A stretch of 64,000 bases of DNA, taken from Nakamurella antarctica (GTDB lineage Bacteria; Actinomycetota; Actinomycetes; Mycobacteriales; Nakamurellaceae). Positions 1 through 64,000 of the stretch are shown piece by piece. Every line of letters starts with the position of its first letter. Positions within the stretch are counted from its first letter, which is position 1. The position numbers and the translations under genes are program-made. The DNA lies in the NCBI RefSeq assembly GCF_003860405.1, contig NZ_CP034170.1, positions 1,984,001-2,048,000 of the forward strand. Reading direction: 5' to 3'. The notes below the pieces were generated by a model that worked only from the letters and a program-made list of their open reading frames with translations, made no database searches and was not told the origin of the DNA.

Positions 1-845
1 AGTGGATAGTCCCGCTGGCCGGCCGCGACTACCAATCCCTGCCCCATGCCGGGGAGGCTGAAGGCCACCTCAACGATCACAGTTCCGAACAGGGCATAGC
101 TGGCCTGTACGGCGGTGACCGTGATGAGAGGAGGCAGCGCGTTCCGCAACACAAAGTGCCGCATCAGCCCGAATCCCGAATAGCCGAGCGTGCGGCCGGC
201 CAGAACATACTCGGTCGTCTGCAGGCTGAGAATCGTAGCTCGCAGACTTCGGATCATGGGAGGCATGATGGCGATCGCCACCACCACAGCCGGAAGCACG
301 ATGGAGCGCAGATTCTCTCCCGGGGTACGGCCGATACCCGCAACCGGAAACCATCCCGTAGGGAGGGCGATGAAGGTAATCACCATGATGGATAGCCAGA
401 ACGTGGGTAAGCCAGTCCCCAGGACGTTGAATCCTCGGATGATCTGATCCCCGATGCCACCGTTACTGCGGGCGGAGATGGCAGCGAGCGGTATCGAGAT
501 GACGATTGCCAGCAGGATCCCCGAAGTTGCGAGTAGCAACGTGACGGGGAACTGCTCGGCAATCTGGGCACTCACGTTCCTACCCGATTTGAACGATTTG
601 CCAAGGTCGCCCTGCAAGGCCGAGACGAGGTAGTTGAAGTACCTCGTCCACAGCGGCTGGTTGACTCCCAATTGCTCGCGAGCCCGGTCCACCTCGGCGT
701 CGGACGCTCGGGGCCCGACCACGAGTCGAGCCGGGTCCCCGGGCGTCAACGACAGCAAGAGCATGACGACCAACAGAATCCCCAATAGAAGGGGAATCAG
801 GCTGGCCAACCTCCGCACAACGAAGCCAAAGCGATTGGATTGCAT
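1..845 (-). CDS. Peptide ABC transporter permease, DppB/OppB-like (3' end cut by window edge)
   Basis: The reverse strand reads open from an ATG at 845 to the window edge (281 codons, no stop), starting MQSNRFGFVVRRLASLIPLL. It forms one inner-membrane channel subunit of a dipeptide/oligopeptide importer. An N-terminal membrane helix is followed by the family hallmark SLTPGDPARLVVGP, a periplasmic stretch with QLGVNQPLWTRYFNYL, and several hydrophobic segments. The cytoplasmic EAA-type loop EYVLAGRTLGYSGFGLMRH contacts the ATPase, and the C-terminal signature EVAFSLPGMGQ is present. It lies 21 bp downstream of the binding-protein gene on the same strand, so the two are co-transcribed. The usual DppC, D and F partners would lie to the left, outside the window. 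Family assignment is firm; the substrate is inferred from neighbours. Confidence 0.9.
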   Translation of the reverse strand, partial: MQSNRFGFVVRRLASLIPLLLGILLVVMLLLSLTPGDPARLVVGPRASDAEVDRAREQLGVNQPLWTRYFNYLVSALQGDLGKSFKSGRNVSAQIAEQFPVTLLLATSGILLAIVISIPLAAISARSNGGIGDQIIRGFNVLGTGLPTFWLSIMVITFIALPTGWFPVAGIGRTPGENLRSIVLPAVVVAIAIMPPMIRSLRATILSLQTTEYVLAGRTLGYSGFGLMRHFVLRNALPPLITVTAVQASYALFGTVIVEVAFSLPGMGQGLVVAAGQRDYP

Positions 846-866
846 GAGAGTGGCCGCCTGTTCGCG

Positions 867-2471
867 CTAGTTGGTCTTCCAGACATTCTCTAGCGCATAG
901 GTGCCCCACAGCGTCAGCTGCAGACCCTTCACCGTTGGCTGGGCTGCTCCAAGGGAGCGCAGGTGCGCCAGAGCAATAAACGGCGCCTCTTTGAAGTACA
1001 CGTCTTGGACGATGCCGATAGCCTTCTCTTGTTCCGCCGGGGTCTTTGCGAGCTGGTAGGCCTTGAATTGAGCATCGACCACGTCAGAGGAGAATCCGGT
1101 CCGCATGCCGTCTGTGCTCGTAACGTACGAGATCGGATCCGTCACGTCGGGCGAGATCGCATTGTAGGCAAACGAGGCGAGTTGGTACTTGCCGTCGTCC
1201 AAGTTAGCCGACCGCTGGCCGGAGTCCACCGGGGTGAGAGTGACCGTGATACCGATGTCCTTCAGGTTATCCGCCAAAATCTGGCCCAGCAGTACAGCAT
1301 CGCCGTTAGCTGTGAAGAGGAACTCCAAGGTGGTGGGCGGGTTGGCAGCAGTAGCGAGCAGCGCTTTGGCTTTCTCCACGTCACGCGAGAAGTAGGGCGA
1401 ACTCGGGGGTGCCCAGTGCAGCAAGTTGGAAGGAAGTGCGCCTGTCGGTGCGCTGCCATAACCGCTGTAGACGCTCTTGAGAATGGAGGGGTAATCGAGC
1501 GCATAGCCGATCGCCTGCCGCACGATGGGATCGGACAGTGCAGGGTCCTTGGTGTTCATCAACAGGACTGCTGTGTTGTGCTCGGCGACTGGAAGGATCA
1601 GGCTCTGGTCAAGCCCCAATGCGATCACCGGGCTGAGCTCGTCCGCGACATCGATCTGGGCTGCCTTCAGCTGCAGCGATAACGAGTTGGAGTCGGCGGA
1701 GTAGCTGCTGACCACCTTGTCGAGGTAGGGCTGTCCTGCTTTGTAGTATTTCGGGTTCTTCGTCAGCACGACGTCTCCACTGGAGGCCCAGCTCTCTACG
1801 AGGAACGGACCAGCACCAATGGGTGCCTGCCAGAACTCCTCGGCGGTGCGTCCGCCGAAGTCTTTGGGAACGATCCCGGCGTTAGACCAAGCCAGGTAGT
1901 TGGGGAGTGTGGAGTCGGGGCCCGACAAATCCAGTTCAATGGTGTCGGCGTCGACGATGACCGTCTTCTCAATACCGCCGTAGATCGGCCCATAGCTGGG
2001 GCCGGCCTGCCACGTCTTGATGGAGAATGCAACGTCCTCTGGCGTCACGGGATCACCATTACTGAAGGTGACCTTTGGGGTGAGGTCGATGGTGAGGACG
2101 GTGTTGTCGGCGTTGAAGGTCCACTTCGAAGCAATACCCGGCGCAAGATCCGTGCCTTCGGCGTTGACGCGGATCAGTGGTTCAAGCACTGCCTCGGAGA
2201 GCTGAAAACTTGCGTTGACAGTCTCTTGGTCAAGGTTGAAACCCTCGAAGAGGTTGCCGCGGCCGACTGAGAGCGTTCCACCGGAGATCGGGGCGGCGGC
2301 GTCGCCCGCAGGCGCTGAACTAGCATCGGATGACGAAGAACCAGGGGCCGGCGCCGAAGAATTGGATGCGGGCGAAGAATTAGAGTCGCTGGACGAGCAA
2401 CCAGCAAGAGCTAGGGCCGTCGTGATCGACAGCGCACCAATGACGCGCAGCCGTGATCGCATGGGATTCAT
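867..2471 (-). CDS. Peptide ABC transporter substrate-binding lipoprotein (SBP family 5)
   Basis: A 534-residue extracytoplasmic solute receptor of the DppA/OppA family. The signal peptide ends in the lipobox ALAGC with the lipidated Cys at residue 25. A low-complexity Ser/Ala linker (about 26-62) precedes the SBP_bac_5 fold, including LEPLIRVNAEGTDLAPGIAS and the region VTPEDVAFSIKTWQ. GGAG sits 7 bp upstream of the first ATG, which supports this start. The gene follows the dipeptidase fusion after 98 bp and precedes the DppB-like permease, so it is the receptor of that importer. Neighbouring peptidases suggest short peptides, possibly with D-residues, as ligand; this is inference. The 98-bp gap may hold an internal promoter, but I see no clear boxes. 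Confidence 0.92.
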   Translation of the reverse strand: MNPMRSRLRVIGALSITTALALAGCSSSDSNSSPASNSSAPAPGSSSSDASSAPAGDAAAPISGGTLSVGRGNLFEGFNLDQETVNASFQLSEAVLEPLIRVNAEGTDLAPGIASKWTFNADNTVLTIDLTPKVTFSNGDPVTPEDVAFSIKTWQAGPSYGPIYGGIEKTVIVDADTIELDLSGPDSTLPNYLAWSNAGIVPKDFGGRTAEEFWQAPIGAGPFLVESWASSGDVVLTKNPKYYKAGQPYLDKVVSSYSADSNSLSLQLKAAQIDVADELSPVIALGLDQSLILPVAEHNTAVLLMNTKDPALSDPIVRQAIGYALDYPSILKSVYSGYGSAPTGALPSNLLHWAPPSSPYFSRDVEKAKALLATAANPPTTLEFLFTANGDAVLLGQILADNLKDIGITVTLTPVDSGQRSANLDDGKYQLASFAYNAISPDVTDPISYVTSTDGMRTGFSSDVVDAQFKAYQLAKTPAEQEKAIGIVQDVYFKEAPFIALAHLRSLGAAQPTVKGLQLTLWGTYALENVWKTN

Positions 2472-2569
2472 GTGTTTTCTCCAGGTTTTTAAATCTGATT
2501 TTGAATTGGGTTCAATCTAGGGTGAATGTCGTGACATGTACAGCTCTTTTGTGCAGCGATTTTCCTTGC

Positions 2570-4348
2570 TTATAGGGGATGTCGGTTGCGAGCGCGCTCG
2601 AATGCGGAGTCAGTGATGTGAAGGACGCGGAGGATGTTGTCCGAGGCCAATGCGGAAAGCTCGGCGGCAGACCAGCCCCGGCGCCTTAATTCCGCGAGCA
2701 GCGCCGGATAGGAGGACACATCTGTCAACCCCTGGGGGGTCGAGGAGATCCCATCGAAGTCCCCGCCCAACCCGACGTGGGCAATGCCCACCACATCACA
2801 CGAGTGCTCGATATGGTCGGCAACATCCGCCAGATATGCCGGTGAATACGGCTGCCCCGCGGCGCGTTTACGCGCTCCGGAGGTGCGATAGGTCTCAGAA
2901 ACGAACTGCGGGACAAAGGTAATCATCTGCACTCCCCCATTTGCCGAGAGGCGGCGGAGTACGCCGTCGGGAACGTTGCGGTCGTGGCGCGTCAGTGCGT
3001 AATTGGAGGAGTGGCTGAAGATCACTGGAACCTTCGCAACGTCGAGCACATCGTGCATTGTCGACGCCGACGTGTGGGACAGATCGACCAGAACGCCCTG
3101 CCGCTCCAACTCCGCGACGAGCATCGCCCCCTTCTCACTCAGGCCGTTGTGCAGCTTTTGGCCGGTAGCGGAGTCTGCCCACATGGTGCTCTCGTTGTGG
3201 GTAAGCGTCATATAGCGCATGCCCGCGCGGGCGAGCTCGGCCACATTCTCGATCCGACCCTCCAGCACGTTGCTGCCCTCGGCTCCGATCAAGCAACCGA
3301 TCTCGTCGCGGGAAATCGCTTCTCTTACCTGCCGCGCAGAGGGGCTGAACGCGAGGGCGTTCGGAGCGTGTTCAATAACCTCGCGCACGCGGGCGATCTG
3401 TTCGGTGATCACCGCGAAAGGCTCGGGTGTGCCATCGGGCACCCAGACCGACCAGAACTGTGCACCCATCTCACCAGCGCGCATGCGCGCTAGATCCGTG
3501 TGCCGTTCCGGGATCCCAGTCGAAAAGCGCTCCGCGCCGATTCCACCCTCGCGCATCTCCCAAGGGAGATCGTTATGCCCGTCGATGACGCGGATCTTGC
3601 GCGAGGATGCCCGCTCTGCCGCGATGCCCACAAAGTTATTGACGAGCCTGGAACTTGCTGCCTCCAAGCGAGGTTCGTCTCGCGCCGCCTGCTCTTGCAG
3701 TGCTGAAAGGTCCATCCCCTCGGCGGCAAGGGAGGCCGCGTCCCACTGCGCAAGGCGTCCGATCGGCGCTTCCGGATGGAATTGAACACCCCACGCGAGA
3801 TCCCCGACCCGGAAGGCCTGGACCGCGCAATTGTCGTTTTCAGCAAGATGCACCGCGTCCGCTGGCAAGGCCGTGATCTGGTCTTGATGGTTTTGCAACA
3901 CGACGAACTCGGATTCCACACCCGTGAGCAGCGCATCCTCAGCCGCCTCTGCTCGCTGACGGACCAGCACAGTTCCGCGTTCGGGCACCCCGAACCTGCC
4001 CGTCACAGTTCCTCCCGCCACCTCCGCCAGCAGTTGCGCTCCCAAGCAGATGCCTAGCAATGGAACATTTTGGGCGAGACACCGAGAGGCGAGCAGCCGC
4101 TCCGCCGCCAACCACGGCGCCTTCTCGAACTCGCTGGGCAGCAAACCACCTCCGAGGAGGATCACTCCGTCATAGCCGTCAGGAGTATCGGGAATGTCGG
4201 CCGTGACCGACACTGTGGTCGTCGCGCCGGCGGCATTCAATCGTGGCAGCAGGGTGCCCGGACCACTGCGGGGCGAGTTCACGACCACGAGCAGGGACAC
4301 GGGAACCCGCGGCGAAGCAGCCGGGCCTGGCTCGGTGAAATCCGTCAT
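2570..4348 (-). CDS. Fusion of a class I glutamine amidotransferase-like domain with an M19 (renal-type) dipeptidase
   Basis: A two-domain protein of about 592 residues. Residues 15-240 are a class I glutamine amidotransferase-like domain with the nucleophile elbow LLGICLGAQ (Cys101) and WGVQFHPE (His191, Glu193), so the Cys-His-Glu triad is intact. Residues 253-592 are a membrane-dipeptidase domain: HND (His258, Asp260) for the first metal ligands, LIGAEG, LTHNE, VDLSHTS, VIFSHSS and GLGGDFDG. M19 enzymes hydrolyse dipeptides, often with a D-residue at the C-terminus. There is no signal peptide, so it is cytosolic. I chose ATG 4348, which has AGGTG 6 bp upstream; a GTG at 4357 would overlap the racemase gene by 8 bp. 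The fusion is unusual, since each domain is normally a separate protein. The role of the amidotransferase half is unknown: perhaps hydrolysis of a gamma-glutamyl or amide bond. Confidence 0.88.
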   Translation of the reverse strand: MTDFTEPGPAASPRVPVSLLVVVNSPRSGPGTLLPRLNAAGATTTVSVTADIPDTPDGYDGVILLGGGLLPSEFEKAPWLAAERLLASRCLAQNVPLLGICLGAQLLAEVAGGTVTGRFGVPERGTVLVRQRAEAAEDALLTGVESEFVVLQNHQDQITALPADAVHLAENDNCAVQAFRVGDLAWGVQFHPEAPIGRLAQWDAASLAAEGMDLSALQEQAARDEPRLEAASSRLVNNFVGIAAERASSRKIRVIDGHNDLPWEMREGGIGAERFSTGIPERHTDLARMRAGEMGAQFWSVWVPDGTPEPFAVITEQIARVREVIEHAPNALAFSPSARQVREAISRDEIGCLIGAEGSNVLEGRIENVAELARAGMRYMTLTHNESTMWADSATGQKLHNGLSEKGAMLVAELERQGVLVDLSHTSASTMHDVLDVAKVPVIFSHSSNYALTRHDRNVPDGVLRRLSANGGVQMITFVPQFVSETYRTSGARKRAAGQPYSPAYLADVADHIEHSCDVVGIAHVGLGGDFDGISSTPQGLTDVSSYPALLAELRRRGWSAAELSALASDNILRVLHITDSAFERARNRHPL

Positions 4349-4349
4349 C

Positions 4350-5450
4350 TCAGGCACCTGCCTTCGCTTGGTCCACGCGAGAAAAGATCACGTCGTGCCC
4401 AATTCCCGCGCCGAGGGGCACCTGCACCACCCCAGCTTCTGCCACGACCGCCGGCTCGATCACATCCAGGGCGTAGTACTTATCCGAACCCGAGACATCG
4501 GAGGGGTAGTCAAAACCGGCCAGAGAGCACAATGCGATATTCGCGGCGCGGCCCACTCCGAACTCGTGCATTCCGCCGCACCAGACTGCGATGCCCTCGG
4601 CCGTAGCCAACTCATAAGCGGTGAGTGCAGCAGTCAGTCCGCCCATCCGGGAGACCTTGATGTTAAGAACGGTGCCAGCGTCGAGCGCGATCATGGTGCG
4701 TAGATCCCCCAGATCCACGATTGACTCGTCTAAACAGACGGGCGTGGCGATGGCTTGGCGCAGGTTGGCGTGGGCCACGAATTCCCGCGCGGCAAAAGGT
4801 TGTTCAATCATGGCGAGGTCAAAGGCATCGAGCTTGGCTAGATGATCCACCGACGAACGGTGGGGTGAGTAGCCCCCATTAGCGTCAACATGCAGCAGCA
4901 CATTCGGGAACCCTGCGCGTGCGGCCCGGACCGGCTCGACGTCCCAGCCGGGCTTGATCTTCAATTTCACGCGCGAATATCCGCCATCCACGTGGTGCTG
5001 AATCTGCCCCAAGAGCGCGTCGATGGTGGGTTCGATCCCCAGGGACACCCCCGCAGCGACCTGACTACGCGTTCCCCCCAACGCCTTCGACAGGGAAACA
5101 CCGCGCAACCTCGAGAACAGGTCCCAGGCTGCAATATCGAAGCCTGCCTTGGCGAACTCATGGCCCCGCACCTGGTTCAATCTGGTGGCGAGCTCGTGGG
5201 GTTCGCGCCACTCGTAGTCCAGCGTTAATGGCCGCAGGTACCGCGCAGCGATGAGCTGCGCGGTTTCGACAGTCTCGGCGCAATAGTAAGGATCGCTGGG
5301 GGAGGCGATCTCGCCCCAGCCACACTCCCCCGACTCGTCGGTGAACCGGACAAGGATGTGTTCGATCGACGCTTTGCGGTGCGAGCTGGTCTCGAATTCA
5401 TGAACAAGTGGCAGCGCCACGGGAAAAAGATCGACCTGTGTGACGCGCAT
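4350..5450 (-). CDS. N-acylamino acid racemase / o-succinylbenzoate synthase family (enolase superfamily)
   Basis: A 366-residue MenC-type enolase-superfamily enzyme. The barrel shows the KxK acid/base motif in VKLKIKPGWD (Lys162, Lys164), metal ligands Asp189 (HVDANGGY), Glu216 (MIEQPF) and Asp241 (CLDES), and the opposite base Lys265 (LNIKVSRMGG). The C-terminal block WCGGMHEFGVGRAANIAL is typical of NSAR/OSBS proteins rather than of L-Ala-D/L-Glu epimerases. The start ATG overlaps the upstream stop as TAATG, so translation is probably coupled. No other menaquinone genes are in the window, and the neighbours are a GNAT, peptidases and a peptide importer. Racemisation of N-acyl (succinyl) amino acids is therefore more likely than menaquinone synthesis. 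The family is certain; the substrate is inferred. Confidence 0.88.
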   Translation of the reverse strand: MRVTQVDLFPVALPLVHEFETSSHRKASIEHILVRFTDESGECGWGEIASPSDPYYCAETVETAQLIAARYLRPLTLDYEWREPHELATRLNQVRGHEFAKAGFDIAAWDLFSRLRGVSLSKALGGTRSQVAAGVSLGIEPTIDALLGQIQHHVDGGYSRVKLKIKPGWDVEPVRAARAGFPNVLLHVDANGGYSPHRSSVDHLAKLDAFDLAMIEQPFAAREFVAHANLRQAIATPVCLDESIVDLGDLRTMIALDAGTVLNIKVSRMGGLTAALTAYELATAEGIAVWCGGMHEFGVGRAANIALCSLAGFDYPSDVSGSDKYYALDVIEPAVVAEAGVVQVPLGAGIGHDVIFSRVDQAKAGA

Positions 5451-6106
5451 TAAGCATCTCCCTGCGATGGCCGAACGGTGTAGTCGAGCAGCTGCTCTTC
5501 GAGGAGTTCGCGCGCGCCCAGGCGACGACGCGCGCCCTTCGCCCGGGCGGAGGCGAGGGTAGACAGCACGTGACCCACGAGTGTGATCGACGTAGGCGAA
5601 TCCAGGTGTGATCCACCCTCGGTGGGTACCACGATGACGGAACTGGCGAACTCCGCGATGGGCGATTCGGCGGCGTCGGTGATGGCCACCACGCTTGCGC
5701 CCGCTCGCGCGGCGATCTCCGCCACGGAGATGGTGTGTCCGCGGTAGCGCCGAAATGAGAAGGCAACGAGACAATCGGTGCTACCGAAGTCGGTCAGCGC
5801 GTCGACCGACTCCTCGAGATCGACCCCGAGAACTGTGACACCGCCGAGGGCTGCGCGAAGAGAGTGCTCGAAGAGTTGTGCATGGATGTGGCTGCGCCCC
5901 ACCCCGACCACGGTGCGCCGGCGCGCCGCGACCAGGCTGACCGCCGCGGCAAGCACAGCGGGGTCGGTATCGATGCTTGTCAGCGCCGCCAGCACATTTG
6001 TTCGCTCGGCGGTGACCAGCTGACCGCGCAGCAACTCGGCCGAGGACCGGCGGCGGAGGCGGTCGTCGTACCGCAGGGCAGGGGTGTCGGCGCTGGCGGC
6101 TTTCAT
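5450..6106 (-). CDS. SIS-domain protein, RpiR-like but without the DNA-binding domain
   Basis: A 218-residue protein made almost wholly of a sugar-isomerase (SIS) fold: RTVVGVGRSHIHAQLFEHSL with the following helix, LVAFSFRRYRGHTISVAEIAARAGASVVAITD, and SSVIVVPTEG. In RpiR-family regulators this fold binds a sugar phosphate and follows an HTH of about 75 residues. Here only about 50 residues precede it, and I see no HTH. The ATG at 6106 overlaps the GNAT stop as ATGA, and the stop overlaps the next start as TAATG. The gene is therefore locked inside the operon and this start is well supported. It could be a ligand sensor acting with a partner, or an enzyme such as an isomerase. I assign no specific function. 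Confidence 0.8.
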   Translation of the reverse strand: MKAASADTPALRYDDRLRRRSSAELLRGQLVTAERTNVLAALTSIDTDPAVLAAAVSLVAARRRTVVGVGRSHIHAQLFEHSLRAALGGVTVLGVDLEESVDALTDFGSTDCLVAFSFRRYRGHTISVAEIAARAGASVVAITDAAESPIAEFASSVIVVPTEGGSHLDSPTSITLVGHVLSTLASARAKGARRRLGARELLEEQLLDYTVRPSQGDA

Positions 6107-6918
6107 ACGGAATCCTGTTGGCAGAGATAGGCAAACACGCCCGGAGCCACCCGGACGCACTGCACCGCTGCGTAGCCAGCCTCCAGTACGCGCCGCAAGG
6201 ATCCAGCCACCAGAGGTCGGGTGTCTTCCGGCGCCTGAGGCCCTGCGGGGAGGGTGATCGCCGCACGGGAGGCATCGAGCTGCTGCACCTGACCGAACAA
6301 TGCGGGTGCGCTGTCAATCGAGGCAGTAATGACAGGCTGATTTGCCGAGCCATCCTTTGCCGCGCCATTCCACTCCACGCCATTCCACTCCGCGCCATCC
6401 CACTCCACGCCATCCCACTCCACAATGAGTCGGTCGGAGTGCCCATCGTCGTAGAAGTCTGGCTTGAACCACCGGGCGCGCGCGCCCAGCCTGCTGAGAT
6501 TGAAGAATGCGTTGCGGGTGTTCATTGGATCGTAAGGCCACCTCATCGACGTGAACCCACCGCGGCGAGCCTGATCCATCTGGGCGTGCTTCAGGGCTCG
6601 CCCCACCCCCCGGCCTTGCCATTCCGCATCGACGCATGCCGCCTGCGAGAACAGGTACGGCGTCGCATTATCGATGGCGGGAAACCCGTAGACGAATCCG
6701 ATGAGGACCTTTTCGTCGCTGAAAGCACCGACCGCGGTACCTCCGGCATACATGAGGGACCGCATCAGCTTGGTGTTCAACGTGAACTGCTCGGTGTAGT
6801 GAAACACCCGCTGGTAGAGGGAAGAAGCCTGTTCGAACTCCTGACGCTCGGTGAGCGGCCTCAGCTCAGCGGCGGGTGAAGCAGCCACGAGAGAATTCTG
6901 AGCGGAAATAGCGTCCAT
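6103..6918 (-). CDS. GNAT-family N-acyltransferase (putative amino acid N-acylase of the racemase cluster)
   Basis: A 271-residue GCN5-related acyltransferase. The acyl-CoA pyrophosphate loop is QGRGVGRAL (101-109), preceded by the strand AACVDAEW and followed by a conserved block ending WPYDPMNTRNAFFNLSRLGA. The latter resembles the predicted-acetyltransferase group (COG3375) that accompanies NSAR genes. Residues 167-186 are four EWxG(V/A) repeats, probably an expanded form of the EW strand normally found there. As first gene of the leftward operon it faces the M20 gene across a short divergent promoter region. By analogy with the Geobacillus kaustophilus D-to-L amino acid pathway, it may transfer an acyl group from acyl-CoA to D-amino acids. 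That role is inferred. Confidence 0.82.
   Translation of the reverse strand: MDAISAQNSLVAASPAAELRPLTERQEFEQASSLYQRVFHYTEQFTLNTKLMRSLMYAGGTAVGAFSDEKVLIGFVYGFPAIDNATPYLFSQAACVDAEWQGRGVGRALKHAQMDQARRGGFTSMRWPYDPMNTRNAFFNLSRLGARARWFKPDFYDDGHSDRLIVEWDGVEWDGAEWNGVEWNGAAKDGSANQPVITASIDSAPALFGQVQQLDASRAAITLPAGPQAPEDTRPLVAGSLRRVLEAGYAAVQCVRVAPGVFAYLCQQDSV
6361..6420 (-). repeat. Four 15-bp tandem repeats inside the GNAT gene
   Basis: Four in-frame copies of a 15-bp unit, close to CACGCCATTCCACTC on the plus strand, encode EWDGV, EWDGA, EWNGV and EWNGA. Copies differ at one to three positions. The repeats lie after a strand that reads RLIVEWDG. They do not break the frame, and a change in copy number would alter length by five residues per unit. 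Confidence 0.9.
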
Positions 6919-6963
6919 ATAATCGACACTAGGCTGCTAATGACCTGCATATCAAGATCTGTC

Positions 6964-6977
6964 TACAATTATTTGTA
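6964..6977. promoter_or_regulatory. Candidate operator between the GNAT and M20 genes
   Basis: A 14-bp inverted repeat with perfect TACAA / TTGTA arms and a 4-bp AT spacer sits in the AT-rich gap between the divergent leftward operon (start 6918) and the M20 gene (start 7082). Its position suits a shared regulator site. No DNA-binding regulator gene lies next to it, since the SIS protein has no visible HTH. The match is short, so this is only a candidate. Confidence 0.35.
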
Positions 6978-7081
6978 ACAGAAGTTTACAGTTTGAGAGC
7001 TTGGACACGTGGAGTGTGCTTGAGTGGACCGCACGTGATCATCACCAGTGGGTTACGGATCGAACATCGAAGGTGGCAGAC

Positions 7082-8239
7082 ATGAGCGAACCGGTCCTAG
7101 CCGTAATCGACGCCCAGTTTCAGCACCGGGTGATCGGGCGACTTCAACGGCTCGTGGAGCACGAGTCCCCCAGCGGCGATATCCCCGCACTTCAGGGTTT
7201 CGTCGGTCTCCTGAAATCAACATGGGAAGATCTGGGCATCGCCGTAACTGTCCGCGAAACTCCCGGCGGTCCGGTTCTGGTCGGCGATTTACCGGGTCGA
7301 GGGTGGGGCGTTGGGCTGGCTCCAATCCTGCTCATCGGCCATTCCGACACCGTGTGGCCAATGAGCACACTTGGGTCACGGATGCGGTGGTCCCACGACG
7401 AGCAGGGCGTGATTTGGGGACCCGGCGTCTTCGATATGAAATCTGGCCTCGTCATCATCGAGTTCGTTATCGAATGCCTTCGCGGGGCCGGCTCGGGCCA
7501 TCCACCGTTGCGGATCTTCGTCGCCCCCGACGAGGAGACAGGATCCACCCACTCGCGCGTAATGCTCGAGGAGGCTGCCATCGGATGCTCCAGCGCAGTC
7601 GGTTTCGAGTCCCCACACCCAGACGGCAGGTTAAAGATCGGCAGGTTCGGCAGCACCAGACTGCGAGTGCGGGTCACAGGACGAGAGGCGCACGCTGCGT
7701 TGGATGCCGAGCGTGGGATCTCTGCCATCGATGAGCTCGTCGACCAGCTCCTCGTCATTCGATCGATGGTTGCAGCAGCCACTGATCCTGAGCACCTCGT
7801 ATTACTGAACGTGGGATCGGTAGAGGCACCGGGCAAGACCAATGTTGTCTCCAGCCAGGCTTGCGCGCAGATCGGCCTCCGCTTTGCCCGAAAAGATGAA
7901 GAAGATGTGCTTGTGCCAGCGCTGTTAAATCTGGCTCCCATTCGCCTCGGCGCCGGTGTCGAGGTCGTCATCGAGTCGCACCGTCCGGCCTGGTCCCCGC
8001 ATCCTCGCGACACCGAACTCGGCGCGCGCCTGCTGCCCGGGCAGGTGCCGGGCAGCCCAGCCCGCGGGGCCGCCGACACCAACGCGATGGCGGGTCTTGA
8101 CATCGCAGCGGTCGACGGCCTCGGCGCGAGGGGCGCCGGCGCGCACGCCCTTGAAGAACGGATCGTTGCGGCATCGCTATGGGACCGTATCTCTTCACTG
8201 GTCGAGGCGTTCGGCGACGAGAAAAGATGGGCTGCGTAA
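7082..8239 (+). CDS. M20-family metallopeptidase / N-acyl-amino acid deacylase (carboxypeptidase G2-like)
   Basis: A 385-residue di-zinc hydrolase. Motifs in order: GHSDTVWP (His87, Asp89), GPGVFDMKSG (Asp118, bridging ligand), APDEETGS (Glu151/152, catalytic base and ligand), GFESP (Glu176), dimerisation domain from about 190 to 290 with REAHAALDAERG, then ADTN and GAGAHALEE (His355). It most resembles glutamate carboxypeptidase-type M20 proteins. ATG 7082 follows AAGGTGG at good spacing; an upstream in-frame start at 7001 lacks this. The gene is divergent from the racemase operon. In the known NSAR pathway an M20 enzyme removes the N-acyl group from the L-isomer, which fits this position, but cleavage of peptides is equally possible. 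Confidence 0.88.
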   Translation: MSEPVLAVIDAQFQHRVIGRLQRLVEHESPSGDIPALQGFVGLLKSTWEDLGIAVTVRETPGGPVLVGDLPGRGWGVGLAPILLIGHSDTVWPMSTLGSRMRWSHDEQGVIWGPGVFDMKSGLVIIEFVIECLRGAGSGHPPLRIFVAPDEETGSTHSRVMLEEAAIGCSSAVGFESPHPDGRLKIGRFGSTRLRVRVTGREAHAALDAERGISAIDELVDQLLVIRSMVAAATDPEHLVLLNVGSVEAPGKTNVVSSQACAQIGLRFARKDEEDVLVPALLNLAPIRLGAGVEVVIESHRPAWSPHPRDTELGARLLPGQVPGSPARGAADTNAMAGLDIAAVDGLGARGAGAHALEERIVAASLWDRISSLVEAFGDEKRWAA

Positions 8240-8277
8240 ACAACACATTCAGGCATCCGGGCAGGCGCTGCGAGCTA

Positions 8278-10629
8278 TCAGGTTGCCGTAGCGAGCACCT
8301 CGGGCAAATCTTGGGCGTGCAGGATGCCGAGCCGTTGGGTGGCCCGAGTGAGCGCAACGTACAGATCGGACAACCCGTTGGGCAAGTCGGCAATGATGTC
8401 AGCGGGTTCGATCAGCAGCACCGAATCGAATTCCAAGCCCTTGGCGCTCACCACCTCGAGCACCACCACCCGGTGGCCAAGGCCGGCCATCGCCGAGGCG
8501 TGCGGCACCAGGGCTCGCACTGCGGTCAGCACAGAATGCTGCTGCCCCGGCGCTACCAGGATGGCCAGTTGTCCCTCGCTGTAGGACTGCAGTTCGCGAG
8601 CAGCCGCGGCGGCAATGGCGCGTGGTAATTCCGTTTCGCTCACGCGTAGCGTCCATGGTGCGAACCCGCTGGTACGCACAGAGATGGGGGCCGTGAGCGT
8701 CGGAGCGATAGCAGCCAACACGGGCGTGGCCACCTGCATTATTTCCGCCGGCGTGCGGTAGTTCACCGTCAACTCCTCCAGCCGCCAGCGATCACGCACA
8801 TGCGGATTCATCGCTTTCGCCCATGACGACGTGCCGGCGGCATCCGACGTTTGGGCCACGTCCCCTACCAACGTCATCGACCGCATCGGGCATCTGCGCA
8901 TGACCATGCGCCAAGCCAATGGTGAAAGCTCTTGTGCCTCATCAACTATTACGTGGCCGTAAGTCCACTCACGGTCCGCTGCTGCTCGATCGGCGGTGCT
9001 GAGGTAGGCTGCCTCCTCCTCATTCATCACTGCGAGCTGCTCCGCTGTGACCATGCCGAGCGTGAAGTTAATGCCCAGATCCGCTTCTGCCGATTGGGAG
9101 GAATTCATTGCATCCAGCGTCTTCTCGGCGAAGGCCAGCTCTTCAGCGCGGGCTTGCACCTGCGCGCGGTCCACGCTTCCGACGGGACCTAAAAGCTCTG
9201 CGGCTTCGTCAAGTAACGGCACGTCGGCCGCGGTCCACGCGTCAGGTTCGGTGCGATGCAACAGGTCTCGATCCCGCTGCGGCCACCCCGGGGTTGCAAA
9301 ACAGATGCGCCGCACCGACGAATACAGTTCGCTCAGTAGCTCCGGCGCTGTCAGCGGGGGCCAAAGACCCGCGAGGGCCTCGTGCACTGCCGGGTCTGCC
9401 GCCATCTCCTTCCGGATCTCGGCGTAGTCGGCCCCTCCTGCGTATTCCTCCATTTGCTTCACTCCGGGCCTGCCGACCACTTGCTTGGCCAAACCATCGA
9501 GCACCACCCGAAGGAATATCTGCCGCGCTCTATTGTGAGGCAGCCTGGAGGCCCACGCCTGTCGTCGGGCCTTGATGAGCAACGACGGTTCCAGGCGGAG
9601 TCGGCCGCGGTCATAGGTAAAGGCGATGGCGCGCTTCGGAAGTATCTGCCGATGCAGCACCGCGTTGTCGATGACTTTGGACATCGACAGGCGCCCCTTG
9701 ATCTCGGCGGTGGGTCCCGCCTCGGGCAGCCGCGCATTCACGCCGGGAAATAACGTCCCCATGGTCGCCAGCACCACCGACGACTCGCCGAGGTTCGGCA
9801 GTACCTGGCCGATATAGGACAGGAAGGTCTGGTTGGGGCCGATGACGAGAACGCCGTGCCCACCGAGTCTTTCACGGTGCGTATAGAGAAGGTACGCCGC
9901 GCGGTGCAGCGCCACCACGGTTTTCCCAGTCCCCGGCCCGCCTTGTACGACAAGCACCCCGTTGCGGTCGGACCGGATGATCCGGTCCTGCTCGGCCTGA
10001 ATGGTTTCAATAATGTCACCCATCCGCCCGGTCCGCGGGGCATTCAGAGCTTCGAGCAACGCGGAATCACCGGCTGATCCGAGATCGTCACGGGCCACGG
10101 CCTGCGCGTCGGCCTGCAGATATTCATCCGCCACCGCTTCGACACGGTCTCGTTTGGTCCGGATATGCCGTCGCCGTCGCACGCCCAGTGGGTTCATTGC
10201 TGTCGCGGTATAGAAGGGCGCCGCGGAGGGTGCCCGCCAGTCGATAAGGAGTTGGCGTCGCTCCGTGGTGCCGTCTGTCAAACCCATCCGCCCGATGTGC
10301 AGCGATTCGCCGTCATCGGTGTCGAGCCTGCCGAAGGCCAGCTTGGCCTCAGCTGCCGTAAACGCGGAAATCTGTTGAGAATAGCGGTGCTGCAGCGCGT
10401 CTCGGTTGAATCGACCCGCGGGCGTGCCGTCGGAGGAAAATCTGGCGTCATCTCGGTGTGTGACCGCCTCGGCGCGCATCTGAGCAAGCCGCTCGTACAT
10501 CCGGCTCAGAGCAATCTGCTCTTGCGCCTTCGGGTCCATCTGGGCCTGCTCGAAACCTCCATGTCGATCGCGCTGCACCGGCGCTGGATCGCTGCTGATA
10601 ACTGCTGGGTCGGGCACAAGTCTCCACAT
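8278..10629 (-). CDS. HelD/HelR-like RNA polymerase-associated motor ATPase (UvrD-type superfamily 1)
   Basis: Up to 783 residues. The N-terminal coiled-coil (about 35-100) is followed by the family-specific block HIGRMGLTD and LLIDWRAPSAAPFY, then Walker A GGPGTGKTVVALHR (about 230) and a long insertion. Motif II is VIVDEAQELSPLAWRM, then LVGDVAQTSDAAGTSSW, TVNYRTPAEIM, and the C-terminal SAKGLEFDSVLLIEP and YVALTRATQRLGILH. HelD/HelR proteins bind RNA polymerase and release stalled complexes; actinobacterial HelR is linked to rifampicin tolerance. The start may instead be ATG 10539 (MDPKAQEQIA). The gene converges with the M20 gene and stands alone. Confidence 0.85.
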   Translation of the reverse strand: MWRLVPDPAVISSDPAPVQRDRHGGFEQAQMDPKAQEQIALSRMYERLAQMRAEAVTHRDDARFSSDGTPAGRFNRDALQHRYSQQISAFTAAEAKLAFGRLDTDDGESLHIGRMGLTDGTTERRQLLIDWRAPSAAPFYTATAMNPLGVRRRRHIRTKRDRVEAVADEYLQADAQAVARDDLGSAGDSALLEALNAPRTGRMGDIIETIQAEQDRIIRSDRNGVLVVQGGPGTGKTVVALHRAAYLLYTHRERLGGHGVLVIGPNQTFLSYIGQVLPNLGESSVVLATMGTLFPGVNARLPEAGPTAEIKGRLSMSKVIDNAVLHRQILPKRAIAFTYDRGRLRLEPSLLIKARRQAWASRLPHNRARQIFLRVVLDGLAKQVVGRPGVKQMEEYAGGADYAEIRKEMAADPAVHEALAGLWPPLTAPELLSELYSSVRRICFATPGWPQRDRDLLHRTEPDAWTAADVPLLDEAAELLGPVGSVDRAQVQARAEELAFAEKTLDAMNSSQSAEADLGINFTLGMVTAEQLAVMNEEEAAYLSTADRAAADREWTYGHVIVDEAQELSPLAWRMVMRRCPMRSMTLVGDVAQTSDAAGTSSWAKAMNPHVRDRWRLEELTVNYRTPAEIMQVATPVLAAIAPTLTAPISVRTSGFAPWTLRVSETELPRAIAAAAARELQSYSEGQLAILVAPGQQHSVLTAVRALVPHASAMAGLGHRVVVLEVVSAKGLEFDSVLLIEPADIIADLPNGLSDLYVALTRATQRLGILHAQDLPEVLATAT

Positions 10630-10895
10630 GGTTGATTGCCGGGTAATGCCGCTACGACGTGAGCATCAAAGCTACCCCGTCTGGCAGCCCTGACCGATCC
10701 AGTCCGTCGCAAACTACCGGGGGTGAGCTTGCGACCTCGTCGCCTGGTCAGACCCGCGGTGGTTTGTCACGCCTTAAGCTGGGGCACAGGGCGTGCGCAG
10801 GGTCGCAGATTGTGCGGCGCCAAAACCAATGAATGAGATGAGATTTAGTTGATGACGCGTCATTGCTTCGCAGCACCCCGTACCCAGGCCACCGC

Positions 10896-13022
10896 ATGAG
10901 CGCCACCCAGCGGGTCTGGCCGGGCACCCCTTACCCCCTCGGCGCTACTTATGACGGAACGGGCACCAACTTCGCCGTGTTCTCCGAGGCGGCCAAAAGG
11001 GTCCAGCTCTGCCTGTTCGACGCCGACGGTGTGGAAACGCAGTTCGACTTGACAGAGCGAGATGCCTTTGTCTGGCACGGTTATCTCCCCCTTGTTGGTA
11101 TTGGGCAGCTGTACGGCTACCGGGTGCACGGACCTTACGACCCGGCGAGCGGCAATCGCTGCAATCCCAGCAAATTGCTCCTTGACCCATACGCCAAGGC
11201 GATCGACGGCAACATCGATTGGGCGCAGGCCTGCTTCTCCTACACCTGGGGTGAAGAAGATTCCTTCAACGACGAGGACTCTGCCCCCCACATGAGCAAG
11301 TCGGTCGTGATCAGCCCGTACTTCGACTGGGACAACGACCGCCACCCCCGCACTCCCTATCAGGACACGGTGATCTACGAAGTTCACGTTAAGGGTCTGA
11401 CCGAAACCCATCCAGGAATCCCCGAAGACATCCGCGGCACCTACGCGGCGCTGGCCCACCCGGTCATGATCGAGCATTACAAGCGAATCGGCATTACCGC
11501 CGTCGAACTGATGCCCGTCCACCAGTTTGTGCACGATAGCCACTTGGCAGACCGCGGTATGACGAACTACTGGGGCTACAACACGATCGGATTCTTCGCT
11601 CCGCACAACGACTACTCCTCCCAGGGCCACAGCGGCCAGCAGGTGCAGGAGTTCAAGGCCACGGTCAAGGCGCTGCACGAAGCGGGCCTCGAGGTCATCC
11701 TTGACGTTGTTTATAACCACACGGCCGAGGGCAACCAGTTAGGGCCAACCCTGTCCTTCCGTGGAATTGACAATGCCGCCTACTACAGGCTTGTCGACGG
11801 CGATGGCGCGCATTACTACGACACCACCGGCACCGGCAACACGTTGTTGATGAAGCATCCGCACGTGCTGCAGATGATCATGGATTCGCTGCGGTACTGG
11901 GTTACCGAAATGCACGTCGACGGTTTTCGTTTCGACCTTGCCAGCTCCTTGGCCCGCCAGTTTCACGAAGTGGATCGACTCTCCGCGTTCTTCGACCTCG
12001 TGCAGCAAGATCCGGTGATCAGCCAGGTGAAGCTTATTGCCGAGCCGTGGGATATCGGCGAGAACGGTTACAACGTTGGTGGTTTCCCGCCGGTGTGGAC
12101 AGAGTGGAACGGCAAGTACCGCGACACGGTTCGGGACTTTTGGCGCGGTGAGGATTCAACACTTGCGGAGTTCGCTTCGCGGTTCACCGGATCCGCTGAC
12201 CTGTATGAGCAGGATGGCCGACGTCCGCACGCCTCGATCAACTTTGTGACCGCACACGACGGGTTCACCATGCACGATCTGGTGTCCTACAACGAGAAGC
12301 GCAATGACGCCAACGGCGAAGACGGCAATGACGGCGAGAGCAACAATTCGTCATGGAACTGTGGTGTCGAAGGGGACACGGACGACCCGGAGATTAAGGC
12401 GCTGCGCGAACAGCAGAAGAAGAACATGCTGACGACACTCTTTCTCTCCCAGGGTGTCCCGATGCTGTTACATGGCGACGAATTAGGCCGCACTCAGCAA
12501 GGAAATAACAATGTGTACGCCCAGGACAATGAGCTGTCCTGGATTGACTGGGACCGAGCAGCCGAGTTCGCGCCGCTGACGGCGTTCGTCGAACGGCTCG
12601 CCGCACTACGGCACGCACATCCGGTCTTCCGGCGCAGGCGGCACTTCCAGGGCCGCGGACTCAAAGGCCAAGGCTTGAGCGATATTGGCTGGTTCACCCC
12701 CGGCGGCGACTGGATGACAGAGGACGACTGGGACACCGGCCATATCAAGTCGGTGGCTGTATTCCTCAACGGCGAGGCCATCGCAGAACCCGATGCCCGC
12801 GGCGAACACGTCACCGACGATTCGTTCTTTGTCCTCTTCAATGGCCATTACGAGTTCTTGGAATTCGTGCTGCCCGATATCGGGGCGGGCACGCAATGGA
12901 TCCGCGAAATAGACACCTCGGAGGCTGAGGAAGCGGTCGAAGCCTCAGTGCTCACCGTCGGAGAAGCTTTTGCTGTCGCCGCACGCTCCATCATGGTGTT
13001 ACGCAAGGTTGTTGACGAGTAA
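10896..13022 (+). CDS. glgX: Glycogen debranching enzyme GlgX
   Basis: A 708-residue GH13 isoamylase-type enzyme that removes alpha-1,6 branches left after phosphorylase action on glycogen. The start MSATQRVWPGTPYPLG is the usual GlgX N-terminus, and the CBM48 domain covers about 10-150. Catalytic-core motifs are DVVYNHTAEGN, VDGFRFDLASSL (nucleophile Asp), LIAEPWDIG (acid/base Glu) and FVTAHDGF, with the GlgX-typical EDGNDGESNNSSWNCG insert. An in-frame TTG at 10863 gives extra residues with no family support. No glgP, glgB or treYZ gene is adjacent. A strong terminator follows the stop. Confidence 0.95.
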   Translation: MSATQRVWPGTPYPLGATYDGTGTNFAVFSEAAKRVQLCLFDADGVETQFDLTERDAFVWHGYLPLVGIGQLYGYRVHGPYDPASGNRCNPSKLLLDPYAKAIDGNIDWAQACFSYTWGEEDSFNDEDSAPHMSKSVVISPYFDWDNDRHPRTPYQDTVIYEVHVKGLTETHPGIPEDIRGTYAALAHPVMIEHYKRIGITAVELMPVHQFVHDSHLADRGMTNYWGYNTIGFFAPHNDYSSQGHSGQQVQEFKATVKALHEAGLEVILDVVYNHTAEGNQLGPTLSFRGIDNAAYYRLVDGDGAHYYDTTGTGNTLLMKHPHVLQMIMDSLRYWVTEMHVDGFRFDLASSLARQFHEVDRLSAFFDLVQQDPVISQVKLIAEPWDIGENGYNVGGFPPVWTEWNGKYRDTVRDFWRGEDSTLAEFASRFTGSADLYEQDGRRPHASINFVTAHDGFTMHDLVSYNEKRNDANGEDGNDGESNNSSWNCGVEGDTDDPEIKALREQQKKNMLTTLFLSQGVPMLLHGDELGRTQQGNNNVYAQDNELSWIDWDRAAEFAPLTAFVERLAALRHAHPVFRRRRHFQGRGLKGQGLSDIGWFTPGGDWMTEDDWDTGHIKSVAVFLNGEAIAEPDARGEHVTDDSFFVLFNGHYEFLEFVLPDIGAGTQWIREIDTSEAEEAVEASVLTVGEAFAVAARSIMVLRKVVDE

Positions 13023-13079
13023 GCGAAACTCCGGACCCGTTCTGGAATGCATCTGAATTACCCGGGTGCTCTTGGATGA

Positions 13080-13116
13080 GTGCTCCCCGATTGCAGTGGG
13101 GAGCACCTAGTTTTTT
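13080..13116 (+). terminator. Rho-independent terminator after glgX
   Basis: A perfect 9-bp GC-rich stem (GTGCTCCCC with GGGGAGCAC, 9-nt loop) is followed after four bases by six T. It lies 58 bp past the glgX stop and separates that gene from the surface-protein gene. Confidence 0.9.
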
Positions 13117-13281
13117 CAACACTCTGGGTATCGCAGACGCCACCTTTAGTGACATGATGTCCGAAGTAGTGATGGATTGTTAGTCGCGGGGGGCCTCACA
13201 AATATAGGTTCCTGAAACCGCGCCTGCGATTTTGCCCACCGCAGGGCGAGTATCACGCACAACGCACTGGAGGATTACACC

Positions 13282-14460
13282 GTGAGATTCCCGGCAATTA
13301 CCGCCGTTCTCGGCTCAGCAGCACTCGCACTTGTCGGGCTCGTTGCCGCCGGTACCGCGAACGCCAGCGAGACCATTCCCGCCTGCACATCCGTCGCAGC
13401 TCCCACCACCATCCGGCCTTCGGCACTGGATGGCTTCAACTTCTTCACGCCGGGGTACGAAACCCGAGCAAATGGCTCCTACGGATGGATGTCGCGCGGC
13501 GGTCTCCACATCCGAACGGAAGACTCCGGCAGCACGTCAAAGGTTGCTTCCTACAAACCCCTGAGCACTCCAGTGCCACTGTCCCAGGTGGGCGAGCCGT
13601 CGTTGGTGGTCGATAAGGTACTTGGAGCTACCGGACCTGGCTTCCAGCTGTTCGTCGACAAAGACGGTAACGGCACACCTGATGGCGTCCTGGTCGGCGA
13701 GCCTGACTTCTACGGCAACAACTGGTGGTCGAACCAAGCCTTCGGGGTGCCGGCTGGCTTGGGGTACAACTCTTACGCGCCATTGGACGCCTACCTTGCA
13801 GCTAACCCCTCCGCTCAGGTTGTTGGATTCGGGTTCTCCGTCGGTTCTGGAGTCAAGTTCCAGGGCCGACTGGATTCACTGACCTTCAACTGCAAGAGCT
13901 GGGATTTCGGGGTTGACCTCGCAGTTGCTCCGCCGACGACTGTGACCACTACCGTCACCGTTCCCACCACAGTTATCGGGTCGCCCACCACCACTACCGT
14001 CACCGTTCCGACCACAGTGATCGGCTCGCCCACCACCACTACCGTCACCGTTCCGACCACAGTGATCGGCTCGCCCACCACCACTACGGTCACGGTTCCG
14101 ACCACAGTGATCGGCTCGCCCGTCACCACTACCGTCACTGCACCGCCGCTCACCGCGCCGAGTACCAACAGTGACGGTAGCTACGAAGTACTTGGCTCTG
14201 ACGGAATTCTGACTCGTGTCACCCCCACTCAGTCGACCGGCACCGCACCAAGTTCTTCTTCCACCAACGTGATCGGTACTGCGTCTACGCCGACCAAGGC
14301 TGCTGGCACACCTTCCAAGGCCCCTGCCAAGGAAAGTCTTGCTAGCACTGGCGCAAATACCGGCCCCTTCTTGGGAGCAGCCGCCGGCCTCCTGGGCGCG
14401 GGTGGCCTCCTGCTGCTAGCAGTCCGTCGTCGCAACTCCAATCCGAACCACCAGCAGTAA
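13282..14460 (+). CDS. Secreted LASTG-anchored surface protein with Thr/Val/Pro repeats
   Basis: A 392-residue exported protein. The signal peptide (1-29, ending AGTANA-S) is followed by a domain of about 190 residues with Trp/Tyr/Gly-rich sequence and VDKDGNGTPDG, a calcium-loop-like string. I do not recognise the domain; it may be a beta-sandwich. A stalk of 15-residue repeats follows, then a Ser/Thr-rich linker. The C-terminus has the sorting signal LASTG, a hydrophobic helix and RRR, as in class E sortase substrates. The GTG start has GGAGG 8 bp upstream. No sortase gene is in the window, so anchoring depends on one elsewhere. The ligand or role is unknown. Confidence 0.88.
   Translation: MRFPAITAVLGSAALALVGLVAAGTANASETIPACTSVAAPTTIRPSALDGFNFFTPGYETRANGSYGWMSRGGLHIRTEDSGSTSKVASYKPLSTPVPLSQVGEPSLVVDKVLGATGPGFQLFVDKDGNGTPDGVLVGEPDFYGNNWWSNQAFGVPAGLGYNSYAPLDAYLAANPSAQVVGFGFSVGSGVKFQGRLDSLTFNCKSWDFGVDLAVAPPTTVTTTVTVPTTVIGSPTTTTVTVPTTVIGSPTTTTVTVPTTVIGSPTTTTVTVPTTVIGSPVTTTVTAPPLTAPSTNSDGSYEVLGSDGILTRVTPTQSTGTAPSSSSTNVIGTASTPTKAAGTPSKAPAKESLASTGANTGPFLGAAAGLLGAGGLLLLAVRRRNSNPNHQQ
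13942..14121 (+). repeat. Four 45-bp tandem repeats encoding a 15-residue stalk unit
   Basis: Four consecutive in-frame units encode (V/T)TTTVTVPTTVIGSP, with a degenerate partial fifth at 14122-14145. The second and third copies are almost identical at DNA level, which suggests recent duplication and possible copy-number variation between strains. The repeat builds an extended Thr/Pro-rich stalk between the domain and the wall anchor. Confidence 0.93.
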
Positions 14461-14520
14461 ACTGGGAGTTTCCATCACAGAAGCGGCCCACTGCGCTACA
14501 AGTAAATTGTTCTAACGCAA

Positions 14521-14569
14521 GATAGCTGCGACAAAGTCCGCTGTAGAGGCGGAATTTGTCGCAGCTATC
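14521..14569. terminator. Long hairpin after the surface-protein gene (no T tract)
   Basis: Two 21-base arms with one mismatch surround a 7-nt loop. The stem begins GATAGCTGCGAC and closes GTCGCAGCTATC. It lies 61 bp after the LASTG gene stop and before the EamA gene. No run of T follows on either strand, so it is a terminator of the actinobacterial type or an mRNA-stabilising structure. Confidence 0.6.
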
Positions 14570-14722
14570 ATCGCATCAGCCTGTAGACGCGCACCACAGA
14601 ATGAATGTCCCCCACAGAACCCATGCGTGCCCGGACCGTCGGCTACTTGCTGCTTCAATCCCCGCGAGTGGCTCGGCTACCGCTGGTGGGCCCCTCGTCC
14701 TCATCGGCTAGCGTGTGATTCT

Positions 14723-15586
14723 GTGTCCGGCCAGGTGCTCGTTCTCATTCTCATTGCTGCCCTGTGCCACGCACTATGGAATTTCGCCGCGAAGCGCGTC
14801 AGCGAGAACCCGGTCCTGTTCGTCTGGCTCACGGTGGCGGGCGCAGCAGTTCTGTGGGTACCGATCGCGGTGGCGTGGTCGTGGGGCGAACATCTTCAGC
14901 CTGACCTGACCTGGGTTTTGGCGGGTTTGCTGACCTCTTGCTTTCACACTTTGTACTCGTTGACTCTTCAACATGGCTACGCCGTCGGTGATCTCAATGT
15001 CGTCTACCCACTTGCCAGGGGAACAGGTCCCATTGTCACGATGGTGGTGGCCATTGTCTTTCTGGGAGAACGACTCTCCTCGTTTTCGATCGCCGGCGCA
15101 GCAATCATCATCATCGGCATTCTGGTGGTCGCAACGGGCCGACGGGCGAGCTCGGCCAAGTCGGCCAAGTTGGGGGTTATTTGGGGAGTAATGACCGGCC
15201 TCACCATTGCCACCTACACACTGTGGGATGACCACGTCGTCAACGATCTCGGGATCGCGCCACTGCCATATTTTGCCCTCGGGCTGGTCCTGGAGTCGAT
15301 GATGCTCGCCCCTGGCGCCTGGCGCAGTAGGGCTGCAGCCAGGGCCATGGTCCGCAGCTACTGGCGTGAGATCACCGTGGTGGCCGTACTTTCACCGTTG
15401 GCCTACATTCTGGTACTGGAGGCAATGAAGCTCGCTCCCGTCGCCATCGTGGCTCCGGCGAGGGAGACGAGCATCGTGGTTGGCAGTTTGCTGGCGTGGC
15501 TGGTGCTGAAGGAACCTCGGCCTGCGCGGCGGCTTCTTGGATCCGCAATCGTGTTGGCGGGCATCAGCATGCTGGTGCTGGCGTGA
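14723..15586 (+). CDS. EamA/DMT-family membrane transporter
   Basis: About 287 residues with ten predicted hydrophobic segments arranged as two EamA halves, e.g. LVLILIAALCHALWNFAAKR and, at the end, LLGSAIVLAGISMLVLA. The family hallmarks VVYPLARGTGPIVTM and AIVFLGERLS mark the end of the first half; APARETSIVVGSLLAWLVLKE marks the second. Members export amino acids, metabolites or drugs. I chose GTG 14723 because helix 1 begins just after it; the earlier in-frame ATG at 14627 adds a non-hydrophobic leader without homology. No clear ribosome site is seen, so the start is uncertain. The substrate is unknown. Confidence 0.85.
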   Translation: MSGQVLVLILIAALCHALWNFAAKRVSENPVLFVWLTVAGAAVLWVPIAVAWSWGEHLQPDLTWVLAGLLTSCFHTLYSLTLQHGYAVGDLNVVYPLARGTGPIVTMVVAIVFLGERLSSFSIAGAAIIIIGILVVATGRRASSAKSAKLGVIWGVMTGLTIATYTLWDDHVVNDLGIAPLPYFALGLVLESMMLAPGAWRSRAAARAMVRSYWREITVVAVLSPLAYILVLEAMKLAPVAIVAPARETSIVVGSLLAWLVLKEPRPARRLLGSAIVLAGISMLVLA

Positions 15587-15605
15587 CGTCTCACAGACAG
15601 GTTCC

Positions 15606-15896
15606 CTAGTGCTCATCGCCTAGGGCGACGATCATAGCCATGAGCTCACGGTCGCCGTCCAGCGTGCTCGCCCTCCCGTTTTCGAGCACCGTTGCCTCGC
15701 CGTGGCGGTCGCCGTTCTCGTCCGAAGAGAGGAGCACGTTGTACGCCTTCGAAACATGCGTCAGCTCCCACTCAAAGCGGAAGCGAGGCAGTGACGACCT
15801 ACCTAGATCAACCTTCCTGACGTCTTCAATTCTCCACTGACGCGAACCTACCGCGGTTGCTACGGCGGCTGGCATGACGGGCATTTTCGCATTCAT
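15606..15896 (-). CDS. Small hypothetical protein
   Basis: About 96 residues, not recognised. The sequence is soluble and mixed: an Ala/Val-rich start followed by WRIEDVRKVDLGRSSLPRFR, FEWELTHVSKAYNVLLSSDE, and an acidic C-terminal helix DGDRELMAMIVALGDEH. There is no signal peptide or membrane segment. GTG 15908 is an alternative start. It converges with the EamA gene (19 bp apart). The coding assignment rests on a good reading frame with no better rival on either strand. Confidence 0.5.
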   Translation of the reverse strand: MNAKMPVMPAAVATAVGSRQWRIEDVRKVDLGRSSLPRFRFEWELTHVSKAYNVLLSSDENGDRHGEATVLENGRASTLDGDRELMAMIVALGDEH

Positions 15897-16183
15897 GGCG
15901 CTGTCCACCCCGCACGAGTTGGTGTTCTTCGATAAATTGTTGGCACCGCAGATAGCGCTACAAAAGAACAGCTAGCACCCACTGGTGTTCGCTGGCCTGC
16001 CATCGCGCCAGCCACGGCACACTGCACTGCCCTCACGGGCTCGCGCAGCCTAACACCGACGAACTTCGCTCTGCCTGACACCCGATCCGGCGCGTACGGT
16101 GAGGCAAGTATCGCGGAGCAAATCCGGGGCGTGCACTCCAGAAAGCCGCCCAGACACATCGGACCACTCAAGGAGAAGTAACT

Positions 16184-16942
16184 ATGCAGCTGGTAAATAC
16201 CGCCGCCATCGTCACCGGAGCCGCGTCCGGATTGGGCGCCGCCACGGCAGCAGCCCTCGCGGGGGCGGGTGCACAGGTGTTCGGGTTCGATGTCGCGAGT
16301 GCATTAGACACCGCGGACCATCTCGAGGGTGTGCACTACCTCGCGGTTGACGTCACGAATATTGAACAAGTCCAGGCGGGGGTCAATGCCGCGGCAGCGG
16401 ATTCGCTGCCCCTGCGAACAGTGGTGAACTGTGCGGGTATCGGACCTTCCATGCGTATTCTCGGCAAAAAGGGTGTCCATGACCTCGCGCTCTACGCCAA
16501 GGTCATCCAGATCAACTTGGTGGGGACTTTCAACGTCACAGCGCTTGCAGCCGAAGCGATCGCCACCACAGAACCTCTGGTGGATGGAGCCCGTGGAGTC
16601 ATCATCAACACCGCGAGTGTGGCGGCTTACGAAGGTCAAATCGGACAGGCTGCATACTCGTCGTCCAAAGGCGGAGTTGTCGGGCTGTGCCTGCCGGCTG
16701 CGCGCGACTTGGCCCAATACGGGATCAGGGTCAACACCATCGCTCCGGGAATCGTCGAAACTCCCATGCTGGCAACAATATCCGAAGAATTCCGGGCTAG
16801 TCTGTCGGCCGGTGTTCCATTTCCGCGACGGCTCGCGCGGCCGGATGAGTATGCGGCGCTCGCACTGTTTTTGATCGAACACGACTACATCAATGGGGAG
16901 ACGGTCCGAATGGACGGTGCACTCCGGATGGCGCCTCGGTAA
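16184..16942 (+). CDS. Short-chain dehydrogenase/reductase, 3-hydroxyacyl-CoA dehydrogenase type 2-like
   Basis: A 252-residue classical SDR. The Rossmann motif TGAASGLG (11-18), NCAGI (82-86), and catalytic Ser145, Tyr158 and Lys162 (YSSSK) are all present. The segment IAPGIVETPM follows the active site. The overall pattern, including LPAARDLAQYGIRVNTIAPG, is closest to HSD17B10-like 3-hydroxyacyl-CoA dehydrogenases that use NAD+. AAGGAG precedes the ATG at good spacing. It stands alone, with no beta-oxidation partners nearby, so the substrate is uncertain. Confidence 0.88.
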   Translation: MQLVNTAAIVTGAASGLGAATAAALAGAGAQVFGFDVASALDTADHLEGVHYLAVDVTNIEQVQAGVNAAAADSLPLRTVVNCAGIGPSMRILGKKGVHDLALYAKVIQINLVGTFNVTALAAEAIATTEPLVDGARGVIINTASVAAYEGQIGQAAYSSSKGGVVGLCLPAARDLAQYGIRVNTIAPGIVETPMLATISEEFRASLSAGVPFPRRLARPDEYAALALFLIEHDYINGETVRMDGALRMAPR

Positions 16943-16996
16943 ATCCGGGCTCCGGTCATTCTCGACTGCGGAATGTCTGCTGGCCCTGAGAAGTCA

Positions 16997-19072
16997 TCAG
17001 TCGATAGGAATATTTCTCTCTATCTCGTCGAGCCACACTCGCGCATTGCCATCCGACGGCGCCCGCCAGTCACCACGGGGGCTCAGCGAGCCACCGGCGG
17101 ATACCTTCGGCCCGTTGGGCATCGCGGACCGCTTGAACTGGCTGAAGCCGAAGAATCGGCTGACGAACACTACGAGCCATCGACGGATCACCACCAATTC
17201 GTAGCTGTTTTTGCGTTCGGTCGGGAATCCGCTGGGCCAGTCCCCCTGTGTCGTGTCGCCCCACGCGTGGGCTGCCAGGAACGCGATCTTTGACGGCTTG
17301 AAGCCGAATCGAAGCGTGTAGTACAGGTTGAAATCTTGCAATTCATAGGGGCCAATCGCCGCCTCGGTACTCTGCGGTGTCTGCCCATCCTTGACGGGAA
17401 TGAGCTCGGGCGAAATCTCCGCGTCCAGTACCGAGCGCAGAATCTGACCAACGGCATCGGCAAATTCGCCCGTGTCAGCTACCCATCGAATCAAGTGCTG
17501 GATAAGAGTTTTCGGCACTCCTGTGTTGACGTTGTAGTGCGACATATGGTCGCCGACGCCGTAGGTGCTCCACCCCAGAGCCTCCTCCGAGAGGTCGCCA
17601 GTTCCCAGCACCATTCCGCCGTGATGATTGGCGAGACGGAAAAGGTAGTCGGTGCGCAGGCCCGCCTGCACATTCTCGAACGTGACATCGTATTGTTCAA
17701 CGCCCTCAGAATATGGATGTTCCAGATCGGCAAGCAGTTGTTTGGCCGCGGGCCGGATATCGATCTCCCCCGCCGTCACTTCCAACGAATCCATGAGCGC
17801 ATGCGCATGCGCCTTGCTCGCTGCGCCGGTGGCAAACCCCGGCAACGTATAGGCCAAGATATTGGTCCGGGGTTCGCCGAGCATGTCCATGGCGCGGGCC
17901 GCGACGATCAAGGCGTGGGTGGAATCAAGGCCGCCGGAAACGCCGATCACCACCTTGCTGGTCCGCGTCGCCTTGAGCCGTTGCAGCAGCCCATGAACCT
18001 GGATGTTGTAGGCCTCGTAACAGTCTTGGGCGAGCCGCGCGCTATCGGCCGGCACAAACGGAAAACGTTCAACGGCCCTGGCGAATCCGAGATCTCGGGT
18101 GGGCGGCGCCAGCGTGAAAGGAACGCGGCGGTAGGTGTGCGCTGTCCCCACCACGCGGCGGTTGTCTTCGAACGTTCCCATCCGGGCCCGTTCCCCGCTC
18201 AATAGCTCAAGGTCGACATCGGCGACCGTCACTGCCGTTTCAGTGGGGAAACGCTGGCCGTCGGCAAGCAGGACCCCATTCTCGTACACGCTGGTCTGGC
18301 CGTCCCAACTCAAGTCAGTCGTTGATTCGCCCTGTCCAGCAGCGGCATACACATAGGCGGCCAAACATCGCATCGATTGTGTTTGACACAGCAGATGTCT
18401 CGTCTGTGACCGTCCGATCGTGATGGGGCTTCCCGAGAGGTTCACCAAGACAGTGGCACCGGCCAATGCCAGCCCACTCGATGGCGGGGTCGGGACAAAC
18501 ATGTCTTCGCAGATTTCCACACCAACGGACAAGCCAGGTACGTCCAACGCTTCGAAGATCAGGTCCGTGCCGAACGGCGTGGGGACGCCGCTCAGCAGAA
18601 TCTCTTCGCTTCGCACGCCGTGCCCGGAGGCGAATTGCCGTCGTTCGTAAAACTCGCGGTAGTTCGGTAAGTGGATTTTTGGTACTACACCAAGGATTTC
18701 ACCTCGGTGGATCAATACCGCGGTGTTAAACAGTCGCATCTGATGCCGCAGTGGCGCGCCCACCACCAGAACGGACAGCATGTTCTTGGTTGCGGCCAGC
18801 ACCGCGTCCAGCGCGTCTTGGACCGCATCGAGCAGTGCGTCCTGGCCGAGCAGGTCGTCTATGGCGTAACCGGACAGGGTCAATTCCGGAAACACGGCCA
18901 CAGCAACGCCTTGAGCGTCACAGCGGCGCGCAGCCTCGATAACGGTTGCGGCGTTGGCCAGCGGGTCGGCGACCGTTGAGGGCGTCGTGACAGCGGCAAC
19001 GCGAGCGAACCCGTGGCGGTACAGAGAGTGAAACCCCGCCCCTGCCGCCGCGATGGAAGCAGTGGTTGTCAA
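16997..19072 (-). CDS. nadE: Glutamine-dependent NAD+ synthetase
   Basis: A 691-residue two-domain enzyme that amidates nicotinate adenine dinucleotide to NAD+ using ammonia from glutamine. The N-terminal nitrilase-type glutaminase has the Glu-Lys-Cys triad: Glu63 (VFPELTLSGYA), Lys132 (VVPKIHLPNYREF) and Cys188 (VEICEDMF). The C-terminal synthetase has the ATP P-loop GVSGGLDSTHAL (377-388) and VLGTGDLSEEALGWSTYGVGDH. Length fits the mycobacterial-type octameric enzyme. The start is TTG 19072 with CGGAG upstream; homologous sequence begins at FHSLYRHGFARVA, so a start closer to it is possible. Monocistronic, divergent from the MFS gene. Confidence 0.95.
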   Translation of the reverse strand: MTTTASIAAAGAGFHSLYRHGFARVAAVTTPSTVADPLANAATVIEAARRCDAQGVAVAVFPELTLSGYAIDDLLGQDALLDAVQDALDAVLAATKNMLSVLVVGAPLRHQMRLFNTAVLIHRGEILGVVPKIHLPNYREFYERRQFASGHGVRSEEILLSGVPTPFGTDLIFEALDVPGLSVGVEICEDMFVPTPPSSGLALAGATVLVNLSGSPITIGRSQTRHLLCQTQSMRCLAAYVYAAAGQGESTTDLSWDGQTSVYENGVLLADGQRFPTETAVTVADVDLELLSGERARMGTFEDNRRVVGTAHTYRRVPFTLAPPTRDLGFARAVERFPFVPADSARLAQDCYEAYNIQVHGLLQRLKATRTSKVVIGVSGGLDSTHALIVAARAMDMLGEPRTNILAYTLPGFATGAASKAHAHALMDSLEVTAGEIDIRPAAKQLLADLEHPYSEGVEQYDVTFENVQAGLRTDYLFRLANHHGGMVLGTGDLSEEALGWSTYGVGDHMSHYNVNTGVPKTLIQHLIRWVADTGEFADAVGQILRSVLDAEISPELIPVKDGQTPQSTEAAIGPYELQDFNLYYTLRFGFKPSKIAFLAAHAWGDTTQGDWPSGFPTERKNSYELVVIRRWLVVFVSRFFGFSQFKRSAMPNGPKVSAGGSLSPRGDWRAPSDGNARVWLDEIERNIPID

Positions 19073-19391
19073 GGTCGAAAGCTCCGGTGCGGTAGACAGC
19101 GTCGTAACCCTTCAACAAGGAGGCAGCTGGCAAGGCCTGCTCAACTGGTGTTGCCAGGCTAGTCAACACTATCGACGGATTCGATTGCCTACTTGCCGCT
19201 GTGTTGTGCAGGAGCATCGGATGCCGGTTTCGCCCACGGGCTCGGCTTCAAGGCCACCAAGCAGCTATCTTCGTCCAAGTGGAAACGCCTGTATCGTCCC
19301 GCGCACTCAGAGCAGCGCGCGCGGCGCGTCCGGAAACTATCTGGGCGGGACTCCCGCGCCCCGCTGACGGAACACACTCTAAGAGGAACCA
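19073..19391. other. Divergent intergenic region between nadE and the MFS gene
   Basis: A 319-bp gap between two divergent genes. Reading frames on both strands are short and show no known family. It must contain both promoters, but I could not pick out convincing -35/-10 boxes, a riboswitch fold or an RNA gene. Confidence 0.5.
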
Positions 19392-20858
19392 ATGACCAGC
19401 CGAGGACCCCGCCCTTTCGATCGGCTTGTAGATGCCGCTGGCGGCCGGAGCCAGCTGCGCACCGTCGGCCTACTGTCCGGGGCGCTCGCGCTGGCCGCGG
19501 GCGATCAAACGATCGTGGGCGCCGTAGCTCCCGATCTCAAGGTGGCGCTCGGCGTCGACAACACTGCGGTGGGTCTGTTGATTACCGCTGCAAGCCTGGT
19601 AGGCGCAGCCACCACGCTGCCATTCGGGATGCTCGCTGACCGGACGACACGCGTGCGTTTGCTCACTCTGTGCGTGCTGAGCTGGTCGGCGTCAATCGTG
19701 GTCGCCGGTTTCGCTCCGAACTACGTGACCCTGCTGATCGCCCAAGTGGCGCTGGGAGCAGGGATCGGCGCCGCCACACCGGTAGTCGCCTCGTTAACAG
19801 GCGATCTCTTCCCAGCCGCGTCTCGTGGCCGGGTGTACGGCCTCATCTTGGCGGGCGAGTTCCTCGGCGCAGCCACGGGGCTTGTACTGGCCGGAGAGAT
19901 GGCAGCCTGGTGGTCCTGGCGGGGGTCGTTCTGGGTGCTGGCACTTCCCGGACCGGTGTTGGCGTACGCCCTCGCCCGTCATCTCCCCGAACCTCGGCGG
20001 GGCGGAATGGACCCCGTAGGTGCCGATCCGGTGTCCACGGATAGTCACCCTGAAATCAAGGCTGATCAAGGTTCACCGACCCTGACCAGGCTGGTGGTTG
20101 ACGCCGGAGTCCCTCCCCACAAGAAGCTGGTGCTGAGTCACGACCCGACGCACGAATCCTTCCGCTGGGCCCTTCGCTACGTTCTCTCCATTCGGACGAA
20201 CGTCCTGATCATCATCGCTTCGGCGCTGGCCTACTACTACGTGGCCGGGTTGCAAGCATTTATCGTGGTCTGGCTCCGGGGCAGGTTCGACTTCACCCAA
20301 GGCGTCGCAACTTTGTTGCTCATGACGGTCGGGATCGCCGTGGTGGTCGGGACTTTGGTGACCGGCCCGCTGTCTGATCGCTTCATAGCACGCGGCGCAA
20401 TCGCAGCTCGGCCGCTCGTTGCCGGGATCGCATGTCTTGTTGCGGTGGCATTCGTCTTGCCTGGTCTCTTAATCTCCGCGTTCCTGCTCGCGTGGCCGAT
20501 TCTGTTGATCGGCGCGGCCGCCATTGGCGGCACCAATCCCCCACTGGATGCTGCGCGCCTCGACATCATGCACTCTCGCTTGTGGGGCCGCGCCGAGAGC
20601 GTTCGGACCTTCATTCAGACGCTTTTCAAATCGTCGGCGCCGCTGGTGTTCGGTTGGCTCTCGGTTCTCCTGAGTCCGGCTGGTAGGGCGCAAGATGCGG
20701 CCGACACCCAAGGCGGCGGCGCCGCCGGACTCACCCGGGCTCTCATCGTGATGCTGCTGGTCATCCTGATAGCCGGCGGTCTACTTCTAGTATCAGCGCG
20801 CCGTAGTTACCCGCGCGATGTCGCTACCGCCATCGCCTCCGAGGCCGCTACGCGCTAA
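19392..20858 (+). CDS. Major facilitator superfamily transporter
   Basis: A 488-residue membrane protein with about 12 hydrophobic helices in two bundles. The first half has the MFS loop 2-3 motif as FGMLADRTTRVRLL and a helix-4 region LLIAQVALGAGIGAATPVVASLTGDLFP. The central cytoplasmic loop (about 200-260) is longer than usual and charged. The second half includes GPLSDRFIARGAIAARPLVAG. AGAGG precedes the ATG. The pattern recalls Spinster-like or sugar/drug transporters. The downstream amylosucrase is 165 bp away on the same strand, which could suggest a sugar substrate, but this is weak. Confidence 0.85.
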   Translation: MTSRGPRPFDRLVDAAGGRSQLRTVGLLSGALALAAGDQTIVGAVAPDLKVALGVDNTAVGLLITAASLVGAATTLPFGMLADRTTRVRLLTLCVLSWSASIVVAGFAPNYVTLLIAQVALGAGIGAATPVVASLTGDLFPAASRGRVYGLILAGEFLGAATGLVLAGEMAAWWSWRGSFWVLALPGPVLAYALARHLPEPRRGGMDPVGADPVSTDSHPEIKADQGSPTLTRLVVDAGVPPHKKLVLSHDPTHESFRWALRYVLSIRTNVLIIIASALAYYYVAGLQAFIVVWLRGRFDFTQGVATLLLMTVGIAVVVGTLVTGPLSDRFIARGAIAARPLVAGIACLVAVAFVLPGLLISAFLLAWPILLIGAAAIGGTNPPLDAARLDIMHSRLWGRAESVRTFIQTLFKSSAPLVFGWLSVLLSPAGRAQDAADTQGGGAAGLTRALIVMLLVILIAGGLLLVSARRSYPRDVATAIASEAATR

Positions 20859-21023
20859 TTCGCAGCAATGTGGGGTTATGCCACTTGTTTTCGATATCAG
20901 ATCTCCACAACCTACTCGCGCCACGCCCGCGTTCGCCCGGCCTACTGTTTGGGTACAGCAATAACAACTAACGCTCCCGATGCATCAGCATTGACAGCGC
21001 AGGTTCAACGCGAAAGGTTCGTC

Positions 21024-23012
21024 ATGTCAAGCACTCTGGGTGCAACGTCGCCGCTAGCAGGGGCAGACACGGCGCGAGCCAGTGCCGCTCAGAAGGCGCG
21101 GACAGCTGGACGTGCTGAGCTGCGCAACTGCTCAGAGTCCGACCGTGAAGTATTTGACGTCCGGGTAGCCAAGTGGTGGCCGGATCTCGACAGGTCGTTG
21201 CAACGCCTGTATCCCGCAGAAGTCGCCGCTGATCTGGGCCTGCGCTTGGTCCGCGCAGCTGCCCGGGCTTTCGCAGATCGGCATCCGGATTTACGCCATC
21301 TCGACTTGGTGCGAACGTTGAGCCCCGACTGGTTTGAGGATCCGTCGATGCTGGGGTACGCGGCCTATGCCGAGCGGTTTGCTCAGGACCTCGCCGGCGT
21401 AGAGGGAAAGCTGGAGTACTTGCAGGAGCTAGGAGTCACCTACCTGCATCTGATGCCTTTACTGACGCCGCGCGAGGGTGATTCCGATGGCGGCTACGCC
21501 GTGGCCGATTATCGACGTGTCCGCGCCGACTTAGGCACCAACGAGGATTTGGAGCACCTCACGGCCGCACTCCGCTCGTCCGGGATGAGCTTGGTACTGG
21601 ACTTGGTACTCAACCACGTTGCCAGGGAACATGAATGGGCCGTCGCAGCCCGCCGCGGCGAGGTTAAATATCGAAACTACTTCTACATCCTCGACACCCG
21701 TGAAGAAGTTGATGCCTTCGAGGAGACGCTCCCCGAGGTATTCCCCGATTTCGCACCGGGGAACTTTACGTGGGACGAAGATCTCAAAGGCTGGGTGTGG
21801 ACAACCTTCAACTCATTCCAGTGGGATGTGAATTGGTCCAATCCCGACGTCCTGTTCGAATACGCCGAGATCATCTTGTATTTAGCCAATCTTGGCGTCG
21901 AGGTACTGCGGATGGACGCCATTGCCTTCATGTGGAAACGCCTGGGTACCAACTCGCAAAACCAAGTCGAGGTGCACGACATCACGCAGGCCCTGCGAGC
22001 TGTGGCGCGGATTGCCTGCCCCGCAATCGCTTTCAAAGCAGAGGCCATCGTCGCCCCGGCTGATCTGGTGCAGTACTTGGGTACCGGTGAGCACTACGGC
22101 AAGGTCAGCGATCTCGCCTATCACAACGTTTTGATGGTCCAGATCTGGTCGATGCTCGCTGCTGGCGAAGTTAGTTTGGCCGCGGCTTCCCTGCGCGCAC
22201 TACCGCCGATCCCCAGCACGACGGCGTGGATCACCTATGTGCGCTGCCACGACGACATCGGATGGGCCATCGACGATGCCGACGCCGAAAGCGTCGGACT
22301 GAGCGGCTGGGCACACCGAACCTTCCTCTCCGATTATTACAGCGGGCATTACTGGAATTCGCCCGCTTCCGGTGTGGTGTTCCAAAGCAACCCGGAGACC
22401 GGGGATCGCCGGATCAGCGGCACTGCAGCAAGCCTTGCGGGTCTGGAGTCTGCCCTGCGCCGGGGCGACGACGAAGCTGCGGACACCGCCATTGCGCGCC
22501 TGATTTTGGGCTACGCACTGGTGATGGGGTGGGGCGGCATTCCCGTCATCTGGATGGGTGACGAACTCGCGATGATGAACGATCCGCAGTGGGCGGCCGA
22601 GCCCGGCCACGAGGCGGACAATCGGTGGGCGCATCGCCCGCGGATGGATTGGCGCCTCGCCGAAGCGCGGCACCGGGCGGGTTCACCACAGCAGCAGATG
22701 TTTTCGGCGCTCACCCGCCTGCAGCAGGTGCGCCGTGCACACCCGCATTTTCATGCTTCTATCGCGCCAGAAATTGCCGAAATCCATGACGAAGGCATCC
22801 TTGCGGTGTTGCGGGTACACCCCATCGGCCCTCTGGTCGGCCTCCACAACTTCAGCAATTCATGGCGGCCTTACCCGGGCTCCGCTTTGTCCCGCTTGGG
22901 GGTACTGGCGGGCACGGATCTGACTAGCGGAGCAACGCTCGAGCTATCAGAGGACGACAACCTGTGGCTACCGCCCTATGGGTTCCGATGGGTGATCGGC
23001 AGTTCTCAGTGA
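21024..23012 (+). CDS. Amylosucrase (GH13_4)
   Basis: A 662-residue glucansucrase that builds alpha-1,4-glucan from sucrose and releases fructose. The amylosucrase-specific N-terminal helical domain (about 35-120) is followed by the barrel: HLMPLLTPREGDSDGGYAV, LDLVLNHVAREHEW, VLRMDAIAFMWKR (nucleophile Asp), AFKAEAIV (acid/base Glu) and YVRCHDDIGW (transition-state Asp). A B'-domain-like region with GVVFQSNPETGDRRISGT follows, then a C-terminal beta domain. I chose ATG 21024, preceded by AAAGG; an in-frame upstream extension to 20868 has no homology. No signal peptide is seen, so it is cytosolic. It may feed the glycogen pool that GlgX acts on. Confidence 0.93.
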   Translation: MSSTLGATSPLAGADTARASAAQKARTAGRAELRNCSESDREVFDVRVAKWWPDLDRSLQRLYPAEVAADLGLRLVRAAARAFADRHPDLRHLDLVRTLSPDWFEDPSMLGYAAYAERFAQDLAGVEGKLEYLQELGVTYLHLMPLLTPREGDSDGGYAVADYRRVRADLGTNEDLEHLTAALRSSGMSLVLDLVLNHVAREHEWAVAARRGEVKYRNYFYILDTREEVDAFEETLPEVFPDFAPGNFTWDEDLKGWVWTTFNSFQWDVNWSNPDVLFEYAEIILYLANLGVEVLRMDAIAFMWKRLGTNSQNQVEVHDITQALRAVARIACPAIAFKAEAIVAPADLVQYLGTGEHYGKVSDLAYHNVLMVQIWSMLAAGEVSLAAASLRALPPIPSTTAWITYVRCHDDIGWAIDDADAESVGLSGWAHRTFLSDYYSGHYWNSPASGVVFQSNPETGDRRISGTAASLAGLESALRRGDDEAADTAIARLILGYALVMGWGGIPVIWMGDELAMMNDPQWAAEPGHEADNRWAHRPRMDWRLAEARHRAGSPQQQMFSALTRLQQVRRAHPHFHASIAPEIAEIHDEGILAVLRVHPIGPLVGLHNFSNSWRPYPGSALSRLGVLAGTDLTSGATLELSEDDNLWLPPYGFRWVIGSSQ

Positions 23013-23156
23013 GTGCAGCAGCCGGGGAGTGAGCTCGTGAGTACTCTTGAAACGCGGGAAGTTCCGCACCCGCCGGGGATGCAGTCGCGAATCAGCTGAA
23101 CCTGCCTCCTGCCGTAATCCCCGCGTGGAAACCGTCCGATTTATGAAGGAGTACTT

Positions 23157-24215
23157 GTGCCCACCGTTCCTGCCCTTGCCACCGCTGGCGCCGATCAAGA
23201 CTTGAAGCGATCGACCATTGAGCGCCGGGAACCCGGCGCCCACGACGTCGTCATCGATATTGCCTTCAGTGGCGTCTGCCATTCCGACATCCACCAGGCG
23301 CGGAGCGAATGGGGCGCTGGCAATTTCCCGATGGTTCCGGGTCATGAAATTGCTGGCACCGTCAGCGCTATCGGCGCGGAAGTCAGCCGGTATCAGGTCG
23401 GCGATCGCGTCGGCGTCGGCTGCTTCGTCGACTCCTGCCGCGAGTGCGAGAACTGCGTGGCAGGCGAAGAGCAGTACTGCCTCAAGGGCAACGTTGGCAC
23501 CTACAACGGCCGCGGATATGACGGCGAGATCACCTACGGCGGCTACAGCACCCAGGTGGTCGTTAACGAGAACTACGTGCTTGGCATCCCCGAAGCAGTG
23601 GCGCTCGATGCTGCGGCACCGTTGCTCTGCGCTGGAATCACTCTCTATTCCCCGTTGAAGCACTGGCAGGCGGGCCCGGGCAAGCGTGTGGCCATTATCG
23701 GGCTGGGCGGTCTGGGCCATATGGGCGTCAAAATTGCGCACGCAATGGGCGCCGAGGTCACCGTTTTGAGCCAGACCCTCAGCAAGGCTGCTGACGGCAA
23801 ACGGTTGGGCGCCGATCATTACTACGCGACCAGCGACGAGCAGACGTTCAAAGACCTGCGCAACCAGTTCGACCTGATCATCAACACGGTTTCGGCCAAC
23901 TTGAACATGGATGCCTACCTGAGCTTGCTCCGTCTGAACGGCACCTTGGTCAACGTCGGCTTGCCTACCGAACCAGCTAGCTACCAGACGTTTTCGCTCG
24001 TCGGTGGTCGCCGCAGCTTGGCGGGTTCGATGATCGGAGGCATTAGGGAGACCCAAGAAATGTTGGACTTCTGCGCCAAGCACGGTTTCGGCGCCGATAT
24101 CGAGGTGATCGGTATCGACGAAGTGAACGAGGCTTACAAGCGAGTCTTGGCTAGTGACGTTCGCTTCCGCTTCGTCATTGACATCGCCACCTTGCATGCC
24201 CCCGCGACTTCCTGA
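23157..24215 (+). CDS. Zinc-dependent alcohol dehydrogenase, cinnamyl/AdhC type
   Basis: A 352-residue medium-chain dehydrogenase. Catalytic zinc ligands are Cys41 (GVCHSD) with His63-Glu64 (GHE). Structural zinc ligands are Cys94, Cys97, Cys100 and Cys108. The Rossmann motif is [17 protein letters not shown]. The pattern with [19 protein letters not shown] is typical of the NADP(H)-dependent CAD/YahK group, which reduces aldehydes to alcohols. The GTG start has GAAGGAG at good spacing. It lies 144 bp after the amylosucrase gene, with a long hairpin after the stop. The physiological aldehyde is unknown. Confidence 0.92.
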
Positions 24216-24239
24216 CATTCGTTGCAGGAGTGGCGCTGT

Positions 24240-24277
24240 GCCACCGTGCCGTCAGATCCAGTTGACGGCACGGTGGC
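24240..24277. terminator. Hairpin between convergent adh and dgdA genes
   Basis: A perfect 15-bp stem, GCCACCGTGCCGTCA with its complement, and an 8-nt loop lie in the 67-bp convergent gap. No T run follows on either side. The position suits a bidirectional terminator. Confidence 0.7.
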
Positions 24278-24282
24278 GCCAG

Positions 24283-26302
<2,020 letters not shown>

Positions 26303-26305
26303 ACT

Positions 26306-27313
26306 TTAGAGGCCAGCAGGATCTGCGGCTTTCGCCCGCCTTGGAGCAGAGGTGATCGTCCCGCCCTCGACTTCAGGTTCGCCGATATCCAGTTGACCCG
26401 CAAGCTCCTCCGACCGATCCGAACGCACACATCCAATACCGAGCAGGATCAGCACGCCACCGGCGATCTGAAACACGGTGAGCGATTCTCCGAGCAAGAT
26501 CCATGCGACCACCGCTGCGGCAGCAACCTCAAGGAGTCCCAAGAAAGAAGCGAGGCGCGATCCCAGACGCTCGGTTGCCATGACGCTGGCTGCGTAGGCC
26601 AGTGCGGTCGCCAACACTCCGACCACCAGCATAGGGACCCACCAGGGTCGAGATGTGCCTAGCAGCATGACGTTTTCCGTCGAAAAACGAAACGGTAGAA
26701 CACCGGCAAGGCCGGCGGCGCCCAGCAGGACCGCCCCGATGAGCAGCCCGGACGCTGCGAGCGCCACCGAGGGCAGTCCCCGAGGAGGCCGCGCGGCGAT
26801 GAGGTAGTACATCGCGCACCCCACCATCGCGCCGACGGCAAAGATGAGGCCGAGGATGTCCAGCCTGGTCGAGCCGTCGGGAGAGATGACCATCAGCAGT
26901 CCTGCCAACGCAATGACGGATCCGCCAAGCACCACCGCACGGGGAGTACGCCGAGTCGCGATCCACGCTATCGCCACCAACAAAAGCGGGGCCAGGTATT
27001 CAATGAGGATCGCAGTACCGACCGGAATCCGCTGTACCGCAGCGAAGTAAAGCAACTGAGTTCCCGCCACGCCTATCCCTGCCATGCCCAAGATCCGCCA
27101 GCGACTATCCCAGAGCACTCGCCACTTCCCGCGCACAGACATCGCGGCGAACGGAGCCAAAACCAGTCCACCGATGAGGGCCCGCACCGTGACTGCAGCC
27201 GCGGGCGTCCAGCCAGATTCCAGCACCGGCTTGATAAAGGGGCCGGATAAGCCGAAGGACACGGCAGCCACGATGGCAAGCATTTGTCCGGCGAACAGCG
27301 GGCGAGGGGTCAT
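26306..27313 (-). CDS. EamA/DMT-family transporter
   Basis: A 335-residue drug/metabolite-type exporter with ten hydrophobic segments in two EamA repeats. The first repeat starts GQMLAIVAAVSFGLSGPFIK and ends in AILIEYLAPLLLVAIAWIATRRTP. The second ends with AAAAVVAWILLGESLTVFQIAGGVLILLGI. A charged cytosolic tail of about 45 residues follows, longer than is typical. It is transcribed away from the CGNR-type regulator gene, with a dyad operator candidate in the 72-bp gap, so local control of this exporter is likely. Substrate unknown; RhtA-like amino acid export is one possibility given the next genes. Confidence 0.87.
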   Translation of the reverse strand: MTPRPLFAGQMLAIVAAVSFGLSGPFIKPVLESGWTPAAAVTVRALIGGLVLAPFAAMSVRGKWRVLWDSRWRILGMAGIGVAGTQLLYFAAVQRIPVGTAILIEYLAPLLLVAIAWIATRRTPRAVVLGGSVIALAGLLMVISPDGSTRLDILGLIFAVGAMVGCAMYYLIAARPPRGLPSVALAASGLLIGAVLLGAAGLAGVLPFRFSTENVMLLGTSRPWWVPMLVVGVLATALAYAASVMATERLGSRLASFLGLLEVAAAAVVAWILLGESLTVFQIAGGVLILLGIGCVRSDRSEELAGQLDIGEPEVEGGTITSAPRRAKAADPAGL

Positions 27314-27331
27314 GGCGCCTTTCCTTGTGAT

Positions 27332-27358
27332 GGTCTAATGGGTGGATTACCCATGACC
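27332..27358. promoter_or_regulatory. Candidate operator between EamA exporter and CGNR regulator genes
   Basis: An inverted repeat in the 72-bp divergent gap: ATGGGT and ACCCAT arms with a 5-bp spacer (27338-27354), flanked by GGTC and GACC outer arms (the left one offset by two bases). Placement over both promoters suggests binding by the adjacent CGNR protein, which is inference. Confidence 0.5.
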
Positions 27359-27385
27359 TTAGGTTCACCACCGTAAGGAGTCAAC

Positions 27386-27937
27386 TTGCAGTTTGCCCCT
27401 GACACTATCGACGTCCTGGATTTTGATGTTGCCTTCTGCAATACGGACCCCGCAGGGTCAAAATCGGGGTTGGACGAACTGACTTCGGCCGCCCAGCTTC
27501 AAGAGTTGGTCCGGATCCACCGATACACGGGCCGGATCGACTGTGACGATCGCGAGCTGGCAGACGTCGCTCGTGTTCGTGATGAGATTCGCGTGCTGTG
27601 GGCGATGGAGCGAGACGTACTCGCTACTCGGATCAACAAGATCTTGGCGGCGGTCACCTTCCTGCCGCAGCTCGCACGCCATGACGGACTCGACTGGCAC
27701 CTGCACGCCACGGGCTCAGATGCCCCACTCGCGGAGCGCATCCGGGTGGAGGCCGCGCTGGCCTTCATCGACGTCATCCGAGCCGATGCCACAGACCGCC
27801 TGCGGATCTGCGCAGCTTCAGACTGCGCCGGGTTGCTGGTAGATCTCTCCCGAAACTCCTCCAAGCGCTTTTGCAGCGTTCGATGCAGTAATCGAGTAAA
27901 TATGATTGCCTATCGCGAGCGGCAGAGTGCTCCCTGA
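27386..27937 (+). CDS. CGNR zinc-finger / ABATE-domain transcriptional regulator
   Basis: A 183-residue protein. The N-terminal ABATE-type helical domain includes LQELVRIHRYTGRIDCDD and VRDEIRVLWAMERD, and the C-terminal zinc finger has the layout LRICAASDCAGLLVDLSRN followed by SKRFCSVRCSNRVNMIAYRER. The four Cys of the finger are visible, and the family name-giving CGNR is here CSNR. These proteins are thought to be stress- or ligand-responsive regulators. The TTG start is supported by AAGGAG 5 bp upstream. It is divergent from the EamA gene and probably controls it. Confidence 0.87.
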   Translation: MQFAPDTIDVLDFDVAFCNTDPAGSKSGLDELTSAAQLQELVRIHRYTGRIDCDDRELADVARVRDEIRVLWAMERDVLATRINKILAAVTFLPQLARHDGLDWHLHATGSDAPLAERIRVEAALAFIDVIRADATDRLRICAASDCAGLLVDLSRNSSKRFCSVRCSNRVNMIAYRERQSAP

Positions 27938-28006
27938 GAGCTCACCACCGCGGGCGAGCAAATCTCTGAAATGTGCCTACACGACAACGGTTTTCGACCG
28001 GCCAAT

Positions 28007-28666
28007 TTAGCTAGCGGAGTACCGACCCGGCCGGTGATTGAGCGCTAGGACGAAGTTGAGCACCAGTGCGCCTGCCGCAGAAAGAGCGACCTCCCGTGTG
28101 GAAACCACGCTCAGCGCTGCGAGCACCACCACCACGTCCAGGCCCATCTGCACATACCCGGCTCGCCAGCCCAATCGCTCCTGGACGAGCAGTACCAAAA
28201 TGTTGAAGCCGCCGAGACTGGCCTTGTGTCTGAACAGAATCAAGATTCCGACGCCCGCCAGCAAATTGCCAAACAGCACACCGTAGACGGGATTGATTGC
28301 CACGTCGCCGATCATCCTTGGGTGGAGCGCGGAGAACGCGGAGACCAATGCGACCGCAATCACCGAGCGCAGGGTGAAATTCCACCCTTTCTTCCACAGC
28401 GCGAGAGCAAAGAAGGGCACATTTACGACGAAGAACAGCACTGAGAACGAGATGGGAGAGGCGTAGCTGAGTAAAAGGGACAGGCCAGCCGTGCCGCCGG
28501 TGACGGCTGAGCTGGTCTTGAGCAAAAAAAGACCAAATGAGGCGATAAGTGTCCCGGTCAGCACCCCCAAAACGTCGTCCACCCCGCTGTGCGGCGGGGC
28601 AGCAACAATGCTCGTGCTCGCAATAGCTGAGCGCACAGCACCTTTCGACGGGGCCTGATTCGTCAC
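28007..28666 (-). CDS. YitT/YczE-family integral membrane protein
   Basis: A 219-residue protein with five to six membrane helices. The family pattern is clear: GVLTGTLIASFGLFLLKTSS, AVTGGTAGLSLLLSY, FVVNVPFFALALWKKGWNFT, and a Gly-rich RHKASLGGFNILVLLVQER. Function in this family is not established. The start is GTG 28666, with a poor ribosome site; a later start near GVDDVLG would keep all helices. It is divergent from an Lrp-type regulator gene (120-bp gap), a pairing that suggests regulation by that protein and, by extension, amino-acid-related transport. Confidence 0.8.
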   Translation of the reverse strand: MTNQAPSKGAVRSAIASTSIVAAPPHSGVDDVLGVLTGTLIASFGLFLLKTSSAVTGGTAGLSLLLSYASPISFSVLFFVVNVPFFALALWKKGWNFTLRSVIAVALVSAFSALHPRMIGDVAINPVYGVLFGNLLAGVGILILFRHKASLGGFNILVLLVQERLGWRAGYVQMGLDVVVVLAALSVVSTREVALSAAGALVLNFVLALNHRPGRYSAS

Positions 28667-28743
28667 GACGCAGCGCCCTGGAGGAAAATGGACATGTCAC
28701 CACCTTGCTCGCACAATCCAGTGCCGCGCAACACAAGGAGCTT

Positions 28744-28767
28744 CTATTGAGCATGATGACGCAATAG
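28744..28767. promoter_or_regulatory. Candidate Lrp/AsnC-type operator
   Basis: An inverted repeat CTATTG / CAATAG with a 12-bp spacer lies 19 bp before the Lrp-type gene, in the gap shared with the YitT gene. Lrp-family proteins bind loose AT-rich dyads, so location and form fit autoregulation. The short arms mean chance occurrence cannot be ruled out. Confidence 0.35.
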
Positions 28768-28786
28768 TGGGCCAAATCGTGTCAAA

Positions 28787-29269
28787 ATGCATACTATGCC
28801 TACAGTCGACTCCCTTGATGCCCGTCTTTTGTTAGCGCTGGACGAGGACCCGAACGCCACTATTCTCTCCCTTGCGCGCACCCTGGGTGTCGCCCGCAAC
28901 ACCGCGCACGCTCGGCTGGCAAGGCTCACCGAATCCGGGGCTATCAAGGAATTCAGTCGACGATTAGATCCGGCCGCCCTGGGGTACGGATTGATGGCGT
29001 TTGTTTCCGTGGCGATTAGCCAGACCAGACCGGATGTGGCGCTGGCAGGCCTTCGGCTTCATCCCGAAGTCATTGAAATCCACTCCACCACGGGTGACGC
29101 CGACTTTCTGGTCAAAGTGGTGGCTCGAGACACCCAAGATCTCCACCGGATTACCAACGCCATACTGACAATCGAAGGCATCGTCCGGACCAACACGACG
29201 GTCTCCTTGATCGAGACCATGCCCCTTCGGATCAGCGCGCTGCTGCGGTCGGCGGCCAACGGCCAGTGA
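28787..29269 (+). CDS. Lrp/AsnC-family transcriptional regulator
   Basis: A 160-residue regulator. The N-terminal winged HTH contains LDARLLLALDEDPNATILSLARTLGVARNTAHARLARL, and the C-terminal RAM ligand-binding domain includes VSVAISQTRPDVALAGLRLH, HSTTGDADFLVKVVARDTQDL and GIVRTNTTVSLIETMP. Lrp-type proteins sense amino acids and form octamers on DNA. A second in-frame ATG at 28796 is an alternative start. Likely targets are itself, the divergent YitT gene and perhaps the dgdA group. Confidence 0.9.
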   Translation: MHTMPTVDSLDARLLLALDEDPNATILSLARTLGVARNTAHARLARLTESGAIKEFSRRLDPAALGYGLMAFVSVAISQTRPDVALAGLRLHPEVIEIHSTTGDADFLVKVVARDTQDLHRITNAILTIEGIVRTNTTVSLIETMPLRISALLRSAANGQ

Positions 29270-29314
29270 GCGGGCGGCCAGCGGGTGCGTCAAGCAGTCG
29301 ACAGTGAGGCGGCG

Positions 29315-29923
29315 CTAAAGCTCTCGGACGATCAGCGCGTGGGCGGCGCTGAACAACATAGCCTGTTCTAAATCGATGATGGCATCGGTGAGCTTGGCTC
29401 CGACCCAGAGCGAGGCATCTACCTGTGCTCCGCGCAGATCCGCCCCGTGCAGATTTGCATCGGTAGTCCGCGCGCCGCGCAGATCCGCCCCTTGCAGGTT
29501 GCATCCGGCCATCGAAGTGGCCGTCAGGTTTGCCTCCCGCAACCGCATCCCCGACAGATTGGTACCGGAAAGCTTCTCGCCTGCAAAAGATGTCATGCTC
29601 AGGTCACACCCGGTCAGTGTCCAAGGGGTGAGGCGGCAGGAGCTGAAGCTGCTGCCGGACAGCCGGCAATCGGTGAGCGCCGCGCCGTGCCAACTGGAAA
29701 ACTTAAATGTGCATGCAACAAATGACGACCCCTGGTGGGAAGTGCCGTGCAATTCGGCCGAGGTGAACGTGCAGTGCTCGAAACTGGACCGCGACATTGC
29801 CAGCCCCGCGAAGGTGGCACCAGAGAAGTCGCAATTGACGAAGGTGATCCCGTCAAGGTCCTGCCCACGCAGATCAACCTCGACGAAATCCTCCTGCTCG
29901 TACTGTGTGTCGGTAAGTTTCAT
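29315..29923 (-). CDS. Pentapeptide-repeat protein, Qnr/MfpA-like
   Basis: A 202-residue soluble right-handed beta-helix protein. Pentapeptides A(D/N)Lxx recur throughout, for example ITFVNCDFSGATFAG, GCDLSMTSFAGEKLSGTNL, GCNLQGADLRGARTTDANLHG and ADLRGAQ. The end, DAIIDLEQAMLFSAAHALIV, resembles the C-terminal dimerisation helix of Qnr proteins, and total length fits Qnr/MfpA. Those proteins mimic B-DNA and bind DNA gyrase, sometimes conferring quinolone tolerance. ATG 29923 has GGAGGGAG at good spacing. It lies just downstream of kdpE (60 bp, same strand) and may be read through from the kdp operon. The gyrase role is inferred from shape and motif only. Confidence 0.85.
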   Translation of the reverse strand: MKLTDTQYEQEDFVEVDLRGQDLDGITFVNCDFSGATFAGLAMSRSSFEHCTFTSAELHGTSHQGSSFVACTFKFSSWHGAALTDCRLSGSSFSSCRLTPWTLTGCDLSMTSFAGEKLSGTNLSGMRLREANLTATSMAGCNLQGADLRGARTTDANLHGADLRGAQVDASLWVGAKLTDAIIDLEQAMLFSAAHALIVREL

Positions 29924-29983
29924 TGAATTTCTCCCTCCCCTGGTTACAGGCTCGGCCACCTAACCTACCGGTGCGTGGTTGCG

Positions 29984-30682
29984 CTACTTACTTTCTGCCG
30001 ATTGGTCACCGTCGGGCAGAAACCGATATCCCATGCCAGCTTCGGTGATCAGATACCGGGGCTTGGCCGGTTCTGGCTCCAGTTTTTTTCGCAGCTGCGC
30101 CAAATACAGTCGGAGATACCCGGTATCGGAGGTGTGATTCGGTCCCCACACCGATGTCAGCAAGGATTGGCGCGTCACCAATTTGCCCGGGTGTCGCAAC
30201 AGGAACTCCAGGATCTGCCACTCGGTGGGTGTGAGCCGCACCGACTCAGCTCCTTTGTGAATCTGCTTTGCGGAGAGGTCCACCGTTACCTGGCCAAAGG
30301 TGATGACGGGTTCGCTCTCCTTGTTCGGCACGCGGCGGGTCAGCGCTCGGATTCTCGCCAATAGTTCTTCGATCGAAAACGGTTTGGTGACATAGTCATC
30401 CGCGCCAGCATCCAACGCCTCCACCTTGTCTGCGGCGCCCGTCCGGCCGGAAACTACCAGAATTGGCGCCTGGGTCCACCCGCGCAACGCGGTAATCACA
30501 CCTATTCCATCCACTTTGGGCATCCCCAGGTCAAGCATCACCAGGTCAGGGTGATGCTTCATCGCTGCCTCGATGGCGCTCGCCCCGTCGGGTGCGGTAA
30601 TGATCCGATACCCTCTCGCTCCCAGCGTTACTCGAAGAGCACGCAAAATTTGTGGGTCGTCATCGGCGATCAAGATATTCAT
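29984..30682 (-). CDS. kdpE: KdpE response regulator of the kdp operon
   Basis: A 232-residue OmpR-type response regulator. The receiver has the acidic pocket ADDDP, phospho-acceptor Asp51 (LVMLDLGMP) and TKPF. The winged HTH starts after about 130 with LTPTEWQILEFLLRHPGKLVTRQSLL and WGPNHTSDTGYLRLYLAQLRKKLE, a wing pattern characteristic of KdpE. Its start overlaps the kdpD stop as ATGA, so the pair is translationally coupled. It is expected to activate the kdp promoter under K+ limitation, probably through the direct repeats at 38041-38089. Confidence 0.95.
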   Translation of the reverse strand: MNILIADDDPQILRALRVTLGARGYRIITAPDGASAIEAAMKHHPDLVMLDLGMPKVDGIGVITALRGWTQAPILVVSGRTGAADKVEALDAGADDYVTKPFSIEELLARIRALTRRVPNKESEPVITFGQVTVDLSAKQIHKGAESVRLTPTEWQILEFLLRHPGKLVTRQSLLTSVWGPNHTSDTGYLRLYLAQLRKKLEPEPAKPRYLITEAGMGYRFLPDGDQSAESK

Positions 30683-33288
30683 CGGTTCACGTCGCTCGTC
30701 GCGGGTTCGAGTTGCGGCAACGGTTCCCTCGCCGTTTCGCCGGGGAGCGAAGGGGCCTGCGTCGTTGTGCCGGTCGGCGCATCACCCAGCGAGGCATCTT
30801 CTCCTGTTGCGACGGGCTGGTGAACTGGCAACGCAACCACCATCGTCAGGCCGCCCCCGGGGGTGTCTTCGACCTGCAAAGTCCCGTTCATCCCCTCTAC
30901 GAAACCTTTGGAAAGTGCCAGGCCCAGGCCGAGGCCGGTGAGGTTGTCGGTATCACCCAGGCGTTGGAACGGCACGAAAACCTCATCCTTGCGATCAGTG
31001 GGGATCCCCGGACCGTGGTCCACCACGCGGATCTCGACCACGTTGGCGAAATGGCTGGTGGAAATCAGAACCAACGTGTTGGCGGGCGCAAATCGCACCG
31101 CATTGGCCAAAAGATTTACCACCACCCGCTCCAGTAGGACAAAATCCGCCGTCACGAGAGGCACTTCGGCGAGGTCGAATTCGACTTCGGCCGGGCCAAG
31201 TCCCAACTCGTCCAGCGCCGGCAAGATCACGTCAACCACATCAACTTCTGCCAGGTGCACACCGAGCACCCCCGCCTGCAACCTGCTGACGTCCAACAGA
31301 TTTGTTACCAACGCCGCCAGCGTCTGAAGACTCTCATCCGCCGTGGCGAGCAGCTCGGTGCGATCGGCTGGGCTGAGCTGCCCATCGGTTGACCTGAGTC
31401 CGCTCACAGCTGCCGTCGCTGCAGTCAATGGACGACGCAGGTCGTGGCCCACTGCCGCGAGTAATGCACTACGAACCTTGTCCGCCTGCGCCAGAGGCCC
31501 CACGGCGCTAGCTGTTTCGGTCAGATCACCGTGCTCGAGGACTACCTCGAACTGAGTCGCGATCACCACCAGGAGTCTTCGTTCGTATGCGGCTAGATCT
31601 GGGCCGTGGAGCTCCAACGTGGCTCTGGTTCCCACCGGAATGCTGGTGACTTGATCATCCGGCGCGATTTCGCCGTCCGAGGAGACCACCACTCCCGCGC
31701 TCGAAATCAGGCAGACGGCAGAGAGGCCGAATGCCTCCCGCGTCCGAGATACCAACGCCTGCAGGGCATCCTGCCCGCGCAGCACACTTCCCACTACCGT
31801 GGCGAGCATTTCAGATTCAGCAGCGGCGCGCTGTGCCGCGCGGGCGCGCCGAGCGGCTTGGTCGACCACGTAGCTGACCAACACCGCATTGACGATGTAG
31901 AGAAACAGAGCGAGCAGATGCAGCGGCTCGTCGACGGTGATCGTGTGCAACGGCTCAACGAAGAAGAAGTCCAGCGTGAGGCCCGAGAGCACCGCGGCCC
32001 AGAGCGCCGGCCAGATGCCGCCCACCAGCGCTACTGCGACTACTAAGAGCTGGTAGGTCAGGACGTCGCTGGTGATGGATTCTTTGGAGCGGAGCGCCGC
32101 TAGGAGCCACGTCACGAGCGGCCCACCTAAAATAGCGAGGGCAAAGCCCCAGATCCTGCGCCGAACCGATAGCGCACCGGCGGCGCTTGGCAAGGTGAAC
32201 CGCCCGCCCGCCGCTGCGTGTGTGACGATGTGGACATCAATATCGCCCGATTCGCGCACCACTGTCGCGCCGATACCGGGACCGGATAGCGCAGCCGCCA
32301 ACCTGCTCCGCCGGCTCACCCCAATCACCAGCTGCGTGGCGTTGACTGAACGCGCGAACTCCACCAAAGCGGACGGAACGTCCTCACCGACTACCTGGTG
32401 GTAGGTCCCGCCAAGAGTCTCGATCAGGGTTCGCTGCGCTACCAACGCACCCGGGTGGGAATCGCGCAGTCCATCCTGGGTGGAGATATGCACAGCAAGC
32501 ACCTCGCCGCCCGCCGAACGTGCAGCGATCCGTGCGGCGCGGCGCAGCAGGGTTTCGCCCTCCGGGCCACCGGTCAGCGCAACGACCACGCGCTCCCTGG
32601 TATCCCACTGGCTGTTGATGCCTTTTTCCTGGCGATAGGTCTTGAGCGCGCTATCAACTTCGTCGGCCAGCCAGAGCAGGGCAAGTTCGCGCAGCGCGGT
32701 CAGATTGCCCAAGCGGAAGTAATTGGACAAGGCAGCATCAACCCGCAGCGCGGGATAGACGTGTCCGTCCGCCAACCTGGTGCGCAGCGCAGCCGGCGCA
32801 AGGTCCACCACCTCGATCTGGTCTGCGGCACGCAACACCGTGTCTGGCACTGTTTCTCGTTGCGGGACACCGGTAATCTTGCGCACCACATCGTTGAGCG
32901 ACTCGATGTGCTGAATGTTGACGGTGGACACTACGTCAATACCGGCGTCGAGCAGAGAATTCACGTCCTGCCAGCGCTTCTCGTGATCAGAGCCGGGTGC
33001 GTTGGTATGAGCGAGTTCATCAACGAGAGCAATATCAGGCTTGCGTGCGATAACCGCGGCCAAATCCATCTCAGCAAGCTCGACGCCGCGGTGGGACACC
33101 ACCATGCGGGGCACGATCTCTAGGCCTTCGAGCACCGCAGTCGTGCCGGCGCGGCCGTGGGTTTCCACAACCGCGACGACCACGTCCCTGCCTTCGGCGA
33201 GCAGCCGTTTGCCATCTTCGAGCATGGTGTAGGTTTTGCCGACCCCGGGCGCAGCTCCGAGCAGAACCCGCAGCTGACCGCGTTTCAT
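30679..33288 (-). CDS. kdpD: KdpD sensor histidine kinase
   Basis: An 869-residue K+/turgor sensor. The N-terminal KdpD domain has Walker A GAAPGVGKTYTM (11-22) and VDELAHTNAPGSDHEKRWQDV, then a universal-stress-protein-like domain (about 240-370, GVSRRSRLAAALSG). Four membrane helices follow (about 375-480), a GAF-like segment, the phospho-acceptor His615 (AVGHDLRRPLTAA) and the HATPase domain (NAVRFAP, DHGPGIP, GLGLGLAL). A Pro/Thr/Glu-rich tail of about 45 residues follows the ATPase. It starts 3 bp after kdpC and overlaps kdpE by 4 bp. Confidence 0.96.
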   Translation of the reverse strand: MKRGQLRVLLGAAPGVGKTYTMLEDGKRLLAEGRDVVVAVVETHGRAGTTAVLEGLEIVPRMVVSHRGVELAEMDLAAVIARKPDIALVDELAHTNAPGSDHEKRWQDVNSLLDAGIDVVSTVNIQHIESLNDVVRKITGVPQRETVPDTVLRAADQIEVVDLAPAALRTRLADGHVYPALRVDAALSNYFRLGNLTALRELALLWLADEVDSALKTYRQEKGINSQWDTRERVVVALTGGPEGETLLRRAARIAARSAGGEVLAVHISTQDGLRDSHPGALVAQRTLIETLGGTYHQVVGEDVPSALVEFARSVNATQLVIGVSRRSRLAAALSGPGIGATVVRESGDIDVHIVTHAAAGGRFTLPSAAGALSVRRRIWGFALAILGGPLVTWLLAALRSKESITSDVLTYQLLVVAVALVGGIWPALWAAVLSGLTLDFFFVEPLHTITVDEPLHLLALFLYIVNAVLVSYVVDQAARRARAAQRAAAESEMLATVVGSVLRGQDALQALVSRTREAFGLSAVCLISSAGVVVSSDGEIAPDDQVTSIPVGTRATLELHGPDLAAYERRLLVVIATQFEVVLEHGDLTETASAVGPLAQADKVRSALLAAVGHDLRRPLTAATAAVSGLRSTDGQLSPADRTELLATADESLQTLAALVTNLLDVSRLQAGVLGVHLAEVDVVDVILPALDELGLGPAEVEFDLAEVPLVTADFVLLERVVVNLLANAVRFAPANTLVLISTSHFANVVEIRVVDHGPGIPTDRKDEVFVPFQRLGDTDNLTGLGLGLALSKGFVEGMNGTLQVEDTPGGGLTMVVALPVHQPVATGEDASLGDAPTGTTTQAPSLPGETAREPLPQLEPATSDVNR

Positions 33289-33291
33289 TGA

Positions 33292-33900
33292 CTACCCGCC
33301 GATTTGCTCAAGCGCGATATTAAGTTCCAGCACATTGACAGTCTCCTCACCCAGAAACCCCAGGTTACGGCTCGCGATGTGATCGGTGACGAGCGCTTGC
33401 ATTTGGGCCAGCGGGATTCCCCGAGCAGCGGCCACCCGATTTGCTTGCAGCAGCGCATATTCCTTGCTGATGTCAGGGTCCAATCCGGAGGAGGAAGCCG
33501 TCAGCGCATCGGCCGGAATCGAGGCCGGGTCGACGTTATTGAAGGCGGCGATCTCTGCCTTACGCTTGGTAATGGCAGCGATCAAATCGGCATTTTCCGG
33601 CCCGAAGTTACTGCCCCCCGAAGCAGAACTGTCGTAGCCATTCCCGGCAGCCGAGGGCCGCGGCTGGAAAAACTGGGGTAGTGGATTGCCATCGGTGTCC
33701 GAAAAGGACTGCCCGATCAGGGAAGAGCCCACTGCCCTATCCCCAACGGTGACCAACGATCCGTTCGCTGTTTTGTTAAACAGCGTTTGTCCAATGCCGA
33801 GGATTACCAGCGGATAGAGCAAGCCCAATCCCACGGTCAACACCAGCATGGCGCGCAGCGCAACCCCGTAGGGCCGCACCGAAGCCTGAAATCTACTCAT
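33292..33900 (-). CDS. kdpC: KdpC subunit of the K+-transporting ATPase
   Basis: A 202-residue subunit with one N-terminal membrane helix (about 15-38, LVLTVGLGLLYPLVILGIGQ) and an extracytoplasmic domain. Conserved KdpC features are GSSLIGQSFSD, YFQPRPSAAG-type sequence reading FFQPRPSAAG, SGGSNFGPENADL, PADALTASSSGLDPDIS and the C-terminal VNVLELNIAL. It stabilises the KdpA-KdpB complex and helps ATP binding. It follows kdpB after 29 bp. Confidence 0.96.
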   Translation of the reverse strand: MSRFQASVRPYGVALRAMLVLTVGLGLLYPLVILGIGQTLFNKTANGSLVTVGDRAVGSSLIGQSFSDTDGNPLPQFFQPRPSAAGNGYDSSASGGSNFGPENADLIAAITKRKAEIAAFNNVDPASIPADALTASSSGLDPDISKEYALLQANRVAAARGIPLAQMQALVTDHIASRNLGFLGEETVNVLELNIALEQIGG

Positions 33901-33929
33901 CTAAGTCAGCTCTCTTTTTACTCGCATGA

Positions 33930-36092
33930 TCAGAAACCGGGAATCAGGCTGACGACAAGGTCGATCAGTTTGATCCCGACAAAGGGTGCGACGATCCCGC
34001 CGACGCCGTATACCAACAGGTTTCGGCTCAGGACCTTCGACGCGGACGCCGGGCGGTACTTCACCCCGCGCAACGCGAGCGGGATCAGCACCACGATGAT
34101 GATGGCGTTGAAGATGATGGCCGAGAGAATCGCCGACGCCGGTGAACTCAAACTCATAATGTTCAGGCGGTCGAGTGCGGGGAACACCCCAGCGAACATT
34201 GCAGGGATAACCGCAAAATATTTGGCGATGTCGTTGGCGATGGAGAATGTCGTCAACGCGCCCCGGGTAATCAAAAGCTGCTTGCCGATGCGGACGATGT
34301 CGATCAACTTCGTCGGGTCAGAGTCCAGATCGACCATGTTGCCGGCCTCTTTGGCTGCCGAGGTACCGGTATTCATCGCCACACCCACATCTGCCTGGGC
34401 CAGGGCGGGCGCGTCATTCGTACCGTCGCCCGTCATTGCGACAAGGTTTCCGCCGGCCTGCTCTTTGCGGATCAGCGCGAGCTTGTCCTCCGGAGTGGCC
34501 TCGGCAAGAAAATCGTCGATCCCCGCCTCGGCAGCGATGGCCTTGGCGGTGAGAGCGTTGTCCCCGGTGATCATCACCGTGCGAATACCCATTGCCCGCA
34601 GCTCCGAGAAGCGTTCGGCTATTCCTTCTTTCACGATGTCCTTGAGTCGAACCACACCCAGGATGCGCCCCGCGCCATCAGCATCCTTGGTGGCAACGAC
34701 CAGGGGGGTGCCACCGTCGTTGGAGATCAACTCCACGCGTTCGGCGAGGGCGAGTTGGACGGGCTCGGTGAGTGGCTCCGATTCGCTGATCCAGCTCATA
34801 ACGGCTGAGCCAGCTCCCTTGCGTACCTGCCCACCAGCGGCGAGATCGATGCCGCTCATACGGGTTTGGGCGGTGAACGGCACCACCTCCCCCGCTGCTG
34901 GTTCGTTGGCCGTGACATCGCAGCCGATGGCTAAATCGACGATGGATTTTCCCTCGGGGGTGGGGTCGCTTAGGGACGACAATGCTGCGGCCCTGATCAG
35001 CTCGCCCTGCGAAACACCCGGCATGGCAACGAATTCCGTTGCCTGCCGATTGCCATAGGTGATGGTGCCGGTCTTGTCGAGCAGCAAAGTGGTGATATCT
35101 CCGGCGGCCTCGACGGCGCGGCCGGACATCGCCAACACGTTTCGTTGCACCAAGCGGTCCATTCCGGCAATACCGATGGCTGAAAGCAAGGCGCCAATGG
35201 TGGTCGGAATGAGACAGACCAACAACGCCACCAACACCGGAATGCTGACCGTGGCCGCGGAATACCCCGCAATGGGATTCAAAGTCAAAGCCACCACGAC
35301 GAAGATGATGGAAAGGCTTGCCAACAAGATGTTGAGAGCGATCTCGTTCGGCGTCTTCTGCCGCGACGCGCCCTCGACGAGGCCGATCATCCGGTCCACG
35401 AACGTTTCGCCCGGCTTACTGGTGATTTGTATCACCACCCGGTCGGATAGCACGCGAGTGCCACCGGTCACCGCGCTGCGATCCCCGCCGGATTCGCGCA
35501 CCACGGGGGCCGACTCGCCGGTGATGGCCGATTCGTCGACAGAGGCGATACCCCACACGATGTCGCCGTCACCGGGGATCAGTTCTCCCGCAATCACGAC
35601 GACATGGTCACCGAGCTGCAGATCTGCCGACGAGATCGGTTCTACGACAGCACTTTCTGCACCGGCGTCGGTAAACGCATCGTAGGTCTGCAGCCGGTGC
35701 GCGGTAGTGCTGGTCCGGGTCTTTCGCAAGCTATCGGCCTGCGCTTTGCCGCGGCCCTCCGCCACCGCCTCCGCCAAGTTGGCGAAAATGACGGTGAGCC
35801 AGAGCCAGCCCGCGATCGCCCACGTGAAAGAGGCGGGGATCTCGGACCCACCGGAGCTCTGGGGTCCGCCGGTGAATGGTTCGGCGATGGCCAGCGCAGT
35901 GGTGAGAACGGCGCCGACCTCCACGATAAACATCACCGGGTTCCGCCACATTTGACGGGGATCCAGCTTGCGCAGTGCGCCGGGGAGAGCTGCTACCAAG
36001 TGCGCGAGATCGAAGGCGCCGCTGGAAGTTTTCTTCGTGCCATCGTGCTCGATGTGCGGATCGGTGGGCGCGGTCAAGGAAGTAGTTGACAT
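33930..36092 (-). CDS. kdpB: KdpB catalytic P-type ATPase subunit
   Basis: A 720-residue type IA P-type ATPase that powers K+ import through KdpA. Motifs: TGES in the actuator domain (191-194), phosphorylation site DKTGT with Asp339, [20 protein letters not shown] in the hinge, and the KdpB-specific [10 protein letters not shown] near the C-terminal helices. About seven membrane helices are visible. The serine in the TGES region equivalent to the known inhibitory phosphorylation site is present. It starts 4 bp after the kdpA stop, with KdpC following. Confidence 0.97.
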
Positions 36093-36096
36093 GTGT

Positions 36097-37770
36097 TTAG
36101 GACAGCCCTTCAGCTAGCGGCCCCAGCGCAAGTACGGGGAAAAAGGTGAGTGCGGTGATGATGAGGGTGACGCCGATGAGCAGCCCCACGAATAGTGGCC
36201 GATGGGTCGGCAGCGTGCCCGACGTGGCGGGCACCTTGTCCTGCTTTGCCAGGGATCCGGCAAGAGCAAGGACGAACACTATGGGCAGGAAACGTCCGAG
36301 AATCATGACCAGGCCCAGCGCGGTATTGAACCACGGAGTGTTTGCCGTCAGGCCAGCAAAGGCCGACCCGTTGTTATTGGCCGCAGAAGTAAAGGCGTAC
36401 AACACTTCTGAGAGTCCGTGTAGGCCCGGATTGAGAATCGACGTGCTTTCGACGTCACTCCTGATGGCCGGTATGCCGAAGCTGAGGGCGGTGCCCACCA
36501 GAACCAATGTCGGCATCACCAGAATGTAGAGGCTCGCGAGCTTTATCTCGCGTGGGCCAATCTTCTTGCCGAGGTACTCGGGGGTGCGGCCAACGAGCAG
36601 TCCAGAAATGAAGACCGCGATCACCGCCAGCACCAACATTCCGTACAACCCCGACCCAACACCTCCGGGTGCCACCTCGCCCAATTGCATATTGAGCATC
36701 GGGATCATTCCGCCGAACGCTGTGTAGGAGTCGTGCATGGAATTGACCGCGCCAGTCGACGTCAACGTGGACGTCGTCCCGAACAACGTCGATGCGGCAA
36801 TACCGAACCGTTGCTCCTTGCCTTCCATGGCGCCGCCGGCAAGCAGTGTCGCGGTACCCGCGCCGCGGGACTCGAAGATCGTCAACGCCGCCAAAGATGC
36901 GACGTAGATCGTGGACATCACGGCGAGGATGGCATAGCCCTGCTTGCGATCACCGACTATGGTGCCGAAGGTGCGCGGCAAGCTGAACGGGATGGCGAGC
37001 ATCAAGATGATCTCGAACATGTTGGACCACCCGTTGGGATTCTCGAACGGGTGCGAGGAGTTGGCGTTGAAGAAACCACCACCGTTGGTGCCGAGTTCTT
37101 TGATCGCCTCCTGCGACGCTACGGGTCCGCCCGGCAGGGACTGCGCGCCGCCACTGAGGGTGGTGATGTCGGTGAACCCATTGAGGTTTTGAATCACACC
37201 CGCTGCGATCAGCACCACGGCGGAGACGATCGCCAACGGCAACAGAATTCGCAGCGTGCCGCGGGTGAGGTCCACCCAGAAGTTGCCCAGTGTCCCCGAC
37301 TTGCGAAGTACGAGGCCCCTTACTAGAGCAATTGCCACCGCAATGCCGACGGCAGCGGAGACAAAGTTCTGCACCGCAAGACCGAACAGTTGGACGACGT
37401 ATCCCAGTGTGACGTCGGGTGAGTACGACTGCCAGTTGGTGTTGGTAACGAAGGACGCCGCGGTGTTGAAGGATAAGCCAGGGGGAACGGGCGGGAAACC
37501 GAGTGAATATGGGAGGACTGCTTGGAGTCGCTGAATCCCGTAGACCAGCAGAACACCCACCACCGAAAAGGCGAGGACCCCGCGGAAGTATGCCGACCAG
37601 GTCTGCTCGGCGGCCGAATCAACTCCAATAATGCGATAGAAGCCCCGCTCTACGCGCAGGTCCTTCCGCGACGTGAAGGTCTTTGCCATGTAGTCCCCGA
37701 GCGGCCGGTACAACACCGCTAAAACGACAACAAGCAGTGCTGCTTGAGCAATAGTGGCGCCAATATTCAT
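36097..37770 (-). CDS. kdpA: KdpA K+-translocating subunit
   Basis: A 557-residue channel-like subunit of the SKT family with about ten helices and four selectivity-filter-type loops, for example [34 protein letters not shown], and [14 protein letters not shown], each carrying the Gly that binds K+. The order F, A, B, C, D, E matches other actinobacteria. Its ATG overlaps the kdpF stop as TGATG. Confidence 0.97.
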
Positions 37771-37859
37771 CAGAATTTCTCCGGTTTCACCAGTGCGTAC
37801 ACCAGGTAAATCACCGAGATGATGCCCAGTGCTCCAGCGAGGAAGTTGAAGAACGTCAT
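37770..37859 (-). CDS. kdpF: KdpF small membrane subunit
   Basis: A 29-residue single-helix peptide, [20 protein letters not shown] followed by YALVKPEKF. The ending (A/Y)LVxPEKF/RF is the KdpF hallmark; KdpF stabilises the KdpABC complex in the membrane. The start overlaps the upstream small ORF as ATGA and the stop overlaps kdpA as TGATG, so it is fully embedded in the operon. Confidence 0.92.
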
Positions 37860-37939
37860 AGCTTCTCGACTCCCTTGGCTACTAGGCCAATCAGCGCGAA
37901 CACGCCCAGAATGACGACGATGTACACCACATCAAGCAC
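37856..37939 (-). CDS. Additional 27-residue membrane peptide upstream of kdpF
   Basis: A GTG-started ORF encoding [20 protein letters not shown] followed by AKGVEKL. It is one hydrophobic helix with a basic C-terminal end. A strong purine-rich site (AAGGAAAAGGG) lies about 6 bp upstream, and the stop overlaps the kdpF start as ATGA. Both features argue for real translation. It is not KdpF itself, since the true KdpF with PEKF follows. It is possibly a second small Kdp subunit or a leader peptide that couples translation. I know of no assigned function. Confidence 0.72.
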
Positions 37940-38040
37940 GGAATACCCTTTTCCTTCATCACGGACGTTCCGGACGGAAGCGCCGATGCCGTAGCGGCAC
38001 GGTGATGATTGAACGCGGAAATTGTCGACGCGCTAGCGGT

Positions 38041-38089
38041 CCTTACGGTTCCCCTACGGCTGCGTCCGAGAACCTAACGGTTTCCCTAC
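38041..38089 (-). promoter_or_regulatory. Paired 17-bp direct repeats upstream of kdp, candidate KdpE site
   Basis: Two copies, at 38041-38057 and 38073-38089, agree at 15 of 17 positions (plus-strand form CCTWACGGTTYCCCTAC). They are 32 bp apart start to start, about three helical turns, and lie 100-150 bp before the first kdp ORF. Direct repeats in this position are what an OmpR-type dimer such as KdpE would bind. No other gene lies between them and the operon. Confidence 0.6.
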
Positions 38090-38140
38090 AACGTCGCATG
38101 CCGAGCAGTGTGCTTGCCTGGATGAAAGTCGCACCCACCC

Positions 38141-38188
38141 AAAAACGGCCTGCCGAAGATCTCGTCTTCACGAGGTCTTCGACAGGCC
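38141..38188 (-). terminator. Rho-independent terminator after the membrane pentapeptide gene
   Basis: On the reverse strand, 19-base arms (GGCCTGTCGAAGACCTCGT against its near-complement) with a 4-nt loop are followed by G and five T. It ends the gene at 38216-39223 and insulates the kdp promoter region. Confidence 0.85.
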
Positions 38189-38215
38189 TTGGAGTCAGTC
38201 TCAGGTGATGCCAGC

Positions 38216-39223
38216 TCAGCTGTTCAGCTCGAAGAAACTGGGCAGAAAAAATGCGAGAGGCAGCCATGCGCGGCCAGGGCGCGCAAAGGCCATCAAAAAC
38301 GTGCTCACCACGATCAACCCCACACCGATGAACGTGCCCTGCATCCCCCGATCGATCCCGATGGCGCACTGCGGACCGGAACACATCTGAGCGACAGGCC
38401 CGAGAAGCACGGTTCCAAAGACGCCTATCAAGCCGCCCAGCAGGAAATGGATTCCCAGGACGAGCGACACCCTGCCGAGAATGCCGAACGTGAGAACCCG
38501 AACCAGCGATGCACCTTGGAGATTCCGAGTCAGCGCGGTGACGAGAAATCCAATAATAAGTAGGGTCAGAAGCGCCAAGGCCCCGACGGCGACGTAGATG
38601 TCCCAGCGAACGACTCCGGTGGCACCTTCAAGGGTTGCGCCCGTGAGAGTTGCCTGCATGAAGGATGTTCCACTCAGGTTGGTCTGATCCATCACGGCGT
38701 TCGTGAGGTTTGTCTGCGTCAACTTAGCTTTCGAAAGGTCGGCGCCGGTGAAGACCGCGCCGCCGGCCTCTGCCTGCCCTAAATCGGCGCCGACCAATGA
38801 ACTCCCGGTGAGGTTTGCCCCGACCAGGGTGGCTTGCACCAGATCGGCACCCGCCAGGTCCGCACCCGTCAGGTTTGCTTTAGAGAAGTTGGCTTGACTC
38901 AATTCTGCGCCAGCAAGCTTGGCTCCGGTGAGATTGGCTCCGACGAAATTGACCTGGCCCAGCCGTAGGCCCACGAAAGATGCACCACGCAAATCTGCGC
39001 AGCTAAAGTTGGGTCGCTGCGACACTTCGGCGGCGGTAAACACGTGCTTCGCCATTTGTACACCGCTCAGTGGAGCACACGCCTGTGGGGCTGCACTGGA
39101 AGCCATCGCCTGGCTACCGATTAACAGCGCAGCAAGGCTTGCCAGCGACGCAAGAGCGGCGCGGCGGACAAGACGAGTGGCGCGCCCTCGTTCACGAGGA
39201 ATAGGGGTGAAAAATGTACGCAC
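38216..39223 (-). CDS. Exported pentapeptide-repeat protein with C-terminal membrane helices
   Basis: About 335 residues. The order is: N-terminal signal/anchor (ALASLASLAALLIGSQAMAS); a pentapeptide beta-helix from about 70 to 210 (GANLTGAKLAGAELSQANF, GADLAGADLVQATLVGANL and so on); then four hydrophobic helices (about 212-330) such as VAVGALALLTLLIIGFLVTA and FIGVGLIVVSTFLMAFA. I chose GTG 39223 because AAGGAA lies 6 bp upstream; longer forms have no support. The repeat domain is predicted outside the membrane. It is unlike the soluble pentapeptide gene at 29315. Function unknown; it lies immediately upstream of the kdp region on the same strand. Confidence 0.82.
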   Translation of the reverse strand: MRTFFTPIPRERGRATRLVRRAALASLASLAALLIGSQAMASSAAPQACAPLSGVQMAKHVFTAAEVSQRPNFSCADLRGASFVGLRLGQVNFVGANLTGAKLAGAELSQANFSKANLTGADLAGADLVQATLVGANLTGSSLVGADLGQAEAGGAVFTGADLSKAKLTQTNLTNAVMDQTNLSGTSFMQATLTGATLEGATGVVRWDIYVAVGALALLTLLIIGFLVTALTRNLQGASLVRVLTFGILGRVSLVLGIHFLLGGLIGVFGTVLLGPVAQMCSGPQCAIGIDRGMQGTFIGVGLIVVSTFLMAFARPGRAWLPLAFFLPSFFELNS

Positions 39224-39368
39224 GAAGATTTCCTTAGGGTCGACACTGTTGTCGACTTCAGCGTGCAGCAGAACCGCCAGCGAGAACACGGTGCCCGCGC
39301 CACAAAGTACTACAGATGTAGCTACTCACCGGTCGTGGTGTCGACACCACTACAAACGTTGTGCCTTG

Positions 39369-40187
39369 CTATTTCGCGGCGCCCTGCAGCGAAACATCCT
39401 GGCGCCTTTCGCTCACGCGGCGTCTCAATCGGGTATCAAGAATCAGGCCAAATCCGAGCAGAGCGACTGCAACAACACCATCCAGCCACCAGTGATGTCC
39501 CGTAGCAGCAACGACGAACACCGTCACGGGTAGGTGCATTAGCACCACCCACCGCCAGCGACTGTCCGACATCCCGAATACGCCAAGCGCCACCACCGCC
39601 GCCCACCCCACGTGAATGGAGGGCATAGCCGCAAACTGGTCCGAGACACCTGTACCCACGGGCCCGTACACACCAAGCCCGTACTGCTGCGAGAGATCAA
39701 CAAAGCCAAGCTCAGGAATGAATCGGGGCGGAGCCACTCGCACAAAGCGGATCAGTAGGCAGCCAGCGGTGACGGCGACTAGGCCATTGCGCCAGTGCGG
39801 GTAGTGATCTCGATGACGCACAAAGGCCCACACCAAAAAGATAATCAGCGCCGGCACATGGATGGTCGCGTAATAAGCATTGACGAGGCGGGCCAGCCAG
39901 TCATGCGCTACGACGAAGTGCTGCATCGATATTTCAGCGGGCAGGTGCAGTGCACGCTGCAGATGGTCTATCGACCGAGCGCGGTCCAGCGCGCCGTCTT
40001 CCTTGGTAATGGGGAGCATCCGGGCCAACCGCCACATTCCATACAGTCCGGCTAACACTGCAAATTCGTGGCAGGTGCGCATCGCGGCGGCGCGGCCCTT
40101 TGTCGACGCGAGCCGGCGCAGTAAGAGCCAAGCCACAACACTGACGAAGGCCGCTGCGAAAGCTTGATCCCACGATGGCCAATCCAC
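39369..40187 (-). CDS. PAP2-family membrane phosphatase/phosphotransferase (inositol-phosphotransferase-like)
   Basis: A 272-residue membrane protein with about six helices. The PAP2_3 signature is present as MPSIHVGWAAV (catalytic His) and GHHWWLDGVVA (second His and Asp). Upstream, RSIDHLQRALHLPAEISMQ and YYATIHVPALIIFLVWAFVRHR match actinobacterial proteins of this type, related to inositol-phosphate transferases that modify lipids. The start is GTG 40187 without a clear ribosome site, so it may be slightly off. Divergent from the YeiH-type gene. The exact lipid substrate is unknown. Confidence 0.85.
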   Translation of the reverse strand: MDWPSWDQAFAAAFVSVVAWLLLRRLASTKGRAAAMRTCHEFAVLAGLYGMWRLARMLPITKEDGALDRARSIDHLQRALHLPAEISMQHFVVAHDWLARLVNAYYATIHVPALIIFLVWAFVRHRDHYPHWRNGLVAVTAGCLLIRFVRVAPPRFIPELGFVDLSQQYGLGVYGPVGTGVSDQFAAMPSIHVGWAAVVALGVFGMSDSRWRWVVLMHLPVTVFVVAATGHHWWLDGVVAVALLGFGLILDTRLRRRVSERRQDVSLQGAAK

Positions 40188-40347
40188 TCAGTGAGTGTCC
40201 CGGATTCCAGGGATTCACGCCAAACCCGCTCCCTTCATTTTGCTCTCCACCGGCGGGCACCTCCTCAGCACGAGTCACAAGATAAAGTTGTAGCTGCACA
40301 ACCGTCGGCCCCTTCCGCAGCTGCTAATTTCACGGCAGGCTAGGCCT

Positions 40348-41382
40348 GTGAACTCCAGCTTCGAATCCACTCCGTCTGCCAAAAAGCTCCACAATTCGTT
40401 GCCGCGTTGGCTTCCCGGACTCGCAGCTTCCGGTGTGGCCGCACTGCTCGCTTGGGGCATCCACCGCCTAGTCCCGGCGATTCCTTTACTGACTGCGGCT
40501 GTGGCGTTGGGCATCTTGGTCGCCCAACTCCCCCAGGCGCGCTCTCCGCTCTCCGGCATCCTCGCACCGGGACTGTCGTTATCGGCCAAGCGCCTGATGC
40601 GGCTGGGAGTCGTGCTCCTCGGGTTGAAACTCAGCGTGGTCGACATCTTCGGGTTGGGATGGGTGAGCATCACCTGCGTGATCGGCGTGGTCCTCATCAC
40701 CTTTGGTGCGACGTGGTGGCTCGGGCGAATCTTCCGGCTGCCCGGACATCAGCCGCTGCTGATTGCGACCGGATTTGCCATCTGCGGCGCTTCCGCAATT
40801 GGCGCTATGAGCGGGGTGGTCAAGGCCAAAGATGAAGAAACTGCTACCCCCGTAGCACTTGTCACCTTGTGCGGCACCTTGGCCATCGCCGTGCTGCCAG
40901 CCCTATGGCACCCGCTGGGCCTTACGGCGGACGAGTTCGGGCACTGGGTCGGCGCAGGTGTGCATGACGTCGGCCAGGTCGTTGCCACCGCGCAAATCGC
41001 GGGCACTAGCGCCTTGGCTATCGCAATTGTCGTAAAACTAACCCGGGTATTGATGCTCGCCCCGATGGTGTCGTTAGCCGCCATCGTGGTGCGGCGCTCC
41101 ACCACTAGCAACACGCATTCTCAAAGAATGCCGATCATGCCGCTGTTTGTGGCCGGATTTCTCGTCGCAGTGCTCATCCGCACCTTTATTCCACTTCCCG
41201 AACTAGCCCTCCACATCGCCGACGCCGTGCAAACTGCGCTGCTGGCCATGGCGCTTTTTGGACTTGGGACGGCAGTGCGCTTGAAGCAATTGGTGACCAC
41301 CGGGTGGCGGGCGCTCGCTGTCGGGATGCTGTCCTGGCTGCTGATAGCGGTTCTAGCGTTGGGCGCGGTGGCACTGGGTTAG
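40348..41382 (+). CDS. YeiH-family putative sulfate exporter / membrane carrier (UPF0324)
   Basis: A 344-residue protein with about ten helices. The family landmarks are SLSAKRLMRLGVVLLGLKLS, FAICGASAIGAMSGVVKAKDEE, ALVTLCGTLAIAVLP and GVHDVGQVVATAQIAGTSALA. These proteins are annotated as putative sulfate exporters, but transport is proven in few cases. The start is GTG 40348 with a weak upstream AGGC. It converges with the histidine-kinase gene. No sulfur-metabolism genes are nearby. Confidence 0.88.
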   Translation: MNSSFESTPSAKKLHNSLPRWLPGLAASGVAALLAWGIHRLVPAIPLLTAAVALGILVAQLPQARSPLSGILAPGLSLSAKRLMRLGVVLLGLKLSVVDIFGLGWVSITCVIGVVLITFGATWWLGRIFRLPGHQPLLIATGFAICGASAIGAMSGVVKAKDEETATPVALVTLCGTLAIAVLPALWHPLGLTADEFGHWVGAGVHDVGQVVATAQIAGTSALAIAIVVKLTRVLMLAPMVSLAAIVVRRSTTSNTHSQRMPIMPLFVAGFLVAVLIRTFIPLPELALHIADAVQTALLAMALFGLGTAVRLKQLVTTGWRALAVGMLSWLLIAVLALGAVALG

Positions 41383-41427
41383 ACGAACTCTGGAATTTCG
41401 CCGGGAGTCTGGTGAGTGGCCCCGAAT

Positions 41428-42912
41428 TCAGCGGGGCGAGACTGGCGCGTTGCTGGCCACTGGAAATCGCAGGGCAAACTCCGTGCGACCTGGAACGCTG
41501 TCCACCGATAAGTCACCCTCGTTGGCCTCCACCAATGCGCGGGCGATAGCTAACCCCAACCCAGTGCCACCCGTGGCCGTCGACCGAGCGGTGCTGCCCT
41601 GGCTGAATCTGTCGAAAACCGTTGGTAGCAAGTCTGAACTTATCCCCGGGCCGGTATCGGTAATGGTCACGACGGCGTATCCAGCAGTTTCTCGAATTCT
41701 GAAGGTCACTAGGGTCCCCGCGGGGGTGTGCAGGCGCGCATTCGACAAGAGGTTGTTGAACACTTGCTGCAATTGCCTCTCATCACCGACGATTTCCACT
41801 GCAGCGGGCGGCAGATCCAATCGCCACACATGGTCCGCTCCGGCGATAGTGGCATCTGAGACAGACTCCACCGCCATCCTCGACATATCAATTGGCAGGC
41901 GAACTCCGGGCACTCCACTATCGAGCCGAGCGAGCAATAGCAGGTCATCAACCAACTCGCTGATGCGCACCGTGTGCGCAGCAATTCTGCCCAGTGAATG
42001 ACACACCGTTATCGGGATCTGCTCACCCTGCGACAGAGCCAACTCGGTGTGACTTCGAATCACCGCCAGTGGCGTCCTGATTTCATGGCTCGCGTCAGCG
42101 ACAAACTGTCGGAGCTGACTTTCAGTCCGGCTGCGCGCTGCGAGGGCAGCTGCGACGTGGCTCATCATCTTCTCGAAGGCTTGGGTGACCTGACCTATCT
42201 CTGTTCCAGGCGGAGCATGCGGCAGGTGCACCGGTTGGAGTGTGTCTTGCGTTGAGAGCGGCCGAGAGGCTACATCCAACGCCGAATCTGCGATGCGGTT
42301 GAGGGGCCGCAGGGTCAGGCGCACCGAGTAGGCAGCAACCACTGCGCCAACCAGCAGCACCCCGGCGAAGACCGCAATCTCCACTGCGAGAAGCCGCTTG
42401 ATCACGTCGCTCACCGGATCCATCGGTAGGCCCGTAACCTGCACATCGCCGTCTTGGCCCGCCACGGTCTGAACCCGGTAGTCGCCGATTGATTCCAATG
42501 TAATCGTGGTAGCGCCGCCCGGTTGAGGCAGCGCAACCAAGGTCGCGGCATCCTTGGGCCCGAAAGTGATGGGTGCGCTGGTGCCATCCCGGGCGATAAC
42601 CACGGCCTCACGGACTACGCCGCCCACCAATCGGACGCCGAGCGTCCCTACGTCTTGGCTTATCACTTTATTGTCGCCGTCACCGTCGGGCTTTCCCGGT
42701 TTCGGGAAACGGTGCTCCAAGGATGCTGAGTACCGGCCCCCTGCCGACTGCAGCTGTTCGTCAAGCCGAGTGGTGAGAAAGTGCTGCAGCGAAAGAGTTG
42801 TCACCCCTCCCACCACCGCGCACGCGAGAAACAGCAGCAGTAAAACTCCTGCGGTGAGCCTGAATCGCAGAGTCCTGCGAGCCCACCGGCTGTCGTTGTC
42901 CAGTGCGGTCAT
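41428..42912 (-). CDS. Sensor histidine kinase
   Basis: A 494-residue membrane kinase. The first helix is LTAGVLLLLFLACAVVGGVT (about 20-40), followed by an extracytoplasmic sensor region of about 130 residues, a second helix (AVEIAVFAGVLLVGAVVAAY), and a HAMP segment. The phospho-acceptor region is FVADASHEIRTPLAVIRSH, and HATPase boxes NLLSNARLH, DTGPGI and GTGLGLAIARALVE are present. It overlaps its response regulator by 4 bp (ATGA). The pair faces the flavin electron-transfer genes and probably controls them. The signal is unknown. Confidence 0.93.
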   Translation of the reverse strand: MTALDNDSRWARRTLRFRLTAGVLLLLFLACAVVGGVTTLSLQHFLTTRLDEQLQSAGGRYSASLEHRFPKPGKPDGDGDNKVISQDVGTLGVRLVGGVVREAVVIARDGTSAPITFGPKDAATLVALPQPGGATTITLESIGDYRVQTVAGQDGDVQVTGLPMDPVSDVIKRLLAVEIAVFAGVLLVGAVVAAYSVRLTLRPLNRIADSALDVASRPLSTQDTLQPVHLPHAPPGTEIGQVTQAFEKMMSHVAAALAARSRTESQLRQFVADASHEIRTPLAVIRSHTELALSQGEQIPITVCHSLGRIAAHTVRISELVDDLLLLARLDSGVPGVRLPIDMSRMAVESVSDATIAGADHVWRLDLPPAAVEIVGDERQLQQVFNNLLSNARLHTPAGTLVTFRIRETAGYAVVTITDTGPGISSDLLPTVFDRFSQGSTARSTATGGTGLGLAIARALVEANEGDLSVDSVPGRTEFALRFPVASNAPVSPR

Positions 42913-43649
42913 GTACTGGACCGCAGCATATATCCCAGACCTCGAACCGTCTGGATGAGAGGCGCTCGTCCGTTATCCAACTTCTTGCGGAGATAGGAGA
43001 TATAGAGCTCGACGACGTGCGCTTGCCCGCCGAAGTCGTACTGCCAAACTCGGTCGAGAATCTGCGATTTCGAGAGCACTCGTTCTGGATTACGCAGCAG
43101 ATATCGCAGTAATTCGAACTCGGTGGTGGTGAGGGCGATAACATCGCCACCGCGATGGACCAGGCGCGCGTCCTCGTCCATCGTCACATCCGCGTAGGCA
43201 AGACCAGACCTGGGCGTCCCCGCCGTTTCCAGAGCTGGTCGAGACAGCCGGCGCATCAGGCCGCGCAGGCGCGCGATCACCTCTTCCAAGCTGAACGGTT
43301 TCGCCACGTAATCATCCCCGCCCGCGGTGATACCGGCGATCCGCTCGTCTACCGAATCGCGGGCGGTGAGAAAGAGAACAAGTACAGCGGGATCTATGGC
43401 GCGGATCCTGCGCAACACTTCTAAGCCATCAAAATCCGGCAGCATCATGTCCAAGATGACGATATCTGGACGCACCTTCTTGAATTGACGCACCGCTGAT
43501 TCCCCCGAAGCTGCCCTGGCGCACACCCATCCCTCGCGCGTGAGCACCGCGGATAAAACATCCACGAGATCGGCCTCGTCATCAACGATCAGGACCGTAT
43601 AGCGGCCGTCAAGAGCTGCTGCTTCGCGAGGAGCAATGGAATCGGTCAC
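42909..43649 (-). CDS. OmpR-family response regulator
   Basis: A 246-residue regulator. The receiver has VDDEADL, the acceptor Asp in VILDMMLPDFDG, TARDS and AKPFSLEE. The winged HTH has LTTTEFELLRYLLRNPERVLSKSQILDRVWQYDF and ends GLGYMLRSST. The GTG start lies directly next to GGGGAG, closer than usual, so the exact start is uncertain. Partner of the kinase gene immediately downstream. Confidence 0.93.
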   Translation of the reverse strand: MTDSIAPREAAALDGRYTVLIVDDEADLVDVLSAVLTREGWVCARAASGESAVRQFKKVRPDIVILDMMLPDFDGLEVLRRIRAIDPAVLVLFLTARDSVDERIAGITAGGDDYVAKPFSLEEVIARLRGLMRRLSRPALETAGTPRSGLAYADVTMDEDARLVHRGGDVIALTTTEFELLRYLLRNPERVLSKSQILDRVWQYDFGGQAHVVELYISYLRKKLDNGRAPLIQTVRGLGYMLRSST

Positions 43650-43683
43650 CTCCCCAGCATGCCCCGAATTTGGTCATTCTTTC

Positions 43684-43812
43684 TCTGAGTTTCCTCTGAA
43701 TGTGCGCTGCCATTGTCGGAGCCAGCACCCAGCGAATGGCTCCGAACTGCGCATATACAGAGAGGCGCAGTTCCGGCGGGCAGGACTCGAACACCGCTGA
43801 GAAGGTTCTCAG
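43684..43812. promoter_or_regulatory. Candidate response-regulator sites between the two-component and flavin genes
   Basis: Two TTCTCTGA-like direct elements are 11 bp apart (TCTGA at 43684 and 43695). A perfect palindrome with 7-bp arms, CTGAGAA GG TTCTCAG, lies at 43797-43812, 75 bp before the oxidoreductase start. All contain the same core TTCTC(A/T)GA or its complement. A 10-11 bp spacing of direct half-sites is typical for OmpR-family dimers, so the divergent regulator is the obvious candidate. Confidence 0.5.
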
Positions 43813-43887
43813 AGGTTGGATGTGCACTCTTGCTCTCGTCGGTGAGACCGGCTCCGGGTTGGCCCGGTCAGCACAAGGAGAACGCAC

Positions 43888-45405
43888 GTGATCAGCACCA
43901 CCGCACATCGCACCTCCACCTCCACCCCCACCTCACGCAGCATCACCTCCCGCAGCAGCACCTCACGCAGCAGCACCTCACGCAGCAGCACCTCACGCAG
44001 CGAGGCGCCGGGACGCTCACCGCGTCTGCGGCGTCGAATCCAACGACAGGGTGACCTCCTCGGCATATCGGGGCTCGGCGTTGTTGTTGCCGTCGTTGCC
44101 CTGTGGGTGCACAACGGCGGGGTCGCATCATTGGCAGGCACCGGAGGAATCGCCATCGGCATCGGGCGACTCACCGGCCTGGTGGCTTCTGCGATGCTGC
44201 TGATCCAAGTTATTCTGATGGCCCGAATCCCTTGGGTCGAACGGGTGTGGGGCCAAGATCGTCTTGCACGTCGTCATCGGTGGGTGGGGTTCTCCTCATT
44301 CACGCTGATGCTGGCTCACATCGCGCTCATCGCGATCGGATACGCCCAGGTTGCCCATGCCAACGTGCTCGGTGAGACTTGGAATCTCGTGATCAACTAT
44401 CCGGGGATGTTGATCGCGACGGCCGGCACCTTGGCACTGGTCATGGTGGCGGGCACGTCGCTCAGGGCGGCCCGCCGGCGTCTGCGCTACGAATCCTGGC
44501 ATTTGCTCCACCTCTACGCCTATCTCGGTGTCGGATTGGCGCTGCCTCATCAGCTGTGGACGGGTGCGGAATTTACCGCCTCACCCCTGACAACTATTTT
44601 TTGGTGGGGGCTGTGGGCAGCGTCAGCGGGAGCGATCATCGTCTTCCGAATCACGTTCCCGCTCTACCGCACCCTTCGTCATCGGCTCGTAGTGGAAGCG
44701 GTGATCCCCGAAGGTCCCGGCGTCTTCTCCGTCATCATGGCGGGCCACCACCTGGACCGGCTCGAATTGAAGGCCGGTCAATTCTGCCAGTGGCGATTCC
44801 TCGGCGGCGCCGGAGCCACGAGAGCCCACCCATTTTCCATTTCGGCTCCTCCGACTCAACACCGCATCCGAATCACCGCCAAAGCACTTGGCGAAGGCAG
44901 CGCCAGGCTTGCCTGTCTACGACCTGGAACCAGGGTGGCGTTCGAAGGTCCCTACGGCGCTATGACGGCAGAGGTCCGCCGGCGACGAGACGCGTTGATG
45001 ATTTGTGCGGGAATTGGGATAACCCCCATGCGCGCACTGGCTGAGCACATCACGGCCGAACGGCCCAGCGCCGACGTGGACTGCGTGCGGGCGCCCGCTG
45101 TCACCATTCTGCATCGAGTCCGCAGCCCCCAAGATCTCACCTTCAACGCAGAATTCCGCAAGCTTGCCAAGACTCGCAACATCACCGTGATCCCGTTGGT
45201 GGGTCGCAGGGGGCCAGAAAATTCCATCTTCCCTGGGCCAGAACCCCACGATGCTGCTCGAGCGCTGCGTGAGCTCGTCCCCGATGTGCAGAACCGGGAA
45301 ATATATCTGTGTGGGCCGAAAGACTTTATGGCTCAATCACGTTCGCTCCTCGCCAGCGCTGGCGTCGATCCCCTATTTGTGCACGCGGAGGAATTCAGCT
45401 GGTGA
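43888..45405 (+). CDS. Ferric-reductase-like transmembrane flavoprotein (heme b / FAD / NAD(P)H)
   Basis: A 505-residue oxidoreductase. A Ser/Thr/Arg-repeat leader (1-45) precedes about six helices of the ferric-reductase-like domain with likely heme-binding His in RHRWVGFSSFTLMLAHIAL and SWHLLHLYAYLGVGLALPHQ. The FAD domain has HPFSISAPP and the NAD(P)H domain has CAGIGITPMRALAEH and the ending YLCGPKDFM. Electrons would pass from cytosolic NAD(P)H through FAD and heme to outside acceptors, here probably the FMN-binding protein encoded next. The GTG start has AAGGAG upstream. Confidence 0.9.
   Translation: MISTTAHRTSTSTPTSRSITSRSSTSRSSTSRSSTSRSEAPGRSPRLRRRIQRQGDLLGISGLGVVVAVVALWVHNGGVASLAGTGGIAIGIGRLTGLVASAMLLIQVILMARIPWVERVWGQDRLARRHRWVGFSSFTLMLAHIALIAIGYAQVAHANVLGETWNLVINYPGMLIATAGTLALVMVAGTSLRAARRRLRYESWHLLHLYAYLGVGLALPHQLWTGAEFTASPLTTIFWWGLWAASAGAIIVFRITFPLYRTLRHRLVVEAVIPEGPGVFSVIMAGHHLDRLELKAGQFCQWRFLGGAGATRAHPFSISAPPTQHRIRITAKALGEGSARLACLRPGTRVAFEGPYGAMTAEVRRRRDALMICAGIGITPMRALAEHITAERPSADVDCVRAPAVTILHRVRSPQDLTFNAEFRKLAKTRNITVIPLVGRRGPENSIFPGPEPHDAARALRELVPDVQNREIYLCGPKDFMAQSRSLLASAGVDPLFVHAEEFSW
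43930..44004 (+). repeat. Five 15-bp tandem repeats in the N-terminus of the ferric-reductase-like gene
   Basis: Five in-frame copies close to ACCTCACGCAGCAGC encode TSRS(I/S/E) at residues 15-39. Copies three and four are identical in the visible core. The encoded leader is cytosolic, basic and likely disordered, so copy-number changes would be tolerated. Confidence 0.92.
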
Positions 45406-45457
45406 CTGCTGACGATTCCCCCCGCCCGCTTTCAGTTTCTACCCCGAGGCGCAGAGC

Positions 45458-45952
45458 ATGAGAAAAATTACGCTGGCAATGTTCAGCACGGTGTCCGCAT
45501 TGGTCCTGCTTTTTTCCTACAAAACAAGCACCGTAGGAGGCCCGCTCACGCTGACATCGATCGGCGCCGCCCGTATCGTGTCAGCCGGCGCTGCCGACGA
45601 GTCGGCTGCAAGTGCGAAGGCCGTAACAGCGCCGAGCAACGCTGTCACTCCGGTGGCACCTGCTGCTCTCGTCGTCGACGGCGCTGCAGTCCGGACCGAA
45701 TACGGCAATGTGCAGGTGGAGGCAACAATCGCCGACGGCAAAATCAGCTCGGTCAAGATTATCGACTACCCCAACCAGCAGCGAGAAGATCGACAGATCA
45801 ACAGCATTGCCGTACCTCAACTACAGTCGCAGGCACTAGCAGCGCAGAGCGCACGCGTTGACGGCGTCAGCGGCGCCACTTACACGAGCGAAGGATTTAT
45901 CCAGTCTCTGCAATCGGCTCTCGACGCGGCGCACTTCCCCACCGCTTCATGA
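45458..45952 (+). CDS. FMN-binding domain protein, ApbE substrate
   Basis: A 164-residue exported protein. An N-terminal helix (LAMFSTVSALVLLFSY) anchors or exports it, an Ala/Val/Thr linker follows (about 40-70), then a small FMN-binding domain (75-160). The flavinylation motif DGVSGATYT (135-143) marks Thr143 as the expected site of covalent FMN attachment. It lies 52 bp after the oxidoreductase gene and its stop overlaps the apbE start as ATGA. The three genes form a membrane-to-outside electron-transfer unit. Confidence 0.9.
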   Translation: MRKITLAMFSTVSALVLLFSYKTSTVGGPLTLTSIGAARIVSAGAADESAASAKAVTAPSNAVTPVAPAALVVDGAAVRTEYGNVQVEATIADGKISSVKIIDYPNQQREDRQINSIAVPQLQSQALAAQSARVDGVSGATYTSEGFIQSLQSALDAAHFPTAS

Positions 45953-46724
45953 CAGTGGGGGCTTACTCGCACTGGGCACGCAACACCATCGTGATGGGAT
46001 TGCCGTTTTCACTCCACCTACGGGGGCATTCGACATCGCACACGCCGAGGCGCAGGTAGAGATGGTCTGGGCTGAGCTTGCCCAGGCGGACCGAATCTTC
46101 AGTACGTACCGCCAGGACAGCGACATCAGTCAGATCAATCGTGGTCTCCTGCACCCGGCGCACGCCCATCCCGATGTCAGTACAGTGCTTCAGATAGCTG
46201 ACGAGGCAAGGCAACTGACGGGCGGCGCCTTTGACGCATACGCAAACGGCCAGTTGGACCCCTCCGGGGTCGTCAAGGGCTGGGCTGCCCAAAAGGCTTC
46301 ACGACAGTTGGCCAACCTCGGAGTGGACTATTACCTGAACGCTGGCGGCGACATCATTGCAGGTGTCACGGATCCTTCTGACCCGTGGACTTTCGGAATC
46401 GAGGATCCCCGCAATCCGGGCCAATTGGCCACCACGGTAAAAGTCGGCAACGGCGCCCTAGCCACCTCCGGCGCGGCTCACCGAGGGGCACATATTCTCG
46501 ATCCCGCGACCCGCCTGCCCGTAGACACCGGCTTACAGGTCAGTGTCCTCGGAAAGGACCTCACCTGGACAGACATCCTCGCCACTGCGGCTGTGGTGAA
46601 AGGACCGGAGATGCTTACCTCTGGCCACTGGATCGAGGGTTACCAAGCACTATTTCTCTATGCCAGTGGCAAATGTCTTGCCACCGACGGTTTTCCCCGC
46701 AACAAGGACATCGGAACTACTTAA
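45949..46724 (+). pseudogene. apbE: FAD:protein FMN transferase ApbE, reading frame broken
   Basis: ApbE attaches FMN to the Thr of the preceding protein. The family's N-terminal strand, WARNTIVMGLPFSLHLRG, is encoded from the ATG at 45949 in one frame. The rest (FDIAHAEAQVEMVWAELAQA, IFSTYRQDSDISQINRG, YLNAGGDIIAG, TSGAAHRGAHILDPATR) is in another frame that runs to the stop at 46722-46724. The switch lies at five G at 46022-46026: one more G, or a -1 slip there, joins the two parts without loss. Without it, the first frame stops shortly after, near 46060. Either a sequence error, a real indel, or slippage. The start overlaps the upstream gene as ATGA. Confidence 0.85.
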
Positions 46725-47520
46725 TACCGCTACGGGCAAACCCCTGAACGAAATAGCGCTGAAAGATCATGAACAGCACGATCATTGGTGTCACATTGAT
46801 CAGTGCGAACGCCATGGTGCCGCCAAAGTCTGAGCCAAATTGCCCCTGCAAATACACCAGTCCGATCGGAAGAGTGAAGAGCTGGTTTTGCTTGAGCGCG
46901 ATGAGCGGCCACGCAAAATCATTCCACACCTGAAGCAGGCTCATAAAAAACAAGACAGCCAGCAACGGTCGGGAGAGCGGAAGGACGATACGAGTAAAAG
47001 TTTTGAAATGCCCGGCCCCATCAATACGAGCCGCCTCTATAAGATCTCGCGGAATAGACAAAATAAACTGCCTGGCCAGGAATACCCCGAACGCCGAAGC
47101 GGACGTGGGAAGGATGACCGCCCAGTAGCTTCCGTAGAGCCCCATCGAAGTAACGAGCTTGAACAACGTCACCATGATGACCTGGACCGGGATCATCAAC
47201 GTCGCCAGCGAGATCAGAAAAAGTGTGTTGGATCCACGAAACCGCAGATGAGCGAAGGCGTAGCCGCCGAGCATCGAGCAACTGACCGAGATTACGGCAA
47301 CTACTAAGGCAATGGCTACGGAGTTTCCGAACCACGTGAATACCGGGAAAGAGTCAAGTACCTGTCGGAAATTCTCGATCGTCAGTGCTCGCGGCCAGAG
47401 TCGCAGTTCACCACCCAGGAGGTCGGCCCTGGAGGAGAAAGCTACGACGATCATCCAATACAGCGGGAAAATCAAAACAGCGCTTATCAGTACTGCCGTG
47501 GTAACTCGGAGGGCCTTCAT
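46717..47520 (-). CDS. Sugar ABC transporter permease, MalG-like
   Basis: A 267-residue permease with six helices, starting MKALRVTTAVLISAVLIFPL. The binding-protein-dependent signature is IPRDLIEAARIDGAGHFKTFTRIVLPLSRPLLAV (EAA loop). It closes with the usual INVTPMIVLFMIFQRYFVQG. The ATG at 47520 overlaps the stop of the partner permease as ATGA, which fixes the start. The stop overlaps the convergent apbE gene end by 8 bp. The sugar is unknown. Confidence 0.92.
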   Translation of the reverse strand: MKALRVTTAVLISAVLIFPLYWMIVVAFSSRADLLGGELRLWPRALTIENFRQVLDSFPVFTWFGNSVAIALVVAVISVSCSMLGGYAFAHLRFRGSNTLFLISLATLMIPVQVIMVTLFKLVTSMGLYGSYWAVILPTSASAFGVFLARQFILSIPRDLIEAARIDGAGHFKTFTRIVLPLSRPLLAVLFFMSLLQVWNDFAWPLIALKQNQLFTLPIGLVYLQGQFGSDFGGTMAFALINVTPMIVLFMIFQRYFVQGFARSGIK

Positions 47521-48503
47521 TCGACCACATCTCGTGACGTGTTGAAACGCCATTGGACGGCCGTAAATATCAACATGACCACCAGCAGGACCATCCCGAT
47601 GGCGGCAGCATAGCCTTGGTCGCGGGTCACAAAGCCTTGGTCATAGGCATAAGTCACAAGAACAGACGTGGCATTTCGCGGTCCACCGCCCGTCATGACG
47701 AAGATGATGTCGAAGACTTGGAAGGAGTAAATGACATTAAGGATAAGAAGGAAGAATGAAGATGGTCCCACCAAGGGAACTGTGACGTAGCGGAAGCGAT
47801 GCCAGGGACCGGCACCATCGAGCTTTGCTGCTTCGTATAGCTCTGGGCTAATACTCTGCATTCCAGCCAAATAAATCAACATGTTGAATCCCACTCGCCA
47901 CCAAAGGGTGACCAGCACTACCGAAGCAAATGCGGCAGTGCCGCCGGACTGCCAGGAGATTGCGGGTAGTCCGACCGATTCCAGCACCTTATTCAATACG
48001 CCGCTGTTCTCGTCGAATAGCAGCAGACCCATCAATGCCGTCGCGACACCCGAGATAGCCATCGGAGCGATCATTATCGACCGAAAAACACCCCTAGCTG
48101 GCAGCACCGAGTTCAGTAACACCGCAATTCCGAGCCCCAAAGCCATGGAAGCCGGCGTCACAATAATAGTGAATAACACCGTGTTCAGGGTCGACCGCCA
48201 GAAGAGCGGGTCCGTAAACAGCTGGACATAGTTCGCCGCTCCGACAAAAACGCCCGCACCGAATCCGTTGGTTTGCTGCAGGCTCGTGACGAGCGCCCAG
48301 ACCAAGGGCACCAACACAAATGTCAACAGCAGCAGCATGTTTGGTGCCAGAAACGCGTATGCGGCGAGCGACTCACCCGCGAACTTTGTCTTCTTGGCTG
48401 ACTTCCGTCGCTGAAGCCGACGCCCCGTGGACGTGCGCGCTCTCGCTTCGGCGACCGGGGCAATCGCCGTGCTAACCCCCCCGGATGGTGACGACACCGT
48501 CAC
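47517..48503 (-). CDS. Sugar ABC transporter permease, MalF-like
   Basis: A 328-residue permease. A basic cytosolic leader (RRLQRRKSAKKTK) precedes six helices starting AAYAFLAPNMLLLLTFVLVP. The EAA loop is ISPELYEAAKLDGAGPWHRFRYVTVPLVGP, and FVMTGGGPRNATSVLV is the family's late motif. GTG 48503 overlaps the binding-protein stop as GTGA. No ATPase gene is in the set, so a shared MsiK-type ATPase elsewhere is expected. Confidence 0.92.
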   Translation of the reverse strand: MTVSSPSGGVSTAIAPVAEARARTSTGRRLQRRKSAKKTKFAGESLAAYAFLAPNMLLLLTFVLVPLVWALVTSLQQTNGFGAGVFVGAANYVQLFTDPLFWRSTLNTVLFTIIVTPASMALGLGIAVLLNSVLPARGVFRSIMIAPMAISGVATALMGLLLFDENSGVLNKVLESVGLPAISWQSGGTAAFASVVLVTLWWRVGFNMLIYLAGMQSISPELYEAAKLDGAGPWHRFRYVTVPLVGPSSFFLLILNVIYSFQVFDIIFVMTGGGPRNATSVLVTYAYDQGFVTRDQGYAAAIGMVLLVVMLIFTAVQWRFNTSRDVVE

Positions 48504-49803
48504 TTCGCGGGTGCCGTTGCCGCGGCGATCCCGGTCGTGATCCCCGCAATGGTCTCCTGAGTTGATCTTCCACCGATGAAGGCTTCCTCAAGCTGATCCT
48601 TGAGCACGGTAATGATCTTGGACATCGATGGGGACGCGACCTGACTGGAGTCGGTGGCCTGGACAGCACTGGCTTGTCCAACGAAGACGGGCGAAAGCTC
48701 CGGCCGCACTGCGAACTCGATGCCGGAGGTGATGAGATCCCGGCGGGTCGGCAACAGCGATGCCCCGGCACAAAAACCGCGCATTTGTTCCTGCTGCGTC
48801 AGGTAGTCCAAGAACAGCGCCGCGAGTGCCGGTTGCTTCGTTGCTGCGGTGGCAACCACCGCGTTCCCACCAAAATCGCCGGCGGCCCGGACGTTGCGAG
48901 GCGCGAAAGTTGCGCCCCACTCAAATGTCAAAGTCTTCGTCGCATCCGGGATAGCGAAGGCTCCGGACGACACCATGGCGGTGGTTTGGGAGTACCACAA
49001 ATCGGCGGCCAAGGTCGAGGACTTCACCGAGCTGTTCTGGGACACGAATTTCTTGTCGAAAAAACTCTTCGTGTAATCGACTGCCGCGCGACCTGCTTCT
49101 GAATCGATGGCCGGAGCGATGAGGTCCGGAGCCAAGAAACGACCGTCGCTCTCGAACAACCAGCTGAGCCAGCGGGTCACCCCGTTGCCCTGCCAGTTGT
49201 AGGCAAAGGGATACTTTGCGTCCGGCATGGACTTTCGCAGTGATTGAAGAACCCCTGAAATTCGTCCCAGGTCCAGGCTTTGTCCAGCGCGGTAGGCACC
49301 GAGGTGATACTCGCTGCCTTCAAAGCATCCTTGTTATACAAAATGACCGATGTATCAGTGTGGTGCGGAACACCGAAAGGCTTCCCTGCGTTTTGGACCG
49401 CGGCCCAAGCGGCAGGGGTGAACCTGTCGCTGAATGCCTTGTCCACATGTGAGCTCAGGTCCAGCAGCTGACCGCTCCCCGCGTACCTGCCGAACGTGTA
49501 GTAGGGAACTCGGAAGATATCCGGCGGGTTACCAGCCTGTAATTGCGCGTCGATGTTGGTGAACATCTGCGCGTAAGGAACGGCGTTGAGCAACACTTTC
49601 ATGCCGGGGTTCGCCGCCTCGAAACCGGTGATCGCTGAGTTGAAGCCAGCGAGCTCACTGTCCGTTCCCCAAGTAGTGAAAGTGAGTGAATTGCCGTCGG
49701 CCTTTTGCCCTGAATCCGCTTTGGTGAATCCGCATCCGGCGAGCACCAGAGGCACAGCTGCCGCACCCGCAACGCCGAAGAAATTCCGCCTATTAATACT
49801 CAT
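48500..49803 (-). pseudogene. Sugar ABC transporter substrate-binding lipoprotein (family 1), reading frame broken
   Basis: The N-terminal part begins at ATG 49803 (GGAGAT upstream): MSINRRNFFGVAGAAAVPLV then LAGC, a twin-arginine-like lipoprotein signal with Cys24. It continues through LTFTTWGTDSELAGFNSAI, GNPPDIFRVPYYTF and AWTWDEFQG. The C-terminal part, VLQSLRKSMPDAKYPFAYNW to QETIAGITTGIAAATAPAK, is in another frame. The frames meet at four G on the reverse strand (49252-49255); one more G restores a single protein of about 434 residues, typical for the family. As given, the first frame runs on with unrelated residues. Sequence error or real indel. It overlaps the MalF-like gene by 4 bp. 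Confidence 0.85.
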
Positions 49804-50250
49804 CGATATCTCCGTCTCACCGCTGGTTTCGGCCATCAGCCGAACGTCGCCACCACTGTACCCACGACGCGGTTCGGCAAACTTGGCTGATTTGGCTGCC
49901 GGGCTCTTCTGGGCTTATCTCGCGTGCGGTCCTGCTGGAATCAGTCATTGGAAGACGGCCACCTTGGGATTGCCCGTATCCCCCGCTCGAGCGCACAAGG
50001 TCAAGCTCAAGTCAATGCCAGACACGCCCTCTTGGGGCTTGGTCGCTTCGAAACTATCGTTGAAAACGTGGCCAAGATGTGATTTGCGCTGACACCACTT
50101 GTTTGTCACCCACGCCACCTACCGACCGGATCTTCGCAGTTTTGGCACCAATAACCGCCAAGGCGCCGCTCGCACATTCCGTCAACGGCCCTGTGCCCTG
50201 CCTCGTGGGGAAGACTGGGGCTATGATCTCACTACCCTCTGCCCGCTGAC
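49804..50250. other. Intergenic region between the sugar-binding protein and msrA genes
   Basis: A 447-bp divergent gap. Frames on both strands are short and lack starts with ribosome sites. A TATGAT box at 50222-50227 lies 24 bp before the msrA start and could be its -10 element, but no good -35 is seen. On the reverse strand near 50056-50085 a short string SHLGHVFND resembles the MsrB motif, with no further MsrB sequence around it. I call no gene here. Confidence 0.5.
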
Positions 50251-51150
50251 GTGCATATTATTCCGACCGGCAAAGCTCTGATCGGTTGCCTGATTCTGGC
50301 GCTATCCGTTGGACTAGCTGGATGTTCCGACGTGGCGCCGAGCGCGGGCCCGCAGCCCGGTTCTGCAGCGGCGCAGCAGATTCCACCGCCGCACCTTTCT
50401 ACGGCTGCCCGACCGACGATCGACACTCCGGCAGGTACCGCGCAGGATGACACACCCGACCAGGCCGTGGCTGCGCTGCCAATCGAGAGCCGCACTGCGG
50501 CCATCCCTACCGTTGATACCTCTGCGATCCCAGCACCCACCGCGTCATTCACGACCGGCACCACGAGCAGTGAGCCGCAACCGTTGGCCAGGACGGAAAC
50601 CGCACTACTGGCAGGTGGCTGTTTCTGGGGAGTACAAGGGGTTTTCGAACATGTCAACGGCGTGATCCGCGCGGAATCTGGTTACTCGGGGGGCACTGCT
50701 GAAACTGCGAACTATGCCGCTGTCAGCTCTGGGACGACCGGGCACGCGGAGGCCGTAAAGATAACCTTCGACCCCACCGAGCTGACTTTCGCGCAGGTCT
50801 TGCACATATTTTTCTCGGTGGTCCACGATCCCACCCAGCACAATCAGCAGGGTCCAGACGTCGGCACCCAATATAGATCGGCGATTTTTTCGCAGGACGC
50901 AGCTCAGCAGCAGGCGGCGCAGATATACATCGCGGAGCTGACCGCGGACAACGTGTTCTCGGGGCCTATCGCGACCACTCTTGAGCCAAATACCGGCTTC
51001 TTCCCCGCCGAGGAGTACCACCAGGACTTTTTCAATTCCCACACCGACTTCCCCTACATCGTGGCCAACGATGTTTCCAAAGTAGAGGAGCTCAAGGCGC
51101 TCTTCCCGCAGCTGTATCGCGAAAGCGCCGTGTTGGTCTCGGTCAACTAG
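50251..51150 (+). CDS. msrA: Lipoprotein peptide-methionine (S)-S-oxide reductase MsrA
   Basis: A 299-residue exported MsrA. The signal peptide ends VGLAGC (lipidated Cys25). A Pro/Ala/Thr-rich linker of about 90 residues follows, then the MsrA domain (115-295) with the catalytic GGCFWG (Cys124), ESGYSGGTAETANY, TTGHAEAVKITFDP, FSVVHDPTQHNQQGPDVGTQYRSAI and FFPAEEYHQDFF. After Cys124 there is no further Cys, so the usual C-terminal resolving Cys is missing and an external thiol must reduce it. The start is GTG 50251, without a good ribosome site. It would repair oxidised methionine in envelope proteins. Confidence 0.92.
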   Translation: MHIIPTGKALIGCLILALSVGLAGCSDVAPSAGPQPGSAAAQQIPPPHLSTAARPTIDTPAGTAQDDTPDQAVAALPIESRTAAIPTVDTSAIPAPTASFTTGTTSSEPQPLARTETALLAGGCFWGVQGVFEHVNGVIRAESGYSGGTAETANYAAVSSGTTGHAEAVKITFDPTELTFAQVLHIFFSVVHDPTQHNQQGPDVGTQYRSAIFSQDAAQQQAAQIYIAELTADNVFSGPIATTLEPNTGFFPAEEYHQDFFNSHTDFPYIVANDVSKVEELKALFPQLYRESAVLVSVN

Positions 51151-51249
51151 TAGGGTGCGCTCAACTGGTAGGCAGCTGACGGCGACGTAGATGGTGGGCT
51201 CTTCTGTTGATCTCACCCGCCGAATTCGGGGCAACCATCACTCGACAAG

Positions 51250-51269
51250 TGGCCATACCGGCCATTTTT
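51250..51269 (+). terminator. Possible weak terminator after msrA
   Basis: A 5-bp stem TGGCC / GGCCA with a 5-nt loop is followed directly by five T, 100 bp after the msrA stop. The stem is short, so this is tentative. Confidence 0.4.
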
Positions 51270-51278
51270 GAGGATCAC

Positions 51279-51354
<76 letters not shown>

Positions 51355-51628
51355 TTACATGCTCTGCTTGTTGCCTTGCAGCGCTTGTCAATAATAGCCC
51401 ATCGAAACGGATGGTCCTGACATCCCGGCTGCGCCAGGGGCGCCCCCCAGCGCCGCTGAGTTGTCACTGCTGGTTACCGCGCCCAGCAAGATTGAGCTTT
51501 CACGCGATTGGGCACTGCTTGAATCATTATCGTCAGCATCCCGAGTTGAGGGACACTGGTGCTCGGAGATTTACCGTCTGTATGGAACACCTACGCAGGC
51601 AACCACACCGCTTCCTTGAAAGGCCCCC

Positions 51629-51811
51629 ATGTATCGGATAGTGCTCGGCGCCGCAATCGGCTATGTCCTCGGATCGCGCGCTGGAAGGGAGCGTTACGAG
51701 CAAATTAAGAGATGGAGCCGACGCGCTGCAGACCACCCCGCGGTGCAGGGCGCCGCTGGCGTCGTCAATGCCCAGATCAGCAGCGGGCTCAAGAAGAAAT
51801 TCAAACGATAG
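51629..51811 (+). CDS. Small YtxH-like protein
   Basis: A 60-residue protein: a short hydrophobic start with MYRIVLGAAIGYVLGSRAGR, where the GxxxGSRAGRERYE motif is typical of YtxH-type small membrane-associated proteins, then a basic helix (QIKRWSRRAADHPAVQGAAG) and a Lys-rich tail. It converges with the hypothetical gene downstream of dnaG. Proteins of this type are often stress-related, but no role is assigned. Confidence 0.72.
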   Translation: MYRIVLGAAIGYVLGSRAGRERYEQIKRWSRRAADHPAVQGAAGVVNAQISSGLKKKFKR

Positions 51812-51850
51812 CGTCGGGCAGAGGACCTCCCCGGGGTTAACTAGGGATTT

Positions 51851-52396
51851 CTACAAATCGTCTTCCGGCTGCAGCGCTCGCAGCGCTCGAGTTATGAGCT
51901 CCCTCACTGCTGTTTGCACCGCCGCCGATGCTGGGTCAGTTCCGGCGTCAAAACGGACCTGCGGCTGCAAACCGTTGCAGCCGGGGACTTTTCGGAGGAT
52001 TATCCAGCCGGAACCGCCAGTAAAGGTGTGATGTCCAGCATGGACTACGCCGCCGCGAGTCCGGGTGTGAACTTGATCGGTAGTCCGTCGTGGTTCGCTG
52101 ATCGCATAGCGCACAGGCTGCCGATCCACCAGTACCTGCGCAGACGCCAATTCGCCTACGACGTCAGCAACGGTGACCTCCAAAATGCCTGCGGCCCAAC
52201 GGGCTTTCGAAATCACTTCCCATCCGGTACGCACCGGTGTCCCTCCATCGGGGACGTGCCACAGACCTAAACGGGTGACCGCAAGCTGACCGCCGCCATC
52301 GATGTCGGCTACGGAAATGAGCTGCTCGTCCGGCTCAAGGGCCACCCGCAGCGCGGGGGAAAGACGCGCTTTGGAGAATGGAAGCCGCATTCTCAC
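51851..52396 (-). CDS. Conserved actinobacterial protein next to dnaG
   Basis: A 181-residue soluble protein, starting MRMRLPFSKARLSPALRVAL, with LGLWHVPDGG, WEVISKARWAAGILEVTVADV, SGWIILRKVPG and a C-terminal helix AVQTAVRELITRALRALQ. Proteins of this kind sit after dnaG in many actinobacteria, but no function is known. The GTG at 52396 overlaps the dnaG stop as GTGA, suggesting coupled translation; ATG 52390 is the alternative. It is predicted cytosolic with a beta-rich middle. Confidence 0.78.
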   Translation of the reverse strand: MRMRLPFSKARLSPALRVALEPDEQLISVADIDGGGQLAVTRLGLWHVPDGGTPVRTGWEVISKARWAAGILEVTVADVVGELASAQVLVDRQPVRYAISEPRRTTDQVHTRTRGGVVHAGHHTFTGGSGWIILRKVPGCNGLQPQVRFDAGTDPASAAVQTAVRELITRALRALQPEDDL

Positions 52397-54369
52397 TCCC
52401 CGCTCGTTTGTTGGTTGGCTCGATCGTTCAAAGCTCGCCGGTAGGCCATCGTCGCCTGTAGATCGACGCTGATCTGGGCGAGCGCCGCTGCGTCACCGCC
52501 GGCAGCCGCCCGGCGTAGTGCAGACTCCAGGTCACGGATGCAGACGTCTGCCGCGCGCAACGCCATCGCCGCCAGCATCGCCCCCGCATATTGTGCATCC
52601 GCCTCAATACCTTTATGCCGCAACGGTTCCACGGACAGCTCAGTGAGCAATGACGCGAGCATCCCGCGGGGAAGGTGGGCGTCCACGGCGGCCATCCAGG
52701 CGGCGCCGCGAAGACCGGAGGAGGTGCCGCCGGCGGCAAGAATTGCTTCATGCACCCTGGCGTACGCAGGTTCTGTAAACGAGCTCACCTCGACTTGCTC
52801 GTAGGCACCAGCAACCTGAGAAGGCTGCTGCAGAGCCAGCTTTACTGACTCTCGCTCGACGAATGTGGGGTCCACCGGATTCGGCTTACGGGGTGTTGGC
52901 TCCTGTTGCACGGCGAGTTCCGGCATCGCGGAGACCGGCGCTGAGGCAGCACCTGAAACCGTTGAAGTCGCGCCCGCAACGCCGGTACCAATGGATCGAA
53001 GGGGCCTGGTTGCTAGCTTGTTGCGCTCCGCGGTGGCCGCCTCGGAAAGCGCTCGGCGCACTCCGGCATTTACGTCTTGCGGTTCCACGCCGAGGTAGCC
53101 CGCCAGAACATTGACATACTGCGCACGCAGTTGCGTGTCCTTGATCTTGGCCACCATCGGGAACGTCACCCGACCAGCGGCAACTCGGCCTTCGGCGGTA
53201 TTCAAATCGAAACCGTTCAGTGTGGACGTAATCGCGAATTCAAAGAGCGGCTTCTTGTTTTCGACAAGATCGCGCACCGCCGCGTCACCATGTTTCTGCC
53301 TCAGATCACACGGGTCCATGCCGTCTGGAGCGAGGGCGATGGATGTGTTGCCAGCGAACTTTTGATCAGAATCGAACGCTTTGAGCGCGGCTTTTTGACC
53401 GGCTGCGTCCCCGTCAAAGGTATAAATTACTTCACCGCGGCTATTGTCGCTATCCATCAGGAAGCGACGGAGCACCGTGATGTGCTCGTCTCCGAACGCG
53501 GTGCCGCAGGAGGCAACCGCAGTCATCACTCCCGCCGCATGCATCGCCATGACGTCTGTGTAGCCCTCCACCACCACCGCTCGGCGCTGCTTGACGATCT
53601 CTTTTTTTGCCAAATCTATCCCGTACAGAACCTGAGACTTGTGATACACCGGAGTGTCTCGGGTGTTGACATATTTCGCCTCAATCCGATCGTCGTCGTA
53701 GATCCGGCGAGCGCCAAAGCCGACAACATCGCCAGCCGCGTCACGGATTTGCCACAGCAATCGCCGATTGAAGTTGTCGATCGGTCCTCGCTGACCCTCC
53801 CGAGCCAGTCCTGCAGTGTAGAGCTCTTTGAGGCTGAAACCCTTGGCGGTCAACGCTTTCACCAGCTGATCCCAACCTCCTGGCGCATATCCGCAACCGA
53901 AGCGGGCAGCAGCACCTGCGTCAAAACCCCTATTGAGGAGAAAATTGCGGGCAGTTTCGGCCTCAGCAGTTTGAAATTGAGCGGTAAAAAATTCGGCCGC
54001 GGCCTTATTGGCAGCAAGTAACCGAGATCTTGTGCCCTTCTCGACCTGCACCGAGCTGCCGCCCTCGACGTAGCTGAGCGCGTACCCTACGCGGTCGGCG
54101 AGCCGCTCGACCGCCTCCATAAAGGACAGGTGTTCCATCTCTGCGACGAAGGTAAAAACGTCGCCCCCTTGCGAACACCCAAAGCAGTGGTAGGTGCCGT
54201 GCGAGGGACGGACGTTGAAGGAAGGCGACTTTTCATCATGGAAGGGGCATAGCCCTTTGAGGTTGCCGCCGCCTGCGGATTTGAGGGCCACGTACTCCCC
54301 CACGACGGCCTCGATTTTGTTGAGGTCCCGCACTCTCTCTTTATCGGTATCAACTATCCGCCCGGCCAC
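52393..54369 (-). CDS. dnaG: DNA primase
   Basis: A 658-residue primase that lays RNA primers for replication. The N-terminal CHC2 zinc finger reads CPFHDEKSPSFNV followed by YHCFGCSQGG (about 40-65). The core has LLNRGFDAGAAARFGCGYAP, FGARRI and the TOPRIM motifs VVEGYTDVMA and YTFDGDAAGQKAAL. The C-terminal helicase-binding region (about 500-658) follows a Pro/Ala-rich linker. The GTG start begins AGRIVDTDKERVRDLNKIE. It is 79 bp after dgt on the same strand and overlaps the next gene. Confidence 0.96.
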   Translation of the reverse strand: MAGRIVDTDKERVRDLNKIEAVVGEYVALKSAGGGNLKGLCPFHDEKSPSFNVRPSHGTYHCFGCSQGGDVFTFVAEMEHLSFMEAVERLADRVGYALSYVEGGSSVQVEKGTRSRLLAANKAAAEFFTAQFQTAEAETARNFLLNRGFDAGAAARFGCGYAPGGWDQLVKALTAKGFSLKELYTAGLAREGQRGPIDNFNRRLLWQIRDAAGDVVGFGARRIYDDDRIEAKYVNTRDTPVYHKSQVLYGIDLAKKEIVKQRRAVVVEGYTDVMAMHAAGVMTAVASCGTAFGDEHITVLRRFLMDSDNSRGEVIYTFDGDAAGQKAALKAFDSDQKFAGNTSIALAPDGMDPCDLRQKHGDAAVRDLVENKKPLFEFAITSTLNGFDLNTAEGRVAAGRVTFPMVAKIKDTQLRAQYVNVLAGYLGVEPQDVNAGVRRALSEAATAERNKLATRPLRSIGTGVAGATSTVSGAASAPVSAMPELAVQQEPTPRKPNPVDPTFVERESVKLALQQPSQVAGAYEQVEVSSFTEPAYARVHEAILAAGGTSSGLRGAAWMAAVDAHLPRGMLASLLTELSVEPLRHKGIEADAQYAGAMLAAMALRAADVCIRDLESALRRAAAGGDAAALAQISVDLQATMAYRRALNDRANQQTSGE

Positions 54370-54448
54370 GATGCGAGTCTAGTTGTACCGGGCCCGCTCC
54401 CCCGTCAGGTATCCACGGACCCGACCTGGTGCGCAGGGCCGAAATAGG

Positions 54449-55732
54449 TTAGCGGGGCCGGAGCAAACGCCGGTGCCTCGTAAGTGCTTGCTCATCCGTC
54501 AAGAGGGACACCTGGTCAATCACCACGCGAAGACGCGACGCATCGTCATCGGCTTCTCGGTAGGAGGCAGCGAAGACACGATCGAGCTGTTCTGCGCCGC
54601 AATCCAGCAGCGCTCCGACCAGCTCAAGCAGCATTCGCCGTTGTTCGTTTTGAATGTCGTGGCGGACCGGATCCTGCATCACGTAGCGCTGAGCGATAGC
54701 TTTGAGCACTGCAACTTCCGCCGCCAACTGGCGCGGGATGACGAGATTTGCGTCGTAACGATGCAGCGGTTCTCTACCCGATGAGGCCCGCGTGGCTGCG
54801 GCTGCGCCCGTGGCGAACCGGCCGGTCAATTCGCTGGTCATCTTCAGCAGCGCACTTTCGCCCGCCCTCGTGCCGTTGAATTCGGCGGCAGCCCGCACCA
54901 CGGGCATCTGTAGCAACTCCCTCAGCACCACCTGCAAGTCTGCCGTCGACTCGTGAGAAAAGGCATTGGCCGCTGCAACACAGACCTCGAAGCCCTCTTC
55001 CTCGTCGGCTAGGTGGGCAAGATTGACCCGGTGCGCATGGATTCCATCCTCGACGTCATGGACCGAATAGGCGACGTCGTCCGCCCAATCCATCACCTGG
55101 GCTTCCAGGCAGGTCGCGCGGAGTCCCGCAGTGCTCGGAACTGCGCTTCGGACCCACTCGAAAACCGCGACCTCCGGGGCAAAAACACCGAATTTGCCGC
55201 CGCCCGCGGGCCGCTCGAACGGGTATTTGATGACGGAGTCCAACGCCGCCCTACTCAGATTGAGCCCGTACGGGCTCCCATCGTCGCTCATCACCTTTGC
55301 TTCCAACCTGGTGAGCAGGCGAAGGTTTTGCGCATTTGCCTCGAAGCCGCCGCAGGCGTCGGCCACCTGGTCGAGGGCGATTTCCCCGTTGTGCCCAAAA
55401 GGGGGATGGCCAATATCGTGGGCCAGCCCGGCGAGATCGACCAGGTCCGGATCGCAACCCAACAAGGCTCCGACCTCCCGCGAGATCTGAGCGACCTCCA
55501 AAGAGTGCGTCAACCGCGTGCGGGGAACCTCATCTTCGTTAGGCGCTACGACTTGAGTCTTGCCCGCAAGCCGTCGAAACGACCCGGAATGCAGCACCCT
55601 GGCGCGATCGCGAGCGAAAGTGCTCCTTGGCAACAATGTGGAAGCCGAAGGCAACATTGCCCGTTTCGGGCTCTCGCCGTACCGGCGCTCGGTGTCGGCA
55701 TCACCGTAAGCAGCGATGCGATAGCCGCTCAT
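54449..55732 (-). CDS. dgt: Deoxyguanosinetriphosphate triphosphohydrolase-like protein
   Basis: A 427-residue HD-domain dNTPase that cleaves dNTPs to deoxynucleosides and triphosphate. The metal motif is assembled from RTRLTHSLEVAQISRE, LAGLAHDIGHPPFGHNGE and, later, MDWADDVAYSVHDVEDGI. The start begins MSGYRIAAYGDADTERRYGE, and the FARDRARVLHSGSFRRLAGKTQV block is typical of the actinobacterial group. The ATG overlaps the ydcF-like stop as ATGA. Co-transcription with dnaG is conserved in actinobacteria and suggests control of dNTP pools with replication. Confidence 0.94.
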   Translation of the reverse strand: MSGYRIAAYGDADTERRYGESPKRAMLPSASTLLPRSTFARDRARVLHSGSFRRLAGKTQVVAPNEDEVPRTRLTHSLEVAQISREVGALLGCDPDLVDLAGLAHDIGHPPFGHNGEIALDQVADACGGFEANAQNLRLLTRLEAKVMSDDGSPYGLNLSRAALDSVIKYPFERPAGGGKFGVFAPEVAVFEWVRSAVPSTAGLRATCLEAQVMDWADDVAYSVHDVEDGIHAHRVNLAHLADEEEGFEVCVAAANAFSHESTADLQVVLRELLQMPVVRAAAEFNGTRAGESALLKMTSELTGRFATGAAAATRASSGREPLHRYDANLVIPRQLAAEVAVLKAIAQRYVMQDPVRHDIQNEQRRMLLELVGALLDCGAEQLDRVFAASYREADDDASRLRVVIDQVSLLTDEQALTRHRRLLRPR

Positions 55733-56358
55733 GTCACCGGTCCGCCCGCACCTGAGGAGCCGCCCACCAGCAGGTAGTACAGCGAACCCAGCGTCTCTCG
55801 CGTCAGGTAGCGACCCGCGATATCGCTCGCGGTTCCCAGGCCGGACTCCACGGATGAGACCTGCACTGCCAGCCCCAGATCCTGCGCCATTGCCCGGGCG
55901 CGGAAGGCGTGCAGTGGGTCGGTCACCAGGACCACTGAATCCCAGTTGTTGTGCCCAATGACCTCTTTGGCGGCCCGCAAGCTCACCAGGGTGTCGCTAC
56001 CCTGACCCACCGCCACCAGCGCTGCCGCAGGAACACCTTGCTCCTGCAGGTATTTTTGGCCCGCTCCGGCTTCGGTGTAGGTGTCTCCGACTTGGTTACC
56101 GCCGATGGTCACAATGGCTGGCGCCACCCCCTGACGATAGAGCTCGAGCGCGTGATCAAGCCGCGATCGGAAGATCGGCGAAGGTGCGCCGTCATACTGC
56201 GCCGCTCCGAGAACGATGATGGCGTCGGCTTTCCCACGCTGATCGACACCGGCCGTCTCGCTTACCCTGATGGCCACCCCGAACACCACCACTGCGAGCA
56301 CGATCGCAGTGCCGACCAGATAACGACCGATGACGCGTCCAGCCGACACTCGAAGCAC
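55729..56358 (-). CDS. YdcF/SanA-family (DUF218) membrane-anchored protein
   Basis: A 209-residue protein: one N-terminal helix (YLVGTAIVLAVVVFGVAI) and a DUF218 domain with ADAIIVLGAAQYDGAPSPIF, RLDHALELYRQGVAPAIVTI, GGNQVGDTYTEAGAGQKYL, VVLVTDPLHAFRARAMAQDL. Family members are linked to envelope integrity and vancomycin resistance (SanA) or to nucleotide-dependent reactions, but the chemistry is unclear. GTG start at 56358. First gene of the run with dgt and dnaG. Confidence 0.88.
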   Translation of the reverse strand: MLRVSAGRVIGRYLVGTAIVLAVVVFGVAIRVSETAGVDQRGKADAIIVLGAAQYDGAPSPIFRSRLDHALELYRQGVAPAIVTIGGNQVGDTYTEAGAGQKYLQEQGVPAAALVAVGQGSDTLVSLRAAKEVIGHNNWDSVVLVTDPLHAFRARAMAQDLGLAVQVSSVESGLGTASDIAGRYLTRETLGSLYYLLVGGSSGAGGPVT

Positions 56359-56506
56359 CCCATCTTCTACTACTCGTGTTGTCGCTACCTGCAGGCCTTA
56401 GCAGGGACTTTGATCATGCCAGCAAAGATGCCGCGGCGCTGTTCACGTGGTTCAGGCGATAGCGTCACATCACACCTGTCGTCCGAGTATCGGAAGCGAG
56501 TTTCCC

Positions 56507-57877
56507 GTGAACAGCACCGCGCCAGTACCCACCAGCGCCGATGTGATCATCGAAAATGTTCTCGTCATGCAGCACGATGACGATGACTGCATCGATTTCC
56601 TTGCCGGCCACGCCATCGTGATCAAGGGCGGTGTAATCACCGCGGTGCTGCCCGTCGCGGAGGCAGCTTCTATCCGCGCCACCACTCGGATCGACGGGTG
56701 CGGCCAAGTGGCGATGCCGGGATTGATCAACTGCCACACACACTCGCCTATGACGATGTTTCGCGGTGTTGCAGAGGATGTGCCGGCTGAAGATTGGTTT
56801 AACAAATACATCTGGCCGATGGAAGTCAACCTGACGGACAGCGACGTTCGCCTAGGCGCGAACCTGGCAATGGCTGAGATGATCGCTTCGGGGACCACCA
56901 CTTTCGCGGACCACTATTTTGCGATGGACGCCGTCGCTGATGCCGTGACAGAGAGCGGCCTTCGTGCCAACTTGGGCTGGACCTACTTCAGCTCCGACGG
57001 AAAAGCCGGACTCGAAAAGTCGCTGGAGTTCGCGCTGCGACGACGTGGCACTGCGGACGGTCGGATTCAGACCTCCCTGGCTCCGCACGGCACCTACACC
57101 GTGAATGACGCCGACCTTGAAACCACCGCCGCTCTGGCTTTGGAACACGACCTTCTCGTCCACATCCATGCGGCCGAATCGCGGGCTGAATCGCGGCGAA
57201 GCGTTGCCGTCACAGGCTTCTCGCCGATCCAGGTGCTCGAGAACACCGGTGTGTTGCACGCACGAACGTTGATTGCCCACGGCACTGGAATCGTCGCCGA
57301 TGACATCCCCATACTCGCCCGGCACGCCCACAATGTCGGAGTTGCCAGCGCTCCCAAGGGGTATCTCAAGATGGCGTGGGACACCACGCCTGTGCGGCTG
57401 CTCCGGTCCGGCGGTATCGCAGTCGGATTGGCGACCGATGGCGCGGCGTCCAACAACACGCTCGACGTGTGGGAGTCGATGATGTTCACCGCGCTCATCC
57501 AGAAATCTGTAGAGACCGACCCGACATACATGCCAGCACAGATGGCGCTGTGGCATGCCACCACCGGGAGCGCTCGGGCATTAGGGATGCAAGACCACAT
57601 AGGAAAGCTCGCAACAGGTTTCAAAGCCGACATCATTCTGATCGACCTCTCGGGCCCGCACACCCAGCCCATCCACAATGTCGCATCAACACTCGTGTAC
57701 AGCGCCCGTTCGGCCGACATCACCACCACGATCGTCGATGGAAATATTCTGATGGCTGATCGCATCCTGCGCACGGTTGATATCGCGCCGACAATGGCCG
57801 CGTTAGTGCCCCGACTGTCCGCGCTGACAGATCTGAGCCACGGTAAGACCCTTCAGACCTATGGCGACCAGGCATGA
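56507..57877 (+). CDS. Metal-dependent amidohydrolase, TRZ/ATZ/MtaD-like deaminase
   Basis: A 456-residue amidohydrolase. A composite N-terminal beta domain (VIIENVLVMQHDDDD) leads to the barrel. Metal ligands are His77 and His79 (NCHTHSPMTMFRG), the later His in VHIHAAES, the His in IAHGTG, and Asp in GLATDGAASNN. The chemistry is typically deamination of purine or s-triazine rings, with S-adenosylhomocysteine/methylthioadenosine deaminase as a common role. I chose GTG 56507 because residues before it (from 56447) show no homology. It is divergent from the ydcF group. Confidence 0.88.
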   Translation: MNSTAPVPTSADVIIENVLVMQHDDDDCIDFLAGHAIVIKGGVITAVLPVAEAASIRATTRIDGCGQVAMPGLINCHTHSPMTMFRGVAEDVPAEDWFNKYIWPMEVNLTDSDVRLGANLAMAEMIASGTTTFADHYFAMDAVADAVTESGLRANLGWTYFSSDGKAGLEKSLEFALRRRGTADGRIQTSLAPHGTYTVNDADLETTAALALEHDLLVHIHAAESRAESRRSVAVTGFSPIQVLENTGVLHARTLIAHGTGIVADDIPILARHAHNVGVASAPKGYLKMAWDTTPVRLLRSGGIAVGLATDGAASNNTLDVWESMMFTALIQKSVETDPTYMPAQMALWHATTGSARALGMQDHIGKLATGFKADIILIDLSGPHTQPIHNVASTLVYSARSADITTTIVDGNILMADRILRTVDIAPTMAALVPRLSALTDLSHGKTLQTYGDQA

Positions 57878-57893
57878 ACACCCCGGGCGGGAG

Positions 57894-57935
57894 TACACCA
57901 TGCGCAGTTACGCCATGCGCAGTTACACCATGCGC
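57894..57935. repeat. 15-bp tandem repeat between the amidohydrolase and M1 peptidase genes
   Basis: Two full copies and one 12-bp partial copy of TACACCATGCGCAGT, the second with one change, lie in the 183-bp gap. The repeat contains an ATG in each copy. It is 125 bp before the predicted GTG start of the peptidase gene, and it may affect expression, though no direct evidence is visible. Confidence 0.85.
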
Positions 57936-58060
57936 GTCCACTGCTTGGAAGCGCCGCATCACCACTCCTCATTGCTAGCGTGATCTCTATGCCCTCATCA
58001 CACCTTCGCCGGCCCCTGAGCGAGGGAGCTCTTCAAGCGCCGCGCGGTAGGAGCGGAACA

Positions 58061-59653
58061 GTGAAAGCTCTGGTCCTCGCCTGCACGTTAGTCCTCACCA
58101 GCGTCACCGCGTGTACGACAGCAACTAGCGGATACGGCGTCGCCGAGCAGCCAGGCACGGCGTCCAATTTCTCCGTCAACCCGCCCTCTCCACCCGTCGC
58201 AGGGGCGCCATCCACCTCGGCGCCTGAATCCGGCGCTCCCGCGGACTCAGCTCCCGCGGTGACAGCACCTTCCGGCGTTGCCACCAACAATGCTCCGCCC
58301 GACGGCGCAGTCGGGAGTCTTTCCGGAGGCGATCCGTACTACCCAAATTCCGGCAATGGCGGTTATGACGTGGCTTCCTACGACGTAGCGGTCGTCTACA
58401 CGCCGGAAACCGGGGAATTGCTCGGCACGGTGGGCATTACCGCCACAGTCAACCAGGGGGTAAGGCTGGGCCGGATGGGTTTTGACCTGCAAAATACGAT
58501 GACCGTTTCGCAGGTCGCTATCAACGGCAAGAACGCCAGTTTCAGTCAGGCCAACTCCAAGCTGATCATTACTCCCGCTTCCGGGCTGGATGAGGGAGCC
58601 AGTTTCGTAGCAGTTATCACTTACTCGGGCGTTCCTGGCCCGATCGGCGGCGGCACAGCGGGCCTGGGTGACGGCGGCTGGTACACCCTCGCATCCGGTG
58701 GAGCGGTCGCCATCGGCGAACCCTATTCCGCATCCGCGTGGTTTCCGGCAAACGAAATCCCCTACGACGAAGCGACATTCCGGGTCACCGCCACCGTTCC
58801 CGAAAAATGGAAAGTGATCTCCAATGGGTTGCCCACCCAGGACTCCTTACCACCGACTCCAGCAGGATCCGCCGTTTTCCAGTGGACCGAGACTGCAGCA
58901 ATGTCAACGTATCTCACAACTTTGTACATCGACACCTTCACCACCACGCAGGGTGTCACGGCCAGCGGTATCCCCATCATCAACGCCTACGCCACCAGCG
59001 CCACCTCCTCGCAAGCTTTAGGGGATAAGACTGCCAGCTACGTGAGCTTTTTGGAGTCGATCTACGGCCCCTACCCCTTCGACTCCGTCGGCGGAATCTT
59101 CATCGGCGAAAACATTGGCTTCGCGCTGGAGACCCAAACCCGGCCGGTCTACCCGCAATGGGTGGACGAGGCAACCGTCGTCCATGAGCTGGCCCACCAA
59201 TGGTTCGGTGACGCCGTTACCCTTACAAATTGGTCAGATGTCTGTCTCAACGAATGTTTTGCCAGCTACTCCCAATGGCAGTGGCAGGAGGCCCAAGGCT
59301 ACGAGAATCTGGACAAGCTCTACCTGCAGCAGGTAGCTACCGCGAAGTCACAGCCGTCGTTCTGGGAGCTCCCGTTGGTGGACATGGGCAGCGGCAACGA
59401 ATTCGGCGATGTCTACACCCGAGGACCGCTCGCTTTGCATGCCCTTCGGGCTGAAATGGGTGCTGAAGCTTTCTCCACCTTGTTGAAAGACTGGGTCAAG
59501 GCATATTCAGGCAAGACTGCCTCTTGGACAGATTTCGAAGCCATGGCCAACAAGCTTGCTGGTCGCGACCTAAGCGCATTCCTCAAGGCGTGGTTTCGGG
59601 ATACAGGCGTTCCTGCAGACCAATACCTCTATCCGGGAAACTTGAAGCCTTAA
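58061..59653 (+). CDS. M1-family zinc metallopeptidase lipoprotein
   Basis: A 530-residue secreted aminopeptidase-like enzyme. The signal VKALVLACTLVLTSVTAC has its lipidated Cys at residue 18, and a Pro/Ala-rich linker (about 30-85) follows. An N-terminal beta domain precedes the catalytic domain with HELAHQWFG (His375, Glu376, His379) and NECFASY (Glu398), giving HExxH-18-E. The usual GxMEN exopeptidase motif is changed to GFALETQTR. I chose GTG 58061, with AGGAG 8 bp upstream and directly before the signal peptide; the GTG at 57980 adds an unsupported leader. It would trim peptides outside the membrane. Confidence 0.9.
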   Translation: MKALVLACTLVLTSVTACTTATSGYGVAEQPGTASNFSVNPPSPPVAGAPSTSAPESGAPADSAPAVTAPSGVATNNAPPDGAVGSLSGGDPYYPNSGNGGYDVASYDVAVVYTPETGELLGTVGITATVNQGVRLGRMGFDLQNTMTVSQVAINGKNASFSQANSKLIITPASGLDEGASFVAVITYSGVPGPIGGGTAGLGDGGWYTLASGGAVAIGEPYSASAWFPANEIPYDEATFRVTATVPEKWKVISNGLPTQDSLPPTPAGSAVFQWTETAAMSTYLTTLYIDTFTTTQGVTASGIPIINAYATSATSSQALGDKTASYVSFLESIYGPYPFDSVGGIFIGENIGFALETQTRPVYPQWVDEATVVHELAHQWFGDAVTLTNWSDVCLNECFASYSQWQWQEAQGYENLDKLYLQQVATAKSQPSFWELPLVDMGSGNEFGDVYTRGPLALHALRAEMGAEAFSTLLKDWVKAYSGKTASWTDFEAMANKLAGRDLSAFLKAWFRDTGVPADQYLYPGNLKP

Positions 59654-59665
59654 CGCTGGCGAAGT

Positions 59666-59704
59666 CCCGTCGAAACATCCTGCTAGAAGGGATGTTTCGA
59701 CGGG
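59666..59704. terminator. Hairpin between convergent M1 peptidase and glyS genes
   Basis: A perfect 15-bp stem (CCCGTCGAAACATCC and its complement) with a 9-nt loop lies 12 bp after the peptidase stop and 32 bp from the glyS stop. No T run is seen; the location suits a two-way terminator. Confidence 0.75.
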
Positions 59705-59736
59705 GTCAACTCAGACGTGCGGCTTTGCACCCTCCT

Positions 59737-61119
59737 TTAGCAGCCGATAAGCCGGGCAGCGAGATATGCCGGAACCTGGTCCAGCGATACTCGTTCCTGC
59801 TTCATCGAATCGCGTTCCCGAATGGTGACGGCGTGGTCGTCCAGCGTTTCAAAATCAATCGTGATGCAGAACGGGGTGCCAATTTCGTCCTGTCGTCGGT
59901 ACCGTTTGCCGATCTGGCCTGCGTCGTCGAAATCGACATTCCAGCTCTTGCGCAATTCTTTCGCCAAATCCCGCGCTTTTGGCGACAGTTCTGCATTACG
60001 TGAGAGCGGCAATACCGCAGCTTTGACGGGCGCGAGACGAGGATCGAGACGCAGCACCGTGCGCTTATCCACGCCGCCTTTAGTGTTCGGCGCCTCATCC
60101 TCGGTGTAAGACTCTACGAGGAAGGCCATCAACGACCGGGTTAACCCGGCTGCAGGCTCGATCACGTACGGAAACCAATGCTCGCCGGATTCCTGGTCAA
60201 AGTACGACAGGTCTTTACCCGAATGCTCCGAGTGGGTTTTCAGATCGAAGTCGGTGCGGTTAGCGATCCCTTCGAGCTCGCCCCATTCGCTGCCCTGAAA
60301 GCCGAACCGGTATTCGATATCGACCGTGCGCTTCGAATAATGCGACAGCTTCTCGGTCGGGTGTTCAAAATGGCGCAGGTTGTCTGGCGAAATTCCGAGG
60401 TCGGTGTACCAAGCGGTCCGCTGCTCAATCCAATACTCATGCCACTGCTCGTCAGTGCCTGGTTTGACGAAAAACTCCATCTCCATTTGCTCGAATTCAC
60501 GGGTGCGGAAGATGAAGTTTCCGGGAGTGATTTCGTTGCGGAAAGATTTACCGATCTGGCCGATGCCAAAGGGCGGCTTGCTGCGCGTGGTGGTGCTGAC
60601 GTTGGCGAAGTTAACAAAAATGCCCTGCGCCGTTTCGGGGCGCAGGTAGTGCATGCCAGATTCTTCCTCGACTGGGCCCAAGTAGGTCTTCAACATCATG
60701 TTGAAATCGCGAGGTTCTGTCCATGCGCCTTTGGTGCCGCAGTTCGGGCAGCTGAGGTCGAGCAGGCCGTTGGCAGGAGCCCGACCCTTCTTTTCCACGA
60801 AGGCTTCCTCGAGATGGTCGGCCCGAAAACGCTTATGGCAGCTAGTGCATTCCGTGAGCGGATCGGTGAACACGCCGACGTGACCGGAGGCCACCCACAC
60901 CTGCCGCGGCAAAATGACCGACGAATCCAAGCCGACGATGTCGTCGCGGCTTGTCACCATGTTGCGCCACCACTGCTTCTTAATGTTTTCTTTCAGCTCA
61001 ACACCGAGCGGTCCGTAGTCCCACGCAGACCGGGTCCCACCGTAGATTTCGCCTGACGGAAAAACGAACCCCCGGCGTTTGGCCAAGCTGACAACGGATT
61101 CAATAGCGGACGCAGACAA
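59737..61119 (-). CDS. glyS: Glycyl-tRNA synthetase (single-chain dimeric form)
   Basis: A 460-residue class II synthetase that charges tRNA-Gly. Motif 1 region [25 protein letters not shown], the zinc-like CTSCHKRF and CPNCGTKG pairs, motif 2 with [22 protein letters not shown], and motif 3 with [16 protein letters not shown] are present. The C-terminal anticodon domain (about 345-460) contains [19 protein letters not shown]. It is the alpha-2 (archaeal/eukaryotic-like) type usual in actinobacteria rather than the two-subunit form. Transcribed alone. Confidence 0.96.
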
Positions 61120-61261
61120 CGTCGGACTCTCCTTGAGCGATGTGGGCCAGCGTAAAACTCATGCGGGCTCGGGAGTTTCGACGGTGGATTCCGCCGAAAT
61201 CACCCTCTGAGCCTAATGTCGCCCGCAAATCGATGCGCCGCCATGAATCGCAGCTGGCCCT

Positions 61262-61624
61262 TCAGGGTGCTTGCGCGGCGGCACGGGGTTGCACCGCGTT
61301 CGGGTCCACGATCACCTCGGGTTCGCTCAACACTCCATCCCTGGACTGCATCAACACCTCTAAAACGGCCGACTCTGACTGCTGTGCCTCAGAGAGAAAC
61401 GGAATGACGACGGTCCGAACGTCGAAGGGGCTCAGTGATCGGCGGTAGCCGGTGAACGAGTCGAATTCAGCGGTGAGCGCGAAGGATCGGGGATCCTCAG
61501 TCGACCTGGAGAGACGGACTTCGATACACATCTCCTGCGCCGCCAGCAACGCAACTGCCCGGCGGGCTCGATGAACGAATTCGTCGTCAACGTCAGTGAA
61601 GCGGCAGATCAACTCAACTGTCAT
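61262..61624 (-). CDS. Small ABM-fold (antibiotic biosynthesis monooxygenase-like) protein
   Basis: A 120-residue protein with a ferredoxin-like ABM pattern: LICRFTDVDDEFVHRARRAV, LLAAQEMCIEVRLSRSTEDP, FALTAEFDSFTGYRRSLSPF and VVIPFLSEAQ. Similar proteins near glyS are often annotated as antibiotic biosynthesis monooxygenase, although no such reaction has been shown for them. It lies 142 bp upstream of glyS on the same strand, with a possible shared transcript. The C-terminal 20 residues are Pro/Ala-rich. Confidence 0.75.
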   Translation of the reverse strand: MTVELICRFTDVDDEFVHRARRAVALLAAQEMCIEVRLSRSTEDPRSFALTAEFDSFTGYRRSLSPFDVRTVVIPFLSEAQQSESAVLEVLMQSRDGVLSEPEVIVDPNAVQPRAAAQAP

Positions 61625-61713
61625 GATGCGCTCCGTTCGAGGTCAACCTCTGGTGGCCAAGGGTTGGATTCTTGAGGGGCACGTGCGCGCGCCGCTCGTG
61701 TAAAGATAAGCCG

Positions 61714-62001
61714 ATGACGATGGGAAGGAACTTGCGGCCCGGCCGCGGCAGGGGGCGCCGAGCAACTCCATCGATCTCCCCGGCACAGATACTCACGGCT
61801 GTAACGGTTTTGGCTGTGTTTATCGCAGCCGTCGCGATTGGCGGCGTGCTCGGATCAGTAGTCGTGATGGCTCTCGCTGCGGCCGCAGGCGCTCTGCTGG
61901 TCCTCCGGTGGAACCAGATCCCCGCCCCGCTGCGCCTGATGCGACTTAGTGCGGTGGTCGCAGCGGTGCTGGTGGCCTGTTCCTTGTTTTCCAGGGCGTA
62001 G
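61714..62001 (+). CDS. Small membrane protein
   Basis: A 95-residue protein: a basic, Gly/Arg-rich start (MTMGRNLRPGRGRGRRATPS) followed by three hydrophobic segments, including ILTAVTVLAVFIAAVAIGGV, VVVMALAAAAGALLVLRW and LSAVVAAVLVACSLF. The second ATG at 61720 is an alternative start. It is divergent from the ABM gene and its stop is 3 bp before the convergent sbcC end. Similar small membrane proteins of unknown function occur here in other actinobacteria. Confidence 0.7.
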   Translation: MTMGRNLRPGRGRGRRATPSISPAQILTAVTVLAVFIAAVAIGGVLGSVVVMALAAAAGALLVLRWNQIPAPLRLMRLSAVVAAVLVACSLFSRA

Positions 62002-62004
62002 CTC

Positions 62005-64000
62005 CTACATCGCCAGAGTCATTTCTAGCGTGGATCCCGACGGGGTGTTACGGACGTAAAGCCGACTAGGAATCCGTTGCCGGAGTTCTTCGACGTGAGA
62101 AATTACCCCCACGATCCGGCCTTCTCCACGGAGGGAGTCCAGGGTCTCCATCACCAAGTCCAGAGCGTCGGCATCGAGAGTGCCGAAACCTTCGTCTATA
62201 AACATCGTGCTGAGAAGACCCGACCCGGACCTAGCCGCCACCACGTCGGCAAGACCGAGCGCGAGAGCCAAGGATGCTAAGAAGGACTCGCCGCCCGACA
62301 AGGTCTTCGCCGGACGAGACACGCCCGAATACTCGTCAAAGATATCGAGGCCGAGACCCCCACTGCGCCCACGAGATTCCTTCGTTGTGGAGTGCAGGAA
62401 CGAATATCGCCCGCTTGTCATGACCTGAAGGCGCGAGTTTGCCGCTACCGCAACCTCTTTCAGCCAGGAGGCGAGAACGTAGGTGCGTAGCGACATGCTG
62501 CGCCTGTTGGACCCCTTTCCCAGCACCACATCCGTCATCCCAGCCAGTTCGGCATCGGCAGCAGATGCAGGTTTCAGTTCTTCCCAGTGGACAAACATCA
62601 ATCGCGCCAGGCTATTGACCTGATCACACCGGGACTGGGCTGATTGAGCATCCGCATACGCCTCTGTTTCCTGTTGCTCGAGAGCAGCAGCAGTAGCTGC
62701 TGCGTGCGAGCTGCGCTCTCGCAGGTCTGCCAAATGGGTGCGCGCGTCGCTATGCCACTGCGCTGAATCAGCTGGCAGCGCCCAATCGATATAGGTCTCG
62801 GCGGCGGGAGCGGCACTGTTCCCTCCCGCTGAGCTGGCTGGTTCGGCCGAGCCGTGCGCGCCCGCGGATCGCAGGGTTGAAAGCGCCTCGCAGAAGGGAG
62901 TGAGGTCAGGCTGTTGCAATTGAGCGCGCACCGCAGTCTCGTCATCCTCGGCCGCCCGTAGTTGCGTCTGCAACGCCGATTCGTCGGTTCCGCCTGCGGC
63001 ACGGACCTGTTCGATGTCGGTAAAGGCGGCGTTCTCCATTGCAGCGGCTAGTTCGCTTTCTCGCTCGCGAGCCAACCTCGTCGCCTGGGTTACCGCAGTG
63101 GCCGCAGCGCAGAACTGGTCCATAGAGTCCGCCAGGAGCAGAAGGTAGGCCCGGTGACTGGCCACATCGGCGTGCCCAGCCCGCCCGATCTCTAAGCGCT
63201 CCTCGCGGGCAGCCACACTTGCGGCGAGTTGCTCCCCGCGCTGCTGTTCGGAGATGATCCGAACATTCAGCTCCTGCTGCATGTCTGTCAGTTCTGCCCC
63301 GCGGGAGCGGGCGGCTTCCAGCGCCAGAAGTACGTCTGGCAGGGTTCTTCCCGCTGAAGATGCGGCTTCGAAAGCACTCTTGGCTTCATCGCGTTGCTGC
63401 GAGATCTCGTCCTTCGTGCGCTCACCCAGCCGCGCTGTGAGGGCAGCGAGATCTCGCTCGGTAGCCACCCTTACAGCGGTAAGTCGTTTTGCCTCAGCGA
63501 GCGCGCGGTTCTCAGTCTGCTCAGCCAGCTGAACCTGCTCCGCTCCCACCGGACTTTCGTCACCGATCGCCGCATCGGGATGATCCGCCGATCCGCATAC
63601 GGTGCAGGGCTGTCCATCCACCAGATCCGCGGCCAGTTCTGCAGCCATCCCGGCAAACCTGCGCTGTGTGAGTTCGAGCCGCTCATTGGTAGCAATCTGT
63701 GCGACGTCGATTGCCCGTTGCGCCTGGTCAATAGCGATTGTGGCGGTCTTGCTGATCGCGCTGAGGCGTCCGTGATCCACCACCGCTTCCTTTGCAGTGG
63801 CGAACTTCTCGGTACAGAGGGCGAGCGAAGCCGCAGTAACCCGCAGGGAAGTGGCCCGCTCGTCAAGCTCGGCGATGGCGGTAGGGAATTGTGCAATCTC
63901 TTCTTCGAGGCGTGACCGCTCTCGCTCCGCCGCCTCCGCGCGCGCTGTCACACCAGCGAGCGTGGCTCGTTCATCCTTCTGCAGCAAGGCCTGCTGAACA
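62005..64000 (-). CDS. sbcC: SbcC-like nuclease subunit / SMC-type ATPase, 5' part outside the window
   Basis: The C-terminal 664 residues; the frame is open through the window edge, so the start lies beyond. Heptad-rich coiled-coil arms surround the zinc hook CTVCGSADHPDA, and the ATPase tail has RSMSLRTYVLASWLKEVA, the signature LSGGESFLASLALALGLADV, and Walker B LLSTMFIDEGFGTLDADALD, followed by GVISHVEELRQRIPSR. With SbcD this forms a Mre11/Rad50-type nuclease that opens hairpins and trims DNA ends. An internal TTG at 63987 is not the start. sbcD is expected upstream, outside. Confidence 0.93.
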   Translation of the reverse strand, partial: VQQALLQKDERATLAGVTARAEAAERERSRLEEEIAQFPTAIAELDERATSLRVTAASLALCTEKFATAKEAVVDHGRLSAISKTATIAIDQAQRAIDVAQIATNERLELTQRRFAGMAAELAADLVDGQPCTVCGSADHPDAAIGDESPVGAEQVQLAEQTENRALAEAKRLTAVRVATERDLAALTARLGERTKDEISQQRDEAKSAFEAASSAGRTLPDVLLALEAARSRGAELTDMQQELNVRIISEQQRGEQLAASVAAREERLEIGRAGHADVASHRAYLLLLADSMDQFCAAATAVTQATRLARERESELAAAMENAAFTDIEQVRAAGGTDESALQTQLRAAEDDETAVRAQLQQPDLTPFCEALSTLRSAGAHGSAEPASSAGGNSAAPAAETYIDWALPADSAQWHSDARTHLADLRERSSHAAATAAALEQQETEAYADAQSAQSRCDQVNSLARLMFVHWEELKPASAADAELAGMTDVVLGKGSNRRSMSLRTYVLASWLKEVAVAANSRLQVMTSGRYSFLHSTTKESRGRSGGLGLDIFDEYSGVSRPAKTLSGGESFLASLALALGLADVVAARSGSGLLSTMFIDEGFGTLDADALDLVMETLDSLRGEGRIVGVISHVEELRQRIPSRLYVRNTPSGSTLEMTLAM

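Follow-up and report, generated by a model that had tools for sequence, protein, structure and literature searches.

One gene of the Nakamurella antarctica genome joins a class I glutamine amidotransferase (GATase) domain to a dipeptidase domain of family M19. It lies at positions 2570-4348 (minus strand) of the window, i.e., the whole stretch of 64,000 nucleotides that was analyzed, and encodes a protein of 592 aa. The fusion is real and intact-looking, it is apparently rare, and a role in the breakdown of imported gamma-glutamyl and D-residue peptides is plausible. The observations behind this reading are the catalytic residues kept in both domains, the gene neighborhood, a conserved module of M20 and GNAT-SIS-NSAR genes, and a recurring pairing of GATase-type with M19 domains.

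The fusion gene and its protein

The gene starts with ATG at 4348 and stops at 2570; an alternative in-frame GTG is found at 4357. The frame is uninterrupted (592 aa from the ATG, 605 codons from stop to stop) and open on the minus strand only, the plus-strand reading containing stops. In Pfam, the protein matches Peptidase_M19 (1e-99, residues 250-577), GATase (2.6e-22, residues 44-194) and Peptidase_C26 (4.9e-10, residues 83-193), all above the curated cut-offs, and both fusion domains are far beyond chance. The fusion proposed earlier from the letters of the sequence (hereafter, the sequence-only reading) is thus borne out, and its strand can be added. The third-position GC is 0.73, compared with 0.68-0.76 in the operon neighbors. 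A read-through or frameshift origin was rejected, since the 605 codons contain no stop and the codon composition is like that of the neighbors; frame continuity and codon composition, when checked, did not point to an artefact of assembly or frameshifting. As no signal peptide was seen when the sequence was read by eye, the protein is taken to be cytosolic. In an AlphaFold2 model, the M19 half is confident (most ten-residue blocks at least 85), and the GATase half has a pLDDT of 23-49, which is attributed to the absence of GATase rows from the alignment of the model.

The GATase half comprises residues 1-245 (3614-4348, minus strand). It scores 79.8 bits against PF00117 (residues 44-194; cut-off 22.8) and 40 bits against Peptidase_C26. 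The Cys-His-Glu triad C101, H191 and E193 is identical in all 30 rows of the GATase alignment (29 distinct proteins, one gene having been entered twice), so these residues had been correctly named and numbered. An inactive, purely structural Cys half, raised in the sequence-only reading as an objection, is not what the alignment suggests, as the half does not appear degenerate. The nearest solved relative of this half alone is 9xfs (72 bits). It resembles the glutaminase subunits of GMP synthase (1.5e-12, up to 51 bits) and, with a lower score, gamma-glutamyl peptidase 1 (GGP1; 1.1e-10, 45 bits); the best NCBIfam matches are unspecified glutamine amidotransferases, all under the cut-off. With the GMP synthase subunits outscoring GGP1 and the NCBIfam matches unspecific, the half may by sequence be either a hydrolase or a glutaminase. 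Pfam found no ammonia acceptor (synthase) domain in the fusion protein, and the domain joined to the GATase belongs to a hydrolase family. A function as ammonia donor is disfavored, although a partner encoded elsewhere might use the ammonia; an M19 hydrolase would have no evident use for it.

The M19 half (residues 246-592; 2573-3613, minus strand) covers the full length of the Pfam domain (PF01244, 1e-99; 334 bits, profile positions 4-318 of 319). H258, D260, E357, H384, H425, H446, R457 and D530 are invariant in all 13 rows of the M19 alignment, for which 12 of the 14 loci from a peptide-pattern scan (see below) were used and the partial L048 and L049 were left out. His258, Asp260 and the later metal motifs are therefore kept as had been claimed, with correct numbering. 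Judging from the renal dipeptidase structure, we take H258, D260, E357, H425 and H446 to be metal ligands and H384, R457 and D530 to be substrate residues. The nearest solved relative is the bacterial renal-dipeptidase homologue 3id7 (284 bits), presumably Sco3058. The half has a branch of 1.85 in a 34-row tree, where the median is 0.43, and EGSN at 357-360, where the consensus of its relatives is EGGH; mainly for these two reasons its activity is viewed with caution. The divergence after fusion may have changed its substrate or activity. The genome also encodes a second, stand-alone M19 protein.

The operon

The genes of the minus-strand run follow each other in the order GNAT, SIS, NSAR, fusion, solute-binding protein, two permeases and two ATPases, with an M20 gene divergent from them. 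The NSAR gene (4350-5450, minus strand) encodes a racemase of the NSAR/OSBS family (enolase superfamily); one base separates its stop TGA from the ATG of the fusion, and the two genes overlap instead if the GTG start is used. Scored on a longer frame (4350-5774), the racemase reaches 278 bits with TIGR01928 (cut-off 200.65), a model named o-succinylbenzoate synthase. Its best PDB match is 1wue (273 bits; named by superfamily only), followed by the N-acylamino acid racemases 1sja and 1r0m (~260 bits). It therefore passes the TIGR01928 cut-off and lies near solved N-acyl/N-succinylamino acid racemases. The other menC-type gene of the genome scores 391.6 bits (cut-off 288), with one TGA within the matched stretch.

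The SIS-domain gene (5450-6106, minus strand; Pfam SIS, 2.7e-13) overlaps the NSAR start with its stop (TAATG) and the GNAT stop with its start (ATGA). Its product resembles MurR/RpiR regulators; a DNA-binding domain was not found by Pfam. The GNAT acyltransferase (6103-6918, minus strand; Pfam Acetyltransf_1, 1.5e-05) is presumed to be a D-amino-acid N-acyl(succinyl)transferase. An in-frame repeat, EWDGVEWDGAEWNGVEWNG, follows the acyltransferase domain; it is short and, because other frames over this stretch repeat as well, probably reflects a tandem repeat of the DNA. The M20 metallohydrolase (7001-8239, plus strand; Pfam Peptidase_M20) is a presumed N-acyl-L-amino-acid hydrolase; its best match is PRK07338 "hydrolase" (138 bits) and its second PRK06133 glutamate carboxypeptidase (131.7 bits, under the cut-off of 349). 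A gene for a UvrD-like helicase, which we take to be HelD-like, converges on the M20 gene (8278-10629, minus strand).

On the other side, the gene for the solute-binding protein of a peptide-type ABC importer (867-2471, minus strand; SBP_bac_5, Pfam 1.3e-70) begins 98 bases past the fusion and probably belongs to the same transcript. Part of the first permease gene follows (1-845, minus strand). The importer genes beyond the window (second permease, two ATPases) were read on L053, whose coordinates are those of the window plus 10000: the permease/ATPase set begins with 9895-10845 and continues with 9035-9898, 8244-9176 and 7426-8247. The set was identified by matches to ABC transporter genes that are annotated in L025, an Arthrobacter record.

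Distribution of the fusion and of its parts

No second copy of the fusion was found among 16 other genomes of the genus (the family level comprises the same 17 genomes) or among overlapping samples of 199 genomes of the order, 393 of the class and 295 of the phylum, searched with limits of 1e-60, 1e-70, 1e-85 and 1e-90, respectively; in the order, class and phylum samples the best 3-6 candidates per genome were scored, and a more distant fusion could escape. The passing matches were M19-only, without a GATase match in their frames. A search of 84,980 species with six short peptide patterns turned up 14 relatives by matches in the M19 half, of which three start at residue 222 or 227; none of these 14 loci had a GATase match, which is weak evidence of absence as the patterns are narrow. 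A widespread fusion, the other objection raised in the sequence-only reading, is thus not what the sampled genomes contain. A narrow search of the open-access literature found no papers on the GATase/M19 domain pair.

The two domains had been known to the sequence-only reading as separate proteins; their pairing does, however, have a precedent. Among 72,556 plasmid records, one (Phocaeicola massiliensis) covers at least 80% of the fusion query, at 26% identity. Its 585-aa protein (L024:7773-9530) has a Peptidase_C26 domain (230.9 bits; GATase 61.9) ahead of an M19 domain (338 bits), and a relative of this protein (49%) occupies one frame in Prevotella (L201:4974-6800). The record annotation lists no gene at either place. 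A virus collection contained 3 GATase loci, all distant, and relatives of the C26-M19 protein were not found there; an alignment (A3) with two short viral-contig rows was left unused, those rows being badly placed. With two Bacteroidales records carrying a Peptidase_C26-M19 fusion, the GATase/M19 combination is rare but has precedent.

The GATase half has matches at 1e-33 or better in 28 of 394 class genomes, the genome of the window included. The M19 domain is in the same frame in none of the 27 others, and an M19 gene stands beside the GATase relative in one of them (flanks ~1.5 kb). Wider flanks, some ending at contig ends, were taken for 20 of the 27: permeases like those of this operon lie beside the GATase gene in 3 (L106, L107, L122), and for several others the matches are to ABC ATPases alone. 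The window domain groups with L057, L058, L059, L060 and L122 (86/96, unstarred branch) in a tree of 29 GATase proteins. Three of these five clade relatives are found beside Opp-type permease and ATPase genes, two of the three being from one genus (L059 and L060 are the genes of L106 and L107), and these gene contexts were known before the tree was made; for L057 and L058, neither an importer permease nor an M19 match was found within 9 kb. Outside the clade, the 15 examined genes had no permease match, and 4 had ATPase matches alone.

The run in L122 (genome G402; L122:8929-16491) consists of permeases, an ATPase gene, an S66 LD-carboxypeptidase, a Beta-lactamase2 protein, M19 and GATase. GATase follows immediately after M19, the opposite of the order in the fusion. 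This is the clearest sign that both halves work together, though it comes from a single genome and with reversed order, and the cluster is a candidate for wall-peptide or D-peptide salvage. In the tree, the M19 protein of L122 is not the nearest relative of the M19 half of the fusion; a direct derivation of the fusion from an L122-like gene pair was not supported, as the order is reversed and the M19 halves are not sisters. A gene for a PucR-type regulator is located at 2782-4371 of L122. In L107, a Beta-lactamase2 protein is encoded beside the GATase and importer genes; a similar protein was recognized in L106 by reading, without a family search. As the L122 gene pair and the Bacteroidales C26-M19 fusions demonstrate, the GATase-type/M19 pairing recurs.

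The NSAR protein has matches at 1e-60 or better in 99 of 296 genomes of the class sample, the genome of the window included, and 40 loci were fetched (the best matches, then others further down the list). In all 15 loci with an NSAR identity of at least 60%, the SIS gene lies between the GNAT and NSAR genes, and the M20 gene is divergent from GNAT; these are few independent cases, since one family accounts for 14 of the genomes and one genus for 12. The flanks of all 15 contain neither an M19 nor a GATase match; they extend ~9 kb to either side, apart from those of L155, L162, L163 and L168, the coverage downstream of NSAR being almost nil in L163. Across all 40 loci, a GATase match is found in none and an M19 match in 3 (L177, L182, L190), a count that leans upward because L190 was picked with its M19 already known. 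An M19 gene adjoins an NSAR-family racemase gene in L190 and in L094, one of the loci fetched for M19, and L094 also has an M20 gene nearby. An Arthrobacter plasmid record has, by annotation, genes for an ABC transporter, M19, M20, GNAT and a menC-type racemase together. L154 has two genes of interest downstream, for Beta-lactamase2 and Amidohydro_3 proteins, and we read the second as a D-aminoacylase.

Proposed role and alternatives

We see an even chance that the fusion is a cytosolic bifunctional two-step peptidase for imported peptides. The importer would bring in a gamma-glutamyl peptide. The GATase half, as a stand-alone hydrolase and not an amidotransferase, would release the gamma-glutamyl group via Cys101-His191-Glu193, and the two-metal M19 half would next cleave the freed dipeptide, typically L-X-D-Y. 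The L form would then be obtained from the D-amino acid by N-acylation (GNAT), racemization (NSAR) and deacylation (M20). M19 enzymes require a free dipeptide, which is why the GATase step is placed first. The last part of the scheme follows the NSAR route reportedly described by Sakai et al. in 2006, in which D-amino acids are converted to L-amino acids via N-succinylation, racemization and desuccinylation; the module is read as this N-succinyl route on the basis of that work. Both activities, the single transcript, the order of the steps, the D-residue substrates and the direction of the flux are what we infer.

The two-step processing put forward in the sequence-only reading is partly supported: both catalytic sets are kept, the importer, NSAR, GNAT and M20 genes fit stepwise processing of D-residue peptides, and the two kinds of genes are neighbors in L122. 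Speaking against the two-step model are the somewhat better scores of the GATase half with GMP synthase subunits than with GGP1, the 15 closest NSAR modules without M19 or GATase in their flanks, the clade relatives L057 and L058 without importer, the reversed order in L122 and the divergence of the M19 half. If the model is true, the removal of a gamma-glutamyl group and the cleavage of a dipeptide would be physically linked in the fusion. M19 dipeptidases, along with a GATase clade whose role is unknown, would then be connected to the way bacteria salvage D-residue peptides, and what "glutamine amidotransferase" genes do beside peptide importers could be tested directly.

Wall-peptide substrates, e.g. 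the fragments with amidated D-isoGlu suggested earlier, are one of several that fit. For salvage of this kind, the GATase half would attack imported stem peptides at the gamma-D-glutamyl bond (or at the isoglutamine amide), M19 would split L-Ala-D-Glu, and D-Glu would be converted to L-Glu by GNAT, NSAR and M20. We rate this as rather unlikely. The S66 LD-carboxypeptidase and Beta-lactamase2 genes with M19 and GATase in L122, the Beta-lactamase2 protein in L107 (and the similar one in L106), and the PRK06133 match of the window M20, second to PRK07338 and below its cut-off, are in line with it. However, the S66 and beta-lactamase families have other roles too, no muropeptide amidase or MurNAc enzyme was recognized among the operon genes examined in the window, and L-Glu is what gamma-glutamyl peptidases, like class I GATases, usually act on. 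It seems equally hard to credit, or slightly harder, that a single bifunctional enzyme dismantles imported cell-wall stem-peptide fragments in the cytosol with the N-acyl racemase route recovering the D-residue. In E. coli, the counterpart steps are those of MpaA, YcjG and PepD, to which the wall-peptide reading, if true, would add an alternative. A wall-peptide version is possible, and it is not favored over a general breakdown of gamma-glutamyl and D-residue peptides.

The two halves might also be independent peptidases joined for co-expression only, the GATase half acting on gamma-glutamyl dipeptides and M19 on other dipeptides, with neither feeding the other. A peptide importer would presumably supply mixed peptides, and the pair also occurs as separate genes in L122; the two apparently independent fusions (window and Bacteroidales) argue instead that the joint is beneficial, and we consider such independence improbable. 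It is very improbable that the GATase half serves as a glutaminase, or as a structural or regulatory domain that is catalytically idle: its similarity to the GMP synthase subunits is slightly above that to GGP1, but C101, H191, E193 and the surrounding motif are kept despite the divergence of the domain, and the protein lacks an ammonia acceptor domain.

Comparison with known systems

Among the closest known counterparts of the proposed two-step peptidase is the Bacteroidales fusion, in which a Cys domain of the gamma-glutamyl hydrolase type likewise precedes M19. The M19 halves of the window and Phocaeicola proteins have 98 bits in common. In contrast, the Cys half of the latter matches C26 best and that of the window GATase, and the L024 neighbors are butyrate kinase and M28 (frames read by eye). 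Compared with phmmer, the two Cys halves did not match at 1e-3; L057, from the clade of the window half, matches the Phocaeicola C26 half at 5.6e-06, so both are distant members of one fold family. A common origin of the two fusions was not supported, as their Cys halves lack a mutual match and have different best families; to judge by these comparisons, the two kinds of domains seem to have been joined separately in the Bacteroidales protein.

The single halves have stand-alone counterparts. The M19 half aligns with the 3id7 enzyme over residues 246-485 and 500-581, with metal and substrate residues kept, and differs from it in being fused, in EGSN for EGGH and in its long branch. The GATase half shares the fold family and the Cys-His-Glu triad with GGP1-type gamma-glutamyl peptidases and other stand-alone class I GATases, although its similarity to them is low (45 bits for GGP1, 72 bits for 9xfs). 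As in the NSAR pathway, NSAR, GNAT and M20 genes occur together, but in the window the GATase-M19 enzyme and a peptide importer accompany them. Removal of gamma-Glu followed by a dipeptidase has a parallel in the yeast Dug system, which consists of separate proteins from other families (Dug3 is a class II GATase, Dug1 and Dug2 are M20), and a further one in gliotoxin synthesis (GliK, GliJ). Work on yeast describes how the Dug2-Dug3 GATase complex removes gamma-Glu and the dipeptidase Dug1 then splits Cys-Gly (PMC6508711), which is the way the proposed scheme would work, and a review states that NSAR enzymes act on N-acylated amino acids with a lysine pair (PMC8142540). The Bacteroidales fusion and the adjacent genes in L122 lessen the surprise of the window fusion, yet make a functional link between its halves more credible.
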